Assembly (NCBI RefSeq): GCF_014842995.1
Contig: NZ_JACYXL010000011.1
Coordinates: 1-64,000, forward strand
Reading direction: 5' to 3'
Length of the DNA: 64,000 bases
Origin: Rhodanobacter sp. 7MK24
GTDB taxonomy: Bacteria > Pseudomonadota > Gammaproteobacteria > Xanthomonadales > Rhodanobacteraceae
Shown: positions 1 to 64,000 of the stretch, in pieces
How positions within the stretch are numbered: the stretch's first letter is position 1
Layout of the letters: each line of letters begins with the position of its first letter
Position numbers and translations under genes: made by a program
Notes under the pieces: generated by a model
The model's database searches: none
Told to the model about the DNA's origin: nothing
Seen by the model: only the letters and a program-made list of their open reading frames with translations

Positions 1-37
1 GTGCACTTGCATGCAAGAGTAGGTCACCGCCAGGGGC
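1..37 (+). rRNA. rrf: 5S ribosomal RNA, 3' end only
   Basis: The first bases match the conserved last part of gammaproteobacterial 5S rRNA: the segment reading GAGAGTAGGTCATCGCCAGG in relatives appears here with small changes, followed by the short tail seen at the end of Xanthomonadales 5S genes. The rest of the gene, and presumably the rrn operon, lies before the window. A strong terminator follows at once, as expected for the end of an rRNA operon. The exact 3' end is approximate. Confidence 0.75.
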
Positions 38-45
38 TTTATCCC

Positions 46-83
46 AAACACCCTTACCGATACCGGTGAGGGTGTTTCTTTTT
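46..83 (+). terminator. Rho-independent terminator of the rRNA operon
   Basis: A 14-bp stem (bases 46-59 with 64-77, one G-U wobble) with a 4-base loop is followed by a run of T. It sits about 9 bases after the 5S sequence, so it most likely ends the rrn transcript. Confidence 0.85.
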
Positions 84-157
84 GCGCCCCTCCAGACGAA
101 TCTCTGAAGCGTAGACACCGCTTCCCGCGGACGTATTCGCTAGCTGTAGCGTCCTCG

Positions 158-380
158 TTGCGACGCCCCCCGGATCCTCAGGAGGTCGAGGCCGGGGCGA
201 AGGTGGCCGAGACGTGCCGCAAGCACGGTGGTATACGTCTTCACCAGCCTGCACGCGCTTCGGTGTATGACCGAGAATTGGCGCCAGTGCTACAACCACC
301 AACGCCCCCATCGCGCACTCGGCGAACTCTCGCCTGTCGCCTACGCCATGGCATCATCAACCACCTCTACTTCCGGCTGA
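158..380 (+). pseudogene. IS3-type transposase remnant (orfA and orfB pieces)
   Basis: Two pieces of an IS3-family transposase are joined out of frame. Bases near 158-230 encode VAETCRKHG, the helix-turn-helix signature of the small OrfA protein. Bases near 272-380, in another frame, encode WRQCYNHQRPHRALGELSP followed by a stop, which is the C-terminal signature of the OrfB (rve) integrase. Most of the catalytic domain is missing, so the element is dead. No terminal inverted repeats are obvious. From 381 to 501 I see no gene. Confidence 0.7.
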
Positions 381-501
381 CTCGGAAAAGCGAGAACGCT
401 TCAGCTTCACTTGGAAGTCGGGTCCGACCAAGAACAACCCACTCGTCGTTGCTGCGACAGATGAGGTTACGGAATGGCAGGCATTTGCGCGGGAGTGGCT
501 G

Positions 502-1779
502 TTACGCGCTCTTTTCGTTGGCGCTGGCGTAGACCTGGTCGGCCCACTGGGTGGCATTGAGGTAAACCGTAGCCAGTCGCTGGATTCGTTGCGGTGGCAC
601 CTGCGCGCTGGTCAACTCGTTGGCTTCCCAGGCGAGGATCTGCCGCAGGATCGTAGCAAACGGGCCGCCGCGGCCGGTCAGTGCATCGCTGATCTCTGGC
701 ACAAGGCGTAGATGGGTCAGCAGGAATTCCATCGGCGCGCACATCAAGGTGTCCAGCAAGGAGAACAGGCCGACGGTGAAGGCCATCTCGGTACTGCCGT
801 GTGGCATGCCCTGGGCAAGTTCCTCGCACATGTGGGCGCGGATAAGCGCGGCGCGCAGCAGCTCCGGCGGACGATCGTCCATGCTGCACATGGCCATGGT
901 GTCGATCCAGTTGCGCATGCGGGCAACGCCGAAAAAGATCGCGGCCTGCTGTACCGATTTCAACTGTCGTGGCAATGCGAAATAGGCTGAATTGACGCAG
1001 CTCAGGAGCTTGTAGCTGAGCACGGCGTCGTCGCGAATGATGTTGCCGAGTTCGACCGGGCCGGGGTTGCTGTCATGCAGTGCGCCCATCAAGCGCAGCA
1101 TGCTGAGGCGATTGGCGGTCAACACCGGCACGGCCATTGGCTGCGGTACCAGCAGGTAACGCCCCTGGATCGCTTCCAGCGGCAATGCGAGGCAGCGTTC
1201 ATAGGTCGCATGATCGTCCACGTGACCGGCGACGACGCTCAAGTCACGGGCGTGCAGGTTTTTCGCCCGCTGCGCGAGCGCTTCAGGCGACAACAAGGTA
1301 GCGTCCAGCCGCACGAGCTGAACCATCCGCAGCAGGGCTTCGAACTCAGGACTGTTGCCAGGCTCTGTGGCACCGATATCCAGCATGAACTGGCAGCCGC
1401 GCTGCGCCATCAGTTGCAGGCGTGCCATCAGCGCTTCGTCGTCCGCCACATGGGGCTGCAACACTACGCCGATGCGCGGCTGGTGCAGCAGAACATCGGC
1501 ATCTTCCGGCAACAGTTCGGCCGGCAGGTTGAGAAAGGCGCGATTGCCGCGAACCAGGCGGGTTAAGGCGCCGTCGGTGATCATTGCAAGCACGCTGCGC
1601 AGCAGTGCCTGCTCGTCACCGCTTTCGCGATGGAACAGGATTTCGTAGGCGTAGAGGTCGCGCTCACGGTTGAGCAGCGGGACGCGCAACACCGGCAATT
1701 GCGGCGATGCGCCATCGTAGGCTTGGGAGTGGGAGGCGGCTGCAGCAGTGGGGGCGGTTGTCGTGCGGGAAGAACTCAT
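502..1779 (-). CDS. EAL-like/HDOD signalling protein
   Basis: About 425 residues. The N-terminal half resembles an EAL domain of the YuxH type (LPVLRVPLLNRERDLYAYEILFHR), but the catalytic EAL signature reads EIL and the metal-binding residues are not evident, so phosphodiesterase activity is doubtful. The C-terminal half looks like an HDOD domain (IIRDDAVLSYKLLSCVNS). Such proteins are usually c-di-GMP or regulatory scaffolds linked to motility. It follows flgN on the same strand after a gap of about 100 bp. A GTG at 1842 would add 21 low-complexity residues; I chose the ATG at 1779 because of a weak GGAT five bases upstream. Confidence 0.75.
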   Translation of the reverse strand: MSSSRTTTAPTAAAASHSQAYDGASPQLPVLRVPLLNRERDLYAYEILFHRESGDEQALLRSVLAMITDGALTRLVRGNRAFLNLPAELLPEDADVLLHQPRIGVVLQPHVADDEALMARLQLMAQRGCQFMLDIGATEPGNSPEFEALLRMVQLVRLDATLLSPEALAQRAKNLHARDLSVVAGHVDDHATYERCLALPLEAIQGRYLLVPQPMAVPVLTANRLSMLRLMGALHDSNPGPVELGNIIRDDAVLSYKLLSCVNSAYFALPRQLKSVQQAAIFFGVARMRNWIDTMAMCSMDDRPPELLRAALIRAHMCEELAQGMPHGSTEMAFTVGLFSLLDTLMCAPMEFLLTHLRLVPEISDALTGRGGPFATILRQILAWEANELTSAQVPPQRIQRLATVYLNATQWADQVYASANEKSA

Positions 1780-1882
1780 GATCGATCCGGTGGCGCGTTT
1801 ATCGATTGGTCGAGCCGTGGGGCGACTCGCTATTGAAACCACTGCATAGGCTGCAGCAGGAAGTTCAGCCTCGCCTCAAGCC

Positions 1883-2326
1883 TCAAGCCGCAGCCAGCGG
1901 GCGAGAACGTCCTGTGGTATGCAACTCCCCGGTGCGGTCGTAAAGCCCGTTGCCACCATCCACTCCGGTCAGCACGGCAAGAGCCTGGCGCACCATCTGC
2001 AGCCGCTGGTTGACGATACTGCCATTACGTTGATTCAGCCGATGGCATTGCTGCAGCGATTGGACTATGGAAGGCCACGCTGGATCAGGTGCGTCTTCGG
2101 CCCGCGCCTGCTCGTTCGCCAACTGGCGGCGTTCGACGTCCAACTGTTCCAGCTGCTGCATGAGTGCCTGTTTGCGTGTGCCGGCCTGACCGAGCGCCAC
2201 GGTATCGCCGGCGACGAGCGCGGCGCGCTCGTCTTCAAGCACTTGCTCGAACATGGTCAGCGCCACGCGCATATCGCTCAGCGTGGCGGTGATGGCTTGA
2301 TCGAACTCATGCTGCAAAGAGGTCAT
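1883..2326 (-). CDS. flgN: Flagellar export chaperone FlgN
   Basis: 147 residues, mostly alpha-helical with heptad-like spacing (LEQLDVERRQLANEQAR), the usual size and character of FlgN. FlgN holds the hook-associated proteins FlgK and FlgL in the cytoplasm until they are exported. It overlaps the end of flgM by 4 bp (ATGA), so the two are translationally coupled. The sequence family is poorly conserved; position next to flgM is the strongest support. Confidence 0.85.
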   Translation of the reverse strand: MTSLQHEFDQAITATLSDMRVALTMFEQVLEDERAALVAGDTVALGQAGTRKQALMQQLEQLDVERRQLANEQARAEDAPDPAWPSIVQSLQQCHRLNQRNGSIVNQRLQMVRQALAVLTGVDGGNGLYDRTGELHTTGRSRPLAAA

Positions 2327-2643
2327 GCCTTGCTCGTACCACCGAGCTGCTGTTCCATGGACACCAGGCGGTCGGCAATGCGGCCGGCATCGATCTTGTA
2401 GCTGCCATTTGCCAGCGACTGTCGCACCTGCTCAACCCGCTGCGAATCGACCTCGGTGGCATTGGTGCGCGATGCCTGTTGCAGTGCCTTGGCCGAGTCG
2501 GTCAGCTTGAGTTGGTCGTCGGCTTGGGCAGCGGGCGCCCCGGAACTGGTCACGGAGGAAGAGTCCGTTGCCTGACTATTGCCGGTTGGGCTGGCTGGTT
2601 GCTGGAGTTTCGGCAAGCCGCTGTTGGAAATGGTCGTATTCAT
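2323..2643 (-). CDS. flgM: Anti-sigma-28 factor FlgM
   Basis: 106 residues. The N-terminal half is Ser/Gln-rich and probably disordered. The C-terminal half (DQLKLTDSAKALQQASR, then a region with VEQVRQSLANGSYKIDAGRIADRLV spread over roughly residues 68-95) is the FliA-binding part of the FlgM family. FlgM blocks sigma-28 until the hook is finished and is then exported. It has its own sigma-28 promoter at 2681-2707, giving the usual feedback loop, and runs into flgN. Confidence 0.93.
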   Translation of the reverse strand: MNTTISNSGLPKLQQPASPTGNSQATDSSSVTSSGAPAAQADDQLKLTDSAKALQQASRTNATEVDSQRVEQVRQSLANGSYKIDAGRIADRLVSMEQQLGGTSKA

Positions 2644-2680
2644 GTGTCCGTACCCGTTTCAGAATGGCCCTGTACCAGTT

Positions 2681-2707
2681 GGATCGGCCAGCAGCATAGG
2701 AACTTTA
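2681..2707 (-). promoter_or_regulatory. Sigma-28 (FliA) promoter of flgM-flgN
   Basis: On the minus strand TAAAGTTC, 11 bases, GCCGATCC. This nearly equals the FliA consensus TAAAGTTT-N11-GCCGATAA. It lies 38 bp before the flgM start and after the end of flgA, so flgM is made both from here and possibly by read-through. Confidence 0.88.
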
Positions 2708-2744
2708 GAGGGTGGAGTGGGATAGGTGAAGGCATGGCTGGCTC

Positions 2745-3452
2745 TCAGGGCAGTGCCTGTACCATGCCGGGTCCGCGGACCATGGCATCAAGCACCTTGC
2801 CGGAACTCTCGTTTCGAACCCGTAAACGGGCGCCATCGTCGCCGCTGCCCAAGGCCACGCCATCGGCGCGAACCACGATGTCGCCCAACTGGGCCAATAC
2901 TTGCACATGGTCGCCCGCGCGTACCGTTTGCCGTCCCCCCAGTTCAGCCGGCGTGAGCACGCTGCCGCCCGGCAAGGCGCGGGCGAGGGAGCGTCCGGCC
3001 AACTGATCGAATGTGTCGACGTATCCGTAGCCGAGCCGGGTCACGTCGCGCTCTTCGTCGTGCACATCGGCCAGATCGAGCCCGTCGCCGCGCTGCAATG
3101 GCCGGTTGGTCACCAGCACGTGGTGGAACAGCTGCAATTGCACCTGCACGCGCACGGCCCAGCTGCCCGGGCATTGCACGGGTACGCTGAGGCGAGGCGC
3201 AGGGCGGATGGCGTCGGACAGCTCGGCGTGCAAGGGCTGCTCGCAAGGTGCCAGGTGCAGGCGCAAGGCGAGCGGCAGGGCCTGTACCTCCACGCGATTG
3301 CCCGGCAGGTCGAATCTGGCGCGCACCGCATGTTCGGCGGCTGCGCGGATGGCGTCGGGTGGTGACGCGGTGGCGAGGCCCGTGCCCGACCACGCCGCCA
3401 GGCCCAGCCATGCCGCCGCATGCAGTCCTGAGCTGGCGTGCGACCTGCTCAT
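2745..3452 (-). CDS. flgA: Flagellar P-ring assembly chaperone FlgA
   Basis: 235 residues with an N-terminal signal sequence (hydrophobic stretch near residues 10-28, likely cleavage after an Ala-rich site near 30). The C-terminal SAF-like domain ([20 protein letters not shown], then [21 protein letters not shown] near the end) is typical. FlgA acts in the periplasm to help FlgI assemble. The ATG at 3452 overlaps the stop of the upstream MCP gene (ATGA), which decides the start; a longer ORF exists but lacks a signal peptide. Confidence 0.9.
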
Positions 3453-4852
3453 GCGTCCGTCAGCAGGTTGTCGAGTTGCACAAGCAGAGAGTCGCGCCCG
3501 GACTCGATCTGTTGCGAGAGTGCGCTGGCCTGGGCGGTCTCGCCGTCGCAAAGCAGAGCGACGAAACGGGTACCCTGCTCGCACAGCTGCGAGCCGGCGC
3601 TGGCAAGGCCGACAACGGCCGGTTTGTGCGGTTCCAGGGCGCCCAGCCGTTCGACGCTGGCGCGAATTGCATGGGTGTCGAACCAGCGACGATCCACTGC
3701 GGCTGGATCGAGCAGGGCCAGTTCGGCTGCTTGGCGCAGATTGAGGGAGGCTTCGCGCACGATCAGGCTGAGGCTGCCCGGGTCGTTGCCGCTGCTGGTT
3801 TCCAGCCAGTCCAGGCTCAACCGATGGGAGAGCAGCGCGGCGCGCCGCAGCGAATCGGATTGGCGTTTTGCCTCGCCTGAGCGTCGCTGCAGGGAGCCAA
3901 GCGCAGCCTGTGCGCTGGTGGCGCGAGCGTGCTGGGTGTCGTTGCTTTGTTGCAGCTTGCGGACGCGCTCGCTGGCTGCCTGCAGCGACTGGTTGCCCGC
4001 GCCCAGCGTGGTGCCCGATTGCGCCGCGCCGGTCTGGGCGCGGTCGAGCTGCTGCAGGCTGTGTTGCACATCGCCGTTCAATTGCGTGGAGAAGTCGCCG
4101 ATCGAGCTGGTGACGTTCTCGATCTCGGCGGTGGTAAGGGAGGTCTTTTCCGCCAGCTGCTTGACCTCGTCGGCGACCACGGCGAAGCCCCGGCCGGCTT
4201 CGCCGGCGCGCGCGGCTTCAATCGCTGCGTTCAGTGCCACCAGATTGGTCTGATGGGCGATTTCCTGCACGGTGGTGGTGAGCTTGCGAATCTGTTCCAC
4301 CTGCTCGGCCAGCTTGCTCTGGTTTCGGTTCATCGCTGCCAATGCGCTGCGCAGCAGGCGCAACTGGCCGTCGAGTTCGCTGACCGAGCCGTTGCCGGCG
4401 GCGCTGGCCTTGCAGGCCTGCTCCAGTTCGGCGCCCACCTGCTGCAGAGCCGTCGAGATACCGGCGCTGCCGTCCGTCAAGCTATCGACGCCGCTGCGAC
4501 TGTCGTCGGCGGCCTTGCCCAGCGAGGCCTGCTCGCGCGCGAGCTGCTGTACGGCGGCCAGCACCAGGCTCTGCTGCTCCACGGCTTGCAGCGCAACGGT
4601 CGCCGGCGGGCGGCTGGCGGCGCGCGCCAGCAATGGCGCCAGCGTCTGCGCGGCACGGGGGTGCTGGCGGCGCAGCGTGGCAAGCCGCGCTTCGTCGCCA
4701 GCGGCGGCGGCTTCCACCAGAAGGGCGATGTGCTGGTTCCAGATCAGGCTCATGGGGCGAACGTCACCTTGAATGTCGAGGGGCGGCATACCAATGCCGG
4801 GCACTGCATCGGCCAAATCCGCCGGTTCTTGAGAAAGCAAGCCGTGTGCCAT
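3449..4852 (-). CDS. Soluble methyl-accepting chemotaxis-like protein
   Basis: 467 residues with no transmembrane segment. The middle (about residues 130-300) is an MCP signalling coiled coil; the CheA/CheW contact tip is at about 196-235 ([20 protein letters not shown], then [19 protein letters not shown]). The first 110 and last 170 residues are helical domains I cannot name. Start at ATG 4852: the ORF is open further, but that would run across the divergent cheV start. Translationally coupled to flgA downstream, an uncommon pairing. Probably a cytoplasmic receptor sensing an internal signal. Confidence 0.85.
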
Positions 4853-4862
4853 GACGGCGGAC

Positions 4863-4889
4863 TCAAGCGGGGGACAGCGCGGTCGATAC
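4863..4889 (+). promoter_or_regulatory. Candidate sigma-28 promoter of cheV
   Basis: TCAAGCGG, 11 bases, GTCGATAC. The spacing is right and the -10 half differs from GCCGATAA at two places; the -35 half is weaker. It lies 48 bp before the cheV start in the 85-bp region shared with the divergent MCP gene. Confidence 0.5.
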
Positions 4890-4937
4890 GGTGCGCGTAG
4901 AGCCGCTCTGCGCGGCGGATCAATGCGAGGAGACCGC

Positions 4938-5870
4938 ATGGGCGGCACGCTGCTGGAAAAGGTGGAGCAACACACCCGGCTCGCCGGGCACAACCGTGTG
5001 GCCATGTTGCTGTTCCGGCTCGGTGACGCGCAACTGTTCGGCATCAATGTGTTCAAGGTGCGCGAGGTCATGCGCCGGCCGCCGCTGGAACGCATGATGG
5101 GCATACACGAATTGCTGGCAGGCAGTTGCGACTATCGCGGGCAGACCATTCCGGTGATCGATCTGGCCGCCGCGCTGGGCTATCCGCCCTTGCGCGACGA
5201 GGCTTCGGCGCATCTGATGGTCACCGAATTCAGCCGTTCGGTGCAGGGTTTCCTGGTCGCCGATCTGCAGCGCATGGTGCAGTGCGATGGCGACAAGATG
5301 GCCGCGCCACCCGCTGCGCTGGGTTTCGGCAACAAGGTCAATGCGGTGACCCGGCTGGATGGCGCCTTGCTGGCCGTGGTGGACGTGGAGCAGGTGCTGG
5401 CCAGCATCGATTCGGCACCGGCCGATCTTTCCATACAGATGCAACGCCTTGCCGACGCGCGTGTGCTGTCGCCGCGGCGGGTGTTGGTGGCAGACGATTC
5501 GCTGATCGCCCGCCGTCGCCTGGTGGCGCTGTTCAAGCAGATGAACATCGAATGCATAGTGGCGAAGGACGGCCGCGAGGCGCTGGACAAGCTGCGCAAG
5601 CTGGCCGCGGGCGATCCGGCCGAAGGCGTGAAGCTGGTGGTATCCGACATCGAAATGCCGCGCCTGGATGGTTACGCGCTGACGCGCGCTATCCGCGAGA
5701 CGCCTGAGCTGTGCCGGTTGAAGGTGGTGCTGCACAGCTCGCTGTCGGGCGGTTTCAACGAGGCGATGGTGAAGGAAGTGAAGGCCGACGCTTTCGTCGC
5801 CAAGTTCCAGCCTGATCTGCTGGCGCAAGCGGTATTCGAGCTGCTACCGGCGAACGCGACGTCCACCTGA
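4938..5870 (+). CDS. cheV: Chemotaxis coupling protein CheV (CheW-REC)
   Basis: 310 residues: a CheW-like domain (about 15-165; [28 protein letters not shown]) followed by a response-regulator receiver domain (about 180-300) with acidic pair DD near 186-187 and phosphoacceptor Asp at 237 in [13 protein letters not shown]. CheV couples receptors to CheA and tunes adaptation through phosphorylation. Start chosen at ATG 4938 because of GGAG nine bases upstream; in-frame ATGs at 4851 and 4923 are alternatives. In Pseudomonas cheV sits with cheR before flgB; here no cheR follows. Confidence 0.92.
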
Positions 5871-5985
5871 CGCCCTGAAACCGACGCCGGCAGGGTGTCA
5901 ACAAACCGACTTTCCTAGGACACCGCCCTTGCGGTGTCGCGGCGAAAACCCCGTCAGCCCAGTCGTGGTAAGGGTTTCGGCATAG

Positions 5986-6000
5986 TGGCATGTAATTTGC
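5986..6000 (+). promoter_or_regulatory. Sigma-54 promoter of the flgB operon
   Basis: TGGCATGTAATTTGC has GG and GC separated by exactly 10 bases, matching the -24/-12 consensus TGGCACG-N4-TTGC closely. It lies 39 bp before flgB and fits FleQ/RpoN control of rod and hook genes. Confidence 0.8.
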
Positions 6001-6038
6001 CTTCTGCTCCATGCGTCAATCGCACGCGGAGCAGACCG

Positions 6039-6452
6039 ATGAGCACGATCCCGCAAGACCTGTTTGGAATCCATACCCGGGCGATGGATCTGTGGCAGCG
6101 CCGTGCCGAAGTGCTGGCCAACAATCTGGCCAACGCCGACACGCCGGGCTACCTCGCGCGCGACGTCGATTTTCGCAAAGCGCTGGCAGCGGCAAGCGGC
6201 TCTGCCGGCGGCAATCTGCCGCTGGAAACCCCTTCGGCAGGGCAAATCGGCGACGTATCCAACACGGGCACGAACGGAACGGCGCTGGCGTATCGCGTAC
6301 CGACGCAGCCCAGCATGGACGGCAACACCGTCGATGCCCAGGTCGAGCAGGCCGATTTCGCCGCGAACAGCGTGCATTACCAGGCCAGTCTTTCCTTCAT
6401 CACGGCGCAGATCCACATGCTGCGCACCGCTATCACCGGAGGGCAGAGCTGA
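6039..6452 (+). CDS. flgB: Flagellar proximal rod protein FlgB
   Basis: 137 residues. The N-terminal rod/hook signature (LANNLANADTPGYLARDVDF) and the C-terminal helix are those of FlgB, the first rod protein placed on the MS ring/FliE. It is exported without a signal peptide. First gene of the flgBCDEFGHIJ operon. Start at ATG 6039 gives the normal length; the open frame upstream has no matching sequence. Confidence 0.96.
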   Translation: MSTIPQDLFGIHTRAMDLWQRRAEVLANNLANADTPGYLARDVDFRKALAAASGSAGGNLPLETPSAGQIGDVSNTGTNGTALAYRVPTQPSMDGNTVDAQVEQADFAANSVHYQASLSFITAQIHMLRTAITGGQS

Positions 6453-6901
6453 TGTCACTCGATTCCATCTTCAACGTGGCGGGTTCGGGCATGGCCGCGC
6501 AGTCGTTGCGGCTCAATACCGTGGCCAGCAACCTGGCCAACGCCGAGAGCGTGTCGGGCACCCCGGAAGGCGCCTACCACTCGCGCGAGCCCTTGTTCGC
6601 CGCGATCCAGAAGCAGCAGTTCGCGCAGTTCGGCGATGGCCAGGGCAACAGCAATGCCGATGCGGGTGCCAGCGAGGGCGTGCAGGTACTCGGCATCACC
6701 GAAAGCCAGGATGCGATCCCCCAGCGCTATGAGCCGGGCAACCCGTTGGCCAATGCCGACGGCTACGTCTACGGCAGCAACGTCAACCCTGTCGATGAGC
6801 TGGTGAACATGATTTCGGCGTCGCGTTCGTACCAGAACAACGTCGAAGTGATGAATACCGCCAAGCAATTGATGGTCAAAACCTTGACCTTGGGCCAGTG
6901 A
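6452..6901 (+). CDS. flgC: Flagellar proximal rod protein FlgC
   Basis: 149 residues. N-terminal rod motif (LNTVASNLANAESVSGTPEG) and C-terminal signature (YVYGSNVNPVDELVNMISAS, then YQNNVEVMNTAKQLM) are those of FlgC. It stacks on FlgB in the rod. The start codon overlaps the flgB stop (TGATG), so translation is coupled. Confidence 0.97.
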   Translation: MSLDSIFNVAGSGMAAQSLRLNTVASNLANAESVSGTPEGAYHSREPLFAAIQKQQFAQFGDGQGNSNADAGASEGVQVLGITESQDAIPQRYEPGNPLANADGYVYGSNVNPVDELVNMISASRSYQNNVEVMNTAKQLMVKTLTLGQ

Positions 6902-6911
6902 GTTTTCCGTC

Positions 6912-7643
6912 ATGACCACGATAAACACCACAAATGCGGCGAGCACTGCCAATACCGCCGGCACCACAAGCAGCACGGCAAGCGCTTCTGGCAGTTACTC
7001 GGGTTCCGGCAACAGTTCGGGCTCCGTCGGCGCCTCGCTCGGCAGTTCGTTGAGCCAGGCCGACTTCCTGCAACTGCTTACCGCCCAGTTGCAGGCGCAG
7101 GATCCCACCAACCCGATGGACAACACGCAATTCGTGTCGCAGCTGGCGCAGTTCAGCCAGCTGGCTTCCACGCAAAACCTCAACACCACCGTCAACACTC
7201 TCTCCAGCCAGGTCACCAGCGCCATGCAGACCTCGCAGGTGCTCGGCTCGGTGAGCCTGGTGGGACGCAACGTGATGGTGCCGTCGGACAGTCTCAGCTA
7301 TGCCGGCAGCACGATGAGCGGAGCCGTGGGCGTCACTAATGCATCTTCCGACGTCGAGCTCGTGGTCAAGGACAGCAGCGGCAAGGAGGTGCGCACGATC
7401 GACCTTGGTGCCCAGCAGCCCGGCCTGGCGAATTTCAGCTGGGACGGCAAGGACGACAACGGCAACCAGCTGCCGACGGGCACCTACAGCATCACGGCGG
7501 CCGATCAAGGCGGCAACGCGCTTTCCACCTATGCCAGCGGCTCGGTCACTGGCGTGGGTTACGGCGGCACCAGTGTGGGCACGTATGTGCAGGTAAGCGG
7601 CGTGGGCGGCGTACCGCTCAGTTCGATCGCGCAGATCAACTGA
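6912..7643 (+). CDS. flgD: Hook-capping protein FlgD
   Basis: 243 residues. The conserved N-terminal element (LSQADFLQLLTAQLQAQDP, then NPMDNTQFVSQLAQFSQL) begins near residue 47, and the C-terminal half has the FlgD Tudor/Ig-type domains (WDGKDDNGNQLPTGTYSI). FlgD forms the cap under which hook subunits assemble. The first 45 residues are almost only Ser, Thr, Gly, Ala and Asn, longer than in most FlgD proteins. Confidence 0.95.
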   Translation: MTTINTTNAASTANTAGTTSSTASASGSYSGSGNSSGSVGASLGSSLSQADFLQLLTAQLQAQDPTNPMDNTQFVSQLAQFSQLASTQNLNTTVNTLSSQVTSAMQTSQVLGSVSLVGRNVMVPSDSLSYAGSTMSGAVGVTNASSDVELVVKDSSGKEVRTIDLGAQQPGLANFSWDGKDDNGNQLPTGTYSITAADQGGNALSTYASGSVTGVGYGGTSVGTYVQVSGVGGVPLSSIAQIN

Positions 7644-7680
7644 TCGCCGATAACAACCCTTTCAACGAGGTAACGAAGTC

Positions 7681-8901
7681 ATGGCACTCAACCAAGCGCT
7701 CAGCGGCCTGAATGGCGCGCAGGCCGATCTCAACGTCATCGCCAACAACATCGCCAACGCCAACACGACGGGCTTCAAGGGCTCGCGCGCGGAGTTCGCG
7801 GACATCTACGCGGTGAGCGGCGTCAACCTCAGCGCCACTGCGGTGGGCAGCGGTACGCGCATGACCGACGTGGCGCAGCAGTTCGCCCAGGGCGACATCG
7901 AAACCACCGGCAACAGCCTGGACATGGCGATCAGCGGCAACGGTTTCTTCGTGGTGAACACCGGCAACGGCTATGCCTATACGCGCGATGGTGCGTTCCA
8001 GCAGGATGCCAATGGCAACGTGGTCACGCAGGATGGCTACAAGGTACAGGTCTATCCCTACAGCGCCGCCAGCGGCAGCGTCGATACGAGCACGCTGACC
8101 AACTTGAACCTGGTCACCGCGCAGAGCGCGGCCACGCCCACCAGCACGGCGACGATCACCTCGAACCTGCCGGCGAACGCCACAGCGCCAGCGCTGGCCT
8201 TCGACCCCACCAATCCGGCCACCTTCAACAATTCGACTACGTTCACCGTGTACGACAGCCTTGGTTCTTCGCACCAGGCCACGGTCTATTACGTGAAAAC
8301 CGGCACCAACACCTGGGATGCGAACCTGTATGTGGACGGCCAATCCGCCGGCACGCAGGCGTTGACCTTCAGCTCGTCCGGCACATTGACCACTCCGGCC
8401 AACGGCATCGTCACCTACAACTCGCTGAACTACGGCAACGGTGCCAATGCGCAGGCGTTGTCGGTCAACTTCAGCCAGACCACGCAGTACGGCTCCGCCT
8501 ATGCCGCAGGCACCATCAGCCAGAACGGCTACACCGCTGGCGCGCTGTCTTCGATCAATGTCGACAACACCGGCGTCGTCACCGCCAATTACTCCAACGG
8601 CCAGAGCAGCGAACTGGGCCAGCTGGCGATGGCCAACTTCCAGAACCTGCAGGGTCTGACCCAGCTCGGCAGCGCCAGCTGGTCGGCCAGCACGGCTTCG
8701 GGCACGGCCGTGATGGGCACGGCGGGCAGCGGCCAGTACGGCACCATCCAGTCCGGCGCGCTGGAGGAATCCAACACCAGCGACACCACCGCGCAGCTGG
8801 TGGACATGATCCAGGCGCAGCGCGACTACCAGGCCAATGCGCAGGTGCTGTCCACCGACGACACGCTGGCATCCACGCTGTTCAGCGCCGTCTCGCGGTA
8901 A
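7681..8901 (+). CDS. flgE: Flagellar hook protein FlgE
   Basis: 406 residues. N-terminal signature (LNVIANNIANANTTGFKGSR), a middle hook D1/D2 region, and the C-terminal helix (DTTAQLVDMIQAQRDYQANA) identify the hook subunit. It is exported by the flagellar type III system and polymerises under FlgD. A good ribosome site (ACGAGG) precedes ATG 7681. Confidence 0.96.
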   Translation: MALNQALSGLNGAQADLNVIANNIANANTTGFKGSRAEFADIYAVSGVNLSATAVGSGTRMTDVAQQFAQGDIETTGNSLDMAISGNGFFVVNTGNGYAYTRDGAFQQDANGNVVTQDGYKVQVYPYSAASGSVDTSTLTNLNLVTAQSAATPTSTATITSNLPANATAPALAFDPTNPATFNNSTTFTVYDSLGSSHQATVYYVKTGTNTWDANLYVDGQSAGTQALTFSSSGTLTTPANGIVTYNSLNYGNGANAQALSVNFSQTTQYGSAYAAGTISQNGYTAGALSSINVDNTGVVTANYSNGQSSELGQLAMANFQNLQGLTQLGSASWSASTASGTAVMGTAGSGQYGTIQSGALEESNTSDTTAQLVDMIQAQRDYQANAQVLSTDDTLASTLFSAVSR

Positions 8902-8921
8902 ACCCGCTGAGGTAGGTCACC

Positions 8922-9662
8922 ATGGACCGTTCCGTCTACATCGCCATGACCGGGGCCACGCAGATCATGCAGGCCCAGGACGTGGTGAGCCACAACCTGG
9001 CCAATGCCAGCACCACAGGCTTCAAGAGCGAGCTCGATGCGTTCCGAAGCCTGCCGGTGCTGGGGCCGGGCAGCCCCACGCGCATCAACGCCGTGGCGCA
9101 GAGCATCGGACGGAACGACGGGCAGGGCACCTTGCAGCAGACCGGTCGCCCGTTGGACGTGGCGATGCGCGGATCGGGCTGGATCGCGGTGCAGGCGCCG
9201 GACGGAAGCGAGGCTTACACGCGTGCCGGCAGCCTGCAGCTGGCTGCCGACGGCACGCTCACCGATGCCGCCGGCAATCCCGTGATCGGCAGCGGTGGCC
9301 CGATCACCGTTCCCGCCAGCACGCAAATCGTGATTGGCGGCGACGGCACCATTTCATCCGTGCCGCTGGGGCAGGCGGCGAGCTCGCTCAACCAGGTCGA
9401 CCAGATCAAGCTGGTCAATCCCGACCCTTCGCAGCTTTCCAAAGGCGCCGACGGCCTGCTGCACATGAACGACGGCAGCAGTGCCGATGCCGACCCCAGC
9501 GTGCAGTTGGTGTCCGGCACCCTGGAAGGCAGCAACGTCAATCCGTCGGAAGAGCTGGTGCGGATGATTTCCCTGTCGCGCCAATACGACATGCAGGTGC
9601 GGTCGATCAAGACCGCCGAAGACGACGCCGACGACAGCATCAAGCTGTTGCAGTCGAACTGA
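8922..9662 (+). CDS. flgF: Flagellar distal/proximal rod protein FlgF
   Basis: 246 residues. Starts MDRSVYIAMTGATQIMQAQD as FlgF proteins do, with the rod motif [20 protein letters not shown] and C-terminal SNVNPSEELVRMISLSRQYD. FlgF lies between FlgC and FlgG in the rod. It shares its fold with the neighbouring FlgE and FlgG, with which it is clearly paralogous. Confidence 0.96.
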   Translation: MDRSVYIAMTGATQIMQAQDVVSHNLANASTTGFKSELDAFRSLPVLGPGSPTRINAVAQSIGRNDGQGTLQQTGRPLDVAMRGSGWIAVQAPDGSEAYTRAGSLQLAADGTLTDAAGNPVIGSGGPITVPASTQIVIGGDGTISSVPLGQAASSLNQVDQIKLVNPDPSQLSKGADGLLHMNDGSSADADPSVQLVSGTLEGSNVNPSEELVRMISLSRQYDMQVRSIKTAEDDADDSIKLLQSN

Positions 9663-9690
9663 ATCAAGTCACTTTTAGCGGAGCCACGCC

Positions 9691-10476
9691 ATGTTCTCCT
9701 CACTCTGGATCGCCAAGACCGGCCTCGATGCGCAACAGACGAATCTGGATGCCATCTCCAACAATCTGGCCAACGCCAGCACTACCGGCTTCAAGTCTTC
9801 GCGCCCGGAATTCCAGGACTTGATGTACCAGAACCTGAGCCAGCCCGGTGCGCAGACCACCCAGCAGACGGAGTCGCCCTCGGGCTTGCTGATGGGTACC
9901 GGCGTGCGTGTGGTGGCCAACGAAAAGATGTTCACCGAAGGCGCGATCGCGCAGACCGGCAACGCGCTGGACGTGGCCATCCAGGGGCGCGGCTTCCTGC
10001 AGGTGACCATGCCCGACGGCACCACCGATTACACCCGCGACGGCTCGCTGCATACTGATGCCAACGGCCAGATCGTGACCGCCGACGGCTATCCGATCGA
10101 GCCGGCCATCACCCTTCCGCAGGGCGCGCAAAGCATCACCATCGGTACCGATGGCACGGTCAGTGCCACCCTGGCGGGGCAGGCCGCGCCGCAGCAGGTG
10201 GGCGTGCTGCAGATGGCTGACTTCATCAATCCCGCAGGTCTGCAGTCTGTTGGCCAGAACCTGTATCAGGAGACGGCGTCCAGCGGCACGCCGCAGACCG
10301 GGCAGGCCGGCGTGAACGGCATGGGCACCCTGCTGCAGGGCTCGCTGGAGTCCTCCAACGTCAACGTCGTGGAGGCGATGGTGGACATGATCCAGACCCA
10401 GCGCACCTACGAAATGAATTCCAAATCCATCAGCGCCGCAGACAGCATGCTGCAGACGCTCACCACCAACATGTGA
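9691..10476 (+). CDS. flgG: Flagellar distal rod protein FlgG
   Basis: 261 residues, the usual FlgG length. N-terminal [40 protein letters not shown] and C-terminal [20 protein letters not shown] are diagnostic. FlgG builds the distal rod that passes the P and L rings. Its stop overlaps the flgH GTG start. Confidence 0.97.
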
Positions 10477-11165
10477 GGTTGGCCAACGTGCGCACCACGG
10501 CCCTTTTCCAGTATTTCGCGCTCGCCTTCGCCCTGCTCGTGCTGTCCGGCTGCGCTGTTCTGCAGCAGCAGAAGCGCGACGATGCGACGTGGGCTGCCAC
10601 GCCGCCGGAGCCGGCACAGTCGGCGCCCCCTGCCGATGGCTCGATCTATCACGACGAGCAGGGCATGGAGCTGTTCTCCGATTCGCGCGCACATCGTACC
10701 GGCGACGTCCTGACCATCGTGCTGGTGGAAAACACGCAGGCCGTCAAGAAGGCCAGTACCAGCACCAGCAAGACCGACAAGACCAGCTTCGGTGCTCCTA
10801 CCATCCTCGGCCGTACGATCAATGGCGCCACGGTGGCAACCGACGGCGATCGCAGCTTCGACGGCACCGGTTCCAGCAGCCAGAGCAACCAGCTCACCGG
10901 CAACATCACCGTCACCGTGGTGAAGCGCCTTGCCAACGGCACCCTGATGGTGCGCGGCGAGAAGTGGCTCACCATCAACCAGGGTCAGGAGCTGATCCGC
11001 ATCGCCGGTATCGTGCGCCCGCAGGACATCGGGCAGGACAATTCCGTGCCCTCCACGCGCGTCGCCGACGCGCAGATCTCCTATACCGGTCGCGGCACCT
11101 TGGCCGATGCGAACACGCAGGGCTGGCTGTCGCGTTTCTTCAACTCTAAGTGGATGCCTTTCTGA
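10473..11165 (+). CDS. flgH: Flagellar L-ring lipoprotein FlgH
   Basis: 230 residues. An N-terminal lipoprotein signal ends in the lipobox LSGC (Cys27). The conserved core follows ([20 protein letters not shown], then [20 protein letters not shown]). FlgH forms the outer-membrane L ring around the rod. The GTG at 10473 overlaps the flgG stop; a GTG at 10488 is possible and would still leave a signal. Confidence 0.95.
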
Positions 11166-12325
11166 TGAACGCTCGTGGCTCCGCTGCCGTCGCTGTTGCG
11201 CCGCTGCGCAAGTGGGTGCAATCCATTGCGCTCGGGCTCGTCGTCGCGCTGCTCGCATTTCCTGCCGCCCCGGCCCGCGCCGACAAGATCCGCGACCTTG
11301 CCTCGGTGGGTGGAGTGCGCAGCAACCAGCTGATTGGCTACGGCCTGGTGGTGGGTCTGGACGGTTCCGGCGACCAGACTACGCAGACGCCGTTCACCAC
11401 GCAGAGCGTGGAGAACATGCTGCAGCAATTCGGCGTCAACATTCCGGCAGGCGTGACGGCGCCGCAGCTGAAGAATGCGGCGGCGGTGACCATCACCGCC
11501 GAACTGCCGCCGTTCGCCAAGCCAGGCCAGGCCATCGACGTCACCGTGGCCTCGATCGGCAACGCAAAGAGCATCCGCGGTGGCGAACTGCTGATGTCGC
11601 CGCTGCGCGGCGCCGACGGCAACGTCTATGCGATTGCCCAGGGTAGTGTGGTAGTGGGCGGCATCACGGCAAAGGGCAAGAGTGGCAGCAGCGTGGAGAA
11701 GAACATCTCCGCCAGCGGCCGCATTCCCGGCGGCGCCACGGTAGAGCGCAGCGTACCTTCCGCATTCGCGGGTACGGACGACCTGCGGCTGAACCTGAAC
11801 TCGCCGGACTTCACCACCGTGTCGCGCATCGTGAGCACGATCAACCGCACCTACGGCTCCGGCACCGCGCGCGCGGTGGACGGCGGCACGGTGGACGTGC
11901 GCGTGCCGCAGGACCCCACCCAGAAAGTGGCGTGGCTGGGCACCATTCAGAACCTGGACGTGACCCCGGGCGACCCGCCCGCGCGGGTGGTGGTGAACTC
12001 GCGCACCGGCACCGTGGTGATTGGTTCGGATGTGCGCGTTTCCGCGGCCGCGGTGGCGCATGGCTCCATCCAGGTCACCATCAGCGAGCAACCGCAGGTC
12101 AGCCAGCCAGGGGCCTTCAGCAAGGGCCAGACCGTGGTGGTTCCCTCCAGCAACGTGCAGGTCAGCGAGGATGGCGGCCACATGTTCAAGTTCGGCCCGG
12201 GTGTGAGCCTGGACACCATCGTGCGCGCGGTGAACCAGGTGGGCGCCTCGCCCAGCGACCTGATCTCGATCTTGCAGGCGCTGAAGCAAGCCGGCGCGCT
12301 GCATGCGGATCTGGTGGTCATCTAG
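11165..12325 (+). CDS. flgI: Flagellar P-ring protein FlgI
   Basis: 386 residues. A Sec signal peptide (about residues 1-40, cleavage after ARA) is followed by the FlgI signature [20 protein letters not shown] and [12 protein letters not shown]. FlgI forms the periplasmic P ring, with FlgA as its helper. The ATG at 11165 overlaps the flgH stop (TGATG), which fixes the start over a slightly longer ORF. Confidence 0.96.
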
Positions 12326-12337
12326 CCAGCCACTGCC

Positions 12338-13318
12338 ATGAGCGACGCCGCGCTGCCTTCCAACAATTCGCTGAGCACCTGGACCGATCTGTCCGGGTTC
12401 AACCGGCTGCGTGCGCAGGCCCAGAGCGACAGCAAGGCGGTGTTGCCGGCGGTGGCCAAGCAGTTCGAGGCCATGTTCACCCAGATGATGCTGAAGTCCA
12501 TGCGCGAAGCCAGCGACAGCCTTGGCGACGCGATGGGTGACAGCGACGCCGGCAAGACGTACCGCGACCTGTTCGACCAGCAGCTTTCGGTAAGCCTCTC
12601 CCAGAGCGGCAAGGGGCTGGGCATCGCGCAGATGCTGGTTCGCCAGCTGGGTGGACAGAACGCGTCGGCGGCAGGTGCCGCTGGCGGTGCGAACGGCTCG
12701 GCGGACGATCCCGACGGCATCGGCGACCCCACCAAGCTGCCGGCCAATGCCGACCAGTTCCAGCGTCGCCTCGCCAATGTGGTCGAGGCGGGGCGTGAAC
12801 TGGGCCGCAGCGCGATGAAATGGTTGCCGCAGGACGCGCAGGAGTTCGTGCGCGCGCTGGCGCCCTACGCCGAAGCGGCCGCCCAGAAGCTGGGTGTGTC
12901 GGTACGCACCGTGCTGGCCCAGGCGGCACTGGAAACCCAATGGGGCAAGCACATGCCGCGCAGCTCCGACGGCTCCACCAGCTTCAACCTGTTCGGCATG
13001 AAAGCCGGCGGCAGCTGGGACGGCCAGAAGGTCAGCGTACCCACACTGGAGTACGAAGATGGCGTGGCGGTGCGCCGGCATGCACAGTTCCGCGCCTACA
13101 GCTCGCCGGCGCAGTCATTCCAGGACTACGCCTCGCTGATCGCCTCCAACCCGCGCTACGCGGCGGCGAAGGGTCATGGCGACGACGTGCGAGGCTTTGC
13201 CAATGCGCTGGCGCAAGGTGGCTATGCCACCGACCCCGACTACGCCGAGAAGATCAGTGCCATCGCCAACAGTTCGCAGATGCACCAGGCGCTGGCGGCC
13301 TTGAGAGCCGGTATATGA
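12338..13318 (+). CDS. flgJ: Rod-cap protein and peptidoglycan hydrolase FlgJ
   Basis: 326 residues in two domains: an N-terminal rod-cap domain (about 30-105; AVAKQFEAMFTQMMLKSMRE) and a C-terminal glucosaminidase domain (about 165-325) with the catalytic Glu at about 199 (QAALETQWGKHMPRS). It opens the peptidoglycan for the growing rod. Last gene of the flgB operon. Its final codons lie inside the left arm of a large inverted repeat (13304-13335). Confidence 0.95.
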   Translation: MSDAALPSNNSLSTWTDLSGFNRLRAQAQSDSKAVLPAVAKQFEAMFTQMMLKSMREASDSLGDAMGDSDAGKTYRDLFDQQLSVSLSQSGKGLGIAQMLVRQLGGQNASAAGAAGGANGSADDPDGIGDPTKLPANADQFQRRLANVVEAGRELGRSAMKWLPQDAQEFVRALAPYAEAAAQKLGVSVRTVLAQAALETQWGKHMPRSSDGSTSFNLFGMKAGGSWDGQKVSVPTLEYEDGVAVRRHAQFRAYSSPAQSFQDYASLIASNPRYAAAKGHGDDVRGFANALAQGGYATDPDYAEKISAIANSSQMHQALAALRAGI

Positions 13319-13571
13319 CCTCCCCATGGCCCGCGTTGCCTTGCCGTAGCCACCAGGTGGTAGTGCGTGGCGCAGCGCCTGCCTGGCTGGCAGGCCAAGC
13401 CGCGCGCTGCCGCATGGCGGCTACGGCAAGGCAACCCTGCGGGCTGGGTCTGTTTGCCCGCATGCCGGCGTCATCACTCAGTCGTGGACGGACGTCCACT
13501 CCTTCGTTCTTCCTTGGCCTGCGCGCAAACAGCTCCCGGCGCGGGCCATGGGGAGGCCATATACCGGCTCT
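13304..13571. repeat. Nested inverted repeats between flgJ and flgK
   Basis: Two nested palindromes fill the 306-bp gap after flgJ. The outer arms, 13304-13335 and 13540-13571, are 32 bp each with one mismatch; the left arm contains the flgJ stop codon and the right arm ends at the -35 of the flgK promoter. The inner arms, 13335-13351 and 13419-13435, are 17 bp and perfect. A small hairpin (GTGGAC/GTCCAC) lies near 13484-13499. No gene is seen in the gap. It could be a REP/MITE-like element or a terminator structure. Confidence 0.85.
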
Positions 13572-13597
13572 AAAGATCCCGGCTGGCCTGCCGAACC
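13571..13597 (+). promoter_or_regulatory. Sigma-28 promoter of flgK-flgL
   Basis: TAAAGATC, 11 bases, GCCGAACC, a good FliA-type match 27 bp before the flgK ATG. FlgK and FlgL are late proteins in this hierarchy, as FlgN and FlgM are. Confidence 0.78.
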
Positions 13598-13624
13598 AGT
13601 AGTCGAATTCCGGAGGTTTCGGTC

Positions 13625-15517
13625 ATGTCCAGCCTGTTAAACATCGGTGTCACCGGGCTCAATGCGGCCCAGCTCGCCCTGCAGGTCACCGGCAACAACA
13701 TTGCCAATGCCAGTACCGCGGGCTACAGCGAACAGAGCGTCCAGCAAGTGGACATGGTGGGCCAGAACAATGGTCGCTACACCATGGGCACCGGTGTGGA
13801 CGTGATCGGCGTGCAGCGCGCCTACAGCCAATACCTCACGCAGGCGCTGTGGAGCAGCAACAGCACCATGCAGGGCGCCACCACCACCGACAACCTCACC
13901 ACCGCGCTGAACGGCCTGTTGCAGAACAGCGGCAACCTGCAGACCGCGCTGGACAGCTTCTACGGTGGCTTCAACGACGTGGCCAATTCGCCCAGCGACC
14001 TTTCCTCGCGACAGGCCTTGCTGGGTGACGCATCCACGCTAACCGCCGCTTTCAATACCTTCGGCCAGCAGCTCGACCAGCAGCGCCAACAGATCAACAC
14101 GCAGATTTCCAGCACCGTCAACGACATCAACTCGGTGGTGCAGCAGATCGCCACACTCAATACCAGCATCAGCCAGGCCGGCAGCACCCAGCCCAACGCG
14201 CTGCTCGACCAGCGCGATCAACTGGTCAACCAGCTGGCGGGAGATACCGGCATCTCTGTCGCCGCGCAGCCCGACGGCACGCTGAGCATCTACAGCACCT
14301 CCGGGCAGGTGATGGTGAGCGGCAGCTATTCTTACGGTTTCCAGGTGGGTAGCAGCCCCTACGACACCAGCACCACCGACGTGCTCAATGCCAGCGGCAC
14401 CGACATCACCTCCAGCCTTTCCGGCGGCACGTTGGGCGCATTGTTGTCGTACCGGACCAACACGCTCGATGCGGCGCAGAACCAACTGGGGCGCACCGCA
14501 CTGGCGGTGGCGCAGAGCGTCAACACACAGCAGTCGAATGGCCTGACCCTGACCGGGGCCAATGGCCAGCCGATCTTCGTGGTGCCGTATCCGAGTGTGG
14601 CCGCGATGAAGGCCAACCTGGGCACCGCCACGGTGAGCGCCAGCGTGAGCGACATTTCGTCGCTCACCAACGACAACTACATACTCACCTATACCGGAAG
14701 CAGCACCTCGCCCTCGGTCAACGGCTGGTCGCTGGCGACCACCAGCGGCACCTCGGTGGCGATGACCGCCAATGCCAACGGCACGCTGTCGGCCAACGGC
14801 CTTACCTTCACGGTGTCCAATGGCGCGCAGGTCGGCGACAGCTTCCAGATCCTGCCGACCCAAAACGCGGCTTCCGGTATCTCGGTGGCTACCAGCGACC
14901 CCAATGCCATCGCCGCGGCTGCGGCATTGATCGGCACGCCCGCCAGCGCCAACACCGGCGGTGCCACGGTGAGTTCGGTGAACGTGGCGGACAGCACCAA
15001 CGCCAACCTGTTCTCCGGCGCCACGGTGACGTTTGGCGCAGGCAACAGCTACACCGTCACCGACGGTGCGGGCAATACCACCACCGGCACCTATACCAGC
15101 GGCACGCCGATCCAGTTCGACGGCTGGAGCATGAGTCTCAGCGGCACCCCGGCCAGTGGCGACAGCTTCACCGTGGCCGAGAACAGCAGCGGCCTGAACG
15201 ACAACTCCAACGCGCTGACCATGGCCGGGCTGGGCAACGTCGGCGTGCTCGATGGCGGCAAGACCACCACGGTCGGGGCCTATGCCAACCTGACTAACCA
15301 GATCGGCTTGGCGGGCAGCATGGCCTCCAGCAATCTCACCACCCAGACCGGCCTCTACAACCAGGCGACCAGCGCGCAGCAAAGCCTGGCGGGCGTCAAC
15401 CTGGATCAGGAGGCGGCCAACCTCATCAAATACCAGCAGGCCTACCAGGCTTCCGCGCAGGTGATCTCCACCTCGCAGACCCTGTTTTCCAGCCTCATCA
15501 CCGCCATCCAGGCCTAG
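13625..15517 (+). CDS. flgK: Flagellar hook-associated protein 1 FlgK
   Basis: 630 residues. N-terminal SLLNIGVTGLNAAQLALQVT and NNIANASTAGYSEQSVQ, and C-terminal LDQEAANLIKYQQAYQASAQ, identify FlgK, the first junction protein between hook and filament. The central part is a long Ser/Thr/Gly-rich region with repeated beta-type segments (GTPxSGDSF type), as in many large FlgK proteins. A GGAGG site precedes ATG 13625. Confidence 0.96.
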   Translation: MSSLLNIGVTGLNAAQLALQVTGNNIANASTAGYSEQSVQQVDMVGQNNGRYTMGTGVDVIGVQRAYSQYLTQALWSSNSTMQGATTTDNLTTALNGLLQNSGNLQTALDSFYGGFNDVANSPSDLSSRQALLGDASTLTAAFNTFGQQLDQQRQQINTQISSTVNDINSVVQQIATLNTSISQAGSTQPNALLDQRDQLVNQLAGDTGISVAAQPDGTLSIYSTSGQVMVSGSYSYGFQVGSSPYDTSTTDVLNASGTDITSSLSGGTLGALLSYRTNTLDAAQNQLGRTALAVAQSVNTQQSNGLTLTGANGQPIFVVPYPSVAAMKANLGTATVSASVSDISSLTNDNYILTYTGSSTSPSVNGWSLATTSGTSVAMTANANGTLSANGLTFTVSNGAQVGDSFQILPTQNAASGISVATSDPNAIAAAAALIGTPASANTGGATVSSVNVADSTNANLFSGATVTFGAGNSYTVTDGAGNTTTGTYTSGTPIQFDGWSMSLSGTPASGDSFTVAENSSGLNDNSNALTMAGLGNVGVLDGGKTTTVGAYANLTNQIGLAGSMASSNLTTQTGLYNQATSAQQSLAGVNLDQEAANLIKYQQAYQASAQVISTSQTLFSSLITAIQA

Positions 15518-15530
15518 TGGGAGCGTCTCC

Positions 15531-16742
15531 ATGATCCGAGTTTCCACCAGTTGGATGTACCAGCAGGCGCTGGGTTCCATGCTCAGCCAGCAGGCGTCGA
15601 TCGCCGATACGCAGAACCAGGTGAGCAGCGGCCAGCGCATCAACCTGGCCTCCGACGACCCCAACGGCGCCGCGGAAGTGGTGTCGCTCAACCACGTGCT
15701 GGCCAACAACACGCAGTACACCTCCAACATCAACAACGCCAACGCGCGGCTCTCCACAGAGAGCAGCACGCTCGACTCCTTCAATTCGCTGCTCAATCAG
15801 GTGGATTCGATGGCGATCCAGGGCATCAACGGCACGCTGTCGTCGTCCGATCGCCAGGACATGGCCACGCAACTCGTGCAGATCCGCGCGCAACTGGTGC
15901 AACTGGCCAACACCTCGGATGCCAACGGCAACGCGTTGTTCGCGGGCACCAGCACCACCTCCACGCCGTTCGTGCTCAACAACGATGGCTCGGTGACCTA
16001 CAACGGCAACGGTTCCAACCAGATGGTGAGCATCGGCAGCGGCCTCACCCTGCCCGACAGCGACAATGGCGCCGCGTTGTTCATGAACACCCCGCAGGGC
16101 AACGGCTCGTTCGCCGCCAGCGCCGCGGCCGGCAATACCGGCACCCTGCTGGTGGGCGCCAACAGCGTCACCAACGCCACGCAGTGGGCCGCGGCCACCG
16201 CCGCCGGCCCGGTGAACTATACGATCAGCTTCGACGCCGCCGGCAACTGGACGGCTACCGATGCCGGTGGCAACACCGTGGCCACCGGCGCCTACCAGAA
16301 CGGCGGCAGCATCAGCTTCAACGGCATGAGTATCGCCCTGAGCGGCACGCCCAACGCAGGCGACACGGTGAGCGTGCAATCCGGCCAGACGCAGAGCGTG
16401 TTCTCCACGTTGACCAACATGATCAACGCGCTGAACAGCACCAGCACCAGCAACACGCAGCTCAGCAACACCCTGAGCCAGCAGATGGCATCGCTCGGCC
16501 AGGCGCAGAACCAGATCTCCGCCACCCAGACCGACGTGGGCGGTCGCCTGAACCGCCTGAGCCAACAGCAGACCGCCTACAGCGGCCTCACGCTGACCTA
16601 CCAGACCGTGCTCTCCGGCGTACAGGACACCGACATGGCCAGCGCCATCAGCCAGCTGGAGCTGCAAACCACCGCACTGCAAGCTTCGCAGCAGGTATTT
16701 GCGAAGGTGCAGGGGATGAGTCTGTTCAACTACATCCAGTAG
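15531..16742 (+). CDS. flgL: Flagellar hook-associated protein 3 FlgL
   Basis: 403 residues. Flagellin-like N terminus (MIRVSTSWMYQQALGSMLSQ) and C terminus (ALQASQQVFAKVQGMSLFNY) are those of FlgL, the second hook-filament junction protein. It follows flgK by 13 bp. A decayed second copy of its last 25 or so codons lies 1.1 kb downstream, on the far side of the methyltransferase gene. Confidence 0.96.
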   Translation: MIRVSTSWMYQQALGSMLSQQASIADTQNQVSSGQRINLASDDPNGAAEVVSLNHVLANNTQYTSNINNANARLSTESSTLDSFNSLLNQVDSMAIQGINGTLSSSDRQDMATQLVQIRAQLVQLANTSDANGNALFAGTSTTSTPFVLNNDGSVTYNGNGSNQMVSIGSGLTLPDSDNGAALFMNTPQGNGSFAASAAAGNTGTLLVGANSVTNATQWAAATAAGPVNYTISFDAAGNWTATDAGGNTVATGAYQNGGSISFNGMSIALSGTPNAGDTVSVQSGQTQSVFSTLTNMINALNSTSTSNTQLSNTLSQQMASLGQAQNQISATQTDVGGRLNRLSQQQTAYSGLTLTYQTVLSGVQDTDMASAISQLELQTTALQASQQVFAKVQGMSLFNYIQ

Positions 16743-16912
16743 CGGGCTTCGGTGCGGACGGTTGGCGCGGTCCGTGCTTCAGATGATCTGGGTCGATATG
16801 TGGCGCTGGCGGTTTGACGTCATCGTTCTGCGTGGCCCGACAGATAGGGCCTGAGCCGTCGTTGCTGGGCAGACCCGCTGCAGATTCATGGAGGCGATCG
16901 TTGCCGGTATCG
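16660..16912 (+). repeat. Repeat copy A: flgL 3' end plus downstream leader
   Basis: The last 80 bases of flgL and about 170 bases after it align along their whole length with 17815-18066. Shared blocks include TTCAAC-CATCCAG, GGCGCG-TCC-TGCTTCA, GGTTTGACG against GATTTGACG, and ATTGTTGCCGGT against ATCGTTGCCGGT. This copy keeps an intact flgL reading frame and so is the original. It carries a sigma-54-like site. Confidence 0.75.
16763..16777 (+). promoter_or_regulatory. Candidate sigma-54 promoter after flgL (copy A)
   Basis: TGGCGCGGTCCGTGC has GG and GC separated by 10 bases; compared with TGGCACG-N4-TTGC it differs at one base in the -24 part and one in the -12 part. It lies about 210 bp before the methyltransferase start. 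The same site recurs in repeat copy B. Confidence 0.45.
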
Positions 16913-16987
16913 CACGAGCCGGCCTGAAGTTGGCAGCAGCCAAGCCCGGCCCATGCCCCCCGAATTCGATGAGGGAGCTTGCTTGTT

Positions 16988-17674
16988 ATGGCATCAATGA
17001 TTCCAGCCGTGGATCACACGGCGTTGCGGAACCTGTTTGGCGAGGCCCGGGTGAAGAAGGGCATCGACGACATCTGGGATGTGGTTGGGGCCATATTCGA
17101 AAAGGAGCAAAAGGAGCTGCCGCCGTCGCTGGCCATGGCGCGCAAGGAATTGTCCTTTCACGATCATGTGAAGTTGCTGGGCTATCTCTGCCTGCTGATT
17201 GGCGAGGTGCCGGGGGACCTGGTCGAGATCGGCGTGTGGAAGGGCAAGTCGCTTTGCTTCATGAGCCAGATGTGCGGCAGGAAGCGGCGCCTGTTCGGAA
17301 TCGATCCGATGGAGCTCGAGCGGCAGGCCGATGAGCTTGGGTTCTATCACGGCAAGCTGTTCGCCGAGGCGACGCTGATACGCGGATACTCGGAGCTGGC
17401 GGCGGAGCGCTTTCTGGCGAATTCGCCCAAGGTTGCTTTGCTGCACATCGACGGCGGCCATGCTGGCCGCAACGTGCTGCTCGATTTCCTGCTGTACTCC
17501 ACCTGTGTGGTGAGCGGCGGTTTCGTCGTATTCGACGATTATGGAGATCACCTTTATTCGCCCGAGGTTGGCCCGGCAGTCGATCTGCTGCGGGCTGGCG
17601 GGTACTTCAATGGTTTCCGGGTGATAGGCCCGGTTGCGGGCTTCGAAAACAGCTACCTGCTGCAGCGCCTGTGA
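16988..17674 (+). CDS. SAM-dependent methyltransferase of the flagellin-glycan island
   Basis: 228 residues, class I methyltransferase of the Methyltransf_24/TylF-like type. The SAM-binding loop is at about 76-88 (GDLVEIGVWKGKSLCFM), an acidic residue after the next strand is in FGIDPMEL, and HIDGGHAGRNVLLDF (about 153-167) is the family metal/catalytic region. In P. syringae the flagellin viosamine carries a 2-O-methyl group made by a gene in its island; a similar sugar O-methylation is my inference here. ATG 16988 is preferred over TTG 16979 because GGGAG lies at the right distance. It is bracketed by two flgL-tail repeats. Confidence 0.75.
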   Translation: MASMIPAVDHTALRNLFGEARVKKGIDDIWDVVGAIFEKEQKELPPSLAMARKELSFHDHVKLLGYLCLLIGEVPGDLVEIGVWKGKSLCFMSQMCGRKRRLFGIDPMELERQADELGFYHGKLFAEATLIRGYSELAAERFLANSPKVALLHIDGGHAGRNVLLDFLLYSTCVVSGGFVVFDDYGDHLYSPEVGPAVDLLRAGGYFNGFRVIGPVAGFENSYLLQRL

Positions 17675-17814
17675 CATCGTGCGCAGCCAGGATGCGTGCC
17701 GACGCCTATGGGTAATGCCGTCGGCACCTGGTTGGGAATTCCGGTCCGGGGCTGCGCCTAGCAACGACATTGTTATCGATGGGTATCCGGTCGCGATTAC
17801 CGTTACGCACCGTG

Positions 17815-18066
17815 GGATTTTCCGCAGAGGCTGCTGCAGGTCCTGCAGCGGATGTTTGTGAAGGTGCGGAAGATGCGTCCGTTCAACCGCATCCAGCAGT
17901 CGGGCTTTGTAAAATCGCTTGGCGCGATCCATGCTTCATGACCTGGTCGGCATCCTGTGGCGACGGTGATTTGACGCCGCCATTTGGCTCGACAGGCTGG
18001 GTTTGTGCTGTCGCTGCCGCACAAGTCCGATACAGACCTCGTGCGGGGAGATTGTTGCCGGTGTTG
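17815..18066 (+). repeat. Repeat copy B: decayed flgL 3' end plus leader
   Basis: A degenerate duplicate of 16660-16912. Read in frame, about 17830-17898 encodes LQVLQRMFVKVRKMRPFNRI, against ALQASQQVFAKVQGMSLFNY at the FlgL C terminus; the flgL stop TAG is CAG here. The homology continues through a sigma-54-like site up to the ribosome site of the aminotransferase gene. The 386-bp gap 17675-18060 otherwise holds no gene that I can recognise. Confidence 0.75.
17920..17934 (+). promoter_or_regulatory. Candidate sigma-54 promoter of the aminotransferase operon (copy B)
   Basis: TGGCGCGATCCATGC keeps the GG-N10-GC spacing of sigma-54 promoters and aligns base for base with the site after flgL. 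It lies about 126 bp before the aminotransferase start. That the two invariant dinucleotides survive in an otherwise drifted repeat suggests that they are under selection. Confidence 0.5.
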
Positions 18067-19248
18067 AACAAGCTGACCAAGACCATACGCAGCAAATCCG
18101 ACCTCGCCATTCACGATGCGCCGCCGGCATTCGCCGAGCCGCTGCACGTAGGACGTCCCAACATCGGCAACCGCGACGCGTTCCTGCGCCGCATGGAGCA
18201 AGTGCTGGACAACCAGTGGCTGACCAACAACGGCCCGATGGTGCAGGAGTTCGAGCAGCGGATTGCCGAGCACTTGGGAGTGAAACACTGTGTGGCGATG
18301 TGCAACGGCACCATTGCGCTGGAAATCGCCATCCGCGCGCTGGGCCTGTCGGGTGAAGTGATCGTGCCGTCGTGGACCTTCGTGGCCACCGCACATGCGT
18401 TGTACTGGCAGGACATCATGCCGGTGTTTGCCGATATCGACCCGGTTACCCACAACCTTGATCCGGCTGCCGTGCGCCGAATGATCACGCCACGCACCAG
18501 CGGCATCATCGGCGTGCACCTGTGGGGACGGGCGGCGCCGGTGGAGGAACTGCGAGCCATTGCCGACGAGCACGGATTGAAGTTGATGTTCGACGCAGCA
18601 CACGCCTTCGGCAGCACTTATCAGGGACAGAGCATCGGTCGCTTTGGCGAATGCGAGGTCCTCAGTTTTCATGCCACCAAGGCCTTCAACACGATGGAAG
18701 GCGGTGCCGTCGTGACGAACAACGACGAATTGGCCGAGGCCATGCGTCTGATGCGCAATTTTGGTTTCAAGGGCTATGACAACGTCATACATCCGGGAAC
18801 CAATGGCAAGATGATCGAGGCCTGCGCCGCGATGGGTCTTGCCAATCTTGACGGCTTCAGCGAGGTCGTGGCCGCCAACGTGCGCAACCACGCAGCCTAT
18901 CGCGAGGCGTTGGCAGGCATACCGGGCATCTCGCTGCTGGACTACGACCCGGCCGAGCGCAACAGCCACCATTATGTGGTGATCGAGGTAGACGAGTCCT
19001 GTCCGGTCACTCGCGACGACATCATCGTGGCACTGCACGCGGAGAACATCCTCGCCCGCAAGTACTTCTGGCCTGGCTGCCACATGATGAAACCCTATCG
19101 TGATCTGTTTCCGCACGCGGGTTTGCTGCTCGAACATACGCGATTCGTCGCCGAGCGCGTGGTCGTGCTGCCCAACGGCACGGCGCTCACGGATGAGGTG
19201 ACCGCCGTCATTGCCGATACTTTACGGGTGCTGGCCACGGACATTTGA
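18061..19248 (+). CDS. PLP-dependent sugar aminotransferase (DegT/DnrJ/EryC1 family)
   Basis: 395 residues. The PLP lysine is K207 in SFHATKAFNTMEGG, and the ring-stacking aspartate is D178 in MFDAAHAFGS; NNGPMVQEFE and VIVPSWTFVATA are also typical. Likely role: transamination of a dTDP-4-keto-6-deoxyhexose, as by VioA (dTDP-viosamine synthesis). The exact sugar is inferred from the neighbours. GTG 18061 is chosen because GGGGAG lies 12 bases upstream and homology begins soon after; the longer ORF runs through the flgL-tail repeat. First gene of an operon of eight tightly packed genes. Confidence 0.85.
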   Translation: MLNKLTKTIRSKSDLAIHDAPPAFAEPLHVGRPNIGNRDAFLRRMEQVLDNQWLTNNGPMVQEFEQRIAEHLGVKHCVAMCNGTIALEIAIRALGLSGEVIVPSWTFVATAHALYWQDIMPVFADIDPVTHNLDPAAVRRMITPRTSGIIGVHLWGRAAPVEELRAIADEHGLKLMFDAAHAFGSTYQGQSIGRFGECEVLSFHATKAFNTMEGGAVVTNNDELAEAMRLMRNFGFKGYDNVIHPGTNGKMIEACAAMGLANLDGFSEVVAANVRNHAAYREALAGIPGISLLDYDPAERNSHHYVVIEVDESCPVTRDDIIVALHAENILARKYFWPGCHMMKPYRDLFPHAGLLLEHTRFVAERVVVLPNGTALTDEVTAVIADTLRVLATDI

Positions 19249-19250
19249 CC

Positions 19251-20783
19251 ATGATGCTCAACGTCATCGATTTTCTCGAGCAAGGCGCGTTGCGGCGTTT
19301 TCCCGACAAGGCTGCGATCGTCGAGGGCGGCCGGGTGCTCGCGTTCGCCGAGCTGGCTGCAGGTGCCAAGCTATGTGCTACGCAACTCGCGCGCCGCTTG
19401 GACGGAGTCAATCAGGCAGTCGCAGTCTACCTGCCCAAATGCGCCGAAACGGTGATCGCGAACCTGGGCATCGTCTATAGCGGCAATGCCTACTGCAATC
19501 TGGACATCAAGTCGCCGGCGCAGCGCATACGCAATATCCTGGACAAGATCGGGCCCGCCTGTGCGATTACCTCGCGTGCTCTTGCCGGCACTCTGCGCGA
19601 TATCGTCGGTCCGGACCTGGAGATCGCGTGCGTCGAGGATATCCTGGAAGGCGAGATCAACGATGCCCTGCTTCAGGATCGCTTGCGGCGAGTTATCGAC
19701 ACTGATCCCCTGTGCATCATCAATACATCGGGTTCGACCGGCACTCCGAAGGGTGTGGCACTCAGTCACCGGGGCACCATCGACTTCATGGAGTGGTTGT
19801 TCGCCACTTTCGATTTCGACGAAAGCGTGCGCATCGGCAGCCTTTCGCCGCTGTATTTCGATATCTACATCCTCGAGTTGTTCCTCTGCCTGTACAAGGG
19901 GGCGACACTCGTTTTCGTGCCCGAGCAAACGGCGACGTTCCCGGCTCGCCTGCTCGAGTTCCTGCACGACCAGCGAATCAGCTTCCTGTTCTGGGTACCC
20001 TCGATCATGGTGGCCATCGCGAACCTGGATCTGCTCGGAAAGTACGACCTGGCTGCCCTGGAAAACATCTTCTTCGCCGGCGAGGTATTCCCCACCAAGC
20101 AGCTCAACCACTGGCGGCGGACCCTGCCGAAGGCGCGCTTCGTCAACCTCTACGGGCCGATCGAGATCCACGTCGACTGCACCTATTTCATCGTCGACCG
20201 CGAATTCGACGACGACGAACCGCTACCCATCGGCCGTCCCTGTCGAAACACCGACATCCTCATCCTCGACGACGAAGGGCATTCATGTGCGCCCGGAGAG
20301 CGTGGCGAGCTATGCGTGCGCGGCAGTTCGCTTGCGCTCGGGTATTGGAATGACCCGGACAAGACGGCCCGGGCCTTCGCGCAAAACCCGTTGAACACGC
20401 GCTATGCGGAACGCATCTATCGCACCGGCGACGTGGCCTGGCGCCGCGAAGACGGCGAGATATTCCTGGTCGGGCGCAAGGATTTCCAGATCAAGCACAT
20501 GGGATACCGGATCGATCTGCAGGAGATCGAACATCAGGTGCATTGCGTGGAAGGCATCGGCCAGGCCTGTGTGCTTTACAACCAGGCCGTCAAGGAAATC
20601 ACATTGTTCTACGAGGTGCTTTCCGCGGATGTGGAGCCGGCGCACATCCGGCGCAGACTTGCGGAGATCTTTCCGAAATACATGATACCCACGGCATTCC
20701 GCTCCATGGCGTCCCTGCCGAGAAACCCCAACGGCAAGGTCGACCGCAACGGGCTGGCCATTCTGCTGTCCTCGCCGCAATGA
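19251..20783 (+). CDS. AMP-dependent acyl ligase (acyl-ACP/CoA synthetase type)
   Basis: 510 residues of the ANL superfamily. The adenylate loop is TSGSTGTPKGVALSHRG (from about residue 159); YRTGDVAWRREDGEIFLVGR and a C-terminal Lys in NPNGKVDRNGL complete the motif set. It would activate a carboxylic acid as its adenylate and load it on a thiol, most likely one of the two ACPs encoded just downstream; this partner choice is inferred. TTG 19245 overlaps the previous stop, but ATG 19251 is the simpler start. Confidence 0.85.
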   Translation: MMLNVIDFLEQGALRRFPDKAAIVEGGRVLAFAELAAGAKLCATQLARRLDGVNQAVAVYLPKCAETVIANLGIVYSGNAYCNLDIKSPAQRIRNILDKIGPACAITSRALAGTLRDIVGPDLEIACVEDILEGEINDALLQDRLRRVIDTDPLCIINTSGSTGTPKGVALSHRGTIDFMEWLFATFDFDESVRIGSLSPLYFDIYILELFLCLYKGATLVFVPEQTATFPARLLEFLHDQRISFLFWVPSIMVAIANLDLLGKYDLAALENIFFAGEVFPTKQLNHWRRTLPKARFVNLYGPIEIHVDCTYFIVDREFDDDEPLPIGRPCRNTDILILDDEGHSCAPGERGELCVRGSSLALGYWNDPDKTARAFAQNPLNTRYAERIYRTGDVAWRREDGEIFLVGRKDFQIKHMGYRIDLQEIEHQVHCVEGIGQACVLYNQAVKEITLFYEVLSADVEPAHIRRRLAEIFPKYMIPTAFRSMASLPRNPNGKVDRNGLAILLSSPQ

Positions 20784-21607
20784 AACGCGTGACCGAAGCC
20801 GGCGTGCTGCTGGAAGCCATGGACCGGATCGAGCGCAGTGGCGCGGAATTCGCCGTCAGTTTCTTCGCGCCGGCGTCGAAGATCGAGGTGTGGAGCGCGG
20901 AGGGGGTGCTCTCGATACTGCCGTGCGAAGGCGCGCTGCTGATACTGCGTCACGATGGTCCGTTGCTGCGGGTCAGCCACCTGGCATCCGATCAGCCGTC
21001 ATTGTCGGCAGCGCTCGGAAAACTCATCGCGATGATGCCGGACCAGCTCATGGTGGCCGATCTCGTCGGCAAGCCGGGAGATATCGAGCGGGTTGCCCAG
21101 GCATATCGTCGACACGGGTTCGCGCCATATGCGCAACTGGTGCGCATGCAACGCATGGGTGTGCCGACCATGACAGCGGATGGCGTGGTGGGCGTCGAAC
21201 TGGCTCGGGCGGAGGACGTGCCGACATTGCATGCCTTCATGCAGCGTTGGCTGGATCCCTTGTCGGAGCAGATACAAGGCGTGCGAGAACTGCAGGAGGC
21301 CGTGGCCGCGAGTGCCGTGTTCGTGGTGCGGGCGGGTTGCGAGCTGGCGGGCTTCCTGATCCTGGAGGCCACGGGACAGAGTGCGGTGCTGCGCTATTGG
21401 CATGTCGCCGGCCATTGTCACGGCCAAGGTATCGGGTCCCGACTCATGCATGCCTTTTTCGGCCGCTGCGCATCGAGTCGACGCGTTACGCTGTGGGTGG
21501 TCGCCGACAACGTCGACGCCATTGCCAAATACCATCATTACGGATTCAGCGAAGACGGCATGATTGACAGCATCATGGTGAGGCGAGCGGAGACGGCGAC
21601 GCGATGA
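20780..21607 (+). CDS. GNAT-family N-acyltransferase
   Basis: 275 residues. The C-terminal half (about 137-272) is a GNAT domain with the CoA/ACP phosphopantetheine loop HCHGQGIGSRLMHAFF (loop at 215-219) and the family ending NVDAIAKYHHYGF. The first 130 residues form a separate region that I do not recognise, perhaps a degenerate second GNAT fold. Likely role: moving the acyl group built on the ACP to the amino group of the sugar. ATG 20780 overlaps the ligase stop. Confidence 0.75.
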   Translation: MKRVTEAGVLLEAMDRIERSGAEFAVSFFAPASKIEVWSAEGVLSILPCEGALLILRHDGPLLRVSHLASDQPSLSAALGKLIAMMPDQLMVADLVGKPGDIERVAQAYRRHGFAPYAQLVRMQRMGVPTMTADGVVGVELARAEDVPTLHAFMQRWLDPLSEQIQGVRELQEAVAASAVFVVRAGCELAGFLILEATGQSAVLRYWHVAGHCHGQGIGSRLMHAFFGRCASSRRVTLWVVADNVDAIAKYHHYGFSEDGMIDSIMVRRAETATR

Positions 21608-21834
21608 AAAGCATCCTAGATATCCTGTCCGGCATCCGCCCCGAGTTCGATTTTTCGGCGTCGCAGGATTACCTCGCCGACGGCATGCTCGATTCTTTCG
21701 ACATGCTCGCCCTGGTTTCGGATCTGGACAGCGAGTTCGGTATCCGCATCGAGGGCACGCAGATCGTGCCGGAGAACTTCTGCAACCTGCAGGCGATCCG
21801 CCTGCTGCTCGGCAGATACGGTGTCGACGCATGA
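21604..21834 (+). CDS. Acyl carrier protein (first of two)
   Basis: 76 residues with the phosphopantetheine serine at Ser31 in GMLDSFDMLALVSDLDSEFG. Acidic overall. It overlaps both neighbours by 4 bp, so it belongs to the same coupled operon. It probably carries the starter loaded by the AMP ligase or the chain handed to the GNAT; which one cannot be told. Confidence 0.85.
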   Translation: MKSILDILSGIRPEFDFSASQDYLADGMLDSFDMLALVSDLDSEFGIRIEGTQIVPENFCNLQAIRLLLGRYGVDA

Positions 21835-22907
21835 ATCTCGTCTTCCACGGGAAAAGGATCGAGGGGCTGCTGGCAGTGCTGCCAGCCAACGAGCGCCTGT
21901 TCGTCGACGAGATGGACCAGTTCGATTTCCCGCGTGCGCGCTCTTTGAAGCTCAAGGAAGTCATGGGCTACGACCGCCATCGGATCGTTGATGGCCCGGT
22001 GTGCGTGTCCGACCTCGCGGTTCACGGTCTCGAGCATCTGTTCGCGCAGGGTCTGCTGGGTCGCGACGATTTTGATGCGCTCATCCTGGTGACCCAGTCG
22101 CCCGACTACTTCATGCCGGCCACCAGCAGCGTGATTCAAGGCCGGCTCGGGCTCAAGCACGACATGTTCTGCATGGACATCAACCAGGGTTGCGCCGGCT
22201 TTCTGATCGGCCTGTACCAGGCTTTCATGCTGCTGGAGCAGCCGGCCATCCGTCGCGTGGTGCTGGTGAATGCCGACGTGATGAGCCGCAAGGTGTCCGT
22301 GCGCGACCGCAACAGCTATCCCTTGATCGGCGATGCCGCGTCGATCACCGTGATCGGCCGTTGCGACGACGACGCGCCGATCCATGCCAATCTCAAGATG
22401 GACGGCAGCCGGCGCGATGCGTTGATGATACCGGCCGGCGGGATGCGGGAACCGTCGAGCGCGGAGACGCGCGAGCTGCATGCAGACGCGGAAGGCAACC
22501 TGCGGGCACGCGACGACCTGGTGATGGATGGCTCGGCGGTCTTCAATTTCGTCCAGACCGAGGTGCCCCCGATGATCGAGGCCTTGCTAGCGGCTGCGCA
22601 GACGGAGGCCGCTGCGGTGGACACCTATCTGTTCCATCAGCCCAACCGGTTCATGCTGCAGAAGCTGGCCGACAAGTTGCAGGTACCCTACGCAAAGATG
22701 CCAAGCAACGTGGTGGAGCATTTCGGCAATTCCAGCGGTGTCACGATACCGCTTGCATTAGCCCTGAACCTGCGCGAGCAGGTCTTGGACAAAACACTTA
22801 CGGCGGTACTCGGCGGCTTCGGCGTCGGGCTCACATGGAGCTCGATGCTGCTTCCGTTGGGGCCATTGGCATTCTGCGACATCATCGACTATCCACGGGT
22901 GCACTGA
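21831..22907 (+). CDS. 3-oxoacyl-ACP synthase III-type ketosynthase
   Basis: 358 residues, FabH/KAS III family. The full catalytic triad is visible: Cys121 in DINQGCAGFLIGL, His269 in LFHQPNRFMLQKL and Asn300 in FGNSSGVTIPL. KAS III enzymes condense a short acyl starter with malonyl-ACP. The island lacks any KAS I/II, dehydratase or enoyl reductase, so one condensation cycle is the simplest reading. It lies between the two ACP genes. Confidence 0.88.
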   Translation: MNLVFHGKRIEGLLAVLPANERLFVDEMDQFDFPRARSLKLKEVMGYDRHRIVDGPVCVSDLAVHGLEHLFAQGLLGRDDFDALILVTQSPDYFMPATSSVIQGRLGLKHDMFCMDINQGCAGFLIGLYQAFMLLEQPAIRRVVLVNADVMSRKVSVRDRNSYPLIGDAASITVIGRCDDDAPIHANLKMDGSRRDALMIPAGGMREPSSAETRELHADAEGNLRARDDLVMDGSAVFNFVQTEVPPMIEALLAAAQTEAAAVDTYLFHQPNRFMLQKLADKLQVPYAKMPSNVVEHFGNSSGVTIPLALALNLREQVLDKTLTAVLGGFGVGLTWSSMLLPLGPLAFCDIIDYPRVH

Positions 22908-23131
22908 TGGAAGAGTTTCTGAAGGAAATGGCCGATATCCTCGACGAGGAAACCGTCAAGGAAGATGACCGGCTTGACGGTTTCGAGTCCTGGGATTCGC
23001 TCGCCGTTCTCTCGGTGGTTGCGATGGCGGATTCGCGCTACCGCGCCACATTCGCGGCGCGGGAGATTCGCGGCGCCACCACTGTCGGAGACCTCTATCG
23101 GCTGCTGTCCGCGGGGGCTAGGGCGGGCTGA
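22907..23131 (+). CDS. Acyl carrier protein (second of two)
   Basis: 74 residues with phosphopantetheine Ser31 in GFESWDSLAVLSVVAM. It is clearly different from the first ACP, so the pair did not arise by recent duplication. The start overlaps the ketosynthase stop (TGATG). Having two carriers round one ketosynthase suggests donor and acceptor carriers. Confidence 0.83.
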   Translation: MEEFLKEMADILDEETVKEDDRLDGFESWDSLAVLSVVAMADSRYRATFAAREIRGATTVGDLYRLLSAGARAG

Positions 23132-23135
23132 GCGC

Positions 23136-23906
23136 GTGAATACGCCTTCACCCAATCCGCTTGATCTGACCGGTTGCCGTTACCTCGTCACGGGGGGCGC
23201 ATCCGGCATCGGGCGCGCCACTGCGGGTTTGTTCGCGGCGCTCGGTGCACGTGTCAGTCTGATTGATCTCGACGGAGGGGTGCTCGGTGAGCTCGCTGAC
23301 AGCCTGCCGGGCAGCGGGCACGACTATCATGTTCATGATCTTGCCGACGTTGACGGCATCGATGCTCTCGTGCGCAAGGTCGTGTCCGAAGGCGGATTGC
23401 TGCATGGCATGGTCCACGCAGCGGGAACCCAGGTCGTGATGCCGGCGCGTGACATCAAGCCGGAAACCTGGCGGCATATCCTCGCGGTCAACACCGAGGC
23501 AGCATTGGCGCTTGCGCGCAACATGGCTCGCAAGCGCGTGTGCCAGGGAGGCGGGTCGGTGGTGTTCATCTCCAGCATCATGGCCTTGGCCGGCGGCGCC
23601 GGTTCGGTGGCGTACTCGATGAGCAAGTCGGCCTTGCACGGGCTCGCACGTTCCCTTGCGCTGGAACTGGCGCCGATAGGCGTGCGGGTGAACTGCATTG
23701 CACCTGGTTTCGTGCGCACGCCGATGTTCGATCGGCTGGAGCGCGGCTGGGATGCGGCGCAGCGCGATGCCGTCGAAGCCTTGCACCCGCTCGGTTTTGG
23801 CGAGGCGGAAGACATTGCCCATGCCGCTGCCTTCCTTGTCGCAGCCACTGGCCGCTGGATCACCGGCACGGTGCTGGTGGTCGACGGTGGCTATCTTGCG
23901 AAATGA
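23136..23906 (+). CDS. Short-chain dehydrogenase, FabG-like (first)
   Basis: 256 residues from GTG 23136. NAD(P)-binding motif TGGASGIG (19-26) and catalytic Ser147, Tyr160, Lys164 (FISSIMALAGGAGSVAYSMS then K) are present, with the C-terminal VLVVDGGYL of classical SDRs. Likely reduces a 3-oxoacyl-ACP made by the ketosynthase to the 3-hydroxyacyl form; it could also act on the sugar. Confidence 0.83.
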   Translation: MNTPSPNPLDLTGCRYLVTGGASGIGRATAGLFAALGARVSLIDLDGGVLGELADSLPGSGHDYHVHDLADVDGIDALVRKVVSEGGLLHGMVHAAGTQVVMPARDIKPETWRHILAVNTEAALALARNMARKRVCQGGGSVVFISSIMALAGGAGSVAYSMSKSALHGLARSLALELAPIGVRVNCIAPGFVRTPMFDRLERGWDAAQRDAVEALHPLGFGEAEDIAHAAAFLVAATGRWITGTVLVVDGGYLAK

Positions 23907-23933
23907 CGGGACACCCGATTACAAGGGAACGAC

Positions 23934-24704
23934 ATGACAGAGCCGGAAACCATGCCTCGGGATGAAGGCTGCCTGCTGATTACCGGTGCCTCCTCTGGAC
24001 TGGGCAGCGAGATGGCGCGGCGGTTTTCCGCAAGCCATCGCCTGATTCTCGCCGGACGCGACGAAGCGCGTCTGCAGCGCACGCGATCGACCTGCCATGC
24101 ACCGGAGCGCCAGTTGATCTGGCGCCACGATCTGATGGATGTGGAAGGCATCGCCGGCCAGCTGGGCGATTTCCTCGCGATCAACGACGTGCGTGTGGCC
24201 GGGCTGGTCCACAGTGCCGCCCATCTGAGCGTGCTGCCCTTGCGCAGCCTGACGCCGGACATGGTGCTGGACACGTTCCGTGCCAACGTATTTGCCGCGA
24301 TGGAACTTGTCAGGACATTGACGAAAAAGCGGGTCAACCAGCAGCGGTTGGGCGCCGTGGTGTTCGTTTCCAGTATCGCCAGTCAGTTCGGTGCGAAGGG
24401 CTTCTCCGCATATAGCGCCAGCAAGGGTGCGCTCGACGCGCTGATGAAATCGCTGGCGGTCGAGTTGGCGCCTGGCGTGCGCGTGAATTCGGTACTGCCC
24501 GGTGCGCTGCGCACCGCGATGACCGAGTCGATGTTCGATGATCCCGGGATGGCTGACCGCCTGGCTGCCGACTACCCGCTGGGTATCGGCGTGCCTGCCG
24601 ACATCGTCGACGCCGTCGAATTCCTGCTTTCGGAAAAGGCGCGCTGGATCACCGGGCAGCAACTGGTGGTGGATGGCGGACGGACGACCAACATCACGGC
24701 TTGA
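23934..24704 (+). CDS. Short-chain dehydrogenase, FabG-like (second)
   Basis: 256 residues with TGASSGLG (18-25) and catalytic Ser147, Tyr160, Lys164. It lacks the usual acidic residue pattern after the second strand and has LAGRDEARL there, suggesting NADPH use. It is only distantly similar to the SDR before it. Last gene of the operon; it converges on the next gene with 7 bp between the stop codons. Confidence 0.82.
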   Translation: MTEPETMPRDEGCLLITGASSGLGSEMARRFSASHRLILAGRDEARLQRTRSTCHAPERQLIWRHDLMDVEGIAGQLGDFLAINDVRVAGLVHSAAHLSVLPLRSLTPDMVLDTFRANVFAAMELVRTLTKKRVNQQRLGAVVFVSSIASQFGAKGFSAYSASKGALDALMKSLAVELAPGVRVNSVLPGALRTAMTESMFDDPGMADRLAADYPLGIGVPADIVDAVEFLLSEKARWITGQQLVVDGGRTTNITA

Positions 24705-24711
24705 ACCGCAT

Positions 24712-25359
24712 TCAGTGCAACGGCTTGGCCGGGTTGCCAAAGACGGTTTGTCCAGCGGCGACATGGCGGAGCACCACGCTGCCCATGCCTACCGTGGCAC
24801 CAGAGCCAATTTTCTTGCCGGGATGAATGATCGCGCCCGCGCCGACCAGTACACCTTCGCCGAGGGTCACGCTGCCATTGATGCTGGCCCCGCCCAGCAG
24901 CGAGCAATAGGAGGCGATCACGCAATCGTGTCCAATCGCCGTGCCACCGTTGACCAGCACGTGTTCACCGAGGGTGGCGTCGGACGAGATCGAGCAACGC
25001 GGAAAGATCATCGTCCCTTTGCCGATCGTGAGGTTGACGCCGAGCAGGGCGGATTCATGCGTGTACGTGCCGGCTTGCCAGCCCAGAGCGTCGAGCTCGG
25101 CGGAGAGCCGCTTGCGTTCCATGGGATTGGCGACCGCAATGAGATATTCGACCCGCTGCAGCCGACGGGCCTGCTCACGGCTCATGACGGGAATGCCGTC
25201 GTAGCTGTCGAACGCCGCGTCGTCGACCACGAAGGCCGCCATGCGCGCCCTGGGCCGGCCATCTCTGGCGGTTTTCATCCAGCCCCACAACTCGCGGGCA
25301 AGCCCACCCGTGCCGAAAATCACCAGGGGGAGGTCGGCGGCGTGCATGTCGTTTTCCAT
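24712..25359 (-). CDS. NeuD/PglD-type sugar acyltransferase
   Basis: About 215 residues. An N-terminal Rossmann-like part (LPLVIFGTGGLARELWGWM) precedes a left-handed beta-helix of hexapeptide repeats (IFPRCSISSDATLGEHVLVN, then GTAIGHDCVIASYCSLLGGA). This is the architecture of PglD, NeuD and VioB, which acetylate UDP/dTDP amino sugars. With the GNAT it is the second candidate for sugar N-acylation in the island. ATG 25347 is an alternative start. It probably shares a transcript with the glycosyltransferase gene 127 bp upstream. Confidence 0.78.
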   Translation of the reverse strand: MENDMHAADLPLVIFGTGGLARELWGWMKTARDGRPRARMAAFVVDDAAFDSYDGIPVMSREQARRLQRVEYLIAVANPMERKRLSAELDALGWQAGTYTHESALLGVNLTIGKGTMIFPRCSISSDATLGEHVLVNGGTAIGHDCVIASYCSLLGGASINGSVTLGEGVLVGAGAIIHPGKKIGSGATVGMGSVVLRHVAAGQTVFGNPAKPLH

Positions 25360-25486
25360 TCGGAGGCGTGGCCTTTGATGCGTCGGGCGAGGGAATTCTG
25401 CACGATGCCAGGTTCCCGGCAACGGGCGGCCTGCACGGAAAGTGGAGCCGCCGGGAATGCCGTGCCCATGGCAGATGCCCCTGTCA

Positions 25487-28400
25487 TCAATCCGGCAGCC
25501 AGGCGTCGCGCCAGGCAGTCAGGTTGTGGCCGGTGAGCATCCAGTCGCGCAGCACCACCTCGCGCAGCGCATCGCCCATCCTGGCCGTGCTGTCGCGGTC
25601 GGCAATGTGCATGCGAATCGCGTCGACCCACTCCTTGAAGCGGTTGCGCACGCGCGTCACCGGCAGGTCGCCGCGATAGCAGACGATGTCGCTGCATACC
25701 ACGGGAAAGCCACAGGCACCGTACTCGAGCAGCCGCAGGTTGCTCTTGCAGACGTTGAACAGGTTGTCTTCCAGCGGAGCCAGCGCAAGGTCGAGATCGA
25801 GCGAGGCCAGCTTGGCCGGGTACTGGGCGATCGGCACGCCGTTGTGGAACTCGTGCATGTATGGGCGCAGTTTTTCCGGACACATGCCGAAGAACACCCA
25901 TTCCACTTCGTCGGCCAGCTCGCGCACCACATCGGCGATCAGCTCCAGGTCGCCACGGTGGCTGCTGCCACCGCCCCAGCCCACTCGAGGCTTGGCGTCC
26001 TTACGGCGTTCGCCGCGTACTTCGCTCCACCACTCCACCGGCAGGCGGTTCTCCACTACCCGGATGTCACTGTGCAGGCCGGCAAACGCCTCGGCCAGCG
26101 GCGCGGTGGATACCACGAAGCGATCGGTGAAGCTCACCGCTTTGCGCAGGGATTTCAGGATGTCCTTGGGTATGTCGGCGCGGTGCACGCTTTTCAGCGG
26201 AGCGTTCGGCAGGTAGTCGTCCAACTCGTAAACTTTGAATGCACGGCTGAACTCCCGGTAGTTGCGCAATATGCGCAGTTGGCTGCCGGTGGTCTGACGC
26301 TGCAGCACGATCGTGTCGGGCGCGAAGCGCTCCATCAGCACCGGGCTGAAATGCGTGCTGCTGACCATGCCTTCGGCCAGGTTTTCGCGCCGCATGGAAT
26401 GGAGGGGCTGCATGATGCGGTAGTGACCGCAGCCGGCTTCATCGGCGGCAATGCAGAACAGGTTCGGCAACACGGGCCGTTCGAAGGGTTGCCAGGCCTG
26501 GGCGCGCGTTGCGTCGAGGTCGAAACCGGAGCCGGTCAGGCTGAGGTTGCGGTTGTAGGCCGGGTCACGGGCCAGCAGAGGCAGCCACTTGCGATACATC
26601 GCTTCTTGTTCGCCCCTGAAGCGAGCGGCCTTGGCATCGTTGTCGGTCTTGTCCACCTTGGTCTGGCTGACGCTGCCCTCATGCATCAGGCGTGCATACG
26701 GCGTCCACACCGTGAGATAGCCGGCCCGGTGTGTCTTCAGGCAGAGATCGACGTCGTTGTAGGAAACCTTGAAGTCCTGTTCGTCCAGGCCGCCGACTTC
26801 GTCGTACACCGACTTGCGGATCATCAGGCACGCGGCGGTTACCGCGGTGTAGTTCTGGTCCACCAGAAGGCGATGCATGTAGCCCGGGGCATCCATCGTT
26901 TCGCCGATGTAGGGATGGTCGGCCGGGCCGCGCAGGCCCAGCACCACGCCGGCATGCTGGATGCGCCCGTCCGGGTAGTGCAGCTTGGCGCCGACGATGC
27001 CCACTTCGGGCCGTTGCGCATGGTTGAGCAGGGCTTCGATCCAGTCGTCGTGCAGCACCGCGGTGTCGTTGTTGAGCAGGACCAGGTACTCGCCGCGCGC
27101 TTGCGCGGCGGCGAAGTTGTTGATGGCGGAATAGTTGAACGGGTGCGGCCAGCGCAGCACCCGCAGCTGCGGATTGTTCAGGCTTTCAATGCCGTCGAGA
27201 TAGGCGCAGGTGGCGGTATCGCGGCTGTCGTTGTCGACGATCAGCAGTTCATAGTTCCTGTAGCTGGTCTTGGCCAGCAGGCTGTCGATCAGGCCGTTGA
27301 GCATCGGCAACTGGTCGCGCGTGGGGATGATGATGGAGACAGGGGGCTGGCGGTTGTTGAGATAGCGCACGCGATGGATGCCGGTGGAAGCATCCGTTGC
27401 GACGTCGTGGGCGATACCCAGGCGATCGAGGTGGTTCGCCACGATGGCGGCGGAATGCTCGCGCACGGAGGGCGAGGACAGCCAATGTCCGAAGGGCTGA
27501 CTGGCGTGGTACAGCACTTCGGCCAGATGTCCGACCGATGCCAGGCCTTGTTGTTCGATGCAGCGGAACACGAAGTCGTAATGTGCGAGCGGGCCGTGCT
27601 GCGCATCCAGTCCGCCCAGCGCGAGCAACACCTCCCGGCGCATGGCCAGGACCCGGCCCGGGTAGGGGTAGCTGCGCAGCATGTCCAGATTCAGATCGGG
27701 CTTGAACACCGGTTGCCCGTAACCCTCGTCGCCACGTGCATCTTCATCGACGTAGCAGCAGGCATGCTCCGGATGCAGGCCGGAGTTGTCTGCCAGCAGC
27801 AGCAGCGCATGGGGCGCCAGTTCGTCCCCGGCGAACAGCGGCAGCAACCAGTCCGCATCGCTGGTGGCCGCCAGTTCGTTGATACGCGCCGCCCAGTCGC
27901 CCCGATGGGGCTGCGTGTCGGCATCGTCGCCGGGCATGTCGGCGCGATCCGACAGCACGGTGACATGCAGGGTGCGATGTTGTTGCGCGGCGAGGCTGTC
28001 GAGGCTGGTCTGCACCTCGGCAGGGTTGCCGTCGACGTCGATCACGAACACGTCCACCTTGCATGGCGCCTGGCGACCCTCTGCCAGTGCGGCTTGCGCC
28101 GGCGACAGGCGTTGTGGCTCCAGCCATTGGCGATACTGTTCACGGGGCGAAGTCGGATGACTGGCGATCGACAGCGTGGCATGTGGCTCCAGCACTGACG
28201 TGCGGAAGTAGTCACCATGGTGGATTGCGGTCGTGGCGTTCATGTAGGCATGGGTCACACCCATGGCCAGCAGGCGCTCGTAGGTATCCCAATCGCCCGG
28301 GCAGCAATACTTCCAGTTCGTACCGGCGCTGCGGAAGGTCTTGAGGCCGGCGTGGCAGAGGCTGCTGATGCTGGAAATGCCGCCCTGCTGGAGCTCGGCA

Positions 28401-29044
28401 TTGCCGACGACGCCTTGTTCATTGCCGTGGTCGTCGAGGAAGCGGACGTTCCCGTGCACCCATTCGACCCGGTTGGCCCGGGCTACGTCCAGCAACGAAG
28501 ACAGGTGGTTGGGCAAGTATTCGTCGTCGTCGTTGAGCACCGCGATCCACGAGCCACGGGCCACGCGCAGTCCGAAGTTGTAGGGCTTGGTGCCGGCGAC
28601 GTACCACATGGGCGCCTTCATCGTGGGGTACTTGCCACGATGGCGCAGGTTGTGGAAATGGACGCGCGGATCGATGGTGGCGGCCTCGCGCAGCAGGGCG
28701 GCCTGTTCCTCGGCCATGCAGTCGCCGATAACGAGCAGCTCCCAGTTCGTGTAATCCTGACGCAGCACGCTGGGCAGCCCGCGCTCGATGAAGATGCGCG
28801 CGCGCTGGTAGGTGGGCACGATGATCGAGACCAGCGGCTGCTCGCCATAGGCGTCGTCGTAGCGCGGGCTGCTGCGTACGCGCTCCAGCCGTTCCGCGTC
28901 GTGGCGCCTGTGCCTGGGCTTTTCGCGCAGGGCGTGCTCCTCGAAGAACTGCTGCATGAAGTCGATGCGCTGCTGCAACGCGTCGATCTGCTGCTGCATG
29001 GCCTGCTGGGTCGTGGCGGATATCGTCGCTTCGCTGTTTGACAT
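25487..29044 (-). CDS. Large three-domain flagellin glycosyltransferase (RbfC-like)
   Basis: 1185 residues, no signal peptide. Order: coiled coil (13-40); GT-A family 2 domain (about 70-300; LVSIIVPTYQRARIFIERGL and acidic motif VLNDDDEYLP); a linker domain; second family 2 domain (about 566-800; PVSIIIPTRDQLPMLNGLID and LVLLNNDTAV); C-terminal GT-B/family 4-like domain (about 855-1185; VGWGGGSSHRGDLELIADVV, ending in LRLLEYGACGFPVVCSDI). Genes of this build next to fliC glycosylate flagellin in Xanthomonas and Pseudomonas; three active sites could add several sugars. The ATG 29044 start is favoured because the longer ORF would cross its sigma-54 promoter. Confidence 0.85.
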   Translation of the reverse strand: MSNSEATISATTQQAMQQQIDALQQRIDFMQQFFEEHALREKPRHRRHDAERLERVRSSPRYDDAYGEQPLVSIIVPTYQRARIFIERGLPSVLRQDYTNWELLVIGDCMAEEQAALLREAATIDPRVHFHNLRHRGKYPTMKAPMWYVAGTKPYNFGLRVARGSWIAVLNDDDEYLPNHLSSLLDVARANRVEWVHGNVRFLDDHGNEQGVVGNAELQQGGISSISSLCHAGLKTFRSAGTNWKYCCPGDWDTYERLLAMGVTHAYMNATTAIHHGDYFRTSVLEPHATLSIASHPTSPREQYRQWLEPQRLSPAQAALAEGRQAPCKVDVFVIDVDGNPAEVQTSLDSLAAQQHRTLHVTVLSDRADMPGDDADTQPHRGDWAARINELAATSDADWLLPLFAGDELAPHALLLLADNSGLHPEHACCYVDEDARGDEGYGQPVFKPDLNLDMLRSYPYPGRVLAMRREVLLALGGLDAQHGPLAHYDFVFRCIEQQGLASVGHLAEVLYHASQPFGHWLSSPSVREHSAAIVANHLDRLGIAHDVATDASTGIHRVRYLNNRQPPVSIIIPTRDQLPMLNGLIDSLLAKTSYRNYELLIVDNDSRDTATCAYLDGIESLNNPQLRVLRWPHPFNYSAINNFAAAQARGEYLVLLNNDTAVLHDDWIEALLNHAQRPEVGIVGAKLHYPDGRIQHAGVVLGLRGPADHPYIGETMDAPGYMHRLLVDQNYTAVTAACLMIRKSVYDEVGGLDEQDFKVSYNDVDLCLKTHRAGYLTVWTPYARLMHEGSVSQTKVDKTDNDAKAARFRGEQEAMYRKWLPLLARDPAYNRNLSLTGSGFDLDATRAQAWQPFERPVLPNLFCIAADEAGCGHYRIMQPLHSMRRENLAEGMVSSTHFSPVLMERFAPDTIVLQRQTTGSQLRILRNYREFSRAFKVYELDDYLPNAPLKSVHRADIPKDILKSLRKAVSFTDRFVVSTAPLAEAFAGLHSDIRVVENRLPVEWWSEVRGERRKDAKPRVGWGGGSSHRGDLELIADVVRELADEVEWVFFGMCPEKLRPYMHEFHNGVPIAQYPAKLASLDLDLALAPLEDNLFNVCKSNLRLLEYGACGFPVVCSDIVCYRGDLPVTRVRNRFKEWVDAIRMHIADRDSTARMGDALREVVLRDWMLTGHNLTAWRDAWLPD

Positions 29045-29179
29045 GATTCGGGTGTGCTCTGCCTTCTTGGCGCCACGGGGCCGGCGGGCGCATCGCATCT
29101 GCCGGTGCCTTGCGAGTCGTGCAGACAGTACCGGCATCGCCGGTTTTCTGTCGGTTGGGAAACAGCCTGAAAGATGCCA

Positions 29180-29194
29180 GCAAACATGGTGCCA
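29180..29194 (-). promoter_or_regulatory. Sigma-54 promoter of the large glycosyltransferase
   Basis: On the minus strand TGGCACCATGTTTGC, with GG-N10-GC spacing and seven of eight consensus bases, followed by T. It lies 136 bp before the glycosyltransferase start. The 408-bp gap 29045-29452 holds this site and the fliC promoter pointing the other way, and no gene. Confidence 0.8.
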
Positions 29195-29334
29195 ATCCGC
29201 GAGACCTCTCCTTACCAATAGGTGGGCGCGAGACGGCTGTCGGGTGTGATCCGTCATCCATGGCCCAACCGGCTTCTTCTGGCGGACGGTAAAGGCCGGG
29301 GTGGCGCACGTTCCGTGCCAACAAAAAATATCGC

Positions 29335-29361
29335 TCAAGAACCCTGTGCCAGCGCCGAAAC
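29335..29361 (+). promoter_or_regulatory. Sigma-28 promoter of fliC
   Basis: TCAAGAAC, 11 bases, GCCGAAAC, about 90 bp before the fliC ATG. The -10 half keeps GCCGA; the match is good though not perfect, and fliC is the classic FliA target. Confidence 0.68.
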
Positions 29362-29452
29362 GCACCCTGAGGCGGTTGGCACTCCGGTCTGAGGAGCACC
29401 GCCGGAGAACGTATCCGACAGCTTCAAGACCGACCTTTTCAGGAGACACCCC

Positions 29453-30700
29453 ATGGCACTGGTTATTAACACCAACATCGCCTCGCTGCAGGCGCAGAAC
29501 AACCTGGTCAGCTCGCAGAACGCGCTGAACCAGGCCACCGAGCGCCTGTCTTCAGGCCTCAAGATCAACAGCGCCGCCGACAATGCGGCGGGTTACGCGA
29601 TTGCGAACCGCTACACCACCCAGATCGGCGGCCTGCAGCAGGCCAGCTCCAACGCGTCGGACGCCATCAATCTGGCGCAGACCGCCGGCAGCGCGCTGGA
29701 CCAGGTCACCTCCAACCTCAACGCCATCCGTGATCTGGCCGTGCAGGCTGCCAACGGCACCTACTCCGCCTCCGACCGCGCTTCGATGAACGTGGAAGTA
29801 CAGCAGCGTCTGCAGGAAATCAGCCGCATCGCCAACCAGACCACGTTCAACAACTCCAATATCCTGAACGGTGCGCTGGGCAACACCACCTTCCAGGTGG
29901 GTGCCAACGTGGGCCAGACCATCAGCGTGGATCTGCAGACCAACGTGCAGGCTTCCGCGATGGGCGGCATCGGCGCCTACGACTCGGGCAACCTGAGCGG
30001 CGCGTTCGTCACCAGCGGCTCCAACCCGGTTGCCACCGGCCTGGACATGAGCACGATCACCATCGGCCTGACCGGCTCCAATGGCGCATCCAGCAGCATC
30101 ACGCTGAGCGGCGTCGCCACCAGCGCGCAGGCACTGGCCGATGCGATCAATGCCCAGACCAGCGGCGCCGTCAATGCGGCGGTGGATGGCAATGGCGGCA
30201 TCAACATCTTCACCAGCACCACCAGCACCGGCTTCAGCGTTTCGGGCGGCGCGTTTGACGCCGGTTCCGCAGGCGGTGCCAGCGACAGCCTCACCTCGTC
30301 CGCAACCACCGGCGGCGTGGCGGGCCTGGCGTCGGGCAGCTACACCGCCGGGACTGCCATCAATTCCGCAACCAGCGGGACGAGTGGCATGCTGGCCAAC
30401 GGCGACGTGAACAGCGTTCAGGACGCCAATGCGCTGATTGCCCAGGTCGACTCGGCCCTGTCCACGGTCAGCAACTTCGCCACCCAACTGGGTGCAGTGC
30501 AGAACCGCTTCCAGTCCACCATCTCGACGCTGTCGGCGCAGACCACCAACCTGCAGTCTTCGCAGTCCACCATTCAAGACGCGGACTTCGCGGCCGAAAC
30601 AGCAGCATTGAGTCAGGCGAGCGTGCTGCAGCAGGCGGGTATCTCGGTGCTGGCGCAGGCCAACTCCAATCCGCAGATGGCGCTGAAGCTCCTGCAATAA
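29453..30700 (+). CDS. fliC: Flagellin FliC
   Basis: 415 residues. Conserved D0/D1 N terminus (MALVINTNIASLQAQNNLVS) and C terminus (QANSNPQMALKLLQ) enclose a variable Ser/Thr/Gly-rich centre (about 175-325), the likely O-glycosylation surface. The flg22-type stretch is residues 30-51, with Asp43 and Asn44 where the standard peptide has Asp-Asp. Exported through the flagellar channel with FliS as chaperone. GGAGA precedes the ATG. It is the only flagellin in the window. Confidence 0.97.
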   Translation: MALVINTNIASLQAQNNLVSSQNALNQATERLSSGLKINSAADNAAGYAIANRYTTQIGGLQQASSNASDAINLAQTAGSALDQVTSNLNAIRDLAVQAANGTYSASDRASMNVEVQQRLQEISRIANQTTFNNSNILNGALGNTTFQVGANVGQTISVDLQTNVQASAMGGIGAYDSGNLSGAFVTSGSNPVATGLDMSTITIGLTGSNGASSSITLSGVATSAQALADAINAQTSGAVNAAVDGNGGINIFTSTTSTGFSVSGGAFDAGSAGGASDSLTSSATTGGVAGLASGSYTAGTAINSATSGTSGMLANGDVNSVQDANALIAQVDSALSTVSNFATQLGAVQNRFQSTISTLSAQTTNLQSSQSTIQDADFAAETAALSQASVLQQAGISVLAQANSNPQMALKLLQ

Positions 30701-30709
30701 CAGCAAAAG

Positions 30710-30778
30710 GGAACCACCCGCACCGCATGCGGCGGGCGGTTCCACCTCACAATGGCGACCCGGTCCCGGGTCGCCATT
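30710..30778 (+). terminator. Tandem hairpins after fliC
   Basis: Two strong hairpins: 30710-30743 (12-bp stem, one A-C mismatch) and 30751-30778 (12-bp perfect stem, 4-base loop). Neither has a clear T run, so they may stabilise the abundant fliC mRNA as well as reduce read-through into fliD. Confidence 0.55.
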
Positions 30779-30810
30779 GGCACGAGGCTCCCTGGTAAAG
30801 CCCATGTGGT

Positions 30811-30825
30811 TGGCGTGAGTTTTGC
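30811..30825 (+). promoter_or_regulatory. Sigma-54 promoter of fliD
   Basis: TGGCGTGAGTTTTGC keeps GG-N10-GC and ends TTGCC; 69 bp before the fliD ATG and after the fliC hairpins. It would place the filament cap and fliS under FleQ/RpoN, apart from fliC. Confidence 0.75.
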
Positions 30826-30893
30826 CTGTGAACCTTGATACCGCGTCTGGATACTCCCGCCGGGCGGGATCGGATCGCTAAAGGAACGCCTCC

Positions 30894-32399
30894 ATGACCT
30901 ACATCTCTAGCGTCGGCTCCAGCACCACAGCGGGCAGCTACACCGGCAGCACCAGCGCCAGCAGCGGCACGAGCAGCAGCGGCTACAGCAACTACAGCGG
31001 CAGCACCAGTTCAAGCTCCGGCAGCTACAGCAGTGCAGGCAGCAGCGCCATACTCAGTTCGCTGGGCGTGGGCTCCGGGCTGGACGTGAATTCCATCATC
31101 AACGCGCTGGTGAATGCCAAGGCCGCTGGCCCCAAGCAACAGATCAGCAGCCAGACCACGCAGCTGCAATCGCAAGAGGCTGGATTGACCGCGCTCAGCA
31201 GTGCGCTCAGTTCCATGCAGGATGCGCTCACCACGCTGGGTAGCGTCACCACCTATACGACCTACGATTCCACGCTCAGCAACACCGCCGTGGGCAGCGT
31301 CACCACCCAGTCCAGCGCGCAGCCAGGCACCTACAGCTTGGTGGTGAACAGTCTCGCTACTGCGCAGAAAAGTGTCAGTAATGCCTCCGCCTCGGGTACC
31401 CCGGTGGGCGCCGGAACTTTGACGGTGACCGTCGGCGGCAACGCGATGAACATCGCGGTTGGCGCGAGCGACACGCTCAGCACCATCGCCTCGGCGATCA
31501 ACGGTTCCAGCAGCAACCCCGGCGTGCAGGCCACCGTGGTCAGCGGAACCAATGGTCAGCAGCTGTTGTTGACCTCCACCAGTACCGGTGTGGCCAACGC
31601 CTTCACCGTGACCGCCAGCTCCGACAGCAGCAGTGGCCTGAGCAGTCTGGCATCCGCATTGAACACACCGAGCAGCGCAGCGACCGACGCCAGCTTGAGC
31701 ATCGATGGCATCGCCGTGACCAGCGCCAGCAACACGGTGAGCAGCGCATTGCCTGGCGTTACGCTCAGCCTTGCGGCGACCGGCTCCTCCACCTTGACGA
31801 TCGCGCAGGATCCCAGTGCGATCACTACGGCGGTCAACAATTTCGTCTCCGCCTACAACAGCTATGCCTCCACCGTGACTTCGCTGGACAGCTATGACCC
31901 GACCACCCAGCAGGCGGGCGTATTGCTGGGCGATTCCACGCTGATGTCGATACAGCGTCAGGTCAACAGCATTCTGAGCGGCGGTGTGGCGGGCAACAGC
32001 ATCGGTTCGTTGGCGGCGTTGGGCATCACGCGCAATGCCGACGGCACGCTCAGCGTGGACAGCAACCAGTTGAGCAGCCAGATCCAGAGCAACCCAAGCG
32101 CGGTGCAGAACCTGTTCGCCGGCAGCAACGGTTACGCCACCACGCTTGGCAATGCGCTGACCAGCTTCAGCGGAAGCGGCGGCATCATTTCGACGCGTAT
32201 CAGCAGCATCCAGTCGCAGCTCACCAATCTGAGCCAGGAACAGACGGCGCTCACCGCGCGTATGACCGCCTATGCGACCCAGCTGCGCCAGCAATACACC
32301 GCGCTGGACACGCTGATGTCCACCTTGAAAAACACCAGCAGCTCCATCACCACATCGCTGAACGCGATGCTGAACAGCAATTCTTCTTCGAGCGGCTGA
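30894..32399 (+). CDS. fliD: Filament cap protein FliD
   Basis: 501 residues. The family start (SSLGVGSGLDVNSIINALVN) appears only near residue 54; before it lies a run made almost wholly of Ser, Gly, Thr, Tyr and Ala. The C-terminal FliD domain (QLTNLSQEQTALTARMTAYA, then LRQQYTALDTLMSTLKNT) is clear. FliD caps the filament and folds arriving flagellin. AAAGGAACG precedes ATG 30894, supporting translation of the odd N-terminal extension. Confidence 0.95.
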   Translation: MTYISSVGSSTTAGSYTGSTSASSGTSSSGYSNYSGSTSSSSGSYSSAGSSAILSSLGVGSGLDVNSIINALVNAKAAGPKQQISSQTTQLQSQEAGLTALSSALSSMQDALTTLGSVTTYTTYDSTLSNTAVGSVTTQSSAQPGTYSLVVNSLATAQKSVSNASASGTPVGAGTLTVTVGGNAMNIAVGASDTLSTIASAINGSSSNPGVQATVVSGTNGQQLLLTSTSTGVANAFTVTASSDSSSGLSSLASALNTPSSAATDASLSIDGIAVTSASNTVSSALPGVTLSLAATGSSTLTIAQDPSAITTAVNNFVSAYNSYASTVTSLDSYDPTTQQAGVLLGDSTLMSIQRQVNSILSGGVAGNSIGSLAALGITRNADGTLSVDSNQLSSQIQSNPSAVQNLFAGSNGYATTLGNALTSFSGSGGIISTRISSIQSQLTNLSQEQTALTARMTAYATQLRQQYTALDTLMSTLKNTSSSITTSLNAMLNSNSSSSG

Positions 32400-32412
32400 C
32401 GGAGGCCGTCCC

Positions 32413-32835
32413 GTGACGAACGCATACATGCGCCAGGCCAGCGCGTTGTACCAACAGACCGGCCTCGCGGGCCGCGTGGAAAGCGCGGACCCGCACCAGT
32501 TGATCGCCCTGCTGCTCGATGGCGCGATCGAGCGCATCGCCCAGGCGCGCGGACACCTGCGCCGCGGCGATGTGGCCGCCAAGGGGGCCGCTGTCACCAA
32601 GGCAGTGGCCATCGTGGGCGAGCTGCGTGTCAGCCTGGATCACAAGGCTGGTGGCGAGGTGGCCCAACGGCTGGACTCGCTTTATGACTATGTCACTCGC
32701 CGCCTGCTGTTCGCGCAGTTGAACAACGACGAGGGAGCGCTGGCCGAGTGCATGGATCTGCTCGATCCGGTGCGCAGGGGCTGGAACGGCATTCGCGACA
32801 GCTATCTTGCCAACCGTGCCGGAAACGCCGCATGA
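32413..32835 (+). CDS. fliS: Flagellin export chaperone FliS
   Basis: 140 residues, helical, with the FliS pattern VESADPHQLIALLLDGAIER near residues 24-43 and a conserved C-terminal helix (YDYVTRRLLFAQLNNDEGAL). FliS binds the flagellin C terminus before export. GTG start 32413, 13 bp after fliD; stop overlaps the next start. Confidence 0.94.
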   Translation: MTNAYMRQASALYQQTGLAGRVESADPHQLIALLLDGAIERIAQARGHLRRGDVAAKGAAVTKAVAIVGELRVSLDHKAGGEVAQRLDSLYDYVTRRLLFAQLNNDEGALAECMDLLDPVRRGWNGIRDSYLANRAGNAA

Positions 32836-33128
32836 GCGAAGGTCACACCTCGCTGGAACGGGCACTGGAGGTCAGCAATAACATGCTGGCCGCCGCACGC
32901 GAAGGCCAGTGGGACAGTTTGCCCAAGATGGAAGTGGAGCGCGCGCCCCTGCTGCGCGCCAGCCACCCGCGCGATGATCGCAGCCGCGAACTGCTGGAGC
33001 AGTTACTGGCGTGCAACGAGGAAATGTTGAGCCTGGCCGCGCGCGCGCGCGCGCAGATTGCCGACGCCTTGAGCCGGAACGGTTACGCCCATCGGGCCTT
33101 GAATACATACGTGGGCCTGGGGCGCTGA
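32832..33128 (+). CDS. FliT-like flagellar chaperone
   Basis: 98 residues, two predicted long helices (LERALEVSNNMLAAAREGQW, LLEQLLACNEEMLSLAARAR). Size, helicity and position after fliS match FliT, the FliD chaperone, though sequence identity in this family is low. ATG 32832 overlaps the fliS stop. Bases 33038-33054 are a run of CG dinucleotides inside the coding region, encoding Ala-Arg-Ala-Arg. Confidence 0.65.
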   Translation: MSEGHTSLERALEVSNNMLAAAREGQWDSLPKMEVERAPLLRASHPRDDRSRELLEQLLACNEEMLSLAARARAQIADALSRNGYAHRALNTYVGLGR

Positions 33129-33224
33129 CCCCGAAACGCATTGAAGAGCTTGATTCGTCGGCGTCCGGCGAGCATCTTGCTGCGTCAAAGTACGGACTGT
33201 CGCCCTCACCGATGCGGAGCCGCC

Positions 33225-33785
33225 ATGACTGCCAGCAGCTGGGAAGAATTCGAGCAACGTCTGAGCAGCGAAGAAAACCTGCACGCCGACTGCGAACCGC
33301 TGGTCTGGCCACCCTCGCCGGAACGGTTGCAGCGCCTGGCCGAACGCAACGCGAATACCTTGGCGACGTTGGACGCACTGGAAGAACGTCGGCTGGATCT
33401 CGGCGACGACGACAATCCGCTGATGCAGGAAATGCTGCGCATGGATGCCAAGCTCACCGCGCTGGTGGAGATCGTGAACCAGATGCTGGCACCCGACGCG
33501 TCGCTGCCGCCGCGTCAGACCCTGCGCTTCAATGCCATAGGTGCCGTGTTGCCGTCCGCACTGTTGCCTGTGCCTGCGGAAGAGGGCGTGTTGCTGCGCT
33601 TGCGTTTTGACGCTTGCCGCAGCCTTCCGTTGGAATTGGCGGGTCGTCTTTCACATAAGATCGACGAAAGTCAAAGTTATGTGGAATTCGTGAATCACAA
33701 CGATGCGACGAGTGACGCCATCGAGCGCCTCGTATTTCGTCATCACCGACGCAAAGTGGCAGGTGCGCGTCAGCAACTCGGTTGA
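33225..33785 (+). CDS. Atypical PilZ-like flagellar locus protein
   Basis: 186 residues. A helical segment (about 70-90, LRMDAKLTALVEIVNQMLAP) is followed by a beta-rich part ending in DAIERLVFRHHRRK, like the end of PilZ domains. I see neither the RxxxR nor the DxSxxG c-di-GMP motif in standard form, so it resembles the tetrameric atypical PilZ proteins known from Xanthomonas. Its place between fliT and fleQ is shared with Xanthomonas. Direct ligand binding is uncertain. Confidence 0.6.
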   Translation: MTASSWEEFEQRLSSEENLHADCEPLVWPPSPERLQRLAERNANTLATLDALEERRLDLGDDDNPLMQEMLRMDAKLTALVEIVNQMLAPDASLPPRQTLRFNAIGAVLPSALLPVPAEEGVLLRLRFDACRSLPLELAGRLSHKIDESQSYVEFVNHNDATSDAIERLVFRHHRRKVAGARQQLG

Positions 33786-33811
33786 GGTGCGACGATTAAC
33801 GTCACTCGAAA

Positions 33812-33827
33812 TGTGATGCGAATCACA
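33812..33827. promoter_or_regulatory. CRP/Clp-type binding site upstream of fleQ
   Basis: TGTGATGCGAATCACA fits the CRP/Clp half-sites exactly (TGTGA-N6-TCACA). It lies 311 bp before fleQ and 27 bp after the PilZ-like gene. Clp of Xanthomonas is a CRP-family regulator controlled by c-di-GMP. The rest of the 352-bp gap 33786-34137 is less GC-rich than its surroundings and holds no gene; a weak TTGACG at 33975 may be part of the fleQ promoter. Confidence 0.65.
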
Positions 33828-34137
33828 GAACGACGAGGCGTGCGCAAATTTCCCGACGCGCGTTATACGACTTTAGCCGCCCCTGTCGTTCGAATGGCGG
33901 TTTGCCTAAATCTTTCCGCATCATGCGTTTGCGCCAAACGGTTACGCATGGGGCAGTCGTGCGTGCACATTTTATTGACGCCGCGTGATGATCAATTGTC
34001 ATACCTATCTGCAGAATTGGCCTTATTGATGCTTTCTGTTCAGTGAGCCAGCGACGGAAAGCTGGCACTGACGAAGTCTGCGTCGCTCCTTCAGGAAGCC
34101 AAGCGAGCGCGTGAAGCGGGTTCAAGGATTAGGGGTC

Positions 34138-35562
34138 ATGCAAAAATTTGATTTTCTCGTCATCGAGTCCAGCGCGACTCGTGCAGATGCCGTGATGTCG
34201 GCACTTCACTTCCTCGGCTATCGCCCGCAACGTGCGGCCGACTGCCAATCGGTTGACGCCGCCACCCACGCTTGGCAAGGCGCGTACGTAGGTAGTGATG
34301 CAGACGAGGTAGAGGTCGAGCACCAATTGGCCTTGCTCGGCGACGCGATAAACCGCATTCCCATGCTGGTGGCCGCGGATGCGCCGCTGGCTGCGCGCTA
34401 TGGGAAGGTGACTCCTGCTTCCCGTGCTGCGCTCGTGGAATTTCCCCTGCGCTACGAACAGATGGCCGAGGCGCTGCGCGGCATTCATGCGCGCCTGCTG
34501 GGTGGCCAGTCGGGTTCATTGCGCTTCGTGGGCCATTCGACGCCGATGCTGCATGTCAATGCGTTGATCCGCCAGGTGGCTCCGTTCGATTCCACCGTGC
34601 TGGTGCTGGGCGAGTCCGGCACCGGCAAGGAAATGGTGGCGCGCGCCATCCATGAGCATTCCCAGCGCAGGGACAAGCCGCTCGTCGCGATCAACTGCGG
34701 TGCGATCCCGGCCGAATTGCTGGAAAGCGAGCTGTTCGGCCACGAAAAGGGCTCCTTCACGGGGGCGATCAGCGCACGCAAGGGCCGTTTCGAGCTGGCG
34801 GAAGGTGGCACGCTGTTCCTCGATGAAATCGGCGACATGAGCCTGCCGATGCAGGTGAAACTGCTGCGCGTGCTGCAGGAGCGCGTGTACGAGCGCGTGG
34901 GCGGCGCCAAGACTCAGCGTTGCGATGTGCGCGTCATCGCCGCCACCCACCGCGATCTGGAACAGTCCATCACCGATGGGCGTTTCCGCGAGGATTTGTT
35001 CTACCGCCTGTCCGTGTTCCCGCTGGAACTGCCGGCGCTGCGCGAGCGGCTGGAAGACCTGCCGGTGCTGATCGATGAGTTCAACCAGCGCCTGGCCAGC
35101 CGCGGTCTCGGCGTGGCGCGCTTCAGTGCGGGCGCAATGCAGACGCTGCGTGAGCATTCTTGGCCGGGCAACGTGCGCGAGCTGGCCAATCTGGTCGAAC
35201 GCATGGCGATCCTGTGTCCGCATGCCGAGGTGCGCGCCAGCGAATTACCGTCGAAATACCGTCACGTGCCCACGGGCGCGGAGGCACATGGTGCTGCCCT
35301 GTTGGCGCTGATGGAGGAAAACCTGCCGTCAGCGCCAGTGTTTGGCATGCATGCTGTGGATGAGTCGCAGCGTCTGCTGCCCGAAGACGGCATCGACCTG
35401 AAGGATCATCTTGCCGACATCGAGGTGGGGCTGATCCGCCAAGCGCTCGACGCCACCGGCGGTGTGGTGGCGCATGCCGCGCGTCTGCTGCATATGCAGC
35501 GCACGACGCTGGTGGAGAAGTTGCGCAAGTACGGGCTGCAGGCCAGCGGCATAGCGGCCTGA
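34138..35562 (+). CDS. fleQ: Flagellar master regulator FleQ (sigma-54 activator)
   Basis: 474 residues: an N-terminal FleQ/REC-like domain without the phosphoacceptor set (about 1-125), a sigma-54 AAA+ domain (about 135-375) with Walker A GESGTGKE at 159-166 and the sigma-54 contact loop reading GSFTGA (about 205), and a C-terminal Fis-type helix-turn-helix (about 440-468, [20 protein letters not shown]). FleQ turns on the sigma-54 flagellar promoters seen in this window and responds to c-di-GMP and FlhG. ATG 34138 has AGGGG just upstream. Confidence 0.93.
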
Positions 35563-35590
35563 GATAGAACCGCACCGTCGGTGCGGGCCG

Positions 35591-35605
35591 TGGCACGGCT
35601 CGTGC
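35591..35605 (+). promoter_or_regulatory. Sigma-54 promoter of the fliE operon
   Basis: TGGCACGGCTCGTGC has the full -24 element and GG-N10-GC spacing; 68 bp before fliE. A small 7-bp hairpin (35570-35586) just before it may mark the end of fleQ. Confidence 0.85.
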
Positions 35606-35672
35606 ATTTGCCATGTTGGAACCCTGTCTTGCGACGGGATTCCGTCTCCCTCCAGCGGCATGGGTCCACGCC

Positions 35673-35999
35673 ATGAGCACGATCGACGTCAACAACCTGC
35701 TTGCCCAGATGCGCCAGATGACGGCGCAGGTGCGCATGCCGGAAACAGCGGTGCAGGCGCAGCCTGGTGGCAGCACAGGGGATTTCTCTGCGCTGCTCAA
35801 GCAGGGCATCGCCGCCGTGGGCAACACCCAGATGGAGGCGGGGAGCATGGCCGCGAGCTACGAACGCGGCGACCCCGGTGCCGACCTTGGCCGCACCATG
35901 GTTGCGCTGCAGAAGGCCGATCTTTCGCTGCGCACCGCCGTGTCGGTGCAGAGCAAACTGGTTTCGGCTTACCAAGACATCATGAACATGACGTTCTGA
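35673..35999 (+). CDS. fliE: Hook-basal body protein FliE
   Basis: 108 residues. C-terminal signature DLGRTMVALQKADLSLRTAV followed by LVSAYQDIMNM is that of FliE, the adaptor between the MS ring and the rod. ATG 35673 gives normal length; the upstream part of the ORF contains the sigma-54 promoter region. First gene of fliEFGHIJK. Confidence 0.95.
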   Translation: MSTIDVNNLLAQMRQMTAQVRMPETAVQAQPGGSTGDFSALLKQGIAAVGNTQMEAGSMAASYERGDPGADLGRTMVALQKADLSLRTAVSVQSKLVSAYQDIMNMTF

Positions 36000-36037
36000 C
36001 GCCGACCATCAAATAGCACCGACAGACGAGCAGAAGC

Positions 36038-37777
36038 ATGGCCGATACCGCCATCGCGACGACCGACAGCAACGGCTCCGGCGTGCGCCTGGACTCCCTC
36101 AAGCAGATCACCCGCAATCCCGCGGCGCGCCAACTCGTCCTGCTGGTGGCGGTGGCGGCGGCGGTGGCGCTGGGTGTGGCGGTGGTGCTGTGGTCACGCG
36201 GCCCGAATTACGGCTTGCTGTACGCGGGCTTGGATCAGAAGGACGCCGCTGCGATCACGCAGGAGTTGCAGGCCGCCAATGTCGCGTACAAGGTGAGCGA
36301 CGATGGCTCCTCGATCATGGCGCCTGCCTCCGACCTCGGCGCAATGCGCTTGCGGCTGGCGGCGAAAGGGTTGCCGCAGGGAAGCGCTGCGATCAATGCG
36401 CAGGCGAACAACGACTCGCCATTTGGCATGAGCGATCTTGCCGAGCGCACGCGTTACCAGCAAATGCTGGAAAACGACCTGGGCTCCACCATTGCCTCGT
36501 TGCAGTCGGTGCGCGCCGCACGTGTGCACCTGGCACTGCCCAAACCGTCGCCGTTCATCCGCGACAACCACGAGGCCAGCGCCTCGGTGCTGCTCACGCT
36601 GTACCAGGGTCGCTCGCTCGACCCCGGACAGGTGGCGGCGATCGTGCACCTGGTGGCGTCCAGTGTGCCGGGCCTCGATCCCAGCCAGGTTTCTGTGGTC
36701 GACCAGCAGGGCCAGTTGCTCACCAGTAATACAGCGGATGCGGCAGGCGCAGCTGGCGACAGCCGCCTGCGCCTGGCCACGCGCATCGAGAACACCTATG
36801 CCCAGCGCATCGAGGACCTGCTGACGCCGCTGGTCGGTCCAGGTCGCGTGCATGCGCAGGTCAACGCGGACCTCGATTACAGCCAAAGCGAGAAGGCCAC
36901 CGAGACCTATAACCCGGAGAATCCGGCGTTGCGCAGCGAACAGGTCAGCAGCGAGCAGCACAGCGGGGGCGATGCCAACAGCGGCATTCCCGGCGCGCTC
37001 AGCAACCAGCCGCCGGCGACAGTGGCGCAGCCTACCGCCGCGCGGCCCAATGCCGGCACGGCGGCCGCTCCGGGCAGCGCCTCTGCTTCGACCAGCAGCC
37101 GTGACAGCTCCAGTTCCAGCAGTGCCACACGAAATTTTGAACTGGATCGCACCATCAGCCATGTCAGCGACCCGGCCGGCCGACTGGCTCGCCTCACCGT
37201 GGCCGTAGTGGTAGACGACAAATTGCTGGGCGGCGGGGTTGGGACGGGAGGTGCCAAGGCCGCGTCGAAGAGCGTGCCGTTCACGGCGCAGGAACTGCAG
37301 CACCTCACCGACCTGGTGAAGAACTCCGTGGGCTTCGACGCCACGCGTGGCGACAGCGTCAGCGTGGTCAACCAGGCCTTTCACGACGTCGCTACGCCGG
37401 ATGCGGGACCGTCGATTCCGTTCTGGGATCGCCCCGGCATGCTGGACCTGATCAAGCAGGGCGTTGGCGTGTTGATCGCCTTGCTGGTGGCGTTCGGTCT
37501 GCTGCGGCCGCTGCTCAAGGGCTTGTTGCGGGCTGCTCCGGCAAGGATGGAAGCTGCTGCCGCGTTGCCGACGCCGTTGCCGACAGTGTCCGTGCGCGTA
37601 GGCGACGACGATCACATCGGGCTGGGTCAACAGCAAAAGGCGGCGCACGCGCGCATCGACGCGACGCCGACGCAGGCTTACGAGCAGCGCGTGGGCCATG
37701 CGCGCCGCATGGTGGGTGAAAACTCCAAGCAGGTGGCTCAGGTGGTCCGGAACTGGGTGAACGAAGATGGCACCTAA
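36038..37777 (+). CDS. fliF: Flagellar MS-ring protein FliF
   Basis: 579 residues. Two membrane segments (about 30-52 and 470-492) enclose the periplasmic ring-building domains (NYGLLYAGLDQKDAAAITQE; RVHLALPKPSPF). The periplasmic C-terminal part has a long low-complexity Ser/Ala loop (about 330-365). The extreme C terminus binds FliG. It overlaps fliG by 11 bp. Confidence 0.96.
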   Translation: MADTAIATTDSNGSGVRLDSLKQITRNPAARQLVLLVAVAAAVALGVAVVLWSRGPNYGLLYAGLDQKDAAAITQELQAANVAYKVSDDGSSIMAPASDLGAMRLRLAAKGLPQGSAAINAQANNDSPFGMSDLAERTRYQQMLENDLGSTIASLQSVRAARVHLALPKPSPFIRDNHEASASVLLTLYQGRSLDPGQVAAIVHLVASSVPGLDPSQVSVVDQQGQLLTSNTADAAGAAGDSRLRLATRIENTYAQRIEDLLTPLVGPGRVHAQVNADLDYSQSEKATETYNPENPALRSEQVSSEQHSGGDANSGIPGALSNQPPATVAQPTAARPNAGTAAAPGSASASTSSRDSSSSSSATRNFELDRTISHVSDPAGRLARLTVAVVVDDKLLGGGVGTGGAKAASKSVPFTAQELQHLTDLVKNSVGFDATRGDSVSVVNQAFHDVATPDAGPSIPFWDRPGMLDLIKQGVGVLIALLVAFGLLRPLLKGLLRAAPARMEAAAALPTPLPTVSVRVGDDDHIGLGQQQKAAHARIDATPTQAYEQRVGHARRMVGENSKQVAQVVRNWVNEDGT

Positions 37778-38786
37778 CCGTTCGGAGCCAGCGGTCACTG
37801 GCGCGCAGCGCGCGGCGATCCTGTTGCTGACGCTGGGCGAGCAGGACGCGGCGGAAGTGCTGAAGCACCTGAGTGCGCGCGACGTCCAGGCCGTGGGTAC
37901 CGCGATGGCGGGGCTTTCCAGCGTATCGCGCGAGCAGGTCGAACACGTGCTCGACAAGCTCGACGAAGACATGGGCCGTCAAACCTCGCTCGGCGTGGGC
38001 ACCGAGGAATACATCCGCAAGATCCTCACCAATGCGCTGGGCGAGACCAAGGCGGGCGGCCTGATTGACCGCATCCTGCTCGGTCGCAGCAGCAAAGGCC
38101 TGGAATCGCTGAAATGGATGGAAAGCCGCGCGATCGCGGAGATGATCAGCCAGGAGCACCCGCAGATCATCGCGCTGGTGCTGGCGCATCTGGAACCTGA
38201 CCAGGCAGCCGAAGTGATCGGCTACCTGCCGCCACGCACGCGCAGCGACGCGGTGATGCGCATCGCTACGCTCGATGGCGTGCAGCCGCACGCGCTGAAT
38301 GAGCTGGACGAGATCATGGAGCGCCAGTTCAACGGCAACACCAAGAAGCTCAAGTCCGCCAATGTCGGCGGCCTGAAGGCCGCCGCGAACATCCTCAATG
38401 CGATGGAAAGCAGCCGCGAAGCCGAGCTGATGACGGCCATCCGCAGCCAGGACAGCGCGTTGGGCGGCAAAATCGAAGACCTGATGTTCGTGTTCGAGGA
38501 TCTCGCCGACCTGGACGACCGCGGCATGCAGACTCTGCTACGCGAAGTGCCCTCGGGCATCCTCATCACGGCGCTGAAGGGTGCCGAACCCGCAATACGC
38601 GAAAAGATTTTCTCCAACATGTCCAAGCGTGCCGCCGACATGATGCGCGACGACCTCGAAGTGAAGGGTCCGGTGCGCCTGAGCGAAGTCGATGCGGCCC
38701 AGAAGGAAGTGCTGGCCGCCGCCAGGAAGCTGGCCGATTCCGGTCAGATCAACCTCGGCAGCGGCGGCGGGGATGATTACGTCTGA
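37767..38786 (+). CDS. fliG: Flagellar motor switch protein FliG
   Basis: 339 residues. EHPQIIALVLAHLEPDQAAE in the middle domain and the charged torque helix MFVFEDLADLDDRGMQTLLR in the C-terminal domain are intact. FliG sits on FliF and turns stator motion into torque. Start ATG 37767 overlaps fliF. Confidence 0.97.
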   Translation: MAPNRSEPAVTGAQRAAILLLTLGEQDAAEVLKHLSARDVQAVGTAMAGLSSVSREQVEHVLDKLDEDMGRQTSLGVGTEEYIRKILTNALGETKAGGLIDRILLGRSSKGLESLKWMESRAIAEMISQEHPQIIALVLAHLEPDQAAEVIGYLPPRTRSDAVMRIATLDGVQPHALNELDEIMERQFNGNTKKLKSANVGGLKAAANILNAMESSREAELMTAIRSQDSALGGKIEDLMFVFEDLADLDDRGMQTLLREVPSGILITALKGAEPAIREKIFSNMSKRAADMMRDDLEVKGPVRLSEVDAAQKEVLAAARKLADSGQINLGSGGGDDYV

Positions 38787-39418
38787 TGATCGCCACGATC
38801 CACGATGCCTCGGCGGAATTCCGGCGCTGGGAGATGCCGAGCTTCGATGCCGCGCCTGAACCGCCGGTGGTCGACGAAGAGGTGCCGGCGCAGCCCTCCG
38901 TGCACGATCTGGAGGCGCTGGAGCAGCAGGCGCGCGACGAAGGTCGTCTCGCAGGATTGGCGGAAGGGCGCGCCGCGGCAAGACAGGAACTTTGCCAGCG
39001 GGTGGCGCAATTCGATGCCGTGTGCGTCGCAGCGTCGCGTCCGTTGCAGGCGCTCGACGAGCAGGTCGTGCAGGAGCTGACGCGGCTGGCGATGGTGGTG
39101 GCCAGCCGGGTGATTGCACACGAGCTGCAACTTTCGCCCGAGCTTGTCGCGCGCGCTGTGCGCGAAGCAGCCAACGCACTGCCGGCCGCGACCCGCGAGT
39201 TGCGCGTGCATCTGCATCCGCTGGACCTTGCCCTGCTGCAGAGCATGGGTTCGGCCGAGAATCACTGGCGGCTGTTGGCCGATCCCGAACTGTCCCGCGG
39301 CGATTGCCGGATGGAAAGCGAGCACTCGCGGCTGGATGCCCGGGTGGAAACGCGCCTCGCCGCGATGGTCGATGCCGTGCTCGGCGAAGCCGTGGAGCCG
39401 GAAGGTGGCGGTCCATGA
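38786..39418 (+). CDS. fliH: Flagellar export stator protein FliH
   Basis: 210 residues. A helical Glu/Ala-rich centre ([20 protein letters not shown], with spaced Gly like FliH GxxxG repeats) and a C-terminal domain ([30 protein letters not shown]) are typical. FliH is the peripheral stalk that regulates the FliI ATPase. Coupled to fliG by TGATG overlap. Confidence 0.92.
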
Positions 39419-40782
39419 GCGCCGCCGTCGATCCCGCCGCACGCAATGAAGGCTGGGGCCGGAAAATCGCGCGGCGGACAGCACGCGCCGAGGCCACGCG
39501 CACTTTGACGGTGGAGGGCAGCCTGCGCCGCGTGGTCGGCCTGACCCTGGAGGCCGAAGGCTGCGAGGCCGCCCTGGGTGCGCGTTGCCTGGTCGATACC
39601 GCCGCCGGCGACCAGTTGGAAACCGAGGTGGTCGGCTTTGCCGACGAACGCCTGCTGTTGATGCCGGTGGACGACATGCGTGGCGTACTGCCGAATGCGC
39701 GTGTGCGTCCCTTCGCGCACAGCGGCGGCTTGCCGGTAGGCATGCATCTGCTGGGCCGTGTGGTGGGTGCCGACGGCCTGCCGCTGGACGGGCACGGCCC
39801 GCTCGACGTCGACGAACACGCCGCGCTCAAGCGCGAACCCATCAACCCGATGGCACGCAAGCCGATCGATGCGCCGCTGGATGTGGGTGTGCGTGCGATC
39901 AACGCGCTGCTCACCGTGGGGCGCGGCCAGCGCCTGGGCCTGTTCGCCGGCTCCGGCGTGGGCAAGTCCACCTTGCTCGGCATGATGACCCGTTACACCA
40001 ACGCCGACGTGGTGGTGGTAGGCCTGATCGGCGAACGCGGCCGCGAGGTGAAGGAGTTCGTCGAGCACACCCTGGGCGAGGAAGGCCGCCGTCGTGCGGT
40101 GATCGTGGCCGCGCCGGCGGACGCGCCGCCGCTGAAGCGGCTGCGCGGCGCGCAGTACGCTACCGCCATTGCCGAGTGGTTCCGCGACCGCGGCATGCGC
40201 GTGCTGCTGCTGATGGATTCGCTCACCCGTTATGCACAAGCCCAGCGCGAGATCGCGCTGGCCATCGGCGAGCCGCCGGCCACCAAGGGCTACCCGCCGT
40301 CCGTATTCGCGATGATGCCGGCGCTGGTCGAGCGCGCGGGCAACGATGCCGAAGGCAAAGGTTCCATCACTGCGTTCTACACGGTACTGACCGAGGGCGA
40401 CGATTACCGCCACGATCCGATCGCCGATGCCGCGCGTGCGATCCTCGACGGCCATATCGTGCTCTCGCGTGATCTGGCCGAAGCTGGTCATTACCCGGCC
40501 ATCGACATCGAGGCGTCGATCAGCCGCGTGATGCCTCAAGTTGCGTCGCGTGAACACCTGCAGGCGGCGCAGCGATTCAGACGAGTCTATTCGGCGTACC
40601 GCCAGCAGCGGGACCTGATCGCGGTGGGCGCCTACCAGCGAGGTTCCGACCCGCAGGTGGATCTGGCCATCGAAATGTGGCCGCAATTGCGCGAGTTCCT
40701 GCAGCAGGAAGTCGATGAGCCGGTGGCGCTTGAGGAAGCCATCGACCGGCTGGCCCTGATTGCCGAGCGGGTGGTCGCATGA
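39415..40782 (+). CDS. fliI: Flagellum-specific ATPase FliI
   Basis: 455 residues. Walker [15 protein letters not shown] near 178, [16 protein letters not shown], and [20 protein letters not shown] identify the flagellar ATPase. It detaches export chaperones and drives entry of substrates. ATG 39415 overlaps the fliH stop, which sets the start against a longer ORF. Confidence 0.97.
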
Positions 40783-41204
40783 CGCCGCGTTCCGAACGAC
40801 TGCAGCCGGCCGCAGACCAGGCCCGCCAGAAAGCCGAGGACGCGCTGGCGAAATTCGCTGCGCAACAACAGGCTCTGGCCAAGGCCGAACACCAGCTCGG
40901 AGAGCTTGAGCGCTATCGCCGCGAATACGCCGACGCGGGTGCGGGCGCGGTCAGCGTCGGCGCACTGCTCAACCGCCAGCAGTTCGTCGCACGTATCGAC
41001 CAGGCGATCGCCCAACAGGTCGCCGAGGTGAGCCGCCAGCACCGCCGGCTGGAGCAGATGCGCGACCACTGGAAGAAGGCGCATGCGCGCGAAAGCGCGC
41101 TGGGCAGCGTGATCGCACAGCATCAGGAATACGAGCGCCGCGCCGAGGACAGGCGCGAGCAAGCCGAGATCGACGAACGCATGCAGCACCGGCGGCCGCG
41201 ATAG
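40779..41204 (+). CDS. fliJ: Flagellar export protein FliJ
   Basis: 141 residues, almost wholly a charged coiled coil ([40 protein letters not shown]), as expected for FliJ, the stalk that links FliI to FlhA. It overlaps fliI by 4 bp. Confidence 0.9.
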
Positions 41205-41255
41205 CGCGCTTTGCGCGATCCCGCACCCGCCAGCCGGCAGAGGAGACTTTTCACC

Positions 41256-42560
41256 ATGGCAGCACCCGCCACGCTTTCCCCGATACCTGCCGCGAGCAGC
41301 CTGCCCAGCACGCTCGCCAGCGCGCCTTCCAGTACGCCGGGCAGCGACGCGCCGGGCAATACGTTCGACCAGCAACTGCAGGCCGCGCGCAATTCGCAGT
41401 CCAGCGACAGTTCCTCCTCGTCCGACGCGCCGCCGGCATCGACGCCAGGTGCGAGCAGGCAAGGCGATCCATCCTCTTCGGGTGCGGCAAAGTCCACCCA
41501 GGAATCGAACATGGCAGCGGTTGGCACGGCCTCCACAACCTCAGCGGCGGGTGCGGCATCCACAGCATCGGCGAATGCTTCGTCCAAGACGAATGCAGCA
41601 ACGAACGGGCAGACGGTGGATGCCGCGCTGGCGGCGCTGGCCCAGACTGCGCAAACTGCCACCGGCGCGGGATCTGGCGACGCCGCGCCGTCCGCCACGG
41701 CGAAAGCGCCTGCGTCGAAAACCGATGCGACCGACGACGAAGGCGCGGCCTCGCTGGCCGGTGCCATGCTGGCCATGCTTGGCCAGGTAAACGGCAACAT
41801 GGCGGGCGCACAGTCCGACGCGGACGACGGCACCGTTTCGGCGGACGGCTCGTCGTCCGGGCAGGCCAAGGCGGCCATGGCGTTGCAGGGCCTGAACGCG
41901 AACGGTCAGGCGTCGGCTGCCGATGGCGCGACAGGCGGAGTCATGACAGGCACCGCCGCAGGCAATGCAGTGTCGCTCGCGAACTTCGCCAGCATGCTTG
42001 GCAATGCAGCCGGTGCGGCTGCGGACACGGGCACCGACACGCACAAGGCCACCTCCGGTCTGGATGCTTTGGCGTTCGCCGCGACACCCATGCTGCCGCA
42101 GACGGCCAATGCACAGGCAGTTGCACTGCCGCAGCTGCAAATGTCGTCGCCGACGGGCAGTGCCGGCTTTGCCGGCGAACTTGGCCAGCAGGTGATGTGG
42201 CTGGGCCAGCAAGGTGTCCAGCAGGCGAAGATACGGCTGAATCCGCAGGACTTGGGTTCGCTGGACGTGCACGTCACCGTCAATCAGAACCGCATCGACG
42301 TAGTGTTCAGCGCACAGCATCCGGCGGCCGTCACGGCCGTGCAGCAGAGCTTGCCGCAGCTCGACAACATGCTTAACCGCCATGGCCTTTCGCTGGGCCA
42401 TGCGGAGGTGGGGCAGCAGCAGAGCGGCAGCGGCCATTCGCGCGGCGAAGGCGGCAGCGGTGCGCAAGCTTCCTCCGGCGACGACGTCGGCGAAGTGCAG
42501 GGCGCATCGCTTTCTGCTGCCACGACAAGCCAAATCGGCTTGCTCGACGCCTTCGCCTGA
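41256..42560 (+). CDS. fliK: Flagellar hook-length control protein FliK
   Basis: 434 residues. The first 300 are Ala/Ser/Thr-rich and low in complexity, as in FliK rulers. The conserved C-terminal domain is near 315-395 (QVMWLGQQGVQQAKIRLNPQ, then DLGSLDVHVTVNQNRIDVVF). FliK measures the hook and signals FlhB to switch substrates. Start at ATG 41256, with AGAGGAG upstream. Confidence 0.92.
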   Translation: MAAPATLSPIPAASSLPSTLASAPSSTPGSDAPGNTFDQQLQAARNSQSSDSSSSSDAPPASTPGASRQGDPSSSGAAKSTQESNMAAVGTASTTSAAGAASTASANASSKTNAATNGQTVDAALAALAQTAQTATGAGSGDAAPSATAKAPASKTDATDDEGAASLAGAMLAMLGQVNGNMAGAQSDADDGTVSADGSSSGQAKAAMALQGLNANGQASAADGATGGVMTGTAAGNAVSLANFASMLGNAAGAAADTGTDTHKATSGLDALAFAATPMLPQTANAQAVALPQLQMSSPTGSAGFAGELGQQVMWLGQQGVQQAKIRLNPQDLGSLDVHVTVNQNRIDVVFSAQHPAAVTAVQQSLPQLDNMLNRHGLSLGHAEVGQQQSGSGHSRGEGGSGAQASSGDDVGEVQGASLSAATTSQIGLLDAFA

Positions 42561-42790
42561 CCCGCCCGGCGCGCTCCGCGTGCGGAAGGCGCTCCAGGGC
42601 ACGAGGCATCCGTGGGCAGGCTTCCCTCCCGTGCGCATGCCGACATCGGTTTAATGTCGTCTGCTGTTTCATGGCGTGTGTCGTCAACACGACATGTCAT
42701 GAGTTTGGCGCGCGTCAAGAAAGCGCCATCAATCTCGGTTTTTCGCACGTCACCCTCCATGGATGCGTTCATGGCAAGGTGCGGCGTGCG

Positions 42791-42805
42791 TGGCACGTGG
42801 ATTGC
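42791..42805 (+). promoter_or_regulatory. Sigma-54 promoter of the fliL operon
   Basis: TGGCACGTGGATTGC followed by A matches the -24/-12 consensus at every fixed base. It lies 60 bp before fliL in the 304-bp gap 42561-42864, which otherwise holds only a small palindrome (TGTCGT/ACGACA near 42687-42702). Confidence 0.92.
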
Positions 42806-42864
42806 ATTGACTCGGCAGACGCGCCCGCGCGCATCCCAAAACAACCGAATGTATTGAGGGCTCC

Positions 42865-43338
42865 ATGGCGGACGAAGAACAGGCAAGGGTGGCACCACCG
42901 GCGGGCAAGTCGAAGCGCTTGATGGTGATCGGCGCGGCGGTAGTCGTGCTGGCATTGGCCGGTGGCGGCTATTTCTGGCAGGCGCAAAAGTCCGCGCATG
43001 CGCCTGTCGAGGCGCCCAAGGTCGATCTCTACATGCCGCTGGATCCAGCGTTCGTGGTGAATTTCAAGGATGGCGATTCGCTGCGCTACCTGCAGGTGTC
43101 GGTAACGCTGATGTCGTACGACCAGAAGGCGCTCGATGCGGCGAAGGATGCCAACCCGGTGGTGCGCGACGCGCTGGTGTCGCTGTTCAGCAACCAGGAG
43201 TACTCGATCATCAGCAGCGCCGATGGCCGCCGCAAGCTGCAGGAACAAGCGCTGGCGGCCGTGCAGAAGATCGTCAAGGAGCGCACCGGCAAGCCCGGGA
43301 TCGACGCGCTGTACTTCACCAGCTTCGTGATGCAGTAA
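42865..43338 (+). CDS. fliL: Flagellar basal body-associated protein FliL
   Basis: 157 residues: one transmembrane segment (about 17-35, LMVIGAAVVVLALAGGGYFW) and a periplasmic domain (VDLYMPLDPAFVVNFKDGDS, YLQVSVTLMSYD). FliL surrounds stators and supports torque. First gene of the fliLMNOPQR-flhBA run. Confidence 0.94.
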   Translation: MADEEQARVAPPAGKSKRLMVIGAAVVVLALAGGGYFWQAQKSAHAPVEAPKVDLYMPLDPAFVVNFKDGDSLRYLQVSVTLMSYDQKALDAAKDANPVVRDALVSLFSNQEYSIISSADGRRKLQEQALAAVQKIVKERTGKPGIDALYFTSFVMQ

Positions 43339-43348
43339 GGCTGCCGGT

Positions 43349-44365
43349 ATGAGCGATCTGCTTTCACAGGACGAAATCGATGCGCTGCTCGACGGCGTGA
43401 CCGATGGCGCGGTGGAAACCGGCAGCGACCAGCCGCTGCCGCGCGATGCGGTGCTGTCCTACGACTTCACCCAGCAGGACCGCATCGTGCGCGGTCGTCT
43501 GCCCACGCTGGAGATGGTCAACGACCGTTTCGCGCGCTATTTCCGCACCGCGTTGTTCGGCGTGTTGCGCAAGACCTGCGAGGTCTCGGTGTTGGGCGTG
43601 AAGATGCTCAAGTTCGCCGAGTACGTGCATGGCCTGGTGGTGCCGACCAACCTGAATCTGGTGAAGATCAAACCGCTGCGCGGCACCGCGCTGGTGGTAT
43701 TCGAGCCGCGGCTGGTATTCAGCGTGATCGACAACTTCTTCGGCGGTGACGGGCGTTTCCACGCACGTATCGAGGGCCGCGACTTCACCGCCACCGAGAA
43801 CCGCGTGATCCAGATCCTGCTGGGCGAGCTGTTCGGCGCGATGGTCGAAGCCTGGGCACCGGTGCTGGGCCTGTCGTTCGAGTACCAGAATTCCGAGATC
43901 AACCCGCAGTTCGCCAACATCGTCAGCCCGACCGAGACGGTGGTGGTGTCGCGCTTCCACGTCGAGCTGGACGGCGGCGGTGGGGAGATCCATCTGACCT
44001 TGCCGTACGCGATGGTCGAGCCGATCCGCACTTTGCTCGACGCGGGTGTGCAGAGCGACCGCGTGGACCGCGACGACCGCTGGGCCGAGCTGCTGCGTGA
44101 CGAGGTGCTCGACGCGGAAGTGCCGCTGAGCTCGCAACTGCTCGACTTCGATATCACGGTCGGCGATTTCCTGCGCCTGCGCCCAGGCGACGTGATCCCG
44201 ATCCAGTTGCCCGACGTGGTCACCGTGTATGCCGAGGACGTGCCGCTGTTCCGTGGCCGTTACGGCCAGGCCAACGGTCGCAATGCCATCCGTTTCCAAA
44301 CCCAGGTCGGGCGGCGCGAAACGCGCACCACCGGCGATCAGACCAGCAGAGAAGAAATCGCATGA
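43349..44365 (+). CDS. fliM: Flagellar motor switch protein FliM
   Basis: 338 residues. The N-terminal CheY-P docking peptide is present (SDLLSQDEIDALLDGV), followed by the CheC-like middle domain (NLVKIKPLRGTALVVFEPRL) and a C-terminal SpoA domain. FliM forms the C ring with FliG and FliN. Ends overlapping fliN by 4 bp. Confidence 0.97.
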   Translation: MSDLLSQDEIDALLDGVTDGAVETGSDQPLPRDAVLSYDFTQQDRIVRGRLPTLEMVNDRFARYFRTALFGVLRKTCEVSVLGVKMLKFAEYVHGLVVPTNLNLVKIKPLRGTALVVFEPRLVFSVIDNFFGGDGRFHARIEGRDFTATENRVIQILLGELFGAMVEAWAPVLGLSFEYQNSEINPQFANIVSPTETVVVSRFHVELDGGGGEIHLTLPYAMVEPIRTLLDAGVQSDRVDRDDRWAELLRDEVLDAEVPLSSQLLDFDITVGDFLRLRPGDVIPIQLPDVVTVYAEDVPLFRGRYGQANGRNAIRFQTQVGRRETRTTGDQTSREEIA

Positions 44366-44709
44366 ATCAGCCCCATGAAGCCATGATCGACGACGGCGGC
44401 GACCGCGTTCAGTTCGACTCGTTGCGCGGCGCCGCCGGCGGCAACAGCGAAGTCAATCTCGACATGATCCTGGACGTACCGGTGACCCTGGCGATGGAAG
44501 TCGGGCGCACCCGCATCAGCATCCGCAACCTGCTGCAGCTCAACCAGGGTTCGGTGGTGGAGCTGGATCGCGCCGCCGGCGAGCCGCTGGATGTGTTCGT
44601 CAACGGCACCCTGGTCGCGCATGGCGAGGTGGTGGTCATCAACGAAAAGTTTGGCATCCGCCTCACCGACGTGATCAGTCCGGCCGAGCGCGTGCGCAAG
44701 TTGCGGTGA
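44362..44709 (+). CDS. fliN: Flagellar motor switch protein FliN
   Basis: 115 residues, one SpoA domain (MILDVPVTLAMEVGRTRISI; LLQLNQGSVVELDRAAGEPL; VVVINEKFGIRLTDVISP). It forms the base of the C ring and takes part in switching and export. Confidence 0.97.
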   Translation: MNQPHEAMIDDGGDRVQFDSLRGAAGGNSEVNLDMILDVPVTLAMEVGRTRISIRNLLQLNQGSVVELDRAAGEPLDVFVNGTLVAHGEVVVINEKFGIRLTDVISPAERVRKLR

Positions 44710-44716
44710 GCGGATC

Positions 44717-45118
44717 GTGGCCGGGAAATCGAAAATAGGCGGCTTCGTCGCGCTGGCACCTGCCGCGTTGCCGGCGGCCGACATCAACGTCGGCGGCGAA
44801 TTGCTGCGCGTGCTGCTCAGCCTCGTCGCGGTGGTGGCATTGATCTTCGTGGCAGGCTGGCTGAGCCGGCGCCTGCAGGCGCGCAGTCGGCCCGGCGGTC
44901 GACGCATCCGCTGCGTGGAGACGATGGCGGTGGGCGCGCGCGACCGCGTGCTCTTGCTCGATGCCGACGGTAAGCGCCTGCTGGTGGGCGTGGGGCCGGG
45001 AGGCATGCGCACCTTGCACGTCTACGAGGGCGCGGCGCCGGTCGAGGCCGATCCGCCCGCGCTGCCGGCGGTTCCCGATATCGCGCAGCTGCTGTCGCGC
45101 TGGAAGGGGCGGTCGTGA
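44717..45118 (+). CDS. fliO: Flagellar export assembly protein FliO
   Basis: 133 residues from GTG 44717. One transmembrane segment (about 28-48) and a small cytoplasmic domain (VETMAVGARDRVLLLDADGK) typical of FliO, which helps FliP assemble. It overlaps fliP. Confidence 0.88.
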   Translation: MAGKSKIGGFVALAPAALPAADINVGGELLRVLLSLVAVVALIFVAGWLSRRLQARSRPGGRRIRCVETMAVGARDRVLLLDADGKRLLVGVGPGGMRTLHVYEGAAPVEADPPALPAVPDIAQLLSRWKGRS

Positions 45119-45951
45119 GCGTCCATCGAATTTGCTGCGCACGCTGGCTGCTCGCGCTCGTCCTGCTGCTGTTGCCGCTGTTCGCGTCGGCTGCGCCCCA
45201 GGCGCACGGTGCCGCATCCGCGCCTGCGGTGCCGACGCTGACTATGCCGGCCAGTCCGCCAGGCCTGGGCAATACGGGCCTGCCCGTGCTGAGCGTGCAC
45301 GACGCGCCGGACGGCACCAAGAACTGGACGCTGTCCTTGCAGATGCTGGCGCTGCTCACCGTGCTGACCATGCTGCCAGCGATCGTGCTGATGATGACGT
45401 CGTTCACGCGCATCATCATCGTGCTGAGCTTCCTGCGGCAGGCGCTGGGCACGCAGACCACGCCGCCCAACCAGGTGCTGCTCGGACTGGCGCTGTTTCT
45501 CACTCTGTTCGTGATGTCGCCTGTGTTGAACCGCGCCTACGACGACGGCGTCAAGCCGTACATGAGCGGGCAGATGAGCGCGGAGCAGGCGCTGCCCGCA
45601 GCCACCGCCCCGTTCAAGCGCTTCATGCTCGACCAGACCCGCGAGGCGGATCTCGCGCTGTTCACCAAGCTGGCCGGCGCGCCACCCTACGCGAGCAAGG
45701 CCGATGTGCCGTTCACGGTGGCGATGCCGGCCTTCCTCACGTCGGAGCTCAAGACCGCATTCCAGATGGGTTTCCTGTTGTTCATCCCCTTCCTCATCAT
45801 CGACCTGGTGGTGGCCAGCGTGCTGATGTCGATGGGCATGATGATGGTGTCGCCGACGATCATCTCGCTGCCCTTCAAGATCATGCTGTTCGTGTTGGTG
45901 GATGGTTGGACGTTGCTGCTGGGCACGTTGGCGGGGAGCTTCTACACATGA
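45115..45951 (+). CDS. fliP: Flagellar export gate protein FliP
   Basis: 278 residues. Signal-like N terminus, then the hallmark TPPNQVLLGLALFLTLFVMS and VMSMGMMMVSP-type segments with four membrane helices. Five FliP subunits form the core of the export gate with FliQ and FliR. GTG start overlaps the fliO stop. Confidence 0.96.
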   Translation: MSVHRICCARWLLALVLLLLPLFASAAPQAHGAASAPAVPTLTMPASPPGLGNTGLPVLSVHDAPDGTKNWTLSLQMLALLTVLTMLPAIVLMMTSFTRIIIVLSFLRQALGTQTTPPNQVLLGLALFLTLFVMSPVLNRAYDDGVKPYMSGQMSAEQALPAATAPFKRFMLDQTREADLALFTKLAGAPPYASKADVPFTVAMPAFLTSELKTAFQMGFLLFIPFLIIDLVVASVLMSMGMMMVSPTIISLPFKIMLFVLVDGWTLLLGTLAGSFYT

Positions 45952-45976
45952 GCGTGCACGCCTGCGGAGGACGCCC

Positions 45977-46246
45977 GTGACGCCCGAATCCATCATGGGG
46001 CTCGGCCAGCACGCGCTGTACGTGGCGATGCTGGTGGCCGCGCCGCTGCTGCTCACGGCGCTGGTGGTGGGCCTGCTGATCGGCGTGGTGCAGGCGGCCA
46101 CGCAAATCAACGAGATGACGCTCTCCTTCATTCCCAAGCTGATCGCAATGGCGCTGGTGATGCTGATCGCCGGTCCATGGATGCTGCACTTGCTGGTGCA
46201 GTACACCACGCAATTGATTGAGAGCCTGGCGGGAGTGGTGCGGTGA
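45977..46246 (+). CDS. fliQ: Flagellar export gate protein FliQ
   Basis: 89 residues, the standard FliQ length, with two membrane helices and the motif GVVQAATQINEMTLSFIPKL. GTG 45977 is the start: GGAGG lies seven bases upstream and the length is exact. Confidence 0.95.
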   Translation: MTPESIMGLGQHALYVAMLVAAPLLLTALVVGLLIGVVQAATQINEMTLSFIPKLIAMALVMLIAGPWMLHLLVQYTTQLIESLAGVVR

Positions 46247-47013
46247 CAACGCTGGACGTGGCCCTGCTGCTGCCGTGGCTGGGTCGCTTCCTGTGGGCGC
46301 TGGCTCGCGTGGGCGGTTTGTTCCTGCTCGCGCCGGTGTTCAGCTCTTCGGTGATGTTGCCGCGCATACGCCTGAGTCTGGCTCTGATGCTTGCCGCCAT
46401 CCTGGCGCCGCTCGCCCCCGGTACGGTGGATGTGGTCGGCATTGCCGGCATGGTCACCCTGGCGGAACAGGTGGTGATCGGTGCAGTGGTGGGTTTCGTG
46501 CTGAAGCTGGTATTCGGCGCGGTGCAGTTCGGCGGCGACCTGGTGGGGCAGAGCATGAGCCTGAGTTTCGCCCAGGACGTCGATCCGCAGGCGGGCGGCA
46601 GCACCGGGGTTCTGGGCCAGTTCTACCTGACCCTGGTGAGCTTGATATTCCTGGCGATGGACGGCCATCTGCAATTGATCGAGTTGCTCGCTGACAGCTT
46701 CCACGGCGCGGCGTCGCATACCGCCGCGATCGACCCGGCAGGCCTGCACGCGGTGTTGGCCTTCGGTGCGCAGCTGTTCGGCGGCGCGGTGCGTGTGGCC
46801 TTGCCGGCGATGACGTCGCTGCTGGTGGTGAATATCGGCTTTGCGGCGATCAGCCGGGCAGCACCGGCGATGAATCTGTTCGCGGTGGGCTTTCCGATCA
46901 CGGTGACGCTGGGTTTTGTCGCCCTGTGGCTTTCGCTGCGTAGCTTGCCCGGCGCCTTCGAGGCCTTGCAGACGCAGGCGTGGGAGCTGATGCGGCAGCT
47001 TCTTGGGTCATAA
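46243..47013 (+). CDS. fliR: Flagellar export gate protein FliR
   Basis: 256 residues with about six membrane helices. VGFVLKLVFGAVQFGGDLVG followed by MSLSFAQDVDP is the FliR signature. One copy closes the FliP ring. GTG start overlaps fliQ by 4 bp. Confidence 0.95.
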   Translation: MTTLDVALLLPWLGRFLWALARVGGLFLLAPVFSSSVMLPRIRLSLALMLAAILAPLAPGTVDVVGIAGMVTLAEQVVIGAVVGFVLKLVFGAVQFGGDLVGQSMSLSFAQDVDPQAGGSTGVLGQFYLTLVSLIFLAMDGHLQLIELLADSFHGAASHTAAIDPAGLHAVLAFGAQLFGGAVRVALPAMTSLLVVNIGFAAISRAAPAMNLFAVGFPITVTLGFVALWLSLRSLPGAFEALQTQAWELMRQLLGS

Positions 47014-47027
47014 GCGGATTCTGAGAA

Positions 47028-48161
47028 GTGGCCGACGACAGCGACCAGGAAAAAACCGAACAGCCGACAGAAAAACGGCTGCGCGAGTCGCGCGAAAAGG
47101 GCGATATCCCGCGATCGCGCGATCTTTCCGGCGCTGCGGTGGTGATGGCCGGCGTAGCGGTCCTGATGACCGGCGGAGAGCGCGCGTTCGAACACGCGCG
47201 GCGCATCTTTTCCTTGGGCCTGGGCTATTCGCGCGAAGCGTTGTTCAGCGACACGTTGCCGCAACGCATGTTGGGCGCGGCGCTGCATGAGGCGTTGTCG
47301 CTGTTCTCGCCGGTGGCGCTGGCCACCCTGTTGGCCGCGCTGTTCGCCCCGATCCTGCTAGGCGGCCTCAATTTCAGCGGCAAGGCGCTGGAGCCGAAGT
47401 TCGAGCGGCTGAACCCCATCGAGGGGCTGGGCCGCATCTTCGCCATGCGCGGGCTGGTGGAATTGGCCAAGGCGCTGCTCAAGGTCATTTTCATCGGCGG
47501 CGTGCTCGCGATGCTGCTGCGCCATTGGCAGGACGCGCTGCAGGCCACCGGGCGCGGTTCGGTGGCGACGGGCATCGCCCAGGCGATGGGCCTGCTGGGC
47601 CAATCGGCGCTGTGGTTCGGCGGCATCCTGGCGCTGCTCGGCGGTATCGATGCGGTGTATCAGAAGTACGACCACGGCAAGCGCCTGCGCATGAGCCGGC
47701 AGGAGATCAAGGACGAGATGAAAGAGAGCGAGGGCAGTCCCGAGATCAAGGGTCGCATCCGCCAGGTGCAGATGGCGCAGGCGCGGCGACGCATGATGCA
47801 GGAGCTGCCCAAGGCCGACGTGGTGGTGGTCAACCCCACCCACTACGCGGTGGCGCTGCGCTATGACGATGGCCGCATGGGTGCGCCGCGGGTAATCGCC
47901 AAGGGCGTGGACGTGCTGGCCATGCAGATCCGCCAGGTGGCGGGCAGCCACCACATCCCGCTGGTCGAGGCGCCGCCGCTGGCACGAGCCTTGTATGCCA
48001 CCACCAAGTTGGATCAGGAGATCCCCGCCGCGCTCTACGTGGCGGTGGCCCAGGTGCTCGTCTACGTCTACCAGCTCAAGCAGGCTGCGGCGCATGGCGA
48101 CGCGCCACCGGCCGCACCAAACCCCGAGATCGATCCGGATCTCATGGGACCTTATCGCTAA
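47028..48161 (+). CDS. flhB: Flagellar export switch protein FlhB
   Basis: 377 residues from GTG 47028. N-terminal EKTEQPTEKRLRESREKGDI, four membrane helices, and a cytoplasmic domain with the autocleavage site NPTH (cut after Asn269; VVVVNPTHYAVAL). FlhB switches export from hook to filament substrates with FliK. A second, shorter FlhB-like protein is encoded at 61994-62266. Confidence 0.97.
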   Translation: MADDSDQEKTEQPTEKRLRESREKGDIPRSRDLSGAAVVMAGVAVLMTGGERAFEHARRIFSLGLGYSREALFSDTLPQRMLGAALHEALSLFSPVALATLLAALFAPILLGGLNFSGKALEPKFERLNPIEGLGRIFAMRGLVELAKALLKVIFIGGVLAMLLRHWQDALQATGRGSVATGIAQAMGLLGQSALWFGGILALLGGIDAVYQKYDHGKRLRMSRQEIKDEMKESEGSPEIKGRIRQVQMAQARRRMMQELPKADVVVVNPTHYAVALRYDDGRMGAPRVIAKGVDVLAMQIRQVAGSHHIPLVEAPPLARALYATTKLDQEIPAALYVAVAQVLVYVYQLKQAAAHGDAPPAAPNPEIDPDLMGPYR

Positions 48162-48179
48162 CAGGCAAGAGTCAAATCC

Positions 48180-50270
48180 ATGACGGGCACGCAGGTACTG
48201 GGCAGCTTCAAGCAACTGGCGCGACGGGGCCTTGGCGCACCGGTGATGATGCTGGTGATGCTGGCGATGATGATGTTGCCGCTGCCGCCGTTCCTGCTCG
48301 ACATCCTCTTCAGCTTCAACATCGCGCTCTCGCTGGTCATCCTGCTCGCGGTGGTCTACGTGATGCGGCCGCTGGAGTTCGCCGCGTTCCCCACCGTGGT
48401 GCTGATGGCCACCCTGCTGCGGCTGGCGCTCAACATCGCCTCCACCCGCGTGGTGCTGCTGCACGGCCACGATGGCGCCGCCGCGGCCGGCAAGGTGATC
48501 GAGGCCTTCGGCGAGTTCGTCATCGGCGGCAACTTCGCCGTCGGCCTGGTGGTGTTTGCGATCATCACCATCATCAACTTCGTGGTGGTGACCAAGGGCG
48601 CTACCCGCGTGTCGGAAGTGACCGCGCGCTTCACGCTGGATTCGATGCCCGGCAAGCAGATGGCAATCGACGCCGACCTCAACGCCGGCCTGATCAACCA
48701 AGAGCAGGCGCGCGACCGCCGCCAGGAAGTGCGCGAGGAAGCGGACTTCTACGGCTCGATGGACGGCGCCTCCAAGTTCGTGCGCGGCGACGCCACCGCG
48801 GGCATCCTGATCCTGCTCATCAACATCGTGGGCGGCTTCTTCGTGGGCGTGATGCAGCACGGCCTGTCCGCCAGCGAAGCGGCGCAGACCTATACCTTGC
48901 TCACCATCGGCGACGGCCTGGTGGCACAGGTGCCGGCGCTGATGCTTTCGGTAGCCACGGCGATCATCGTCACCCGCGTCTCCAAGGCGCAGGACATGGG
49001 ACGGCAACTAGCCGGCCAGGTATTCGGCCAGCCGCGTGCGCTGGCGGTGGCGGCCGCGGTGCTGGTAGTGATGGGCCTGATCCCCGGCATGCCGAACCTT
49101 GCCTTTCTGTTGCTGGGCTGCGTGTGTGGCGGCGCGGCGTGGCTGCTGTTCAAGCGCCAGCGCGAGACGCGCCAGCAACTGGCCGTCGACACGGCGGCGG
49201 CACCGACCCAGGCATCCCCTGCCGAGCGCGTGGAACTGGGCTGGGAGGACGTCACCACGGTCGATCCACTGGGTCTGGAAGTGGGCTACCGCTTGATTCC
49301 GCTGGTGGACACACATCAGGGCGGCGAATTGATGGGGCGCATCAAGTCGGTGCGCCGCAAGCTGTCGCAGGAGCTTGGCTTCCTGGTTCCCGCGGTGCAC
49401 ATCCGCGACAACCTCGATCTCGGTCCCACCGCCTACCGCATCATGCTGATGGGCGTGCCGATGGGCGAAGCCGAGGTGCATACCGATCGCCTGCTGGCGA
49501 TCAATCCCGGCCAGGTGCATGGCACGGTGCCGGGCATCGCCACCCGCGACCCGGCGTTCGGACTGGAAGCGGTGTGGATCGAATTGGGCCAGCGCGAGCT
49601 GGCGCAGGGGTATGGCTACACCGTGGTGGATCCGGCCACGGTGATCGCCACGCACCTGTCGCACATCCTGCAGGGCCATGCGCACGAATTGCTCAGCCAC
49701 CAGGATGTGCAGCAGCTGCTCGACCGCCTGGCGCAGAGCGCGCCCAAGCTGGTCGAGGACCTGGTACCCAAGCGCCTGACGCTGGGCGTGGTGGTGAAGG
49801 TGCTGCAGAATTTGCTGGCCGAGCGCGTGCCGATCCGCAACATGCGCGGCATCGTCGAATCCTTGGCGGAGAACGCCGGCCAGAGTCAGGATCCCGGCGT
49901 GCTTACCGCCGCCGTGCGCGTGGCGCTGGGCCGCCAGATCGTGCAGGAAATCGCCGGCTTGGGCACCGAGATCCCGGTAGTCACGTTGGCACCGGAACTG
50001 GAGCAGATCCTGCTGGGCTCGATCTCCGGCGGCGGCATGGCGGGAGCGGCGGTCGAACCGGGCCTTGCCGACCGCCTGCAGCAGGGCGTGGCCGAGGCCG
50101 CGCGCAAGCAGGAAATGAGCGGAGAACCGGCCGTGCTGCTGGTCGCGCCGCAACTGCGGCCGTGGCTCGCGCGCTTTACCCGTCACGTGGCACAAAACCT
50201 GCACGTACTGGCTTACAACGAGGTGCCCGACAATCGCCGGGTGCGCTTGGTGCAGGCGTTGGGGCGTTGA
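48180..50270 (+). CDS. flhA: Flagellar export gate protein FlhA
   Basis: 696 residues: about eight membrane helices with the conserved loop ATRVSEVTARFTLDSMPGKQ and MAIDADLNAGLI, and a C-terminal substrate-docking domain of about 350 residues (VDPLGLEVGYRLIPLVDTHQ). FlhA forms the nonameric export ring. Starts 18 bp after flhB. Confidence 0.97.
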   Translation: MTGTQVLGSFKQLARRGLGAPVMMLVMLAMMMLPLPPFLLDILFSFNIALSLVILLAVVYVMRPLEFAAFPTVVLMATLLRLALNIASTRVVLLHGHDGAAAAGKVIEAFGEFVIGGNFAVGLVVFAIITIINFVVVTKGATRVSEVTARFTLDSMPGKQMAIDADLNAGLINQEQARDRRQEVREEADFYGSMDGASKFVRGDATAGILILLINIVGGFFVGVMQHGLSASEAAQTYTLLTIGDGLVAQVPALMLSVATAIIVTRVSKAQDMGRQLAGQVFGQPRALAVAAAVLVVMGLIPGMPNLAFLLLGCVCGGAAWLLFKRQRETRQQLAVDTAAAPTQASPAERVELGWEDVTTVDPLGLEVGYRLIPLVDTHQGGELMGRIKSVRRKLSQELGFLVPAVHIRDNLDLGPTAYRIMLMGVPMGEAEVHTDRLLAINPGQVHGTVPGIATRDPAFGLEAVWIELGQRELAQGYGYTVVDPATVIATHLSHILQGHAHELLSHQDVQQLLDRLAQSAPKLVEDLVPKRLTLGVVVKVLQNLLAERVPIRNMRGIVESLAENAGQSQDPGVLTAAVRVALGRQIVQEIAGLGTEIPVVTLAPELEQILLGSISGGGMAGAAVEPGLADRLQQGVAEAARKQEMSGEPAVLLVAPQLRPWLARFTRHVAQNLHVLAYNEVPDNRRVRLVQALGR

Positions 50271-50398
50271 GAACCGGGAATCGGCGGAATGCGGCATAGG
50301 CAGTCGGAACGGCAGTGGTCACGGCAAACATCCCGCGGCGACGCTTCAACCGGATTCCTGTTTCCCGTTCGAGAATCCCGCTCCTGGAGCGAACACAT

Positions 50399-51811
50399 AT
50401 GAAGATCAAACGTTTCGTGGCGCGCGATATGCGTCAGGCGATGCGGGAAGTGCGCGAGGAACAGGGCCCGGATGCGGTGATCCTCTCCACGCGCAGGCTG
50501 GACGACGGTATCGAGGTGATCGCTGCGATCGATTACGACGAGGCGCTGGTGCGCGAGGCGGCCAAGCATGGCTTGCCCGAACTCGTGGCTTTGCAGCCGC
50601 CAGCAAAGCCGGAGACGAAGGCTTCGCCCGCGCCGCGATCCGTCGTGCAGCAGGTGGCGGCCCGGGTCGTACGGTCCCCCGCGCCGGCGCCGGCGCCGGT
50701 TCCGGCTCCAACCCCGGCCCCAACCTCCGCCCCAGCCACCGTGCCGCAGCGCGCACACAACGCCATGCCGACTGCCGCCAAACCCGTCACTGCGTCTGTC
50801 ACGGCGTCCAGTGCGCCGGCCGCGACGGTGCGGCCGCCGGTTGCACAGCCGCCGACTGTGCATCCGCTGGTGGAGCGTGCCGCCCGCGACACCGCGCAAC
50901 TGCGCAGCGACTTCAACGAACTGCGCTCGATGCTGGAAGTGCAGCTGTCCAGCCTCGCCTGGAACGACATGGAGCGGCGCCAGCCGCTGCGCGCGCGCAT
51001 CCTGCGCGAATTGACCCGGCTCGGCATCGAGGCCGGAGTCGCGCGTACCCTGGTGGACGAACTGCCGGAACAGATCAACGCCGACCAGGCCCGCTATCTG
51101 CCGCTGGGCATGCTCAGCCGCAACCTGACGGTGAGCGGCCGCGACCTCTGCGCCAACGAACGCAGCATCACCGCGCTGGTTGGACCCACCGGCGTGGGCA
51201 AGACCACCACCATCGCCAAGCTCGCCGCGCGGGCGGTGATGCGCCATGGCGCCCCCCAGGTGGCGCTGGTCAGCACCGATCATTACCGCATCGGCGCCGC
51301 CGCACAGCTGGAACACTACGGCCGCCTGCTCGGCGTGCAGGTTTACCCGGCCTACGATGCGCGCAGCCTGGGCAAGGTGCTGGAGATGCTGCATGGGCGC
51401 CATACTGTGTTGATCGACACCGCCGGCATGGCCGGCAGCGATCCCCGGCTGGCGCAGCAGTTGGAGATCCTTGCCGACGCCGGCGAGCTGCGTTCCTGCC
51501 TGGTGTTGGCGGCCAATGCGCAGGTGGCCTCGCTGGAAGAGGCGGTGGACGCCTATCATGCGCTGAAGCCGCACGCCTGCATCCTCACCAAGCTGGACGA
51601 GGCGCCGCGGCTGGGCGGCGCGCTGTCGGTGCTGATTCGCCACCGGCTGCCGTTGGATTATGTTACCGACGGGCAGCGCGTGCCCGAGGACATCGCCACG
51701 GCCGACGCGCGCGAGCTGGTATGCCGTGCCGCACGCTCGGCCAAGGCGAGCGCGAACCCGGACGACGATACGATGGCCGAACGCTTCGGTCTTGCCATGG
51801 CTGAAGCATGA
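50399..51811 (+). CDS. flhF: Polar flagellum GTPase FlhF
   Basis: 470 residues. N-terminal B domain (KIKRFVARDMRQAMREVREE), a Pro/Ala-rich linker (about 65-155) containing PAPAPAPVPAPTPAPTSAPA, then the SRP-type NG domain with P-loop GPTGVGKTTTIAKLA near 262 and DTAGM near 340. FlhF marks the pole for the first flagellar parts. The ATG at 50399 is followed at once by the conserved MKIKRF; the longer ORF is spurious. Confidence 0.96.
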   Translation: MKIKRFVARDMRQAMREVREEQGPDAVILSTRRLDDGIEVIAAIDYDEALVREAAKHGLPELVALQPPAKPETKASPAPRSVVQQVAARVVRSPAPAPAPVPAPTPAPTSAPATVPQRAHNAMPTAAKPVTASVTASSAPAATVRPPVAQPPTVHPLVERAARDTAQLRSDFNELRSMLEVQLSSLAWNDMERRQPLRARILRELTRLGIEAGVARTLVDELPEQINADQARYLPLGMLSRNLTVSGRDLCANERSITALVGPTGVGKTTTIAKLAARAVMRHGAPQVALVSTDHYRIGAAAQLEHYGRLLGVQVYPAYDARSLGKVLEMLHGRHTVLIDTAGMAGSDPRLAQQLEILADAGELRSCLVLAANAQVASLEEAVDAYHALKPHACILTKLDEAPRLGGALSVLIRHRLPLDYVTDGQRVPEDIATADARELVCRAARSAKASANPDDDTMAERFGLAMAEA

Positions 51812-51831
51812 ATGTGAATGGAGTATCTGTA

Positions 51832-52773
51832 ATGAACCAGGCTTGGGGATTGCAACAGTTGTTGGCCGCGATGGTCGTGCCGCCATCGCCGGCGACGGCG
51901 GCTGCATCCGGCGACCAGGCCGACGGCTTGCTCGCGGCGGTACCGTCGGCGCGGCGGCCATGCCGCACGATCGCGGTAGCCGGCGGCAAGGGCGGTGTGG
52001 GCAAGAGCACGGTGGCGGTGAACCTCGGCGTGGCGCTGGCCAGCGCCGGCCACGAGACGATCCTGCTGGATGCCGACACCGGGTTGGCGAACGTGGACGT
52101 GCTGCTCGGCCTTTCGCCTCCGCAGCACATCGGCCACATGCTCGATGGCGAATGCACGCTGGAGTCGTTGCTGACGCCTGCGCCGGGCGGCCTGCAGATC
52201 GTGCCCTCGGGCTCCGGTGCGCGCCGGCTGGCGCAGCTGGACAACAACCAGCTGGCCGCGATCATCCGCGCTTTCGACGATTTGCCGCAGCCCCCCGAAT
52301 ACCTGCTGGTGGACACCGCCGCTGGCCTGTCCGACAGCGTGACAATGTTCGCCGCCGCTGCCGCCGAGGTGATCCTGGTGGTGTGCGACGAGCCCGCCTC
52401 CCTGACGGACGCCTACGGGCTGGCCAAGGTGCTCAGCCGCGATTTCGGCGTGCGCCGCCTGCGGATGGTCGCCAACATGGTGCACAACGAGGGCGATGCG
52501 CGGCTGTTGCACCAGAAGCTGGCCCGGGTCAGCGACCGTTTCCTCGACGTGGCCATGGAGTTCAGCGGCTGGGTACCCCACGACGAACGTCTACGTCAGG
52601 CGATCAAGCGCCAGGCAGCCGTGGTAGAACTGTGGCCGTCGAGTCCGTCGGCCAGGGCATTCAAGAAACTGGCCGAGTCGGTCGATAAGTGGGTCGAGCC
52701 CGGTCGCGCGGGTCTCGATCGCATCTCCTTCTTCAGTGGCCGAGAAGCTTCGGCCGGGGAAAAACCGGGATGA
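51832..52773 (+). CDS. flhG: Flagellar number regulator FlhG/FleN (MinD-like ATPase)
   Basis: 313 residues. The deviant Walker A is GGKGGVGKSTVAVNLGVALA (about 52-71), with LLDADTGLANVDVLLGL and VDTAAGLSD. FlhG limits flagellar number by acting on FlhF and FleQ. ATG 51832 is preferred since GGAG lies eight bases upstream; ATG 51808, overlapping the flhF stop, would add eight residues. Confidence 0.95.
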   Translation: MNQAWGLQQLLAAMVVPPSPATAAASGDQADGLLAAVPSARRPCRTIAVAGGKGGVGKSTVAVNLGVALASAGHETILLDADTGLANVDVLLGLSPPQHIGHMLDGECTLESLLTPAPGGLQIVPSGSGARRLAQLDNNQLAAIIRAFDDLPQPPEYLLVDTAAGLSDSVTMFAAAAAEVILVVCDEPASLTDAYGLAKVLSRDFGVRRLRMVANMVHNEGDARLLHQKLARVSDRFLDVAMEFSGWVPHDERLRQAIKRQAAVVELWPSSPSARAFKKLAESVDKWVEPGRAGLDRISFFSGREASAGEKPG

Positions 52774-53498
52774 GCGCGACTTCGGAATATCTACAACTCT
52801 CCCGCGAGAGTGCCGACGAGCTTGTGCGTCGGCATGCGCCGTTGGTTCGGCGGATCGCCTATCACCTGATGGGGCGGTTGCCGGCCAGCGTCGACGTGGG
52901 CGACCTGATCCAAGCGGGGATGATCGGTTTGCTCGAAGCGGCACGCCATTTTGCCAACGACAAGGGAGCCAGCTTCGAGACGTTTGCGGGCATCCGCATC
53001 CGTGGTGCGATGCTGGACGAGCTGCGTCGCGCCGACTGGACGCCACGCTCGGTGCACCGCAAGACCCGCGAAGTGGCCGAGACCATCCGCCAGATCGAAG
53101 CCGAGACCGGTGCCGAGGCGGATGGCGCCGAGGTGATCCGGCGGCTCGGCATCAGCGCGGAGGAGTATCACCAGGTGCTCGCCGATGCCCTTTCGTCGCG
53201 CCTGCTCAGCCTCACCTCGTCGGACGACGGCGAGGAGACCGGCGTGCTCGACGTGGCCGACGAGAACAGCCTGACACCCGACGAGGGCATCGAGCACAGC
53301 GGCATGCGCGAAGCGCTGATCGAGGCCATCACCGCGTTGCCGGAACGCGAGCAGCTGGTGATGTCGCTGTACTACGAGCAGGAATTGAACCTCAAGGAAA
53401 TCGGCGCCGTGCTCGGCGTGAGCGAGTCGCGCGTATGCCAGATCCACGGCCAGGCCGTGATCCGGCTGCGCGGCAAGCTCTCCGGCTGGCGCACCTGA
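52770..53498 (+). CDS. fliA: Sigma-28 factor FliA
   Basis: 242 residues. Regions 2 ([20 protein letters not shown]), 3 ([20 protein letters not shown]) and 4 ([20 protein letters not shown]) are all present. It reads the TAAAGTTT-N11-GCCGATAA promoters found throughout this window and is held by FlgM. It overlaps flhG by 4 bp. Confidence 0.97.
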
Positions 53499-53550
53499 GC
53501 GCAGCCACCCCGCATACCCCCGTACAACGCAACGCACGCGGAGCACACGT

Positions 53551-53958
53551 TTGGACAAGAACATGAAAATCCTGGTGGTGGACGATTTCTCCACCATGCG
53601 GCGCATCGTCAGGAACCTGCTGGTGGAGCTGGGCTTCACCAACACCCTGATCCAGGAGGCCGACGACGGCAACAACGCGCTCACCATGCTGCGCAGCCAG
53701 CCGTTCGACCTGGTGGTGACCGACTGGAACATGCCGAACATGACCGGCATCGACCTGTTGCGCGCGATCCGCGCCGAACCCTCGCTGAAGGGCCTGCCGG
53801 TGCTGATGGTGACAGCGGAGAACAACCGCGACCAGATCATTGCCGCCGCGCAGGCCGGCGTGAACGGCTATGTCGTCAAGCCATTCACCGCCGTCACCCT
53901 CAGGGAAAAACTTACCAAGATCTTCGAGCGGATCGCCGCCAGCGGAGCCAGCGCATGA
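53551..53958 (+). CDS. cheY: Chemotaxis response regulator CheY
   Basis: 135 residues, a single receiver domain: [12 protein letters not shown], phosphoacceptor in [16 protein letters not shown], Lys in [12 protein letters not shown]. CheY-P binds the FliM N terminus. TTG 53551 has GGAG nine bases upstream; ATG 53563 is the other possible start and would lose only four residues. Confidence 0.96.
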
Positions 53959-54596
53959 GCACCATGATCCCCTTCGTTGCCGACGAGAGCCTGCCGGCCG
54001 AACTGCGCGACCTGCTGAACAGTCCGGAAGGTCCGGCCTTCGAGCACGCCCTGGACAGCATGGTGCGCCAGCGCGAGCAGCACCTGTTCCGCGCGCTTGG
54101 TCACCTGGCCCGTGAACTGCACGATGCCATGCGCCGCCTTGGCGGCGAGCTGGCGCAGGAAGGCGTGCCCGGCATCGTCGCCGATGCGCGCCAGCACCTG
54201 CAGGACGTGCTGGAAATGAGCGCCAGTGCCGCCAATCGCAGCATCGACTTCGCCGAGCGCCTGCGGCCACAGGCCGAATCGCTGGCACAGCGCGCCGACG
54301 ACGTGCTCAAGCGCGCGCCTGGCGACGAGCTGGCCACCGGGCTGGCGCGCGAGGCGGGGGGCTTCGCCGAAACCTGCCGCGCCGGCCTCGCCGACATGGT
54401 GGTGGCGCAGTCCTGGCAGGATCTCACCGGCCAGCGCGTCAAGAAAGTTTCCGCCTTCATCGGCACGGTGGAGTCCTCGCTGCTGGAACTGGTGCGCCTT
54501 ACTGGTGCGCTGGCCGGAGCCGAGGCACCGGTCGACGTGGCCAAGGTGACCAGCCAAGAGGATGCCGACCGGCTGCTCAGCGAATTCGGGTTCTGA
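53955..54596 (+). CDS. cheZ: CheY-P phosphatase CheZ
   Basis: 213 residues, mostly long helices. The active helix reads [17 protein letters not shown], with the catalytic Gln and DLTGQ of CheZ. The C-terminal tail ([14 protein letters not shown]) would bind CheY-P. It overlaps cheY by 4 bp. Confidence 0.95.
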
Positions 54597-54608
54597 CGGG
54601 TACGCGCG

Positions 54609-56513
54609 GTGAATGCCGATTTCGACAACGAACTGCGCCAGGATTTTCTGGTCGAGGCCGGCGAACTCGTCGAGCGCCTGGGCGAGCAACTGGTCGGGCT
54701 GGAAGCGGCGCCGCAGGATGGCGAGTTGCTGAATGCCGTGTTCCGCGCCTTCCACACGGTGAAGGGCGGTGCCGGCTTCCTCGCGCTGGAGCCGATGGTG
54801 CAGTTGTGCCATCACGCCGAGGACCTGCTCAACCTGGCCCGCAACGGCAACCTGATGCTGGACGCCAGCTACATGGACGCCCTGCTGCAGACGCTGGATC
54901 GGCTGGTCGAAATGATGGCCGCGCTTGGCACGGGTTCGCCGCTGGCGATGCCGTCGCCGGAACTGCTCAAGGCATTGCTGCCGCGCGGTGCCGTCGCGCA
55001 TGCCCCGGCGCCTGCACCTGTTTCCGCGCCGGCCCCGGCGGCCGTGCCAGCTGGCGGGGCCATCGACGACAGCGAATTCGAGGCCCTGCTCGACAGCCTG
55101 TACGGCACCGCGGCACCCGGCACCATTGAGCCGGTTGCGTTGCCACCGATGGCGGCGCCTGCGCCGGCCGCTGCTGGCACCATCGACGACGATGAATTCG
55201 AAGCGTTGCTGGACGCACTGCACGGCGCGAGCGGACAGCCTGGCAAGGACGCGTCCGCGCCTGCGACATCCGCTCCGGCCGCGACGCCAGTAGTACAGGC
55301 TGCAGCGCCCGCTGCACGCCAGGCCGCGGCTCCGGCAGCTGAAACCACCGTGCGCGTTGACACCGCGCGACTGGACATATTGGTCAACCATGCCGGCGAG
55401 CTGGTGCTGGCGCGCAACCGCCTGCTCAGCCTTGCCGCACGTCATGGCAGCGAGGCCCTGGCCGCGGCGGCCGGCGAGCTGGATCGCATCACCGACGAGC
55501 TGCAGGGCGCAGTGATGGGCATGCGCATGCAGCCGGTGGGGCGCCTGTTCCAGCGCTTTCCGCGTATCGTGCGCGATCTTGCCCGCCAGCTCGGCAAGGA
55601 GGTGGAACTGGTGCTGGAAGGCGAGGGTACCGACCTCGACCGCAGCCTGGTCGAAGCCCTGGCCGACCCGTTGATCCATCTGCTTCGCAACGCGCTGGAT
55701 CACGGCCTGGAACAACCCGTCGACCGCGAACGCGCAGGCAAGGCACGCAAGGGGCGCGTCGTGCTGGCAGCCAGTCAGCGCGGCGAGCGCATCGTCATCA
55801 CCGTGTCCGACGATGGTCGCGGCATGGATCCGGAGATCCTCAAGCGCAAGGCGGTGGAGAAGGGCGTGATCGACGCGGCCCAGGCCGCGCGGCTCTCCGA
55901 GACCGAGTGCTACGAGCTGATCTTCCGCCCCGGGTTCTCCACCGCCGCGACGGTGTCGGACATTTCCGGCCGCGGCGTCGGCATGGACGTAGTCAAGACC
56001 CGCATCACCGAACTGGGTGGCACGCTGGCCGTGCATTCGCGCCTCGGCCACGGCAGCGAACTCGAGCTGGCGGTGCCGCTGACGTTGGCCGTGGTGCGCG
56101 TGTTGATGGTGCGCGTGGGCAACCGCCTGCTCGGCTTGCCACTGGGCAACGTGGAAGAGGTTTTCGAACTGGCCACCGGCCAAGATAGCCTGCTCGACGG
56201 CCGGCTGGTGGCCCGCCATCGTGGCCGCGCATTGCCTTTGGTCGACATGGTCGATTGGGCCGGTGCGGCGAGCGAATCCGTTCGCCACATCGCGGTGCTG
56301 CACATCGGACACCAGCGGTTGGGCTGCCTGGTGCACGAGGTGCTTGGCCGCGAGGACGTCATCGTCAAGCCGCTGGGCCACCTGTTCGCCGGCGTGCCCG
56401 GCGTGGCTGGCGCCACCGTCACCGGCGACGGCCGGTTAGCCCTGGTGATGGATCTGGCCGGCTTGGCCGACACCGCCGCGCGATCTTTCGCCCCCCTGGC
56501 CCAGACCGGCTGA
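54609..56513 (+). CDS. cheA: Chemotaxis histidine kinase CheA
   Basis: 634 residues from GTG. HPt domain with phosphorylated His49 (FHTVKGGAGFLAL), an Ala/Pro-rich linker (about 130-250), dimerisation and kinase domains (HLLRNALDHGLE, DDGRGMD, GRGVGMDVVKT), then a CheW-like end. The linker holds two copies of one peptide, AIDDSEFEALLDSLYG (151-166) and TIDDDEFEALLDALHG (191-206), like the polar-localisation segments of Vibrio and Pseudomonas CheA. No typical CheY-binding P2 domain is evident. cheB does not follow. Confidence 0.96.
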   Translation: MNADFDNELRQDFLVEAGELVERLGEQLVGLEAAPQDGELLNAVFRAFHTVKGGAGFLALEPMVQLCHHAEDLLNLARNGNLMLDASYMDALLQTLDRLVEMMAALGTGSPLAMPSPELLKALLPRGAVAHAPAPAPVSAPAPAAVPAGGAIDDSEFEALLDSLYGTAAPGTIEPVALPPMAAPAPAAAGTIDDDEFEALLDALHGASGQPGKDASAPATSAPAATPVVQAAAPAARQAAAPAAETTVRVDTARLDILVNHAGELVLARNRLLSLAARHGSEALAAAAGELDRITDELQGAVMGMRMQPVGRLFQRFPRIVRDLARQLGKEVELVLEGEGTDLDRSLVEALADPLIHLLRNALDHGLEQPVDRERAGKARKGRVVLAASQRGERIVITVSDDGRGMDPEILKRKAVEKGVIDAAQAARLSETECYELIFRPGFSTAATVSDISGRGVGMDVVKTRITELGGTLAVHSRLGHGSELELAVPLTLAVVRVLMVRVGNRLLGLPLGNVEEVFELATGQDSLLDGRLVARHRGRALPLVDMVDWAGAASESVRHIAVLHIGHQRLGCLVHEVLGREDVIVKPLGHLFAGVPGVAGATVTGDGRLALVMDLAGLADTAARSFAPLAQTG

Positions 56514-56518
56514 ATCTC

Positions 56519-57259
56519 ATGGATTTGATCAGCCTCATCGGGACGATCCTGGGTTTCGTGGTCATCATCGTCGGCACCATCCTCAAGGGTGCCCACGTCA
56601 GCGCGCTGGTGAACCCAGCCGCATTCGTGATTGTGTTCGTCGGCACGCTGGCTGCCCTGCTGGTGCAGAACTCCGGGGCGGTGCTCAGGCACGCGCTGAA
56701 GGTTGCGGCCATGATCTACAAGCCGCCGCAGCACAGGCCGGAAGACCTCATCAGCCGCATCGTGGGTTGGAGCGAGATTTCACGGCGGCAGGGCCTGCTG
56801 GGGCTGGAACCGCAGATCGACTCCGAGCCCGACCCGTTCATCAAGAAGGGCCTGCAGATGCTGGTCGACGGCGGCGAGCCGGAGGCAATCCGCAACGTGC
56901 TTGAAGTGGACATGGAAACCCGCGAGGCCAAGGACCTGGCGGCTTCCAAGGTGTACGAAAGCGCAGGCATCTTCTCTCCCACCATGGGCATCATCGGTGC
57001 GGTGATGGGCCTGATGGCGGTGATGGAAAACCTCGCCGACCCCAGCAAGCTCGGCCACGGCATCGCCGCGGCCTTCGTGGCGACCATCTACGGCGTCGCC
57101 CTGGCCAACATGTTCATGCTGCCCATGGCCGCGCGGCTGAAAAGCCTGATCGGCAAGCAGACCAGGATGCGCGAAATCCTGATCGAGGGTCTGGTGTCGA
57201 TCGCCGAAGGCGACAACCCGCGCCTGATCGAGGCGCGCCTGCAGGGTTACGTGTCGTGA
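56519..57259 (+). CDS. motC: Flagellar stator protein MotC (MotA family)
   Basis: 246 residues with four membrane helices (DLISLIGTILGFVVIIVGTI; SPTMGIIGAVMGLMAVMENL) and a cytoplasmic loop. MotC pairs with MotD as a proton stator, the second stator type in Pseudomonas and Xanthomonas. ATG 56519 lies 5 bp after the cheA stop. MotAB is not in the window. Confidence 0.94.
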   Translation: MDLISLIGTILGFVVIIVGTILKGAHVSALVNPAAFVIVFVGTLAALLVQNSGAVLRHALKVAAMIYKPPQHRPEDLISRIVGWSEISRRQGLLGLEPQIDSEPDPFIKKGLQMLVDGGEPEAIRNVLEVDMETREAKDLAASKVYESAGIFSPTMGIIGAVMGLMAVMENLADPSKLGHGIAAAFVATIYGVALANMFMLPMAARLKSLIGKQTRMREILIEGLVSIAEGDNPRLIEARLQGYVS

Positions 57260-58338
57260 GCCGGAGGCACAAGCACGAAGAACACGTCAATCACGAGGCG
57301 TGGGCGATTCCGTACGCCGACCTGATGACCCTGCTGCTGGCGTTCTTCGTGGTGATGTACGCCGTCTCGGTAGTCAACCAGGGCAAGTTCCGCGTGCTGT
57401 CCGAGGCGATGATCGAGGCATTCAACGGTTCCAGCCACGTCATCGCGCCGATGCCGCCCACCAGGGTGCCGCCGCACAACGTCGACCCGTCCATCGCCAC
57501 GCCGGAAGGCCAGGCGGGCGCGATGGTGCCGATCGCCGTGCCGATTCCGCCGCACCCGGTAGCGGAGCAGGGTGGCAACGGACGCAACATCGGCAAAGGG
57601 GCCGAAGCAGCGACCCTAGGGCGCATCGAGTCCGAGGTGCGCAAGGCGCTGCAGCCGCTGATCGACAGCAAGCAGGTGGTGGTGCGCAACAATGGGCGTT
57701 GGCTGGAAATAGAGATCCGTACCGACATCCTGTTTCCCAGTGGCGTGGCGCAGTTGTCCATGCCGGCGCAGGGCGTGCTGCGCAACCTGGCTACGGTGCT
57801 GGCCGGCTTCACCAATTCGCTGCGCGTCGAGGGCTTCACCGACAACATGCCGATCAGCACCACGCTGTTCCCATCGAACTGGGAGCTTTCGGCGGCGCGC
57901 GCCGGCAGCGTCGCGCGGCTGTTCGTGGACTCAGGCATCACTCCGGACCGGCTGGGCATCGTCGGTTGGGGTGAGACGCACTCGGTGGGCGACAACAGCA
58001 CCGCGGACGGCCGCAACGCAAACCGCCGCGTGCTGGTGGTGGTCATGGGCGAGGATTCGACCCCGCAACGCGAACGCAGCGACCTGGGCGGGCTCGACCG
58101 GCAGCCCGGCATCGCCGAAGCGCCATCGTCAGGCAGCTTGCCCACCGTGAAGGTCGTCGAACCGATGCAAGCGGCGCCGTCCGCGCCAACGGGAGAAGCC
58201 TCGCGGCAGGGTGCGGCCAAAGGCGATGCGCAACCCGCCAAGGATGCGCCCACGCCATCGGGAGTGCCTGCGCCTCATGCCGGCTCCCCTGCGGGCAATG
58301 TGCCCGCGCCAGCTCCGTCGACTGGAGCCGTGTCATGA
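57256..58338 (+). CDS. motD: Flagellar stator protein MotD (MotB family)
   Basis: 360 residues from GTG. One membrane helix with the proton-binding Asp in AIPYADLMTLLLAFFVVMYA, and a C-terminal OmpA-type peptidoglycan-binding domain (about 145-265; LRVEGFTDNMPISTTLFPSN, WELSAARAGSVARLF). The last 85 residues are a Pro/Ala/Ser-rich tail of no clear fold. It overlaps motC by 4 bp. Confidence 0.94.
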   Translation: MSRRHKHEEHVNHEAWAIPYADLMTLLLAFFVVMYAVSVVNQGKFRVLSEAMIEAFNGSSHVIAPMPPTRVPPHNVDPSIATPEGQAGAMVPIAVPIPPHPVAEQGGNGRNIGKGAEAATLGRIESEVRKALQPLIDSKQVVVRNNGRWLEIEIRTDILFPSGVAQLSMPAQGVLRNLATVLAGFTNSLRVEGFTDNMPISTTLFPSNWELSAARAGSVARLFVDSGITPDRLGIVGWGETHSVGDNSTADGRNANRRVLVVVMGEDSTPQRERSDLGGLDRQPGIAEAPSSGSLPTVKVVEPMQAAPSAPTGEASRQGAAKGDAQPAKDAPTPSGVPAPHAGSPAGNVPAPAPSTGAVS

Positions 58339-58366
58339 TCCGTTGCATGGCACACGGAGATATCGC

Positions 58367-58846
58367 ATGAATGCCTTGGCCACAGGCCCGGCGTCGGAGG
58401 ACAGCCACTGGCTGTCCTTCCGCATCGGCACACAGATCTACGCGGCGCGGTTGACCGAAGTCAGCGAGGTGATCCGCGACGACGAACTGACGCCGGTGCC
58501 GGGTTCCGCCACCGACCTGCTTGGCGTGCGCCATCTGCGCGGGCATATCGTGCCGGTAATGGACGGGCGTCGCCGGCTCGGCCTGCCGGAGCAGCCCGAG
58601 GCCGACCCGCAGGCGGTGCGCATCGTGATGATGTCGTATGCCGGCCAGTTGCTCGGCCTCAAGGTCGATGCGGTGGGCGAGTTGCTGAACAGCGAAGGGT
58701 TGGACATTGCACCGCCGCCTCCTGGGCGGGCCAGCCGCGACGACGACCCGGTTTGTGGCGTGATGTCGTGGCAGGACGGCTTCGTGGCACTGCTCGATGC
58801 GCGCCGCCTGTACCGGCTGGACAAAGGCGACGGCGATGTTGCTTGA
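58367..58846 (+). CDS. cheW: Chemotaxis adaptor CheW
   Basis: 159 residues, a single CheW domain (FRIGTQIYAARLTEVSEVIR; LLGVRHLRGHIVPVMDGRRR; LKVDAVGELL). It links receptors and CheA. ATG 58367 has GGAGA upstream. In Pseudomonas a ParC/ParP pair lies between motD and this gene; here only 28 bp separate them. Confidence 0.92.
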   Translation: MNALATGPASEDSHWLSFRIGTQIYAARLTEVSEVIRDDELTPVPGSATDLLGVRHLRGHIVPVMDGRRRLGLPEQPEADPQAVRIVMMSYAGQLLGLKVDAVGELLNSEGLDIAPPPPGRASRDDDPVCGVMSWQDGFVALLDARRLYRLDKGDGDVA

Positions 58847-59186
58847 ATCCGGCGTGCTCGCCCTGTTACTGCTGGCGGTGGGTCAGATGGCCCTGCTGGT
58901 GAAGTTGTGGCGGCAGTCGCACCGCCTGCAGCAGCGTGTCGATGCGCTGTGGCGGAACGCAGCCGACGCCGGCACCGATGTGCCGACCTCGATGTTGGTG
59001 ACGGCGTTGGACCGGGTAGAGCGCAAGCTCGGCCAGGTGGAACGTCCCGTGTTGCCTGAGCGCTCCTGGGAATTGGCCAAGCAACTCGCGCGCGAAGGCG
59101 CCGACGTGGAGCAACTGGTCGCATGCTGCGGGCTGTCGCGTGACGAAGCGCAACTGATCCTCGCCATGCGCACTTCGATGGTGTGA
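58836..59186 (+). CDS. DUF2802 protein
   Basis: 116 residues: one N-terminal membrane helix (about 3-22, VLALLLLAVGQMALLVKLW), a short coiled coil, and a C-terminal helix-turn-helix-like stretch (LAREGADVEQLVACCGLSRD, EAQLILAMR). It regularly follows cheW in Pseudomonas and Xanthomonas flagellar clusters; its function is unknown. ATG 58836 overlaps the end of cheW. Confidence 0.8.
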   Translation: MLLESGVLALLLLAVGQMALLVKLWRQSHRLQQRVDALWRNAADAGTDVPTSMLVTALDRVERKLGQVERPVLPERSWELAKQLAREGADVEQLVACCGLSRDEAQLILAMRTSMV

Positions 59187-59361
59187 GGCAGGCAACATCC
59201 GCGTGGTTTTTCCGTGGGTTCGCGGTGGGCGTCCATAGGATGAGTGCAGGATCGCCGTGCATGCGAGGCGTGCCGGCGCAGCGACTGCGTGGGTGTCCCG
59301 TCTTCGCGATAAATTGCGCAATAGCGCAAATTGTTGCTTGAAAAATCAATAGCTTGATGCC

Positions 59362-59388
59362 TCAAGCCGCCCATTTCCCCGCCGATAC
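59362..59388 (+). promoter_or_regulatory. Sigma-28 promoter of the transmembrane MCP
   Basis: TCAAGCCG, 11 bases, GCCGATAC, about 97 bp before the MCP start. The surrounding gap 59187-59484 shows no gene. Confidence 0.8.
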
Positions 59389-59484
59389 CGCCTCTACCGT
59401 GATGGGGGCGCGCGATGTCGCGATTGCCTGACGGGTGCTGCTTCAGGAGCGTGCCGCAGCCTGCACAATCACTCAGGGAATCCC

Positions 59485-61035
59485 ATGGGCAGCATGCTGC
59501 AAACGGTTCGGTTCAAGATCATCCTGGCATTGGGTCTCTGCGTCGTGCTGATGGCGGTCATCGGCACGTTCGGCGCCGTGGGCCTGCATGAAGTCGACGG
59601 CCTTGCCACGGACATGTATCAAAGCAACACCGTGATCATCATCGATCTCGGCGAAGTGCGTTCCGCGCAGAGCGACATGCGCCTGCAGTACCGCTTGGCG
59701 CAGGCGAAGCCGGACGACGCCACCATCGCCTCCGCTACCGCTGCCATCGGAAAAGACGAGGCGCGTATCCAGAAGGCCTGGAATCACTACTACCCGGCCT
59801 GGGTGACCCGCAGCGACGAGCGGGTCATTGCCGATAAGATCAATGCCGCGCTGCCGGTGTTCACGGGGGCCGCGGATCAGACCATGGCGGCCTTCAAGGC
59901 CGGCAAGCATGACGATGCGGTTCGGCTCATCGACCAGAGCCTCGATGGCGCCGAGGCGCTGAGCGCGGCCCTCGACGAGGATGTGGCGAACAATCGGGCA
60001 CAGGCCGCGGACGCGATGATGCAGGTCGGTTCGACGTACCACACGATCCTCACCGTTGCGATCATCCTCGTCGTCGTCGGCCTGCTCATCGCCATCGTCG
60101 CCAGCATATGGCTGCTGCGCGCGGTGTTGCGCCCGCTGGAGCGCGCCATCGGCGTGGCCGGCGAGATCGCCGGCGGCCGGCTGGACAACCGCCTGAAAGT
60201 CGATGTCGGCGGCGAATTCGGCCAGTTGCTGACGGCGCTGAAAACGATGGACGAGCAATTGTCCTCGACTGTGCGCCGTATCCAGGCCTCATCCAGTGCG
60301 GTGGCGCAGGCCTCGGACGAAATCGCCACCGGCAACCTGGATCTCTCCTCGCGCACCGAGGAGCAGGCTGCGTCGCTGGAAGAAACCGCGGCCAGCATGA
60401 CCGAGCTGACCGAGACGGTGAAGCACAATGCGCACAACGCCAAGCAGGCCAACAACCTGGCGAACGGCGCCAGCCGTTTGGCGGACAGCGGCAACGACGC
60501 GGTGCAGGCCATGGTCACCACCATCGGCGAAATCAGCGGCAACTCGTCCAAGATTTCCGAGATCACCGCCGTGATCGAAGGCATCGCGTTCCAGACCAAC
60601 ATCCTCGCGCTCAACGCGGCGGTGGAGGCGGCGCGCGCAGGCGAGCAGGGCCGCGGCTTCGCAGTGGTGGCGAGCGAGGTGCGCAGCCTCGCGCAACGTT
60701 CGGCGGTTTCGGCGAAGGAGATCAAGGAGCTGATCGGTGCGTCGGTGTCGATGGTCGAAGGCGGCGCGAAGCAGGCAGCGGAAGCCGGCGAGGCCATGGG
60801 GCAGGTCAGGCAGGCGATCCGCCGCGTGTCCGACATCGTCGCCGAAATCGCTGCGGCGTCCGAGGAGCAGAGTCGCGGCATCGAGCAAGTCGACCAGGCC
60901 GTGACGCAGATGGACCGCATGACGCAGCAGAACGCGGCATTGGTGGAAGAAGCCGCCGCGGCTGCGCAGTCGCTCAATGAGCAGGCGCGCGAATTGAGCA
61001 GCGCGGTGTCCACGTTCCAACTGTCGGAAGCTTGA
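59485..61035 (+). CDS. Transmembrane methyl-accepting chemotaxis protein
   Basis: 516 residues: membrane helix 1 (about 10-32), a periplasmic four-helix-bundle sensor of about 150 residues, membrane helix 2 (about 188-212), a HAMP domain (about 213-265) and a signalling hairpin with tip at GIAFQTNILALNAAVEAARA then [20 protein letters not shown]. The C terminus lacks the NWETF-type CheR tether. The ligand cannot be told. CAGGGA precedes the ATG. Confidence 0.95.
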   Translation: MGSMLQTVRFKIILALGLCVVLMAVIGTFGAVGLHEVDGLATDMYQSNTVIIIDLGEVRSAQSDMRLQYRLAQAKPDDATIASATAAIGKDEARIQKAWNHYYPAWVTRSDERVIADKINAALPVFTGAADQTMAAFKAGKHDDAVRLIDQSLDGAEALSAALDEDVANNRAQAADAMMQVGSTYHTILTVAIILVVVGLLIAIVASIWLLRAVLRPLERAIGVAGEIAGGRLDNRLKVDVGGEFGQLLTALKTMDEQLSSTVRRIQASSSAVAQASDEIATGNLDLSSRTEEQAASLEETAASMTELTETVKHNAHNAKQANNLANGASRLADSGNDAVQAMVTTIGEISGNSSKISEITAVIEGIAFQTNILALNAAVEAARAGEQGRGFAVVASEVRSLAQRSAVSAKEIKELIGASVSMVEGGAKQAAEAGEAMGQVRQAIRRVSDIVAEIAAASEEQSRGIEQVDQAVTQMDRMTQQNAALVEEAAAAAQSLNEQARELSSAVSTFQLSEA

Positions 61036-61141
61036 TGCCGGACGAGCGGTGGCGGAAGCGCACCGCTTGGATACCCATCGATGCTCTCCAGTCCGCCTTT
61101 GCCAATTTGCAGCGTGCATGTGGCTTAGTTTTTGATGGAAC

Positions 61142-61957
61142 TCAACGCCTCTGTCCCTTAATCGTCGACCGACTCTTTTTTTCGGGAACGATGACCATCC
61201 AATCAGTACGTCCCTTTTGAGAGGGAAGTATAGACTCCACTCGAAAACGACCGACGTGAGGGAGGTCTATAATTTTACCTAAATGAACCGTCGCCTGAAA
61301 CCAGTCGGAAGACCAGTACATGTCATGATTTTGCGCGAGCATACTAAAATTAGATAATTCAGTACGACGTCTCCATGAAATTATTCCATAATACTTTCCT
61401 GATGAATCAATTCCAAAAGAATCAAATTTTACATGTAACTCGCTTGAATTATTCATGTCGGGCGAATAATCATAAAATGTCACGTCATATCCCTTTTCAA
61501 GGACGATGGTTTCATTTTTAGATGTCGATATGTCGGATCCTTCGCTTGTTATTCCGACAAAATCATCGCAATGTTGATTGCAGCCACCTAACAGTTCGGC
61601 CCCTAGGCCTAGGGGTAATTCTTTTTTCATTTCTCCTGAAGAAGATGAATGATTGTAATTTATGCTGTCCACCAGATATTTTTTACCCATAAGCGCTATC
61701 TCGCTTCCAGCGAGTAAATTGTGGAAAGAATAAACCCACCTTAGATTGCTATCATTCGCAGCATAGTATTCGTAAATTTCAACAACAACGCGCCCTCTAT
61801 TTTGATCTGAATTCAAGTCGTCCAAGCGTGTGCCAATGTACGTTGTCGGCCCAACTTTCAGCGGGGGAACGTTAATTAATCTAATGTCGTAATCTGAGGC
61901 TATAACCAAGCTGTTCAAATTAAAAAAAAGAAAAAACGACAAGATGGTTTTGTTCAT
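61142..61957 (-). CDS. AT-rich secreted protein of unknown function
   Basis: 271 residues that I do not recognise. A typical signal peptide is present (MNKTILSFFLFFNLNSLVIA, likely cut just after), so it is probably periplasmic or exported. The rest is beta-rich with many Asn, Ser and Tyr, and two Cys close together (GGCNQHCDD). Base composition and codon use (AAT, TTA, ATA) differ sharply from the GC-rich neighbours, a sign of recent transfer. GAGGG lies nine bases before the ATG. It follows the flhB-like gene by 36 bp on the same strand and could be read from its sigma-28 promoter. Confidence 0.75.
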   Translation of the reverse strand: MNKTILSFFLFFNLNSLVIASDYDIRLINVPPLKVGPTTYIGTRLDDLNSDQNRGRVVVEIYEYYAANDSNLRWVYSFHNLLAGSEIALMGKKYLVDSINYNHSSSSGEMKKELPLGLGAELLGGCNQHCDDFVGITSEGSDISTSKNETIVLEKGYDVTFYDYSPDMNNSSELHVKFDSFGIDSSGKYYGIISWRRRTELSNFSMLAQNHDMYWSSDWFQATVHLGKIIDLPHVGRFRVESILPSQKGRTDWMVIVPEKKSRSTIKGQRR

Positions 61958-61993
61958 AACAACAAACCCTCGCCAAGAATTTTGAACAGGCTC

Positions 61994-62266
61994 TCAGCCC
62001 TGCGGCTCTTCCGCCGCGTCGTAGACCGCGGCCAGCACGGAGGCCGCCGCGGCGTAAAGCAGCACCGGTACGTCGTCGCGCAGGCGCAGGCCGGCCAGCA
62101 GGGCGGCGATCTGCGGGTCAGGGTGCAGCGGCAGGCCGAGGGCCTGTGCCCGTGCGCGCATGGCTTCCAGCGATTCGGGCGGTATCGCGCGGGATTCGCT
62201 GCTGCTGCCGCCCGACAGGCGCAGGGTGACCTTGCGTGGGGGCGCGGTGAAGGTTGGCGTGTTCAT
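61994..62266 (-). CDS. FlhB-like C-terminal domain protein
   Basis: 90 residues resembling only the C-terminal half of FlhB's cytoplasmic domain (RAQALGLPLHPDPQIAALLA, LRLRDDVPVLLYAAAASVLA). The NPTH cleavage site and all membrane helices are absent. Such FlhB-like (FlhX-type) proteins occur beside FliK-like genes in many proteobacteria. The ATG overlaps the stop of the FliK-like gene (ATGA). Confidence 0.85.
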   Translation of the reverse strand: MNTPTFTAPPRKVTLRLSGGSSSESRAIPPESLEAMRARAQALGLPLHPDPQIAALLAGLRLRDDVPVLLYAAAASVLAAVYDAAEEPQG

Positions 62267-63492
62267 GCGGTGGCCTGCAGCAGCACGGCGCTGTAGCGGT
62301 TCGGCGGCTCGGGCAAGCCAAGCTGGCAGCTCAATTGGTCGAGCAGCAGGCCGCAGGCGGCCAGCCGATGGCGCAGGGCGGTGAACTGGCGTTCCAATCG
62401 CTGCACGGTATCGGACTGGGCGGCCCACAGACGCACCGAAAGGCGCGGTTCGCGCAATTGCAGTTCGCCTTGCACCGCGCCCAGCGCGGGCAGGTCGAGT
62501 GCGAAGCCGAGGTTCCAGCCGCGGCTGCCGTCGTTGGCGTCGGCGGTGTATTCCAACCGCAACTGCAGCACGTCGCGGCCATGCTCGCCCTGCAACGGGA
62601 TCTCGATCATCCATGCCGGCAGCGGCCCGTTGCCGGACTCCAGTTGCGCCACCTCGATCCGCGCCAGTGCGCCGCGCACGTCGCCTTGCAGGCGATCCAG
62701 CAGGGGTTGCACGTTGTCGTCCAGCAGCGCCGGCGGCAGCTCCGCGCGCGGCTGTGCCTGCAGGCCCCGCTGCAGCAGCGGAGGCGGGGTATCGCTGCGG
62801 CTGTCCGGTGCCGCCGCGGCTGTACGCGGGGTGCTGGCATATGCCCCCTCGTATTCAACCTGGGTGTCGCCTGGGTTGTTCGGAGTCTCCGGGGCAGTAT
62901 CGACCCGGTCGAGCAGTACGCTGGCCAGGCGCAGCAGCGCCGCCTTCCAGTCGTCCTGCATGGGTGCCGCGGTATAGCTTTGCGGATTGGCGAGCAGGGA
63001 TTCGAGGAACACGCCGCTGCGTTCGATAGCCATACGCAGGCCTTCGCCGCTGGCGATTTCCGCCGGGCTGTGCATGGCCTGTTCCAGCATGGCTAGCGCG
63101 CCGCGCAGGTCGGGTGGCAGCAGGCGCAGCACGGGTCGCTCCGCCAATGCATCGAGCGTGGCCAGCAAGGGCGCGTAACCATTCTGCTGCGGCAGGCTTT
63201 CGCGCAGGGCGCGCTGCAGGACGGGATCGAAGGACTGCTGCCCGACCACCTCCATTTGCGGCAGGGGGCCAAGGCTCAATACGCGCACCTGGAACTGCGC
63301 CGGCAGTTGGCCGCCCGCCACGTCCGTTTCCACCGCGATGTTGCCGATCTGCACCACCTGCAAGCCCTGCGGGCTCAGGCCCAGCGGTCGCGCCAGCAGC
63401 ACACTGCCAATGCGCCAACTCTGCGCCGCGCTGCCTGCGGCAGCGCCGGCCCAGGTCAGGGCGGCAACACTGGTGATCGGCTGGATGTTCAA
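62263..63492 (-). CDS. FliK-like hook-length control protein
   Basis: About 409 residues. The C-terminal domain (IPLQGEHGRDVLQLRLEYTA; VQGELQLREPRLSVRLWAAQ; ERQFTALRHRLAACGLLLDQ) follows the FliK C-terminal pattern; the rest has no clear domain. A first fliK exists at 41256, so this is a second, divergent member. TTG 63492, with AGGAA upstream, is my start: the open frame reaches TTG 63552, but that codon lies within the sigma-28 promoter. Confidence 0.75.
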   Translation of the reverse strand: MNIQPITSVAALTWAGAAAGSAAQSWRIGSVLLARPLGLSPQGLQVVQIGNIAVETDVAGGQLPAQFQVRVLSLGPLPQMEVVGQQSFDPVLQRALRESLPQQNGYAPLLATLDALAERPVLRLLPPDLRGALAMLEQAMHSPAEIASGEGLRMAIERSGVFLESLLANPQSYTAAPMQDDWKAALLRLASVLLDRVDTAPETPNNPGDTQVEYEGAYASTPRTAAAAPDSRSDTPPPLLQRGLQAQPRAELPPALLDDNVQPLLDRLQGDVRGALARIEVAQLESGNGPLPAWMIEIPLQGEHGRDVLQLRLEYTADANDGSRGWNLGFALDLPALGAVQGELQLREPRLSVRLWAAQSDTVQRLERQFTALRHRLAACGLLLDQLSCQLGLPEPPNRYSAVLLQATA

Positions 63493-63541
63493 AGTGGTTC
63501 CTGCAAGTGGATTGCGGACACGGCTAGGGTTGTCCCGTTGG

Positions 63542-63568
63542 AAATCGGCCAATTGCGCAGAAACTTGA
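63542..63568 (-). promoter_or_regulatory. Sigma-28 promoter of the fliK-like/flhB-like operon
   Basis: On the minus strand TCAAGTTT, 11 bases, GCCGATTT, among the best FliA matches here. It is about 50 bp before TTG 63492 and sets the start of the FliK-like gene. Confidence 0.87.
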
Positions 63569-63783
63569 GGCGATTCTACAAGCCGGAGCTGTCCCCAACC
63601 GCCAAGCGCCCCGCGGATTGCCTTCCGATCGCAAACAGTCGGCGTCCGCTCGTCTGGTCAGTGCCGTTCAGAGACGGATCCGGGAGATCGGGCGGATCCA
63701 GGCGCGCCTGCGCCATCGCCGCATATGGTCCGTATGCCCGTGCGCTCCGGATGCGTGGTGCCTGGGAAACGGGCTCCTGTCCC

Positions 63784-63810
63784 TAAAGCATGCCCCGTGG
63801 CGGTCGATAA
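63784..63810 (+). promoter_or_regulatory. Sigma-28 promoter of the STAS-domain gene
   Basis: TAAAGCAT, 11 bases, GTCGATAA, 43 bp before the STAS gene. One base off in the -10 and two in the -35. The stretch 63569-63783 shows nothing else recognisable. Confidence 0.68.
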
Positions 63811-63852
63811 GCCCATTTGTCAGCGCCATCGGGCGCGAACGGAGCGCAAGGC

Positions 63853-64000
63853 ATGGCCGGCAAACGGGCAGCAAAGCGGGATGGCGAGCAGCACGACGAA
63901 GTGGCGACGGTGGTACTGCCGGCGGACTGCCGCATAGGTGCCCAGGCCGTGCTGCAAGCCGAATTGTCGGAGGCGCTGCGCGGTGGCGCGATCGAGTTCG
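63853..64000 (+). CDS. STAS-domain protein (partial, runs off the window)
   Basis: The first 49 codons of a gene cut by the window end. After a short basic start it reads ATVVLPADCRIGAQAVLQAE and LSEALRGGAIEF, the opening strand and helix of a STAS domain, as in small proteins that lead chemotaxis operons (STAS, CheY, CheA-type) of this group. GGAG lies eight bases before ATG 63853, and a sigma-28 promoter precedes it. It is divergent from the FliK-like gene. Confidence 0.6.
   Translation, partial: MAGKRAAKRDGEQHDEVATVVLPADCRIGAQAVLQAELSEALRGGAIEF

Follow-up and report, generated by a model that had tools for sequence, protein, structure and literature searches.

A repeated flgL 3' end and leader flank a methyltransferase gene in a putative flagellar glycosylation island of Rhodanobacter

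Flagellum-glycosylation islands have been described as variable genes lying between conserved flagellar genes, with exchange by homologous recombination proposed for them (Lopez-Perez et al. 2014, PMC4033161), and in two Pseudomonas aeruginosa comparisons from the same account FlgL is the boundary gene with a peak of changes (PMC4033161). The viosamine island of Pseudomonas syringae pv. tabaci 6605 comprises vioA, vioM, vioT, vioS, vioB, vioR and acp, and deletion of vioM in this strain yields a demethylated terminal sugar (PMC3927599). Regarding control, RpoN2 and FleQ regulate flagellin-glycosylation genes in Xanthomonas oryzae (PMC8657755), and FleQ is reported to bind downstream of RpoN sites in P. 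aeruginosa (Jyot et al. 2002, via PMC6120874). Such islands vary between close relatives, and the route by which new genes reach flagellar control is worth knowing. Here we describe a locus in a 64,000-nucleotide stretch of Rhodanobacter sp. 7MK24 (the window), in which a methyltransferase gene is flanked on either side by a copy of the flgL 3' end with the leader behind it (copies A and B).

The island between flgL and fliC

The island sits between the conserved flagellar genes flgL and fliC, and carries genes for a methyltransferase, an aminotransferase, an AMP-binding ligase, a GNAT acetyltransferase, a carrier-protein-like frame, a KAS III-like synthase, a reductase and a large glycosyltransferase, the last on the opposite strand and similar in size to VioT. 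The features referred to below are as follows.

15531-16742, + strand: flgL, hook-filament junction protein, intact, 403 aa (Pfam Flagellin_N/Flagellin_C; 97% amino acid identity to the flgL product of relative G013)
16677-16742, + strand: copy A tail, the functional flgL 3' end, 66 bases (left repeat edge under looser scoring)
16743-16924, + strand: copy A leader, upstream of the methyltransferase gene (aligns with the copy B leader)
16762-16778, + strand: copy A predicted sigma-54-like promoter site, TTGGCGCGGTCCGTGCT (pattern match; 23.0 of 26 in the consensus scan)
16813-16819, + strand: copy A TTTGACG motif (read from the sequence; 51 bases past the start of the sigma-54-like site)
16988-17674, + strand: methyltransferase gene, Methyltransf_24/TylF type, 228 aa (Pfam)
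17675-17833, no strand: 159-base spacer from the methyltransferase stop to copy B (BLAST, shuffles)
17834-17899, + strand: copy B tail, apparent relic of the flgL 3' end, stop replaced by CAG (49/66 identical to copy A)
17900-18078, + strand: copy B leader, running into the aminotransferase gene start (strict and looser alignment, shuffles)
17919-17935, + strand: copy B predicted sigma-54-like promoter site, TTGGCGCGATCCATGCT (pattern match and consensus scan)
17970-17976, + strand: copy B TTTGACG motif (51 bases past the start of the sigma-54-like site)
18061-19248, + strand: DesI/VioA-like sugar aminotransferase gene (Pfam DegT_DnrJ_EryC1; start GTG 18061 or TTG 18064)
19251-22907, + strand: genes for the AMP-binding ligase, GNAT acetyltransferase, small carrier-protein-like frame and KAS III-like synthase (Pfam, NCBIfam)
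29453-30700: flagellin gene (fliC)
34111-35562: fleQ gene

Among solved structures, 2po3 comes closest to the aminotransferase (E 4.4e-124; labelled 4-dehydrase in the table), and we take it to be DesI. The NCBIfam PLP_DesI score of the aminotransferase, 500 bits, lies under the cut-off of 650. The carrier-protein-like frame gave a weak match (E 0.00036), also under the NCBIfam cut-off. Because the genes at 19251-22907 are closely spaced, we infer that they form an operon. Taken together, the island genes have the look of a route to an acylated amino sugar, and the locus appears to resemble a viosamine-type flagellin-glycosylation island placed between flgL and fliC. Its carrier protein, KAS III, reductase, acetyltransferase, methyltransferase and large glycosyltransferase are assigned at the level of protein family.

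The methyltransferase shares 78% amino acid identity with its counterparts in relatives G006 and G010 and is under purifying selection against the latter (dN 0.134, dS 1.504). At E <= 1e-40, 3 of 233 family genomes gave a match, the window's own included. A further scan, of named genomes, yielded 12 loci, in Rhodanobacter sp. C06, Pseudomonas (6), Xanthomonas (3), Castellaniella (1) and Pantoea (1); in Pantoea dispersa a frame upstream resembles FliD by eye.

Elsewhere in the window, inverted repeats occupy 13300-13575, between flgK (13625) and a frame that ends at 13318. The segment 13329-13444 is complementary to itself at 74%, and 13300-13335 recurs in inverted form at 13540-13575 (94%). 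They may be REP-type elements. A segment near the window start (200-400) resembles a transposase remnant by eye.

The repeat and the flgL border in relatives

The original prediction, made from the window's letters, held that a repeat of about 250 bp brackets the methyltransferase gene, and the repeat of flgL tail and leader proved genuine. Strict local alignment of 16400-16978 with 17675-18100 scored 104, whereas 1000 dinucleotide shuffles of the second segment averaged 20.7 and peaked at 35. The strict core joins 16688-16919 to 17845-18073 (238 columns, 69.7% identity), and looser scoring widens it to 16677-16924 against 17834-18078; the predicted match thus stood, with its left edges drawn 17 and 19 bases too far out and its right edges 12 short. 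The prediction had also called for a shuffled-sequence control on the match, and none of 1000 shuffles equalled the score of the tail alone (50 for 16676-16742 against 17834-17900; shuffle maximum 26) or of the leader alone (64 for 16743-16924 against 17901-18078; shuffle maximum 30). In self-BLAST of the 64-kb window (word 7, E <= 1e-4) the pair was the top of 8 off-diagonal matches (E 7.6e-15), and at word size 11 it went undetected. Extension beyond these edges is unsupported on either side: 480 of 1000 shuffles did equally well for the flgL body against 17675-17833, and 161 of 1000 for 16925-16987 against the aminotransferase 5' end. By this last comparison, a candidate aminotransferase 5' remnant ahead of the methyltransferase gene is not supported. 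The 159 bases of 17675-17833 had no clear match among the loci searched by BLAST, nor in the flgL body.

The peptides predicted for the two tails, LQASQQVFAKVQGMSLFNYIQ followed by a stop in copy A and LQVLQRMFVKVRKMRPFNRIQQ in copy B, are as described, including the change of the stop to CAG in the latter. The tails differ at 17 of 66 positions, distributed 6, 8 and 3 over codon positions 1, 2 and 3, and the mismatches of the copy A tail to G010 fall 3, 2 and 8; by this spread copy B bears no sign of retention at the protein level and copy A does. The flgL tail of copy B looks like an untranslated, drifting relic. About 30% of positions differ between the copies; this exceeds the dS of flgL to G013 (0.17) and falls short of that of the aminotransferase to G007 (0.98), so the event is probably not recent, although the leader may outpace silent sites in its rate of evolution. 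By eye, a hairpin that follows flgL in both G007 and G008 is absent from copies A and B, so the two copies are apparently closer to each other than to these relatives.

For synteny, 61 genomes were searched with 16500-18200, of which 26 matched (the window's own genome counted) and 22 matched the flgL end. Twenty stretches were extracted from relatives, one genome per species, and 16 of them contain flgL. All 16 have one tail match each; five further, shorter flgL loci gave one match in three and none at threshold in two, and a second tail or leader match was found in none of these 21 flgL loci, whose stretches end between about 0.4 kb (L041) and about 13 kb past the gene. In G007 and G008 a single flgL tail directly adjoins the aminotransferase gene (83% and 81% amino acid identity), the arrangement that the prediction had proposed to look for in relatives without the methyltransferase: that gene is absent between the two, and from the rest of both drafts (87% complete) at E <= 1e-40. 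G006 and G010 have flgL, then a hexapeptide acyltransferase-like gene, then the methyltransferase (by Pfam for G010). In G013 and G002, the closest relatives by flgL, unrelated sequence begins immediately after the gene, with no leader seen. Island content thus differs behind flgL among G013, G002, G006/G010 and G007/G008. Viewed from the aminotransferase, flgL lies within 3 of 30 loci examined (the window, G007 and G008) and outside the stretch examined, which reached about 1.5 kb upstream in most, for the other 27; the flgL-aminotransferase order could for this reason have multiple origins.

The affinity of flgL itself shifts near its end. As far as 16676, the window is linked by 124 sites with G013 and by 16 with G002; beyond that point the counts are 1 and 5 (Fisher p 2e-4, for a split picked post hoc, after the tail was seen); from these sites, the lineage that changed in the tail may be the window's or that of G013. 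The copy B tail is slightly nearer to G002 than to copy A (51/66 against 49/66 bases).

Leaders and predicted sigma-54 sites

Each leader carries the core TTGGCGCG-N5-TGCTTC, also present in G007 and G008. The sigma-54 consensus has GG at -24 and GC at -12, 12 bases apart. The core has this GG/GC arrangement. In 15 genomes of the genus the core pattern had five matches, four of them these leaders, and the reversed pattern four; as these leaders were the source of the pattern, this speaks for rarity elsewhere and is not an independent discovery. Both sites score 23.0 of 26, tied 5th-8th among the 365 sites listed in the window. Higher-scoring sites include 42790, ahead of fliL, and 35590, upstream of fliF, and similar scores also occur inside reading frames (54105, 50187), so that the score proves nothing by itself.

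When leader A was compared with the post-flgL regions of the 16 relatives, its best scores were 32 in G007 and 30 in G008, the next being 26; leader B scored 29 in G007, 26 in G012 and 20 in G008. Shuffles as good numbered, per 1000 under strict scoring, 1 for A-G007, 0 for A-G008, 3 for B-G007 and 204 for B-G008, and under relaxed scoring 1, 9, 4 and 53, respectively; the comparison of leader B with G008 is not significant. The strict A-G007 match is confined to a 21-base core, and leader homology with relatives therefore rests mainly on the promoter core.

Copies A and B also have TTTGACG in common, in each case 51 bases past the start of the sigma-54-like site. The motif stands at a different distance in G007 and G008, and its conservation is accordingly claimed for the two copies only. 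We guess that it could be a regulator site, possibly for FleQ, whose gene lies in the same window as both sites. The same element at the same 51-base distance fits the second of two readings offered in the original prediction, that a leader was copied so that both transcripts share their control.

Other elements were looked for in the same region. A structured RNA leader was rejected (z-scores 0.08 and 0.35), a search of 15000-20000 against Rfam gave nothing of weight (best hit E 0.12, with 15.8 bits where the gathering score is 40), and sigma-70-type promoters numbered 0 in 15400-19400 with 0.7 expected. A terminator-like site at 17831-17851 was discounted, the region having three such sites with 2.7 expected. 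On the minus strand, at 29179-29321, two further sigma-54-like sites (29305 and 29179) lie close to where the large glycosyltransferase frame has its 5' end; they would be upstream of the gene if its start were the internal methionine near 29047.

Origin of the repeat and comparison with described systems

We favour, at a probability of roughly 65%, a recombination at the flgL border by which the methyltransferase gene was added and two copies of tail and leader were left, giving each unit its own predicted flagellar-class promoter. The earlier order would have been flgL, a leader with a sigma-54-like promoter and the aminotransferase operon, the order still present in G007 and G008. Recombination through the flgL 3' end and leader would then have imported a methyltransferase gene of the type that lies close to flgL in G006 and G010, leaving a second tail and leader behind, so that copy A would stand ahead of the methyltransferase gene and copy B ahead of the aminotransferase operon. 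In copy B, the flgL portion would no longer be translated as such and would drift. The insertion was presumably of the Campbell or border-crossover kind, and either insertion with duplication or duplication followed by replacement could have been the order of steps. Since a sigma-54-like site is kept in each leader, both units should switch on with the middle flagellar genes, and sigma-54 control of both appears plausible from the sites. The methyltransferase would by this account methylate a viosamine-like flagellar sugar.

Such a border recombination would account for the repeat, for the relic tail of copy B and for the single-copy state of relatives. The first reading of the original prediction, in which entry of the methyltransferase duplicated the flgL tail, gains support from the single tails of G007 and G008 without the gene; with the shared element, both of its readings fit and may describe one event. 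Several results count against the recombination: there is no leader match in G006 or G010, where a hexapeptide-type gene separates flgL from the methyltransferase, the order flgL-leader-methyltransferase occurs in none of the relatives' genomes searched, the leader is not seen in G013, the closest relative by flgL, and leader B fails to match G008 significantly.

Other origins have to be weighed against these observations. Had flgL tail, leader and aminotransferase been doubled in tandem before anything was imported, the upstream aminotransferase being lost later with the methyltransferase in its place, a longer repeat unit would be expected, and the B-side repeat does extend about 14-17 bases into the aminotransferase start. 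However, no aminotransferase remnant is found between leader A and the methyltransferase gene (161/1000 shuffles), and nothing is recognised at 17675-17833; an old remnant could have decayed past recognition. We consider this course unlikely. Stepwise island replacement, in which an incoming flgL tail-leader-methyltransferase segment landed upstream of a resident tail and copies A and B stem from two lineages, draws on the switch of tail affinity within flgL, on the slight nearness of the copy B tail to G002 and on the FlgL-bounded island exchange reported for P. aeruginosa (PMC4033161). The switch involves a tail of only 66 bases, though, in which the changed party may be the window or G013, and by eye the copies have the same short intergenic form as against G007 and G008, which points to one source; we give replacement, too, a low probability. 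Chance or convergence of GC-rich sequence, with no duplication at all, might be entertained for copies that are short and about 70% identical, but with 0 of 1000 shuffles reaching the tail or leader score and an alignment collinear over 238 columns, across the stop codon, it is exceedingly improbable.

Under the favoured border recombination, the locus apparently preserves the trace of one gene's addition at the flgL border, flanked on both sides by the border promoter region. The scar suggests how glycosylation clusters may gain a gene while keeping flagellar control, and gives a testable link between island recombination and the regulation of island genes. A bolder and doubtful extension is that the flgL 3' end and sigma-54 leader act as a portable docking unit, re-created at each capture of a glycan gene; if true, an added gene would gain a flagellar-class promoter for itself, and the gene after it would retain one.

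Our literature searches found no title describing a duplicated flgL tail or leader, and the main text of PMC4033161 has no word beginning with "duplicat". The gigX genes of X. oryzae are flagellin-glycosylation genes of the flagellar cluster under RpoN2/FleQ (PMC8657755), whereas control in the window is only predicted; the parts of the gigX account available mention no duplicated flgL tail or leader, unlike the window. With the viosamine island the locus has in common an aminotransferase, methyltransferase, large glycosyltransferase, KAS III, acetyltransferase, reductase and carrier protein (PMC3927599), a likeness in the kinds of genes. The P. syringae island is flanked by glutamine synthetase and histidine kinase genes, and that of the window by flgL and fliC; the AMP-binding ligase of the window is absent from the P. 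syringae gene list (PMC3927599). As in the islands of PMC4033161, variable glycosylation genes are bordered by flgL in the window; the exchanges described there swap whole islands, whereas here one gene has apparently been added and boundary and leader occur twice.
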